A model generated the notes under the pieces. That model worked only from the letters and a program-made list of their open reading frames with translations, ran no database searches and was not told the origin of the DNA. From Candidatus Solibacter sp. (GTDB lineage Bacteria; Acidobacteriota; Terriglobia; Bryobacterales; Bryobacteraceae), in the NCBI GenBank assembly GCA_017883345.1, contig JADGNT010000010.1, forward strand, positions 1 through 17,293: DNA of 17,293 bases. Direction: 5' to 3'. The position numbers were made by a program, and so were the translations under genes. Numbering within the stretch: position 1 is the first letter of the stretch; each line of letters starts with the position of its first letter. Below are positions 1 through 17,293 of the stretch, one piece after another.

Positions 1-374
1 TACAGGCCAACAGCAAGGGCGCGCTTCAGATCGTGCAGTTCCTCAAGGGGATGCTGGAGCGCCGCATGTCGCCGAAGAATCTGTCGGGACCGATCGGCAT
101 CGGCACCATGGCGGGCGCCGCCGCCCGCGAAGGTCCGACCGAGTTCTTCCAGTTGATGTGCATGGTGAGCCTCAACCTGGCCATCTTCAACCTGCTGCCC
201 ATCCCGATTCTGGATGGCGGCGTGATCGTGATGCTGCTGGTGGAAATGACGATGCAGCGCGATCTCAGCCTCACCGTCAAGGAAGCGGTGTTTAAGGTCG
301 GCTTCGTCTGCATCATGGTGATTGTGGCTTTCGCCATTTATAACGACATCTCGAAGATTCTCCCCGCCGGTTGA
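1..374 (+). CDS. rseP: RseP-type site-2 intramembrane metalloprotease, C-terminal fragment
   Basis: This is the 3' end of a gene that begins before the window; the frame is open from base 3 and stops at 372-374. RseP is a membrane-embedded zinc protease that cuts anti-sigma factors and signal-peptide remnants. The fragment has the family's C-terminal signature: an LSGPIGIG stretch, then NLAIFNLLPIPILDGG, in which the LDG motif carries the third zinc ligand (Asp), and a final hydrophobic segment (GFVCIMVIVAFAIY). The N-terminal HExxH motif and PDZ domains would lie upstream and cannot be seen. bshC follows 73 bases later on the same strand. The family call is secure; the exact substrate is not known. 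Confidence 0.9.
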   Translation, partial: QANSKGALQIVQFLKGMLERRMSPKNLSGPIGIGTMAGAAAREGPTEFFQLMCMVSLNLAIFNLLPIPILDGGVIVMLLVEMTMQRDLSLTVKEAVFKVGFVCIMVIVAFAIYNDISKILPAG

Positions 375-447
375 GCTGCGCTGGGGTGTCATTGAGATGC
401 GCCGAAACTTTCGCCGCCGCCCGCTCATCTGCTAAGCTGATCCACGC

Positions 448-2022
448 ATGCACTGTACCTGCGTCCGACAGAGCGATCTGCCCAATACTACGCGCTTGTT
501 CGCGGACGTACTGTATCATCCCGATAGAACCGCCCCTTTTTACCAGCATCCGCTGCGCGGCCTGGAAGCTTTTCAAGCCGCCGCCCGGCAGATCGAGTTT
601 TCCGGGGAGCGCCGCGCAGGGTTGATCGACGCGTTACGAGTGCAGAATCCCGAGAGTCCGGCGCTCCAACGCCTGGCGCAACCCGGCACGGTCGCGGTGG
701 TGACCGGCCAACAGGTGGGATTGTTTTCGGGCCCCTGCTACACCATTTACAAAGTGCTGCACGCGGTGAAGCTGGCCGCAGAGCTTTCCGCCAACGGATT
801 GCCCGCGGTTCCGGTCTTCTGGCTGGCCACGGAGGATCACGATTTCGCCGAGGTTAACCACGCCTGGGTCTTCGGCGCGGACCATCAGCCAAGGAAAATG
901 GAGATGCGCCGCGCCTCGGTCGAGCAACCCGCCGGCGAGGTAGCTCTATCGGCGCCGCCGGTGCGCGAACTGCGCGCCGCGCTGCATGGGCTGCCATTCG
1001 GCGAAGAAGTCGCCGACATGGTAGAAGAAACCTACCGCGCCGGCAACACCATGGGCAAGGCGTTCAGCGAACTGCTGCGCCGCCTGCTGGCGCAATTCGA
1101 CATCCTGTACGTGGACCCGATGCTGCCGGCCTTCCGCGCTCTCGCCGCTCCCGCGCTGCGCTCCGCCGTGGCAGCCGCGGAGGAGCTCACCACCGGCGTC
1201 CTGGCGCGCAACCGCGAACTGGCCGAGGCCGGATATCATGCCCAAGTCCATGTGGAAGAGCACACCTCGTTCGTCTTCCTGCTGGAAAATGGCAAGCGCC
1301 TCGCCCTGCGCCGCAGCGGCAACGAATACGTCCACAATAGCCGCCGCTTCACCAGCCAGGAGTTGATGGACCGCGCCGCCTCACTTTCGCCCAACGCCAT
1401 CCTCCGCCCGGTGATTCAGGATTCGATGCTGCCCACGGTGAGCTACATCGGCGGTCCAGCCGAGACCGCGTATCTGGCGCAATCCGAGGCCCTCTATCGC
1501 GTCCTGCTGGGGCGTATGCCGGTCGCCATGCCACGCGCGAGCTTTACTATCCTGGATAGCCGAAGCGCCAAGTTGATGGAGCGCAACCATCTTTCGCTCG
1601 GCGATTTCTTCCACGGCGAAATCTCGCTCAAGGAACGCATCGCCTCACGTCTCGTGCCGCCCGCACTGGCCGGCAGCATGCGCGAATCCGCGGCGACCGT
1701 AGGGAGCGCCGTGGCGCGCATGCGCGCCGAGTTAACGGCATTCGACCCGACACTCGCCCAAGCGCTCGACCGCAGCGCCAGAAAGATCGACTACCAGCTC
1801 GCCAAAATGGAACGCAAGACCGGCCGCGAAGCCATGCGCCGCGATGAATACGCCGAGCGCGATGCCGCCTCGCTCTACGGACTGATCTACCCGGAGCGGC
1901 ACCTACAGGAGCGCCTCTACTCCATGCTCCCCTTCCTGGCCCAACACGGCCTGGATCTGATCGGCTCCATCTACGAAGCCATCGAACTGGAGTGTTCCGA
2001 CCATCGCGTGATGGTGATGTGA
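448..2022 (+). CDS. bshC: Putative cysteine ligase BshC (bacillithiol biosynthesis)
   Basis: The 524-residue protein matches the usual length (about 540) of BshC, thought to add cysteine to glucosaminyl-malate in the last step of bacillithiol synthesis, in the cytoplasm. The sequence shows the two family blocks: VAVVTGQQVGLFSGPCYTIYK (about residues 82-102) and FWLATEDHDFAEVNHAW (about 126-142). The C-terminal part (about 400-480) is rich in charged helix, as expected for the BshC coiled coil. The ATG at 448 gives a normal N-terminus (LP..TRLFADVLYHPDRTAPFYQH). No Shine-Dalgarno sequence precedes it; a weak -10-like TAAGCT lies at 433-438. No other bsh gene is in the window. A family A palindromic repeat starts right after the stop. 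Confidence 0.92.
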   Translation: MHCTCVRQSDLPNTTRLFADVLYHPDRTAPFYQHPLRGLEAFQAAARQIEFSGERRAGLIDALRVQNPESPALQRLAQPGTVAVVTGQQVGLFSGPCYTIYKVLHAVKLAAELSANGLPAVPVFWLATEDHDFAEVNHAWVFGADHQPRKMEMRRASVEQPAGEVALSAPPVRELRAALHGLPFGEEVADMVEETYRAGNTMGKAFSELLRRLLAQFDILYVDPMLPAFRALAAPALRSAVAAAEELTTGVLARNRELAEAGYHAQVHVEEHTSFVFLLENGKRLALRRSGNEYVHNSRRFTSQELMDRAASLSPNAILRPVIQDSMLPTVSYIGGPAETAYLAQSEALYRVLLGRMPVAMPRASFTILDSRSAKLMERNHLSLGDFFHGEISLKERIASRLVPPALAGSMRESAATVGSAVARMRAELTAFDPTLAQALDRSARKIDYQLAKMERKTGREAMRRDEYAERDAASLYGLIYPERHLQERLYSMLPFLAQHGLDLIGSIYEAIELECSDHRVMVM

Positions 2023-2116
2023 GACCCGGGGACAGACCCGGGGACAGACAGGCCTGACAGCGAATTTCCGGCAAAAAGCGCCGGAAATTCATGTCAGGCT
2101 TGTCAGTCCCCGGGGA
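2023..2116. repeat. Family A palindromic repeat, copy 1
   Basis: Intergenic inverted repeat. The core stem is GAATTTCCGGC (2062-2072) against GCCGGAAATTC (2080-2090) with loop AAAAAGC. An outer stem pairs CCTGACA (2053-2059) with TGTCAGG (2092-2098). The left side carries a tandem GACCCGGGGACA unit (2023-2046) and the right side ends in TGTCAGTCCCC. The same core is at 7565-7624 (inverted) and 9910-9978. It starts directly after the bshC stop and could act as a terminator or a REP-like element. No REP-associated transposase is seen in the window. Confidence 0.85.
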
Positions 2117-2127
2117 TCCGCTCGGGA

Positions 2128-2133
2128 TATAAT
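2128..2133 (+). promoter_or_regulatory. Candidate -10 box (TATAAT) for the VOC gene
   Basis: A perfect TATAAT lies 25 bases before the ATG at 2159. A TTGTCA at 2100-2105, inside the family A repeat, could serve as -35, but the 22-base spacer is too long for a standard sigma-70 promoter. A run of eight G (2141-2148) lies between the -10 box and the start codon. Confidence 0.4.
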
Positions 2134-2158
2134 CGCTTCCGGGGGGGGAAATCCCAGG

Positions 2159-2950
2159 ATGCCTAAAATCGAAAGCTACGCGCCCGGATCATTCTGCTGG
2201 GCGGACCTTGCGACCACCGATGCGGCGGCCGCGAAACACTTTTACGGGGAAATGTTCGGCTGGACCGCGGTCGATATCCCGATGCCGGAAGGCGCTTACA
2301 CGATCTTTCAATCCGGCGGCAACGATGCGGCAGCCATGTACCCCGCTGGCCCGGGCATGCCGGCCCACTGGGGGGTCTATTTCTCGGTGGCCGCCGCCGA
2401 CGAATCGGCGGCGCAGGTCGAGCCGTGCGGCGGAAAGCTCATAGCCGGACCGTTTGACGCCATGGACGCGGGCCGTATGGCGGTGGCCCAGGATCCGCAA
2501 GGCGCGGTGTTTTCGTTGTGGCAGGCCAAGCGGCACATCGGCGCCACGCACGGCGGACCGCTGGGGCAAGTGGTGTGGCCGGAACTGGCGACCGGCGATC
2601 CGGCGGGCGCGGCCGGGTTCTATACCCGTCTGTTCGGCTGGAAGACGAAACCCGAAACCGTTGGCGCGGACGCGCCCTATGCCGAGTGGTTGAACCAGGG
2701 AGCGAGTATCGGCGGCCTGATGCCCATGCAGGGCGATCAGTGGCAGGGTATCCCGCCGCACTGGATGATCTATATCACGGTGGCCGATTGCACGGACCGC
2801 GCCGCTCGCGCCGGTCAACTCGGCGGCAAAATCTGCGTGCCTCCCAGGGACATCCCGAATGTGGGACGCTTCTCGGTGATCTTCGATCCCCAGGGCGCCG
2901 CGTTCTCCATCATTCAGATGACCGCCGTGCATCATCCGGCTACAGCCTGA
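2159..2950 (+). CDS. VOC superfamily protein with two glyoxalase-like domains (CFP30B type)
   Basis: The 263-residue protein contains two copies of the vicinal-oxygen-chelate fold. The first (about residues 8-122) begins GSFCWADLATTDAAAAKHFYGEMFGW; the second (about 135-258) begins GQVVWPELATGDPAGAAGFYTRLFGW. Each ends in a strand of the form DPQGA.FS(L/I), typical of this family. Such fused pairs resemble mycobacterial CFP30B and bacterial 'glyoxalase/bleomycin resistance' annotations; members bind small molecules and few have a known reaction. No signal peptide is seen, so it should be cytoplasmic. It stands alone between two repeats, with a possible promoter at 2128-2133. The substrate cannot be told from sequence. 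Confidence 0.88.
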   Translation: MPKIESYAPGSFCWADLATTDAAAAKHFYGEMFGWTAVDIPMPEGAYTIFQSGGNDAAAMYPAGPGMPAHWGVYFSVAAADESAAQVEPCGGKLIAGPFDAMDAGRMAVAQDPQGAVFSLWQAKRHIGATHGGPLGQVVWPELATGDPAGAAGFYTRLFGWKTKPETVGADAPYAEWLNQGASIGGLMPMQGDQWQGIPPHWMIYITVADCTDRAARAGQLGGKICVPPRDIPNVGRFSVIFDPQGAAFSIIQMTAVHHPATA

Positions 2951-2992
2951 TGGCGCGGCCCGCTGGCTCAGAACGTCAGAAGAAAACAATTA

Positions 2993-3068
2993 GCCGCCGA
3001 TGAACGCCGATAAACGCGGATAAACAAGAATTTTTGCTTATCCGCGTTCATCTGCGTTCATCGGCGGC
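2993..3068. repeat. Long palindromic repeat of the GATGAACGC/GATAAACGC type
   Basis: Inverted repeat with arms of about 34 bases, left 2993-3026 and right 3035-3068, about 31 of 34 positions pairing, and a short loop. The arms are built from the 9-10-base unit (C)GATGAACGC / (C)GATAAACGC. Repeats of this look are common between genes in several GC-rich phyla (from memory, not searched). Here it separates the VOC gene from the convergent rod-binding gene and overlaps the 3' end of the latter, so it may also end transcription from both sides. Confidence 0.85.
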
Positions 3069-3350
3069 CAGTTTTGGCTTGAGGCCTTTGGCGATCATAT
3101 CGGCCAATCCCAGGCCGCCTTTTTGCGCCAGGACGGCGGCGAATTGCTGCTCGGCATAATCGGTGGCACATTCGGCGGAGGAGTCCTCGCCGCCGAGCCA
3201 CCCCGAGCCGCTCTGCCGCGCGGACCGCAGAATCTGTCCGATTAAGAGGGCTTCGAATTGCTGCGCGGCGTCGCGCACTTTTTCTGGAGTGTCCGCTTTG
3301 GCGGTGGTGGTGGCGGGCAAGGCGACGGAAGAAATTGCCAGATCGCTCAT
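3048..3350 (-). CDS. flgJ: Flagellar rod-binding protein (FlgJ N-terminal-like)
   Basis: The 100-residue protein matches the rod-binding domain of FlgJ without the muramidase domain, the form found in many bacteria. Residues about 25-50 (VRDAAQQFEALLIGQILRSAR) carry the conserved AxxFEAxxxxxMLxxxR-like helix, and the tail (FAAVLAQKGGLGLADMI) matches the second conserved helix. It would act in the periplasm as a cap or scaffold for rod assembly. The ATG overlaps the flgI stop (ATGA at 3347-3350), so it is the downstream gene of a flgI-flgJ operon. The last codons (AADERR) and stop lie inside the palindromic repeat at 2993-3068, so the C-terminus may have been replaced by repeat sequence. Confidence 0.85.
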   Translation of the reverse strand: MSDLAISSVALPATTTAKADTPEKVRDAAQQFEALLIGQILRSARQSGSGWLGGEDSSAECATDYAEQQFAAVLAQKGGLGLADMIAKGLKPKLAADERR

Positions 3351-3634
3351 CCGATCACCTCGATTTCCGCTTCGAGAGCGCCGGCGGTGCGCAAGTTTTG
3401 CAGGATCGCAATCACCTCGCGCGGGGTGGATCCGATGGAGGCGAGCGCGCGCACCAGCTCCTCGACGGTTGCGCCCTGCTTCAACACGAGGTTGCGGGCC
3501 TTTTCTTCCTTCGCCGCGACAGTGGTCTGCGGAACCACTTCGGTAGTACCCGCGGCCATGGGGTTGGGTTGCGAGACGTGCAGCACGGTCTGGATCTCGA
3601 CGGTGAGATTGCCATGCAGGGCGGCTACCGGCAT
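3347..3634 (-). pseudogene. flgI: flgI, 3' fragment only (flagellar P-ring protein)
   Basis: The last 95 codons of a flagellar P-ring protein. FlgI forms the peptidoglycan-level bushing around the rod and is normally about 350-370 residues. The visible part carries HGNLTVEIQTVLHVSQPNP, then KQGATVEELVRALASIGSTPREVIAILQNLRTAGALEAEIEVI, which is the diagnostic FlgI C-terminus. Upstream of about 3634 the similarity stops at once: the opposite strand there encodes flhA. The open frame continues to an ATG at 4054, but that stretch is only the antisense of flhA. The 5' end of flgI, with its signal peptide, is absent from the window. Either a deletion or a misassembly made this junction. The rod-binding gene follows with an ATGA overlap. 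Confidence 0.85.
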
Positions 3635-4285
3635 ACTGGCTACACCGTGGTGGACAGCGTGAGCGTGCTCGGCACTCACCTTTCCGAGCCGATTCGCCGC
3701 TACGCCCACGAACTGTTTTCGCGGCAGGATGCCAAGCGCCTGCTGGACCGGGTGGCTGTGGAGCACCCCAAGGTCGTCGAGGATGTGGTTCCCAAGCTGC
3801 TGCCCCTCTACACCGTGCAGCGCGTGCTGCAGAACCTGTTGCGCGAGCGCGCGTCGATTGGCGACGCGGTCTCGATTCTGGAGGCGCTCGGCGAGGCTGG
3901 CGGTTGCCCCCGCAATCCCGTGCTGCCGACCGAGTATGTGCGGCAGTCCATCCGTCGCGCCGTGGTCAAGCCGTATCTGATCCGGGCGGGCGACCTGCCT
4001 GCCTGGTTCATCGATCCGCCGATCGAGCAGGCGGTGGAATCGGCCGTCGAACACGGCGAACAGAACAGTCGCATTTCACTTCCGCCGCAACAAATTCGCG
4101 ACATCCTCAATCGCATTTCGGCACGCATCCAACAGCCAGAGACACCGGTTGTGGCGATCACCTCCAGCGGCGCGCGCTATTTCCCGCGTCAACTCGGTGA
4201 GCCCACCCTGCCCAACCTCTTTTTCCTGGCGCACAACGAAATCCCGCCCGGTCTGCGCGTGCAATCGCTGGGCAATCTTCAATAG
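3635..4285 (+). pseudogene. flhA: flhA, 3' fragment only (flagellar type III export gate)
   Basis: The last 216 codons of FlhA, the large export-gate protein of the flagellar type III secretion system (normally about 690 residues, N-terminal membrane half plus cytoplasmic half). The fragment begins at TGYTVVDSVSVLGTHLSEPIRRYAHELFSRQD and continues through LLPLYTVQRVLQNLLRERASIGDAVSILEALGEA and NPVLPTEYVRQSIRRAVVKPYL, all typical of the cytoplasmic nonamer-forming domain. All membrane helices and the FHIPEP motif region are missing. The open frame runs back to 3335, but that part is the antisense of flgI. flhF starts 73 bases downstream. As it stands it cannot make a working export gate. Confidence 0.87.
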
Positions 4286-4358
4286 CCGCCTACAGAAAAT
4301 CCGCATTTCCGCCGATAGATTCCACGTGTAGCGGCCTGCTAAGCGGCCGGAGAACGAG

Positions 4359-5523
4359 ATGAAGATCAAATCCTACTATTCCCGCACCGTGGAGGACGCG
4401 ATGGCCGCCGCGCGTCATGAGATGGGGCCGGACGCGATGCTGGTGAACAGCCGCAAAGCGCCGCCGGAGGCTCGCCATCCCGGCGAGTACGAAGTTGTCT
4501 TTGCCGACGTCGCTGCCGCCGGAGGCCTCCCTGAAACTTCCGGGCGAGCGCAGCGAGTCGATGGCAGTTCCTCCGTCGCCCGTGACCGACCGGCTCTCCA
4601 TGGAGGTCGCGGAACTCAAGAAGGAGTTGGCAGGGATGCGGCACGCGATCACCCGCACGGCCTACGCGCCGGCACAGTGGATCGGCGTCTCGCAGGACCT
4701 ATCCGATGCCTATGCCGCGCTCACCGCCGCGGAGGTATCGGCGGAGTTGGCCCGCGAGATTGTGCAGGCCGCGGGGGACCGCTTGAACGGCCACCGCCTT
4801 CCGCCTGGGCCGGCCACGAAGAGGACGGACGGTTCTGCCTTCCAGCGGCCACTCATCGAGGAAACCTCCAGCCGCTTCACCGCCGATGCGACGCTGGGCC
4901 GCAGCCCCGCACAACCGCGCATCGTCGCTCTGGTGGGGCCTCCCGGTTCAGGCAAGACGACTACCCTGGTCAAACTTGCAGTCAACTACGGTCTGGCCGC
5001 TCGCCGGCCCGTTCTGCCGCTCTCCATCGATACGCACCGCGTCGCCGCCGCCGATCGGCTACGCTCCTACGCCGCGATCCTCGGCATCGGTTTTCAGTTG
5101 CTGGAGACGGTATCGTCACTGGCTCAGGCGATCGAGGAAAACCGCGGGAAGGAACTGATCTTCATCGATACCCCGGGGTTGGCCTACGGCGACCTCGAAG
5201 ATTCGGAAAGTCTGGCGCACTTTCTTGCCACGCGCGGCGATATCGACACGCACCTCGTGCTCCCGGCACCCATGAAGGCGGCCGGCCTTTCACGCATGGT
5301 GGATGCTTTCGAAATCTTACGGCCGCGGCATCTTCGGTTCACGAAACTTGATGAAACCGGGTCCTACGGGCCGATCTTCAGTGAAGCGGCGCGGACCGGC
5401 AAGCCGTTGTACTTCTTCGCCGCGGGCCGGCGCATTCCCGAGGATCTCGAAGCCGCCAGCCCCGAGCGCGTGCTGGATCTAGTGTTGCCAAGCGCCGGCG
5501 GCAGGACGCGATCGGCCGCATAG
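4359..5523 (+). pseudogene. flhF: flhF with a single-base frameshift (SRP-like GTPase for flagellar placement)
   Basis: FlhF is a GTPase of the SRP family that sets flagellar site and number. The first frame (from ATG 4359, GGAGA at 4349-4353) encodes the FlhF N-terminus MKIKSYYSRTVEDAMAAARHEMGPDAMLVNSRKAP to about GEYEVVFADV. From about 4520 the coding frame is the next one, ending at 5523: linker with coiled coil (MEVAELKKELAGMRHAI), Walker A GPPGSGKTTT (near codon 192), SIDTHRVAAADRLRSYA, IFIDTPG and TKLDETGSYG (G4). The span is 1165 bases, 388 codons plus one extra base, so one inserted base near 4500-4590 explains it. The downstream frame alone, from a TTG at 4495, would lack the B domain. 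fliA follows 28 bases later. A sequencing error is possible. Confidence 0.85.
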
Positions 5524-5551
5524 AAAGGTAGCAGGTGATGGGTGGAATCGT

Positions 5552-6307
5552 ATGTATGGCTACACGGTGTCTGGTGAGATGACCGACGAGAGGCGCGAGC
5601 GTCTCATTCTGGAACACCTGCCCCAGGTACGGCTGATCGCCCGGCGGATTCAGGAGCGTCTGCCGGATAGCATCAGCCTCGACGACCTGGTTTCTACCGG
5701 TGTACTCGGGCTGATCTCGGCGATCGACCATTTCGACCCCGGCCACAACGTCAAGTTGAAAACCTACGCCGAGTACAAGATCCGTGGTGCCATTCTGGAC
5801 GGCCTGCGCGGCTTGGACTGGGCGCCGCGCCAGAAGCGCCGTAAGTCGAAACAAATCGAAGCGGCCATCGCCATCGCGGAGCAGCGCTTGCAGGGCCCGC
5901 CCTCGGAGGAGGATATCGCCGCTGAACTCGCCATCACGCTGGACAAGTATCACGAGTGGCTGGTGGAGATCCGCGGCCTCAATCTGGCCAGCCTTGAGTA
6001 TGCCGGCAGCGATCAGGGCAAGGACCTGCTGCACTATCTGCCCGACACCGGCGAAAATCTTCCTTCCACGCTGCTGGAACGGGCGGAACTGGAGAAATTG
6101 CTGGCGTCGAGCATCGAGCTGATTCCAGAAATCGAGAAAACCGTGCTCAGTCTCTACTACCACGAGGAATTGACGCTACGCGAGATTGCCCAGGTGGTAA
6201 ACCTGCACGAGTCGCGCATCTCGCAGTTGAAGTCGCAGGCCATCGTGCGGCTGCGCGGCCAGTTGGCCGAACAATGGCCGTCCACGCGGGGGATGGCCGG
6301 GGCATGA
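5552..6307 (+). CDS. fliA: Flagellar sigma factor FliA (sigma-28)
   Basis: The 251-residue protein is a full-length group 3 sigma factor of the FliA/WhiG type, which directs RNA polymerase to late flagellar and chemotaxis promoters. Region 2 is clear: LDDLVSTGVLGLISAIDHFDP, then LKTYAEYKIRGAILDGLRGLDWAPR (about residues 46-98). Region 3 includes PSEEDIAAELAI, and region 4 is the helix-turn-helix LTLREIAQVVNLHESRISQLKSQAIVRLR (about 208-236). The ATG at 5552 follows GGGTGGA (5540-5546) at good spacing; an internal ATG at 5579 (MTDERRERL) is also possible. The stop overlaps the next start (ATGA at 6304-6307). No FlgM-like anti-sigma gene is visible in the window. Confidence 0.93.
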   Translation: MYGYTVSGEMTDERRERLILEHLPQVRLIARRIQERLPDSISLDDLVSTGVLGLISAIDHFDPGHNVKLKTYAEYKIRGAILDGLRGLDWAPRQKRRKSKQIEAAIAIAEQRLQGPPSEEDIAAELAITLDKYHEWLVEIRGLNLASLEYAGSDQGKDLLHYLPDTGENLPSTLLERAELEKLLASSIELIPEIEKTVLSLYYHEELTLREIAQVVNLHESRISQLKSQAIVRLRGQLAEQWPSTRGMAGA

Positions 6308-7161
6308 CCGCCAGCGGAGCCCACGACCAGGTGACGGAGCAGATCGGCGGCCTGCTCGATCACTGGACGGTGGGCCTGGCCGAAGTGGTGGCGTCCATGG
6401 CCGGCCAGAAGCGCGAGGTGAGCTGGGAGGCCACTGCCATGCCGCCGGCCGGGCCGGACCTGTTGTGGTGGGAGCAGCCTTTCCAGACCGTCCCGGGCGC
6501 GGTGGTCTGGGTAGCGACGCCGCGCAGCACCTGGGAGCATGCCGGCACGCTGAGGCTGAAAGCCGCCGGCCTCGAAACCGTCGAAACCAACGAGGCTCGC
6601 AACACCTGGTTGGAGATTCTAGGCCAATCGCTCTTTGCTCTGGCCCGTTCGATTGGCGGCGTGCCGGGTCGCGAAGTAGCGTGCGACACCGGGGCGGAGC
6701 GCGCACCCGAGGCGAACCCGGAAGCCGCGGCGTCGGTTTTGCTAACCTTTGGCGAAACGCCTCAAGCTCCGCTTTGGATCGGCTTCAGTCCCAAGTTGGT
6801 GGCCCTCCTCTCGCATCCGGCAGGCGGCGAGAGCATCGAAGCGCAGACCGGCCATGCGGATGCCGAGGACGGCGCGGTCCACGCCGGCCGCGGCGATATC
6901 CCGCCAACCATGGACCTGCTGCTGGATGTCGAATTGCCAGTGAGTGTTTCATTCGGTAAGACGGAGATCCCAATGAAAGATGTCTTGAAGCTGACCACAG
7001 GCAGCATTGTGGAACTGAACCGGGGTGTCAACGAACCGGTGGAGGTGTGGGTGAATCACTGCCTCATCGCGCGTGGCGAAGCGGTCGTGGTGGAGGGTAA
7101 CTACGGCGTACGTATTCAGCAGATCGTCAGCCGGACGGATCGGCTGCGGAGCGTACGATGA
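6304..7161 (+). CDS. fliN: FliN/FliY-like flagellar motor switch protein with long N-terminal extension
   Basis: The 285-residue protein ends in a SpoA (C-ring) domain at about residues 203-280: DLLLDVELPVSVSFGKTEIPMKDVLKLTTGSIVELNR, then PVEVWVNHCLIARGEAVVVEGNYGVRI. This is the FliN signature; the domain lies at the base of the motor and takes part in torque switching. FliN alone is usually 90-140 residues. The extra 200 N-terminal residues, with NTWLEILGQSLFALARSIGG (about 98-118), vaguely recall the CheC/CheX-like part of FliY, but no phosphatase motif can be confirmed. The ATG at 6304 overlaps the fliA stop and is preferred to 6274, which lies inside fliA. The next gene overlaps by ATGA at 7158-7161. 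Confidence 0.85.
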   Translation: MTASGAHDQVTEQIGGLLDHWTVGLAEVVASMAGQKREVSWEATAMPPAGPDLLWWEQPFQTVPGAVVWVATPRSTWEHAGTLRLKAAGLETVETNEARNTWLEILGQSLFALARSIGGVPGREVACDTGAERAPEANPEAAASVLLTFGETPQAPLWIGFSPKLVALLSHPAGGESIEAQTGHADAEDGAVHAGRGDIPPTMDLLLDVELPVSVSFGKTEIPMKDVLKLTTGSIVELNRGVNEPVEVWVNHCLIARGEAVVVEGNYGVRIQQIVSRTDRLRSVR

Positions 7162-7553
7162 ACCTGCTGCTTCTGCCCCATAGCATCCTGTGTGGACTGG
7201 TACTCTGCGATACCGCGGCCAGCCTGGTCGCGGTCTATCGCGCCCAGTGCCTGCTGCGCGAGATGGACGGACGGGCCGGCGATCGGCAATCGCAGCGGGA
7301 TGGCGAACTTCAGGCGCGCCGCGACACTCTGGAAGCGCTGGCCGCTCAGCTCCACGATCCGCGGAATCACACGCCGGTTGCGCCGCCGCCCGGACTCCCC
7401 AAGCCCGGACTGAACCTCAGCAAACGCTCCCACGCGCTGCGCATGCACCGGCGCGGCGAGGGCGCCGAACAGATTGCCTCCGCCTTGGAACTGCCGCGCC
7501 AGGAGGTGGATCTTCTCTTGAAGGTACATCGCAGCGTACTCAGCAGCGTGTAG
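7158..7553 (+). CDS. Small membrane-anchored hypothetical protein, DUF2802-like C-terminus
   Basis: 131 residues, last gene of the flagellar operon, translationally coupled to fliN (ATGA overlap). The first 25 residues (MNLLLLPHSILCGLVLCDTAASLVAV) are hydrophobic and probably form a membrane anchor. A charged helical stretch follows (about 28-70), then a Pro-rich linker (VAPPPGLPKPG). The C-terminal 45 residues (KRSHALRMHRRGEGAEQIASALELPRQEVDLLLKVHR) look like a helix-turn-helix and recall DUF2802, found next to flagellar genes in gammaproteobacteria. That match is from memory and weak. The role is unknown; position suggests a flagellar link. Confidence 0.7.
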   Translation: MNLLLLPHSILCGLVLCDTAASLVAVYRAQCLLREMDGRAGDRQSQRDGELQARRDTLEALAAQLHDPRNHTPVAPPPGLPKPGLNLSKRSHALRMHRRGEGAEQIASALELPRQEVDLLLKVHRSVLSSV

Positions 7554-7564
7554 CCGCCGTCGCT

Positions 7565-7624
7565 GGGGACTGACAAGACTGACATGAATTTCCGGCGCAC
7601 TTGGCCGGAAATTCGCTGTCTGTT
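7565..7624. repeat. Family A palindromic repeat, copy 2 (inverted)
   Basis: Core stem GAATTTCCGGC (7585-7595) and GCCGGAAATTC (7603-7613) with a 7-base loop. The flanks GGGGACTGACAAG and CGCTGTCTGT show that it lies in the opposite orientation to the copies at 2023-2116 and 9910-9978. It starts 11 bases after the last flagellar stop codon and could end that operon's transcript. Confidence 0.85.
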
Positions 7625-7686
7625 GGGATGGGCCTTCGGCCCGCGAAACTTCATGAAAAACTGAGCGGGCACGCTGACGGGCAGAT

Positions 7687-7796
7687 GTGGCACACGCACT
7701 CTTGCGTGCCGCGTCGGCACTTTTGCCGACGCCCGCTGCCCAGGGCGCAGAGCGTCGAGTGAGACTCGACGCGGCACGCAGGAGTGCGTGCGCCAC
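7687..7796. repeat. Compound inverted repeat between convergent genes
   Basis: The outer arms, 7687-7716 and 7767-7796, pair at 28 of 30 positions (GTGGCACACGCACTC... against ...GAGTGCGTGCGCCAC). Inside are two further hairpins: GTCGGCA/TGCCGAC (7713-7719/7724-7730) and GCGTCGAGT/ACTCGACGC (7752-7760/7764-7772, loop GAG). The unit lies between the convergent flagellar operon and the heparinase gene. It could fold as a branched RNA or cruciform and may act as a two-way terminator, but it has no U-tract of note. Confidence 0.8.
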
Positions 7797-7849
7797 GAAG
7801 ATGGTTTTTCGTCCCCGGTTTGCCAACCTCCGTGGTTTGCGGGGTTTCA

Positions 7850-9784
7850 CTACTTGCCGTTGAACCCACTGGCGGAAAGCCGGATCAGGGGGTCGGATCG
7901 AGACCACGGGGTGCGGCCCACGAGGATCGCGTCCCCCTCGGTCCGAATCTCCAGCGGGCCGCTGGCGGGGGACTCCGAAAGATCCAGCACCGCTGCGATG
8001 TGCGCCGGCAGCGGACCTCGTACTGTGATGCAAAGCGCCGTGGCGGGTTCCCTGCTGCACAAGGCCCGCGACCGCCAGGCGTCCACCACCTCGACTGGGG
8101 CACTGAAGCTGAAGCGCGCGGCATCTTCCGCCGAGTCCAGATGCCAGAACTGTTCCAGCGTGTGATCGCCGGATGGGCCGTCAACGGTATCCAACACGAT
8201 GACCGTGGCGGGCTTGACAAAGAGAATACGGCGGCGATGGGTGAAGCCGGCGTAAGCGCAGGTTGCGTCCAGGTAATCCCGTTCCGGCCGCGTGGTCCAC
8301 TGGCGGACGGTGACAGAGGGCTTGTGGTTCCAACGGAAGGGACCGCCGGGAACGGCCTGGTCCCGGCCATCGATGCGCACGGTGTTGTGCGCGGCCGATC
8401 CCCGGAACCGGTTGCGTTCGGCGGGGTCGGCCATATAGGTAAACGTACCGGGGTCGATCAGAATCTCGCGACTGCCGGCGCGCGCGGTCAGGCTGAGCAC
8501 GTCGGAGTGGCTATGGCCGCCGGAGCCAACGCCAAAGGGCCCGGCTTTGACGACCAGGTGAACATCGTCCGCGGCCATGACCGCGACGCCGCTATCGGAG
8601 AAGAACCGCGAGACGCGCGGCGCGGGTGGCGCGGTGGGGGCGGACAACACCTCCGTTCCCAACCACCATGCAGCCTGCTCGTAGAGATCGCCTGACCCGC
8701 GGAGCCATTCGGGGCGGTTAAGCACCACGGAGCAAGTGGCCATCGTCGCGCGGCCAAACCCGGCACGCTCGCCATAGGGGTGGAACAGGCGGCCTCCATC
8801 ATCGTCCCCGATGAGGGGTAGGTAGCCAGAGACGCCGAGCAGAGCATCGAGGTACTCGGCCATCGAAACCAGGCGGGCGTCGTACGTAGCGTCGTATGTA
8901 CGGGCCGGTTTCGCCAGCAACCGGTACAGCAAAAAAAAATCGAGGGCGTAGACGTGATAGTAGGCGGACTGCTCGAAGTGGCTGCCATCGCCGCGGACTT
9001 GCCGCTCCATCTGCTGCTCCACGATGCGGCCGCCGATCTCGGCCCAGCGCGCCGCATGCGGAAATGCGGGGAACAACACGCCGAGCGCGTGTAGCGCCAC
9101 CGCCTCGCCCAGAAGGTGCGTGTTGGGTGAGAAGTACACCGAGAGGTTCAACTCCAGAAAACGGCCATGACGACCGAGCGCGGTCAGAAAGCGCTGGCGC
9201 AGCGCTTCGGGCATTTCGCTGCCGGCCATGTGCCAGAGCCAGGTCCAGGAGAGAGCGCGGAAGGCCACCTCCAGCGCGCTCCCCCAGTTGATTCCGCGTA
9301 GGAATGGGTTGGCATCCAGCCAGCTCTCGACCTGGCGGAAGGCTTCGTCGAGGTGTTCGCGGCGGCCGGTCAGGAGAAACGCCTGTGCCAGGAGAATGAG
9401 GTGCTGGTGGCGGTTCAGCTCCCAGATCACTTTGTGATCGCCGGCTCGCGAGAAGTCCAGATAGGGCGAGCGCCGAAAGTACGGCGTGCCGGTGGACACC
9501 TGATGCAGGTAGTCGCGCCGCCAGTCGATCGCGGGTCCGGTCGCGACCGTCACTCCAAGGATGGGGAAACGGTGGCGCAGGATCTGGCCGGCGATGCGCT
9601 CGACTTCGGCGGCGTATGCCGTTTCGCGGAGGGCGGCGGCGACCACCGCGGCGTCCGGCAGCAACCCAGGCTGTAAACCAGACCGCGCGTGGCGTGCCCC
9701 CGCTGCTCCAGGCGGAAACAGGAACATCGCCAGGTTGCCCAGTTCCTGGCGCAGGCGAAAGTAGATTTCTCCCGGACTACGCAC
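7850..9784 (-). CDS. Heparinase II/III-family protein (polysaccharide lyase-like)
   Basis: 644 residues from the GTG at 9784. The helical N-terminal domain shows NPFLRGINWGSALEVAFRALSWTWLWH, SPNTHLLGEAVALHALG and DGSHFEQSAYYHVYALDFFLLYRLL, all conserved in the family. The beta-sheet domain shows GSGGHSHSDVLSLTARAGSREILIDPGTFTY followed by RFRGSAAHNTVRIDG. Members cleave uronic-acid polysaccharides or act in exopolysaccharide clusters; the substrate here is unknown. The frame is open back to an ATG at 10018, but that extension translates the palindrome at 9860-10019 and is not protein-like. The GTG gives the family N-terminus (RSPGEIYFRLRQELGNL); no clear Shine-Dalgarno precedes it. No signal peptide is seen from this start. 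A run of nine A (8931-8939) lies within the gene. Confidence 0.88.
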   Translation of the reverse strand: MRSPGEIYFRLRQELGNLAMFLFPPGAAGARHARSGLQPGLLPDAAVVAAALRETAYAAEVERIAGQILRHRFPILGVTVATGPAIDWRRDYLHQVSTGTPYFRRSPYLDFSRAGDHKVIWELNRHQHLILLAQAFLLTGRREHLDEAFRQVESWLDANPFLRGINWGSALEVAFRALSWTWLWHMAGSEMPEALRQRFLTALGRHGRFLELNLSVYFSPNTHLLGEAVALHALGVLFPAFPHAARWAEIGGRIVEQQMERQVRGDGSHFEQSAYYHVYALDFFLLYRLLAKPARTYDATYDARLVSMAEYLDALLGVSGYLPLIGDDDGGRLFHPYGERAGFGRATMATCSVVLNRPEWLRGSGDLYEQAAWWLGTEVLSAPTAPPAPRVSRFFSDSGVAVMAADDVHLVVKAGPFGVGSGGHSHSDVLSLTARAGSREILIDPGTFTYMADPAERNRFRGSAAHNTVRIDGRDQAVPGGPFRWNHKPSVTVRQWTTRPERDYLDATCAYAGFTHRRRILFVKPATVIVLDTVDGPSGDHTLEQFWHLDSAEDAARFSFSAPVEVVDAWRSRALCSREPATALCITVRGPLPAHIAAVLDLSESPASGPLEIRTEGDAILVGRTPWSRSDPLIRLSASGFNGK

Positions 9785-9859
9785 GGCGGTGCACGAGACC
9801 CGGACCAGAGGCTTCAGACATTGCTTCCTCAATCGTACACCGCACCGCCAGAGCCCCGA

Positions 9860-10019
9860 GGTGTTTGACCGTTTTGGGGACACGACGAACGGCGAGCTTA
9901 TCCCGCGGGGCAAACCCTGGGACAGACAGCGAATTTCCGGCAAACTGCGCCGGAAATTCATGTCAGTCCCGGGTTTGCAGCGCATTCCTGGCCGGCCTTC
10001 CCCAAAACGGTTAAACACC
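9860..10019. repeat. Large inverted repeat enclosing a family A copy
   Basis: Outer arms 9860-9880 (GGTGTTTGACCGTTTTGGGGA) and 9999-10019 pair at 20 of 21 positions. Between them sits a full family A palindrome (9910-9978). The 333-base stretch 9785-10117 has no supported gene; it holds this structure, the heparinase upstream region and the cupin leader. The layout suggests one palindrome inserted into the loop of another. Confidence 0.8.
9910..9978. repeat. Family A palindromic repeat, copy 3
   Basis: Same orientation as copy 1. The core GAATTTCCGGC (9931-9941) pairs with GCCGGAAATTC (9949-9959), loop AAACTGC. Outer GCAAACCC (9910-9917) pairs with GGGTTTGC (9971-9978). It lies upstream of the heparinase gene and inside a larger inverted repeat. 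Confidence 0.85.
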
Positions 10020-10117
10020 CCGCAGCCCGGGCCACATCCGCCCGGATTTCGCGTATTCTAGTATGGCGATGGCTCGCCCCGGTTCCAACAGGGACAATCG
10101 CACGGAGACAACAAAAC

Positions 10118-10465
10118 ATGGAATTCTACACTTGGGACGAGATGGAGAAAGAGGTCTTGAGCGACACCATCGCGCGCAAGATCATTTCGGGCGACAAGGC
10201 CATGGTGGCGCAGGTCTTCCTCGCCAAGGGCGCGATCGTGCCGGAACACCACCACGAGAGCGAACAGATCACCTACATCCTCGAGGGCGCGCTGAAGTTC
10301 GAGATTGGCGGCCGGGAGATCGTGGTCGGAAAGGGGCAGGTGCTGCGCATTCCCTCCAACGTACCGCACCGCGCCGTGGCGCTCGAAGACACGCTCGATC
10401 TCGACATATTCAGCCCCATCCGCGAAGACTGGCTTAAGAAAGACGACGCTTACCTGCGGGGGTGA
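10118..10465 (+). CDS. Small single-domain cupin protein
   Basis: 115 residues forming one cupin barrel. Cupin motif 1 is GAIVPEHHHESEQITYILEGALKFEIGG (about residues 38-65), with His44 and His46 and a Glu that would bind a metal. Motif 2 is LRIPSNVPHRAVA (about 77-88), with His84 as third histidine ligand. No signal peptide is seen, so it is cytoplasmic. The ATG at 10118 has a good Shine-Dalgarno, GGAG at 10104-10107, and a possible -10 (TATTCT) at 10054-10059. Such small cupins include dioxygenases, isomerases and sensors; the substrate cannot be told. It stands alone on the plus strand. Confidence 0.88.
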   Translation: MEFYTWDEMEKEVLSDTIARKIISGDKAMVAQVFLAKGAIVPEHHHESEQITYILEGALKFEIGGREIVVGKGQVLRIPSNVPHRAVALEDTLDLDIFSPIREDWLKKDDAYLRG

Positions 10466-10485
10466 TCCCATGGACCTCGGACGGA

Positions 10486-10545
10486 AGCACGAAAAACCGC
10501 CGGCATGGAGGCATGGGCGGCCGGCTGGCAAGCTAAAGCAACCCC
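10486..10545. repeat. Possible degenerate family B repeat
   Basis: This stretch after the cupin gene has GCACGAA, a short CCGCC/GGCGG stem (10498-10502/10516-10520) and GGCCGGCTGGCAAGCT. It resembles the family B repeats at 11966-12012 and 13701-13745 but without the exact stem. The rest of the 199-base gap (10466-10664) shows nothing else except a -10 box near its end. Confidence 0.4.
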
Positions 10546-10652
10546 ACCTTTAAGCATCGATTCTTCATGAAGTTGCGGTCGTGGACAGCCCCAGGCGGCC
10601 ATCGCCGGCGATCGCGAGGACAGGGGTGGATGGGGGTGGCTCAGTCCCGCGC

Positions 10653-10658
10653 TAAAAT
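10653..10658 (+). promoter_or_regulatory. Candidate -10 box (TAAAAT) of a leaderless promoter
   Basis: TAAAAT lies exactly six bases before the amidohydrolase ATG (10665), so transcription would start at or next to the start codon. No Shine-Dalgarno is present and no clear -35 hexamer is seen. The same six-base spacing occurs before the second ATG of the lipoprotein gene at 16462. Confidence 0.45.
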
Positions 10659-10664
10659 CTACCC

Positions 10665-11960
10665 ATGTACCGAACCTTCCTCGCGCTACTGGCCGTCTCC
10701 TTCTCGCTATCCGCCGCCGACAAGACCTACGTCCTCAAAGCCGCCCACATGTTCGACGGCATCCGCGATCACGTGGTCTCGCCCGGCCTCGTCGTCGTCA
10801 CCAACGGTAAGATCACCGCCGTCGGCGCCGCGGCGGCCTTTCCCGCCGGCGCCGAAACCATCGATCTCGGCGACGCCACCCTCCTCCCCGGCCTCATCGA
10901 CGCGCACACGCATCTCACCTACCCCTACGAGCGCGACTACCGCGTCGAGGAACTGAACGCCCTCAAGAAGAACATCCCGGAGCGCACGCTCGATGCCGTC
11001 GATATCGTGCGCCGCACCCTGATGGCCGGCTTCACCACCGTGCGCGATGTGGGGGCCGGCGATTACATCGATGTCGGCCTGCGCAACGCCATCGCCGCCG
11101 GCAAGATCCCCGGCCCGCGCATGCTCGTCGCCGTCAACGCCATCGGCGCCACCGGCGGGCATTGCGACTCCTCCGCCGGCTTCGCCCCCAACATCTTCGG
11201 CCGCGAAACCGGCATCACCGACGGCGTCATCAATGGCCCGGACCAGGCCCGGCAAGCCGTGCGCTACAACATCAAGTACGGCGCCGACGTCATCAAGACC
11301 TGCGCCACCGGCGGCGTCCTCTCCCTCTCCGACGATGTCGATACCCCCCAGCTCACCCAGGCCGAACTCGACGCCCTGGTCGCCGAAGCTCACGCCCTGC
11401 GCCGCAAAACCGCCGCCCACGCCCACGGCGCCAGCGGCGCCAAAATCGCCATCCGCGCCGGCATCGACTCCATCGAACACGGCAGCTTCCTCGACGACGA
11501 AGCCCTCGACATGATGAAAGCCCGCGGCACGTACTACGTTCCCACCCTGATGGCCGCCGAAGGTCTCAAGGAACGTCTCACCGATGGCTACCTGCCCCCC
11601 GTGGTCGCGGTCAAAGCCCGCCAGGCCATCGCCGCCCTCGACGCCACCGTGCGCAAGGCCATCGCCCGCGGAGTGAAGGTGGTCGTCGGCACCGATGCCA
11701 CCGTTTATCCCCACGGCCGCAACGCCGAAGAGTTTCACCTGTTGGTAAACCTCGGGATGAAGCCCATCGACGCGCTCAAGGCCGGCACTTCCCTGGATGC
11801 CGAACTCCTGGGCGTGGCCGACCGTACCGGCTCCCTGGAAGCCGGCAAGTTCGCCGATATCGTCGCCTGCCCCGGCAATCCCGAGGAGAATATCCGGCAG
11901 GTGGAAAACATCCGCTTTGTGATGAAAGAGGGTGTGGTGTATCGCAAACCAGGGGACTGA
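10665..11960 (+). CDS. Exported metal-dependent amidohydrolase (imidazolonepropionase/prolidase-like)
   Basis: 431 residues, full length for the amidohydrolase superfamily group that includes Xaa-Pro dipeptidases. A signal peptide (MYRTFLALLAVSFSLSAADK, cleavage probably after residue 17 or 18) points to the periplasm. The metal-site residues are all visible: His81 and His83 (LIDAHTHL), Lys211 (ADVIKTCATGG, likely carboxylated), His252/His254 (AAHAHG), His272 (SIEHGS) and Asp344 (VGTDATVYPHG). The C-terminus (GSLEAGKFADIVACPGNP) completes the small beta domain. Related enzymes cleave N-acyl or prolyl dipeptides, but the true substrate is open. It starts without a Shine-Dalgarno, six bases after a TAAAAT box. 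A family B repeat begins six bases after the stop. Confidence 0.92.
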   Translation: MYRTFLALLAVSFSLSAADKTYVLKAAHMFDGIRDHVVSPGLVVVTNGKITAVGAAAAFPAGAETIDLGDATLLPGLIDAHTHLTYPYERDYRVEELNALKKNIPERTLDAVDIVRRTLMAGFTTVRDVGAGDYIDVGLRNAIAAGKIPGPRMLVAVNAIGATGGHCDSSAGFAPNIFGRETGITDGVINGPDQARQAVRYNIKYGADVIKTCATGGVLSLSDDVDTPQLTQAELDALVAEAHALRRKTAAHAHGASGAKIAIRAGIDSIEHGSFLDDEALDMMKARGTYYVPTLMAAEGLKERLTDGYLPPVVAVKARQAIAALDATVRKAIARGVKVVVGTDATVYPHGRNAEEFHLLVNLGMKPIDALKAGTSLDAELLGVADRTGSLEAGKFADIVACPGNPEENIRQVENIRFVMKEGVVYRKPGD

Positions 11961-11965
11961 AAACT

Positions 11966-12012
11966 CCTCGGCACGAATGCCGAGGTGGCCGCCTGGAAAG
12001 GCGACGCTACGC
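11966..12012. repeat. Family B two-hairpin repeat, copy 1
   Basis: Hairpin 1 is CCTCGGCA (11966-11973), loop CGAA, TGCCGAGG (11978-11985). Hairpin 2 is CGCCT (11990-11994), loop GGAA, AGGCG (11999-12003). It ends in ACGCTACG. The copy at 13701-13745 has the same loop context and tail but a different stem. It may terminate the amidohydrolase transcript. Confidence 0.75.
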
Positions 12013-12077
12013 AGGGGGTATCGGATTTGTTAATATTGTTATGCCCCCGATAGACCGGACCCGTACCGGTTTTTCCT

Positions 12078-13688
12078 ATGTCGTCAAGTTTACTGCTGGC
12101 TTTGCTGGTAAACCGTTCTCCTACCGAACGGCTGATTCAGAATATCCTCAACAACCCGTTCGCTGGAATTCATCAGTTGGCGTGGTTCGACTGGGCGATG
12201 CTCGTGCCCTACTTCACCGTTCTGATCATCCTCTCGGTCTACGGTTTGCACCGCTACGACATCATCCGCACTTATTTCAAGCACAAGAAAAAGAAGACCA
12301 TCGCCCCCGCGAAGCACTTCGACCAACTGCCTCGCGTCACCATCCAACTGCCTATCTATAACGAGCGCTACGTGGTGGAACGCCTGATCGAAGAGACCGT
12401 CAAGATGGACTATCCCAGGGAGTTGCTCCAGATCCAGGTGCTGGACGATTCCACCGACGACACCGCGCCCTTTGCCGGCGCTCTCGTCGAACGCTATCGC
12501 ACCCTCGGGCACCCCATCGAGTATCACCACCGCACGAATCGCCACGGGTTCAAGGCCGGCGCGCTCCAGGAAGGGCTGAAGACCGCCACCGGTGAAATGG
12601 TGGCCGTCTTCGACGCCGATTTCATCCCCCCCACGGACTTCCTCACGCGCACCATCCACTACTTCACCGATCCCACCGTCGGCGTGGTGCAGACGCGCTG
12701 GAGCTACCTCAACCGCGATTACAACTTCCTCACCGAGGTCGAAGGCATGCTGCTCGACGGCCACTTCATCCTCGAGCACGGCGCCCGCTCCTGCGCCGGA
12801 TATTTCTTCAACTTCAATGGCACGGCCGGCATTCTGCGCGTCTCCATGATCGCCGACGCCGGCGGCTGGCAGCACGATACCCTGACCGAGGATTCCGACC
12901 TCAGCTATCGCGCGCAGCTCAAAGGCTGGCGCTTCATGTACGTCCCCGGCCTGGATTGCCCCTCGGAACTGCCCGTCGAAATGCACGGCTTCCAGGTGCA
13001 GCAATCGCGTTGGGCCAAGGGTTTGACCCAGGTCGCCATGAAGCTGCTGCCCGCCATCCTGAAAGCGCCCATCTCGCGCCGCATCAAGATGGAAGCCTTC
13101 ATGCACCTGACGCCCAACATCACCTACCCGCTGATGATCGTGGTCTCGGCGCTGATGCTGCCGGTGATGATCGTGCGCTTCTACATGGGCGTCTGGCAGA
13201 TGATGTTTCTGGATCTGCCGCTGATTGCGGCGTCCTTCTGGTCGATTTCGTTGTTCTATGTGGTGGCGCAGCGCGAGCTCTACCCCAAGAATTGGAAGCG
13301 CTCGATTTTCATGCTGCCCATGCTGATGGCCGTCGGGGTGGGTCTCACCATCATCAATACCCGCGCCGTGTTGGAAGCCCTGTTCGGCGTCGAGACCAGC
13401 TTTGTGCGCACCCCGAAATTCGCCATCGGCGAGCGCCCCATGAAGCTGGAGAACAAACAGTACCGCGCCCGCAGCGGCTGGCTGCCTTACCTGGAACTGG
13501 CCGTCGGGACCTATTTCCTGGGCATGGTGATCTTCGCCTTCACCACGTTCAACTTCCTGACCATCCCGTTCCTGGCGCTGTTCGTTTTCGGCTACTACTG
13601 GGCCGGCTTCACTACTCTCTACCAGGAGCACCAGAGCCGCCTGCGTTGGATGAGAGCGCGCAACCTGGAACTGGCGCGGCAGGCATAG
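12078..13688 (+). CDS. Membrane-bound GT2 beta-glycosyltransferase (CslA/cellulose synthase-like)
   Basis: 536 residues. One membrane helix at about 38-58 (WAMLVPYFTVLIILSVYGL) precedes a GT2 catalytic domain: LPRVTIQLPIYNERYVVERLI (about 87-107), VLDDSTDDT (UDP binding), FDADF (near 178, the DxD metal site), GTAGILR, TEDSDLSYR (near 270, catalytic base region) and QQSRWAKG (near 308, the QxxRW motif). At least four further helices follow (about 345-520). This layout matches processive synthases such as plant CslA mannan synthases and bacterial relatives. It should use a nucleotide sugar in the cytoplasm to extend a polysaccharide or glycolipid; the sugar is unknown. No PilZ domain or BcsB partner is seen nearby. 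The ATG at 12078 has no clear Shine-Dalgarno. Confidence 0.9.
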   Translation: MSSSLLLALLVNRSPTERLIQNILNNPFAGIHQLAWFDWAMLVPYFTVLIILSVYGLHRYDIIRTYFKHKKKKTIAPAKHFDQLPRVTIQLPIYNERYVVERLIEETVKMDYPRELLQIQVLDDSTDDTAPFAGALVERYRTLGHPIEYHHRTNRHGFKAGALQEGLKTATGEMVAVFDADFIPPTDFLTRTIHYFTDPTVGVVQTRWSYLNRDYNFLTEVEGMLLDGHFILEHGARSCAGYFFNFNGTAGILRVSMIADAGGWQHDTLTEDSDLSYRAQLKGWRFMYVPGLDCPSELPVEMHGFQVQQSRWAKGLTQVAMKLLPAILKAPISRRIKMEAFMHLTPNITYPLMIVVSALMLPVMIVRFYMGVWQMMFLDLPLIAASFWSISLFYVVAQRELYPKNWKRSIFMLPMLMAVGVGLTIINTRAVLEALFGVETSFVRTPKFAIGERPMKLENKQYRARSGWLPYLELAVGTYFLGMVIFAFTTFNFLTIPFLALFVFGYYWAGFTTLYQEHQSRLRWMRARNLELARQA

Positions 13689-13700
13689 GCGGCCGGACGA

Positions 13701-13745
13701 ATGCCCCCACGAATGGGGGCATGGCAGCCTGCAAGGCTACGCTAC
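13701..13745. repeat. Family B two-hairpin repeat, copy 2
   Basis: Hairpin 1 is ATGCCCCC (13701-13708), loop ACGAAT, GGGGGCAT (13715-13722). Hairpin 2 is AGCCT (13726-13730), loop GCA, AGGCT (13734-13738). It ends in ACGCTACG. It lies between the convergent glycosyltransferase and ATPase genes and contains the ATPase stop codon, so it may be a two-way terminator. Confidence 0.8.
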
Positions 13746-14437
13746 GTCCGGTCCGCGATGCGGCCGTCGCGCATGTGGACCGTGGAATCGCCGTAGGCCG
13801 CAGCCTCCGGATTGTGGGTGATCATCAGGATGGTCTGCCCCAGCCGCCGGTTCAAATCGCGCAGAACCTCCAGCACGGCTTTCGAGTTTTCGGTATCCAG
13901 ATTCCCTGTGGGCTCATCGGCCAATAGAATCGCCGGGTGATTCACAATCGCCCGCGCAATCGCCACGCGCTGCTGCTCGCCGCCGGAGAGCGCATTCGGT
14001 TTGTGATCCAGCCGTTCCCCAATACCGAGCAGGCGCAGTACTTCCTCGAACTCGGGTTCCGGCTTGGCGTCCGTGCCCCCGATGTAGCGCGCCACCGCGA
14101 TGTTGTCCCGCGCGGTCAGGTTGGGCAGCAGGTTGAACTTCTGGAACACGAATCCCACGGTGCGCTTGCGCATGCGCGTGCGCGCCGCGTCGGTCATCGC
14201 CGACAAGTCCTTGCCGTCTACCACGACTTTTCCCGTGGTTGGCGGCGTCAGCCCGCCGATGATGTGAAACAGCGTCGACTTCCCCGAGCCGGACGGGCCG
14301 ATGATCGAAAGGAAGTGGCCCTTCTCGACGTCGAGATCCACGCCGCGCAGGGCCGGCACGTTCACCTTGCCCACGCGATAGGTCTTGCACAAATCACGGA
14401 TCTGGATGATGTCGCCGTTGCTCACGCCGCTACTCAT
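13742..14437 (-). CDS. LolD/MacB-type ABC transporter ATPase
   Basis: 231 residues from the ATG at 14437. The ATPase motifs are complete: Walker A GPSGSGKST (residues 47-55), Q-loop FVFQKFNLLP (96-105), signature LSGGEQQR (150-157), Walker B ILLADEPTGNLD (170-181) and H-loop MITHN. The 'PTGNLD' D-loop is typical of the LolD/MacB/FtsE group. The start at 14437 overlaps the permease stop by eight bases; an in-frame ATG at 14461 lies further inside the permease and is less likely. It powers the permease encoded just upstream. The last codons and the TAG (13742-13744) lie in a family B repeat. Whether it extracts lipoproteins or exports another substrate cannot be told. Confidence 0.93.
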   Translation of the reverse strand: MSSGVSNGDIIQIRDLCKTYRVGKVNVPALRGVDLDVEKGHFLSIIGPSGSGKSTLFHIIGGLTPPTTGKVVVDGKDLSAMTDAARTRMRKRTVGFVFQKFNLLPNLTARDNIAVARYIGGTDAKPEPEFEEVLRLLGIGERLDHKPNALSGGEQQRVAIARAIVNHPAILLADEPTGNLDTENSKAVLEVLRDLNRRLGQTILMITHNPEAAAYGDSTVHMRDGRIADRT

Positions 14438-15533
14438 ATGACAGCGCCTCGATCGGGTCATGCGCCGCGGCCGTCAGCCCGGGATACAGCGCGCCCAGCA
14501 GAGCCCCCAGCACCGTGATCGCCCCCGCGATGGGCCACCAATCGTAGGCGATAGTCATGGGCAGGGAGGCCGGCTTCAGCGCGTGGATCAACGCCGCCGC
14601 TGCGTAGCTCATCAGGATTCCCAGAATCGTACCGCCCAACCCCAGGAAAAACGCCTCGCTCAGAATAATGCCCAGGATGAACCCCTTCGACGCACCCAGG
14701 CTCTTGAGAATTCCGATCTCGCGGGTGCGCTGCAAGACCGCCATGTACATCGACAGGCACACCACCGCGAACCCGATGACCACGCCGATTCCCATCACCA
14801 CCGCAATGAATCCGGCCAGCGCCGGAATGTTGTTCACATTGAGCAGCGACGTGAAATCCTCCATGGAAATGATCGGATAGCCCTCCAGTGCCGGAATTCC
14901 GGTGAGGTATTTGACGGTCGCGGCCGTGTTCGCGGGATCGTCGAGGCGGAGATAAATCTGGTTGACCTTTCCGGCGTTCTCGAGCCTTTCCTGCAAAGTC
15001 TTGAGCGGCACCACGATGTGGGTGAGTTTGCCGCCCTCCATGATGCCGCTGACGTGCCACTTGGCATTGAGCAAATTGATCGTGTCCCCGAGCTTGGCTT
15101 TGGTCTGGTCGGCGTAATAATCGTCCAGAATCACGTCGTCGGGCCGCTGGAATGCTCCGCCTGAGTGGAACTGGAAGCCACCACACATCTGCGTGAATTC
15201 CTCGTAGTTGATGCCAGTGGCGAAGAGCGTGACGCCTTCGACCACGACGCTATACACTCCGGTGGCCATTTTCACGTGCGGTTGCTTGGCCATGTATCCG
15301 ACCAATTGCTCGGGAATCGGCGCGCCATTCAGGCTAAGAAACGACGAGGATTTCGGCCGCATCAGGATATCCGCCCCGCTGCCGCGCTGGCGTTTCTGTG
15401 AATCCTCTATAAATCCGTGGCTGAGGCCCACCAGGCAGAGGATCAGAGTCACCGGTACGCCGATCAGCAGGATACTGAGCAGGCTGCGCATCGGCCGGTG
15501 TTTAAGATTTTCTAAGACGAGCTTTCCGGTCAC
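14430..15533 (-). CDS. MacB/FtsX-type ABC transporter permease
   Basis: 367 residues from a GTG at 15533 that overlaps the upstream stop (GTGA), showing tight coupling. The layout is that of the MacB/LolE superfamily: one membrane helix near the N-terminus (SLLSILLIGVPVTLILCLVGL, about 17-37), a periplasmic domain of about 200 residues, then the FtsX domain with three helices near 265-365 and the motif RTREIGILKSLGASKGFILGIILSEA. The end TAAAHDPIEALSYE is also typical. An open frame reaches back to 15767 but only antisense-like residues lie there. Only one permease gene is present, so it probably works as a homodimer, unlike the LolC/LolE pair. Confidence 0.9.
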   Translation of the reverse strand: MTGKLVLENLKHRPMRSLLSILLIGVPVTLILCLVGLSHGFIEDSQKRQRGSGADILMRPKSSSFLSLNGAPIPEQLVGYMAKQPHVKMATGVYSVVVEGVTLFATGINYEEFTQMCGGFQFHSGGAFQRPDDVILDDYYADQTKAKLGDTINLLNAKWHVSGIMEGGKLTHIVVPLKTLQERLENAGKVNQIYLRLDDPANTAATVKYLTGIPALEGYPIISMEDFTSLLNVNNIPALAGFIAVVMGIGVVIGFAVVCLSMYMAVLQRTREIGILKSLGASKGFILGIILSEAFFLGLGGTILGILMSYAAAALIHALKPASLPMTIAYDWWPIAGAITVLGALLGALYPGLTAAAHDPIEALSYE

Positions 15534-16465
15534 TTTTTCTTGACTCTTCCTTTGGCTGGGGGAGTGGGCGGCGGTGTCTGGCCGGGAACGGGCGGCTGCC
15601 CGACCACTTGCAGTGTCGACCCTTCGGGCTGCGCCAGCGCGAATTTTTCCTGCGATACGCCTTTGTTGATGTCCATCTTGACGACGTCGATCACCACCGC
15701 GTATTCGTCCTTGGGGCGGTTGATCTCGATATGTTTCGGAAAAGGCACGTTGTCGTATGCCTTCCAATCGCTGTACCGCGCATCGGTGAGAATATTGCCG
15801 GTGGCGTCAAAAATGAACTGCCGGGCTATGCTCAGATTGTAGCGGTTGAACCAGATGCTGCGGCTGAGCTGCAACTGCCCGTTGCCGTTTTCATGCACCA
15901 CCGGGATGATGTAGAACGCGTTGTCCTCGTCGGTCAGGTTCATGAGCAGTACCTTCTCGGTTTTCAAATCCACCGGCCGCACCAGCATGGCGTCCAGAAA
16001 GTGCTGTGGGCGAAGGTTCTCGAGCTTGTTCGGCGAGGGTTGCTCGATCTCGTTCCTGCCGACGAGGAAGCGATTGCGCGACGGCACGTAGAGCTTGAAA
16101 TCGAGGCCGTTAGAGACCATGTCGAAGGCCTTGGTGCGCACCACGGGGTAGAGACCGATCAGGCGGATGTCCGACGGGCGGCGGAACAGGATATAGGCGC
16201 GGACGTCCTTGTATTCGGTAATCTTGCTCTTCTCGGCGGTTCCCAGGGCGGGCACCATATCGACTTCGGCATTGAAGTCGCGCACCGCTTCAAACTGCCG
16301 CGTGACGCTATCGAGCAGCGTCTGCCGGTCGGCGGTCAGCAGCGGTTGTGTATTGCTGACCCCCTTGCGGGCGATCAGGCGGCGGCGGGCAAAGCACGAT
16401 GAAAACCCGACGGAAAGCAGGCAGACGACGACCAGGTAAATCGGGACGCGGCGGAACGGCATCAT
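15530..16465 (-). CDS. LolA/DUF4292-like lipoprotein, first gene of ABC operon
   Basis: 311 residues. A basic N-terminus and hydrophobic stretch (VPIYLVVVCLLSVGF) end in FSSC, a plausible lipobox with Cys24, so a lipoprotein is likely. The mature part, with repeated beta-strand patterns (AYILFRRPSDIRLIGLYPVV, FKLYVPSRNRFLVGRNEIE, RQFIFDATGNILTDARYSDW, PFPKHIEINRP), resembles the LolA/LolB fold or DUF4292. That is a fold-level guess; no catalytic motif is seen. The tail is a Pro-rich linker ending in KGRVKKK. ATGs lie at 16465 and 16462; the second is exactly six bases after a TACAAT box and may be the real, leaderless start. It overlaps the permease gene (GTGA) and probably works with that transporter. 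Confidence 0.8.
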   Translation of the reverse strand: MMPFRRVPIYLVVVCLLSVGFSSCFARRRLIARKGVSNTQPLLTADRQTLLDSVTRQFEAVRDFNAEVDMVPALGTAEKSKITEYKDVRAYILFRRPSDIRLIGLYPVVRTKAFDMVSNGLDFKLYVPSRNRFLVGRNEIEQPSPNKLENLRPQHFLDAMLVRPVDLKTEKVLLMNLTDEDNAFYIIPVVHENGNGQLQLSRSIWFNRYNLSIARQFIFDATGNILTDARYSDWKAYDNVPFPKHIEINRPKDEYAVVIDVVKMDINKGVSQEKFALAQPEGSTLQVVGQPPVPGQTPPPTPPAKGRVKKK

Positions 16466-16468
16466 TCC

Positions 16469-16499
16469 ATTGTAGGCAGCGGGTAAACCGGACTGTCAA
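16469..16499 (-). promoter_or_regulatory. Sigma-70-like promoter of the lipoprotein-ABC operon
   Basis: On the minus strand a perfect TTGACA (16499-16494) and a TACAAT (16474-16469) are 19 bases apart, slightly longer than the ideal 17. Transcription would start at about 16462, on the second ATG of the gene, so the message may be leaderless. Confidence 0.6.
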
Positions 16500-16524
16500 T
16501 TCGCACTCCGGGGGGGGGATGTGC

Positions 16525-16530
16525 TATATT
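16525..16530 (+). promoter_or_regulatory. Possible -10 box (TATATT) for the tRNA-Ala gene
   Basis: TATATT lies about 98 bases before the tRNA and diverges from the lipoprotein promoter. A run of nine G (16510-16518) precedes it. The only -35-like hexamer, TTCGCA at 16500-16505, is weak and 19 bases away. Confidence 0.3.
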
Positions 16531-16627
16531 CGGTTACGGAGCGGTAGCCCTGGAGCGCTTTCTAGAAGCGTGTCCCAGCCAAGGTCGAGTTTTCTCGTTC
16601 CGGGGTATGCCGGTCTGCCGCAAACGT

Positions 16628-16703
16628 GGGCCTGTGGCGCAGTTGGGAGCGCGCTTCCATGGCATGGAAGAGGTCGACGGTTCGAACCCGTCCAGGTCCA
16701 CCA
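16628..16703 (+). tRNA. tRNA-Ala (anticodon GGC)
   Basis: 76 bases including an encoded CCA. Acceptor stem GGGCCTG pairs with CAGGTCC (one G-T pair). The D arm has GCGC-AGTTGGGA-GCGC. The anticodon stem CTTCC/GGAAG holds loop ATGGCAT with anticodon GGC, which reads GCC/GCT alanine codons. The T arm is GACGG-TTCGAAC-CCGTC. The discriminator is A, as required for alanine. The usual G-U identity pair at position 3-70 of tRNA-Ala is present as the third pair of the acceptor stem. Confidence 0.96.
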
Positions 16704-17293
16704 AACTTCTCAAACACTTACGGGCCTCGGCTCGTCAAACTCCGCGCCCGTGGAGTCCAACTGGAGTCCAAACCCCATTTGATGCACGGGCAGCCATGGG
16801 CACCGTGTGGATTTCGATGCTGCCCACTACCAGGCCACCAGATTCAATGAGTTGGCAAGATTGGGCACCGTGGGCACCGTATTCCACGCTTGTTGTTTGC
16901 TGGAGACGACAACAAACGCTTTCCATATAAGGATGTTGCCCAGTGCGCCCGCGTCCGCAGGTGCCGGTCTGGTCCGGTCTCGATATCCCCCGCCTTGTGC
17001 CGATTCGTGGACTCCGTGCCGATTGTTACTGGGTGGTGCGTTCACGCCAAGCATCGGTAAGCCGTGGCAGGCACCGATAGAATCCCTCCCGGCCACCCTA
17101 CGGGTAGGGCGTGATCCGGCCAGGTGACGTGAGCGCTAACGACTTCACGGGAGTGATCTCCCAGAACGCCGTATCTGGACCGCGAGCGGTGCTTTCGCAA
17201 AACAACCACTGGACGAATCAGTACGTTACGTAGTGATGTTCGGGAAGAAGTAGGCAGGTCCGTTATCGATGGGGATCAGGGCGTGATCTTGCG
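16704..17293. other. Gene-poor stretch downstream of tRNA-Ala
   Basis: I see no convincing gene on either strand in these 590 bases; the open frames are short and have no recognisable domains. There are short direct repeats: GGAGTCCAA twice (near 16753 and 16764), GGGCACCGT three times (near 16798, 16863 and 16872) and GTGCCGATT twice (16997, 17018). The 3' side of a tRNA is a common integration site, so this could be the edge of an element, but no integrase or repeated tRNA end is visible. Confidence 0.4.

Follow-up and report, generated by a model that had tools for sequence, protein, structure and literature searches.

A Solibacter-like acidobacterium has very probably undergone a real deletion of flagellar genes, followed by decay of those left behind, rather than owing its truncated flagellar cluster to a chimeric assembly. 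The stretch of DNA analysed, hereafter the window, is the whole of a 17,293-base contig (C10) of genome G000, a metagenome-assembled genome (MAG) of 5,447,107 bases in 890 contigs that is 79.28% complete and 3.34% contaminated; at 79% completeness and in 890 contigs, any single gene absence from it could be a gap. In the proposed course of events, one deletion of about 13 kb would have taken the 5′ two thirds of the divergent genes flgI and flhA, together with the 13 intervening genes for hook, rod, ring and export functions, through illegitimate recombination at 4–5 shared bases. The leftover pieces would since have been decaying, with flhF out of frame and the remnants collecting amino-acid changes. 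The loss would be fairly recent and would concern one species of a flagellated acidobacterial genus, a species that may be non-motile.

The window and its genes

The features of the window, with Pfam families and E-values in brackets, are as follows.

3..374, plus strand: M50-type peptidase gene, 3′ end (PF02163, E 1.3e-24); left flank and selection control
448..2022, plus strand: bshC (PF10079, E 1.6e-73); open frame; left flanking gene and selection control
2159..2950, plus strand: glyoxalase/VOC protein gene (PF00903, E 6.6e-19), between bshC and flgJ
3048..3350, minus strand: flgJ-like rod-binding protein (Rod-binding, PF10135, E 8.8e-6); open frame; left edge of the cluster
3347..3632, minus strand: flgI remnant, last ~94 codons; 5′ two thirds missing
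3628..3632: probable deletion junction with a microhomology of 4–5 bases, both homologies covering these bases
3628..4285, plus strand: flhA remnant, last ~217 codons; 5′ two thirds missing
4359..4521, plus strand: flhF 5′ piece (about 54 codons) preceding the frame break, from alignment with nine relatives
4522..5523, plus strand: remaining flhF in another frame, SRP54-type GTPase domain (PF00448, E 2.4e-24)
5552..6307, plus strand: fliA-like sigma factor (Sigma70 regions 2, 3 and 4); open frame
6274..7161, plus strand: FliM/FliN-type C-ring protein (PF01052, E 8e-22); open frame
7158..7553, plus strand: small DUF2802-like orf (PF10975, E 1.1e-7; 32.4 bits, just missing the cut-off of 33.5); open frame

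The left flank of the window recurs in relatives: the M50-type peptidase gene adjoins bshC in G001, G002 and G003, where bshC in turn adjoins the flagellar block, and the VOC gene adjoins flgJ in G002 and G003, the corresponding contig of G006 ending inside the VOC gene. The flgJ-like protein is 76–78% identical to its homologues in G001–G004, and the small DUF2802-like orf holds a conserved place, after fliM/N in the relatives' cluster. No Pfam family was found on the flhF 5′ piece (4359..4521) taken alone.

Several further features of the window and its surroundings were observed. A tRNA-Ala gene (anticodon ggc) lies at 16628–16703 on the plus strand, close to the right end of the contig. 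An inverted repeat at 2988–3073, comprising two 43-base arms that are 86% complementary with no spacer, overlaps the 3′ end of flgJ, and a repeat of 47–61 bases occurs in three copies (2051–2116, 7560–7623 and 9920–9968) at 90–96% identity and in both orientations. A dispersed repeat of ~190 bases with an internal inverted repeat is found at window 7616–7809, at positions 1–200 of contig C291 of G000 and at 4197–4386 of locus L208. In G001, just the C-terminal third of the VOC gene is matched between bshC and flgJ (C327 4539–4739, L067), a fragment from which the cluster-adjacent region of that genome appears to be likewise eroded.

The junction of flgI and flhA

Each of the two truncated genes gives the only match of its family in G000: FlgI (PF02119) at window 3356–3646 on the minus strand (profile positions 247–343 of 343), and FHIPEP/FlhA (PF00771) at 3629–4252 on the plus strand (444–655 of 657). 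The protein translated from 3347–3631 on the minus strand matches PF02119 with an E-value of 5.6e-26 (profile 252–343), and that from 3632–4282 matches PF00771 with 9.6e-46 (446–655). The flgI and flhA pieces are 85% and 92% identical in protein to those of the same-genus G001, the latter being 92% identical to G006 too, and these E-values and identities to G001 exclude a chance match. To map the junction, bases on either side were compared without gaps against nine relatives: flgI identity stops at 3631 or, as in G001 and G006, at 3632, and that of flhA sets in at 3628 (G001) or 3629 (G006). The two homologies thus overlap by 4–5 bases, as judged from relatives standing in for the true parent sequence, with nothing between them or inserted at the join. 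A sequence-only reading of this DNA had placed the two ends at 3634 and 3635, leaving 95 and 216 residues of coding parts that abut without a space; the Pfam matches and base comparison bear out these coordinates and lengths to within a few bases, and the abutment likewise.

No pair among the repeats listed for the window links the two breakpoints, and a dispersed repeat was rejected as the cause of the deletion. Three of the listed pairs have an arm into or near 3583–3623, among them a 27-base direct pair (78%) with 2709–2735 and a 26-base inverted pair (81%) with 14323–14348, both of which look like chance coding matches.

Short-read contig misjoins normally need a repeat as long as a k-mer. 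This bears on the rival reading of the junction as an assembly or binning chimera, in which two pieces, from a single organism or from two, were wrongly joined and the genuine flgI and flhA are still whole, having gone unassembled or unbinned. The fragmented state of the MAG, at 79% completeness, and the ending of several of its contigs near flagellar loci speak for such a misjoin; against it, the join shares 4–5 bases only, judged from relatives, and holds no k-mer-long repeat. The left and right pieces also place alike phylogenetically, as G000, G001 and G006 split from the other seven genomes in the trees of both, with support of 86 for the left piece and 100 for the right pieces, the branching within this group of three being poorly resolved.

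Gene order in relatives

FlgI is present in all 12 of G001–G012, and 36 of 61 genomes searched have a FlhA match, including G000 and all eight same-genus relatives. Among the 28 further genomes in the family of G000, 5 have no FlhA match; flagellum absence is therefore not rare there. In the relatives' cluster, one strand carries flgJ, flgI, flgH, flgA, flgG and flgF, and the opposite strand carries fliK-like, flgD, flgE, fliN-like, fliO, fliP, fliQ, fliR, flhB, flhA, flhF, fliA, fliM/N-like and the small orf. This divergent order of flgI and flhA is found on single contigs of G009, G010 and G012 and in a second system of G003, a few weak genes being unmatched in these single-contig clusters (e.g. 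fliO and fliK in G012). In the G003 second system, FlgH, FlgA, proteins of the FlgG/FlgF/FlgE type, FlgD, FliO, FliP, FliQ, FliR and FlhB score over their Pfam cut-offs and FliK falls below its own; the fliN-like piece is identified by short tblastn matches only. The block of G001 is spread over four contigs, whose ends overlap exactly by 141, 67 and 141 bases, and adjoins the same left flank as the window, and that of G006 lies on two contigs with the break inside flgG.

The distance between the breakpoints of the window comes to about 13.4 kb in G001 and to 12.3 kb in both G009 and G010; in G006 it is at least 13.2 kb. Thirteen genes lie between them in the undeleted G001: flgH, flgA, flgG, flgF, fliK-like, flgD, flgE, fliN-like, fliO, fliP, fliQ, fliR and flhB. 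The divergent ancestral order supposed in the sequence-only reading is thereby confirmed, from the single contigs and from the four contigs of G001, and given this order its proposal of one deletion over both 5′ parts explains the window, the single event itself being what we infer. Its guess that flgA, flgG, flgH or flhB might be among the losses was right in that all of these are missing, but too short, with 13 genes and about 13 kb gone.

Rearrangements of other kinds were observed within the genus. An inversion of ~10 kb is common to two species, G002 (C233/C24; L062, L079) and G003 (C109; L078), in which the VOC-to-flgE block lies reversed, with bshC on one side and the fliN-like gene on the other, such that flgE adjoins bshC and the VOC gene adjoins the fliN-like piece. 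The flgI of G006 (C36 1714–2586, L072) lacks ~66 internal codons in frame when compared with FlgI of the G003 second system, which may reflect either a real gap or an assembly collapse. In G002, an extra flgI, its match interrupted by two TGA stops, and a flhA-like gene that is divergent and split (C163, L060; C423, L059) look like decayed flagellar-type genes.

Flagellar genes elsewhere in the assembly

An 11.6-kb query from G006, running from the flhA tail into flgG, gave a single match in G000, to the flhA tail (661 bases, 92%), from the 33 of 131 first-look candidates in this genome that were scored; each of the other seven genomes searched besides the source gave 4–14 matches. Neither the 5′ halves of flgI and flhA nor the middle genes were found elsewhere in the 79% complete assembly by profile and DNA searches. 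The sequence-only reading had regarded such 5′ halves in the rest of the assembly as the mark of a misassembly; none was found, so the deletion is not refuted, and their absence counts further against a chimera. Flagellar families from other loci also went undetected. The rod/hook C-terminal domain Flg_bbr_C (PF06429) has no match in G000 versus 5–9 in each of eight relatives; flagellin N, FliD and the MotB plug have none versus presence in all eight same-genus genomes; and FliF has none versus matches in seven of these eight, G001 also being without a FliF match though other parts of the operon are there.

The flgB–fliJ operon of G006 occupies positions 3596–10086 of a second query, its genes being assigned by Pfam (FliI, FliH, FliE, FlgC, FlgB and FliF, with FliG checked in G003), save for fliJ, which carries no Pfam family and was assigned by position only. 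G000 matches this query at 1–2987 and 12864–14545, so that both flanks are present, and has no match to the operon itself among the 40 of 186 first-look candidates scored; all four relatives searched match at least part of it. Contigs C127 and C291 of G000 stop about 0.6 and 2.8 kb short of the operon's place in G006; as neither contig reaches it, the absence of flgB–fliJ rests on contig ends. The other end of C291, towards motA, lies in the dispersed repeat.

Both flanks are likewise present for the mot-fliD-flagellin-fliW region of G006, which G000 matches at 1–1291 and 16756–19001 of the query. Among the matches listed, none in G000 falls in the interior except the dispersed repeat at about 4061–4456 (40 of 301 first-look candidates were scored, the weakest matches lying outside the listing). 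This repeat, also present in G006, takes most of the 60 G000 matches to the query. In contig C254 of G000, homology ends at 12,466–12,469, about 30 bases before the G006 fliW ORF, and an AAA ATPase gene follows; judged from this sequence, C254 appears to be a second assembled place with a flagellar gene missing from its usual neighbour. A candidate motAB excision junction in C291 was rejected, as the contig end in question (1–200) is the dispersed repeat, which is also at window 7616–7809 and in G006.

The missing loci with their flanks present would also be accounted for by a mixed population, a possibility compatible with a real deletion, in which some strains carry the deletion and others keep the cluster, poorly assembled or binned elsewhere. 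The bin yielded no alternative contig, and the state of the genes that remain in the assembled copy, described below, bears on the same point.

Probable decay of the remaining genes

The flhF of G000 carries a private 11-base gap after position 4521 that breaks the frame. The gap is found in none of nine relatives, in all of which flhF is one open frame of 386–391 codons. Selection on the remaining pieces was compared through private substitutions, where a single genome departs from a state shared by all the others compared, counted in codon alignments with up to five relatives (G001, G002, G003, G004 and G006; four in the case of flgJ, fliM/N and the DUF2802-like orf). The sets of relatives vary by gene, and per-gene counts are small (flhA remnant 4:3, flgJ 1:3).

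Taken together, flgJ, the two remnants at the junction and the 3′ part of flhF show 13:9 private nonsynonymous to synonymous changes in G000 versus 29:146 in the relatives (Fisher p 4e-5, in a test that takes changes as independent and relatives as one pool). With any other genome as the focus, none of the comparisons for these four pieces is significant. Across all seven flagellar pieces the counts are 24:17 for G000 and 78:274 for the relatives, of which up to five were compared (Fisher p 5e-6), with p ranging from 9e-7 to 3e-4 when each gene is left out in turn. As a control, the M50 peptidase end and bshC give 7:27 in G000 versus 40:128 in three relatives (p 0.83). The VOC gene shows no difference either (16:14 versus 26:26 in two relatives) and was kept out of the control sum, few relatives having the whole gene; a heparinase-like gene was dropped from the counts because of a frame error. 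Pairwise dN/dS, a blunter measure, shows no clear rise for G000, the signal residing in the private-substitution count alone. The remaining flagellar pieces of G000 are under relaxed selection, unlike the two flanking control genes. Set against a neutral expectation of about 2.3–2.8 to 1, the ratio of 1.4 to 1 in the remnants would, as a rough estimate, fit a loss of constraint for roughly half of the G000 branch.

A counter-point to decay is that fliA, fliM/N and the DUF2802-like orf retain open frames. These three may have been kept for another role in a functional reduction of the cluster, the tails of flgI and flhA being bystanders, and the identity of the fliA-like protein to its homologues, 92% to G001 and 94% to G006, would suit such retention. 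However, the three genes look relaxed too, at 11:8 in G000 versus 49:128 in relatives (p 0.016; fliA alone 2:2), and we regard their retention for another role as most improbable. That the assembled copy shows both a broken frame and relaxed selection suggests that decay has occupied an appreciable share of the branch, and a mixed population is considered unlikely. Neither the independent break in flhF nor the relaxation of the pieces is expected from a misjoin, and a chimera is judged very unlikely.

A real deletion followed by decay remains the preferred explanation. The sequence-only reading had left a non-motile descendant and an assembly chimera side by side; the former is now favoured by the flhF frame break, the relaxed selection and the other flagellar families that went undetected, and the latter has lost ground. 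From its genes, G000 appears to be a bacterium heading to, or past, the loss of swimming.

Comparison with known systems

The gene lfhA is a homologue of flhA. Escherichia coli K-12 and B, according to PMC3032704, keep just two terminal remnants of the Flag-2 system, fhiA (lfhA) and mbhA (lafU). The likeness to G000 lies in a lost flagellar cluster of which two terminal pseudogene remnants are left; Flag-2, however, is a second system beside Flag-1, whereas no second flgI or flhA was found in the G000 assembly. Passages of PMC3826837 likewise describe a large contiguous flagellar deletion in Xanthomonas fuscans 4834-R, which belongs to a group that includes flagellated members; 34 contiguous genes are missing, and an insertion sequence stands in their place. 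The G000 deletion differs from the event in those passages in comprising 13 genes and two 5′ parts, with 4–5 shared bases and no insert. Lysobacter enzymogenes, as the abstract of PMC9927559 reports, is non-flagellated and still has part of the flagellar gene set; it is a cultured organism studied at the bench, in contrast to G000, which is one uncultured MAG known from its genes alone. Flagellar loss and pseudogenes are also described for Actinobacteria in PMC10746217. Among the matches listed from open-licence literature, no paper on flagellar loss in Acidobacteriota was found by title, and PMC11095265 yielded no passage on Acidobacteri, pseudogene or loss.

The type of event is already known, and G000 adds an acidobacterial case. 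It is a tentative suggestion, and rather less than probable, that the genus forms a live series of flagellum breakdown, with one species without its main flagellar loci and in mid-decay, and relatives showing a partial inversion of the cluster, an internal flgI gap and a decayed-looking second locus; if this were true, a comparison of living species could reveal in what sequence the steps of flagellum loss took place. What G000 offers is a base-resolution view of an apparently recent flagellar gene loss in soil Acidobacteriota, in which the remnants can still be recognised and sister species preserve the undeleted order. Though the event itself is of a familiar kind, this would provide a natural point of reference for the meaning of non-motility among soil bacteria.
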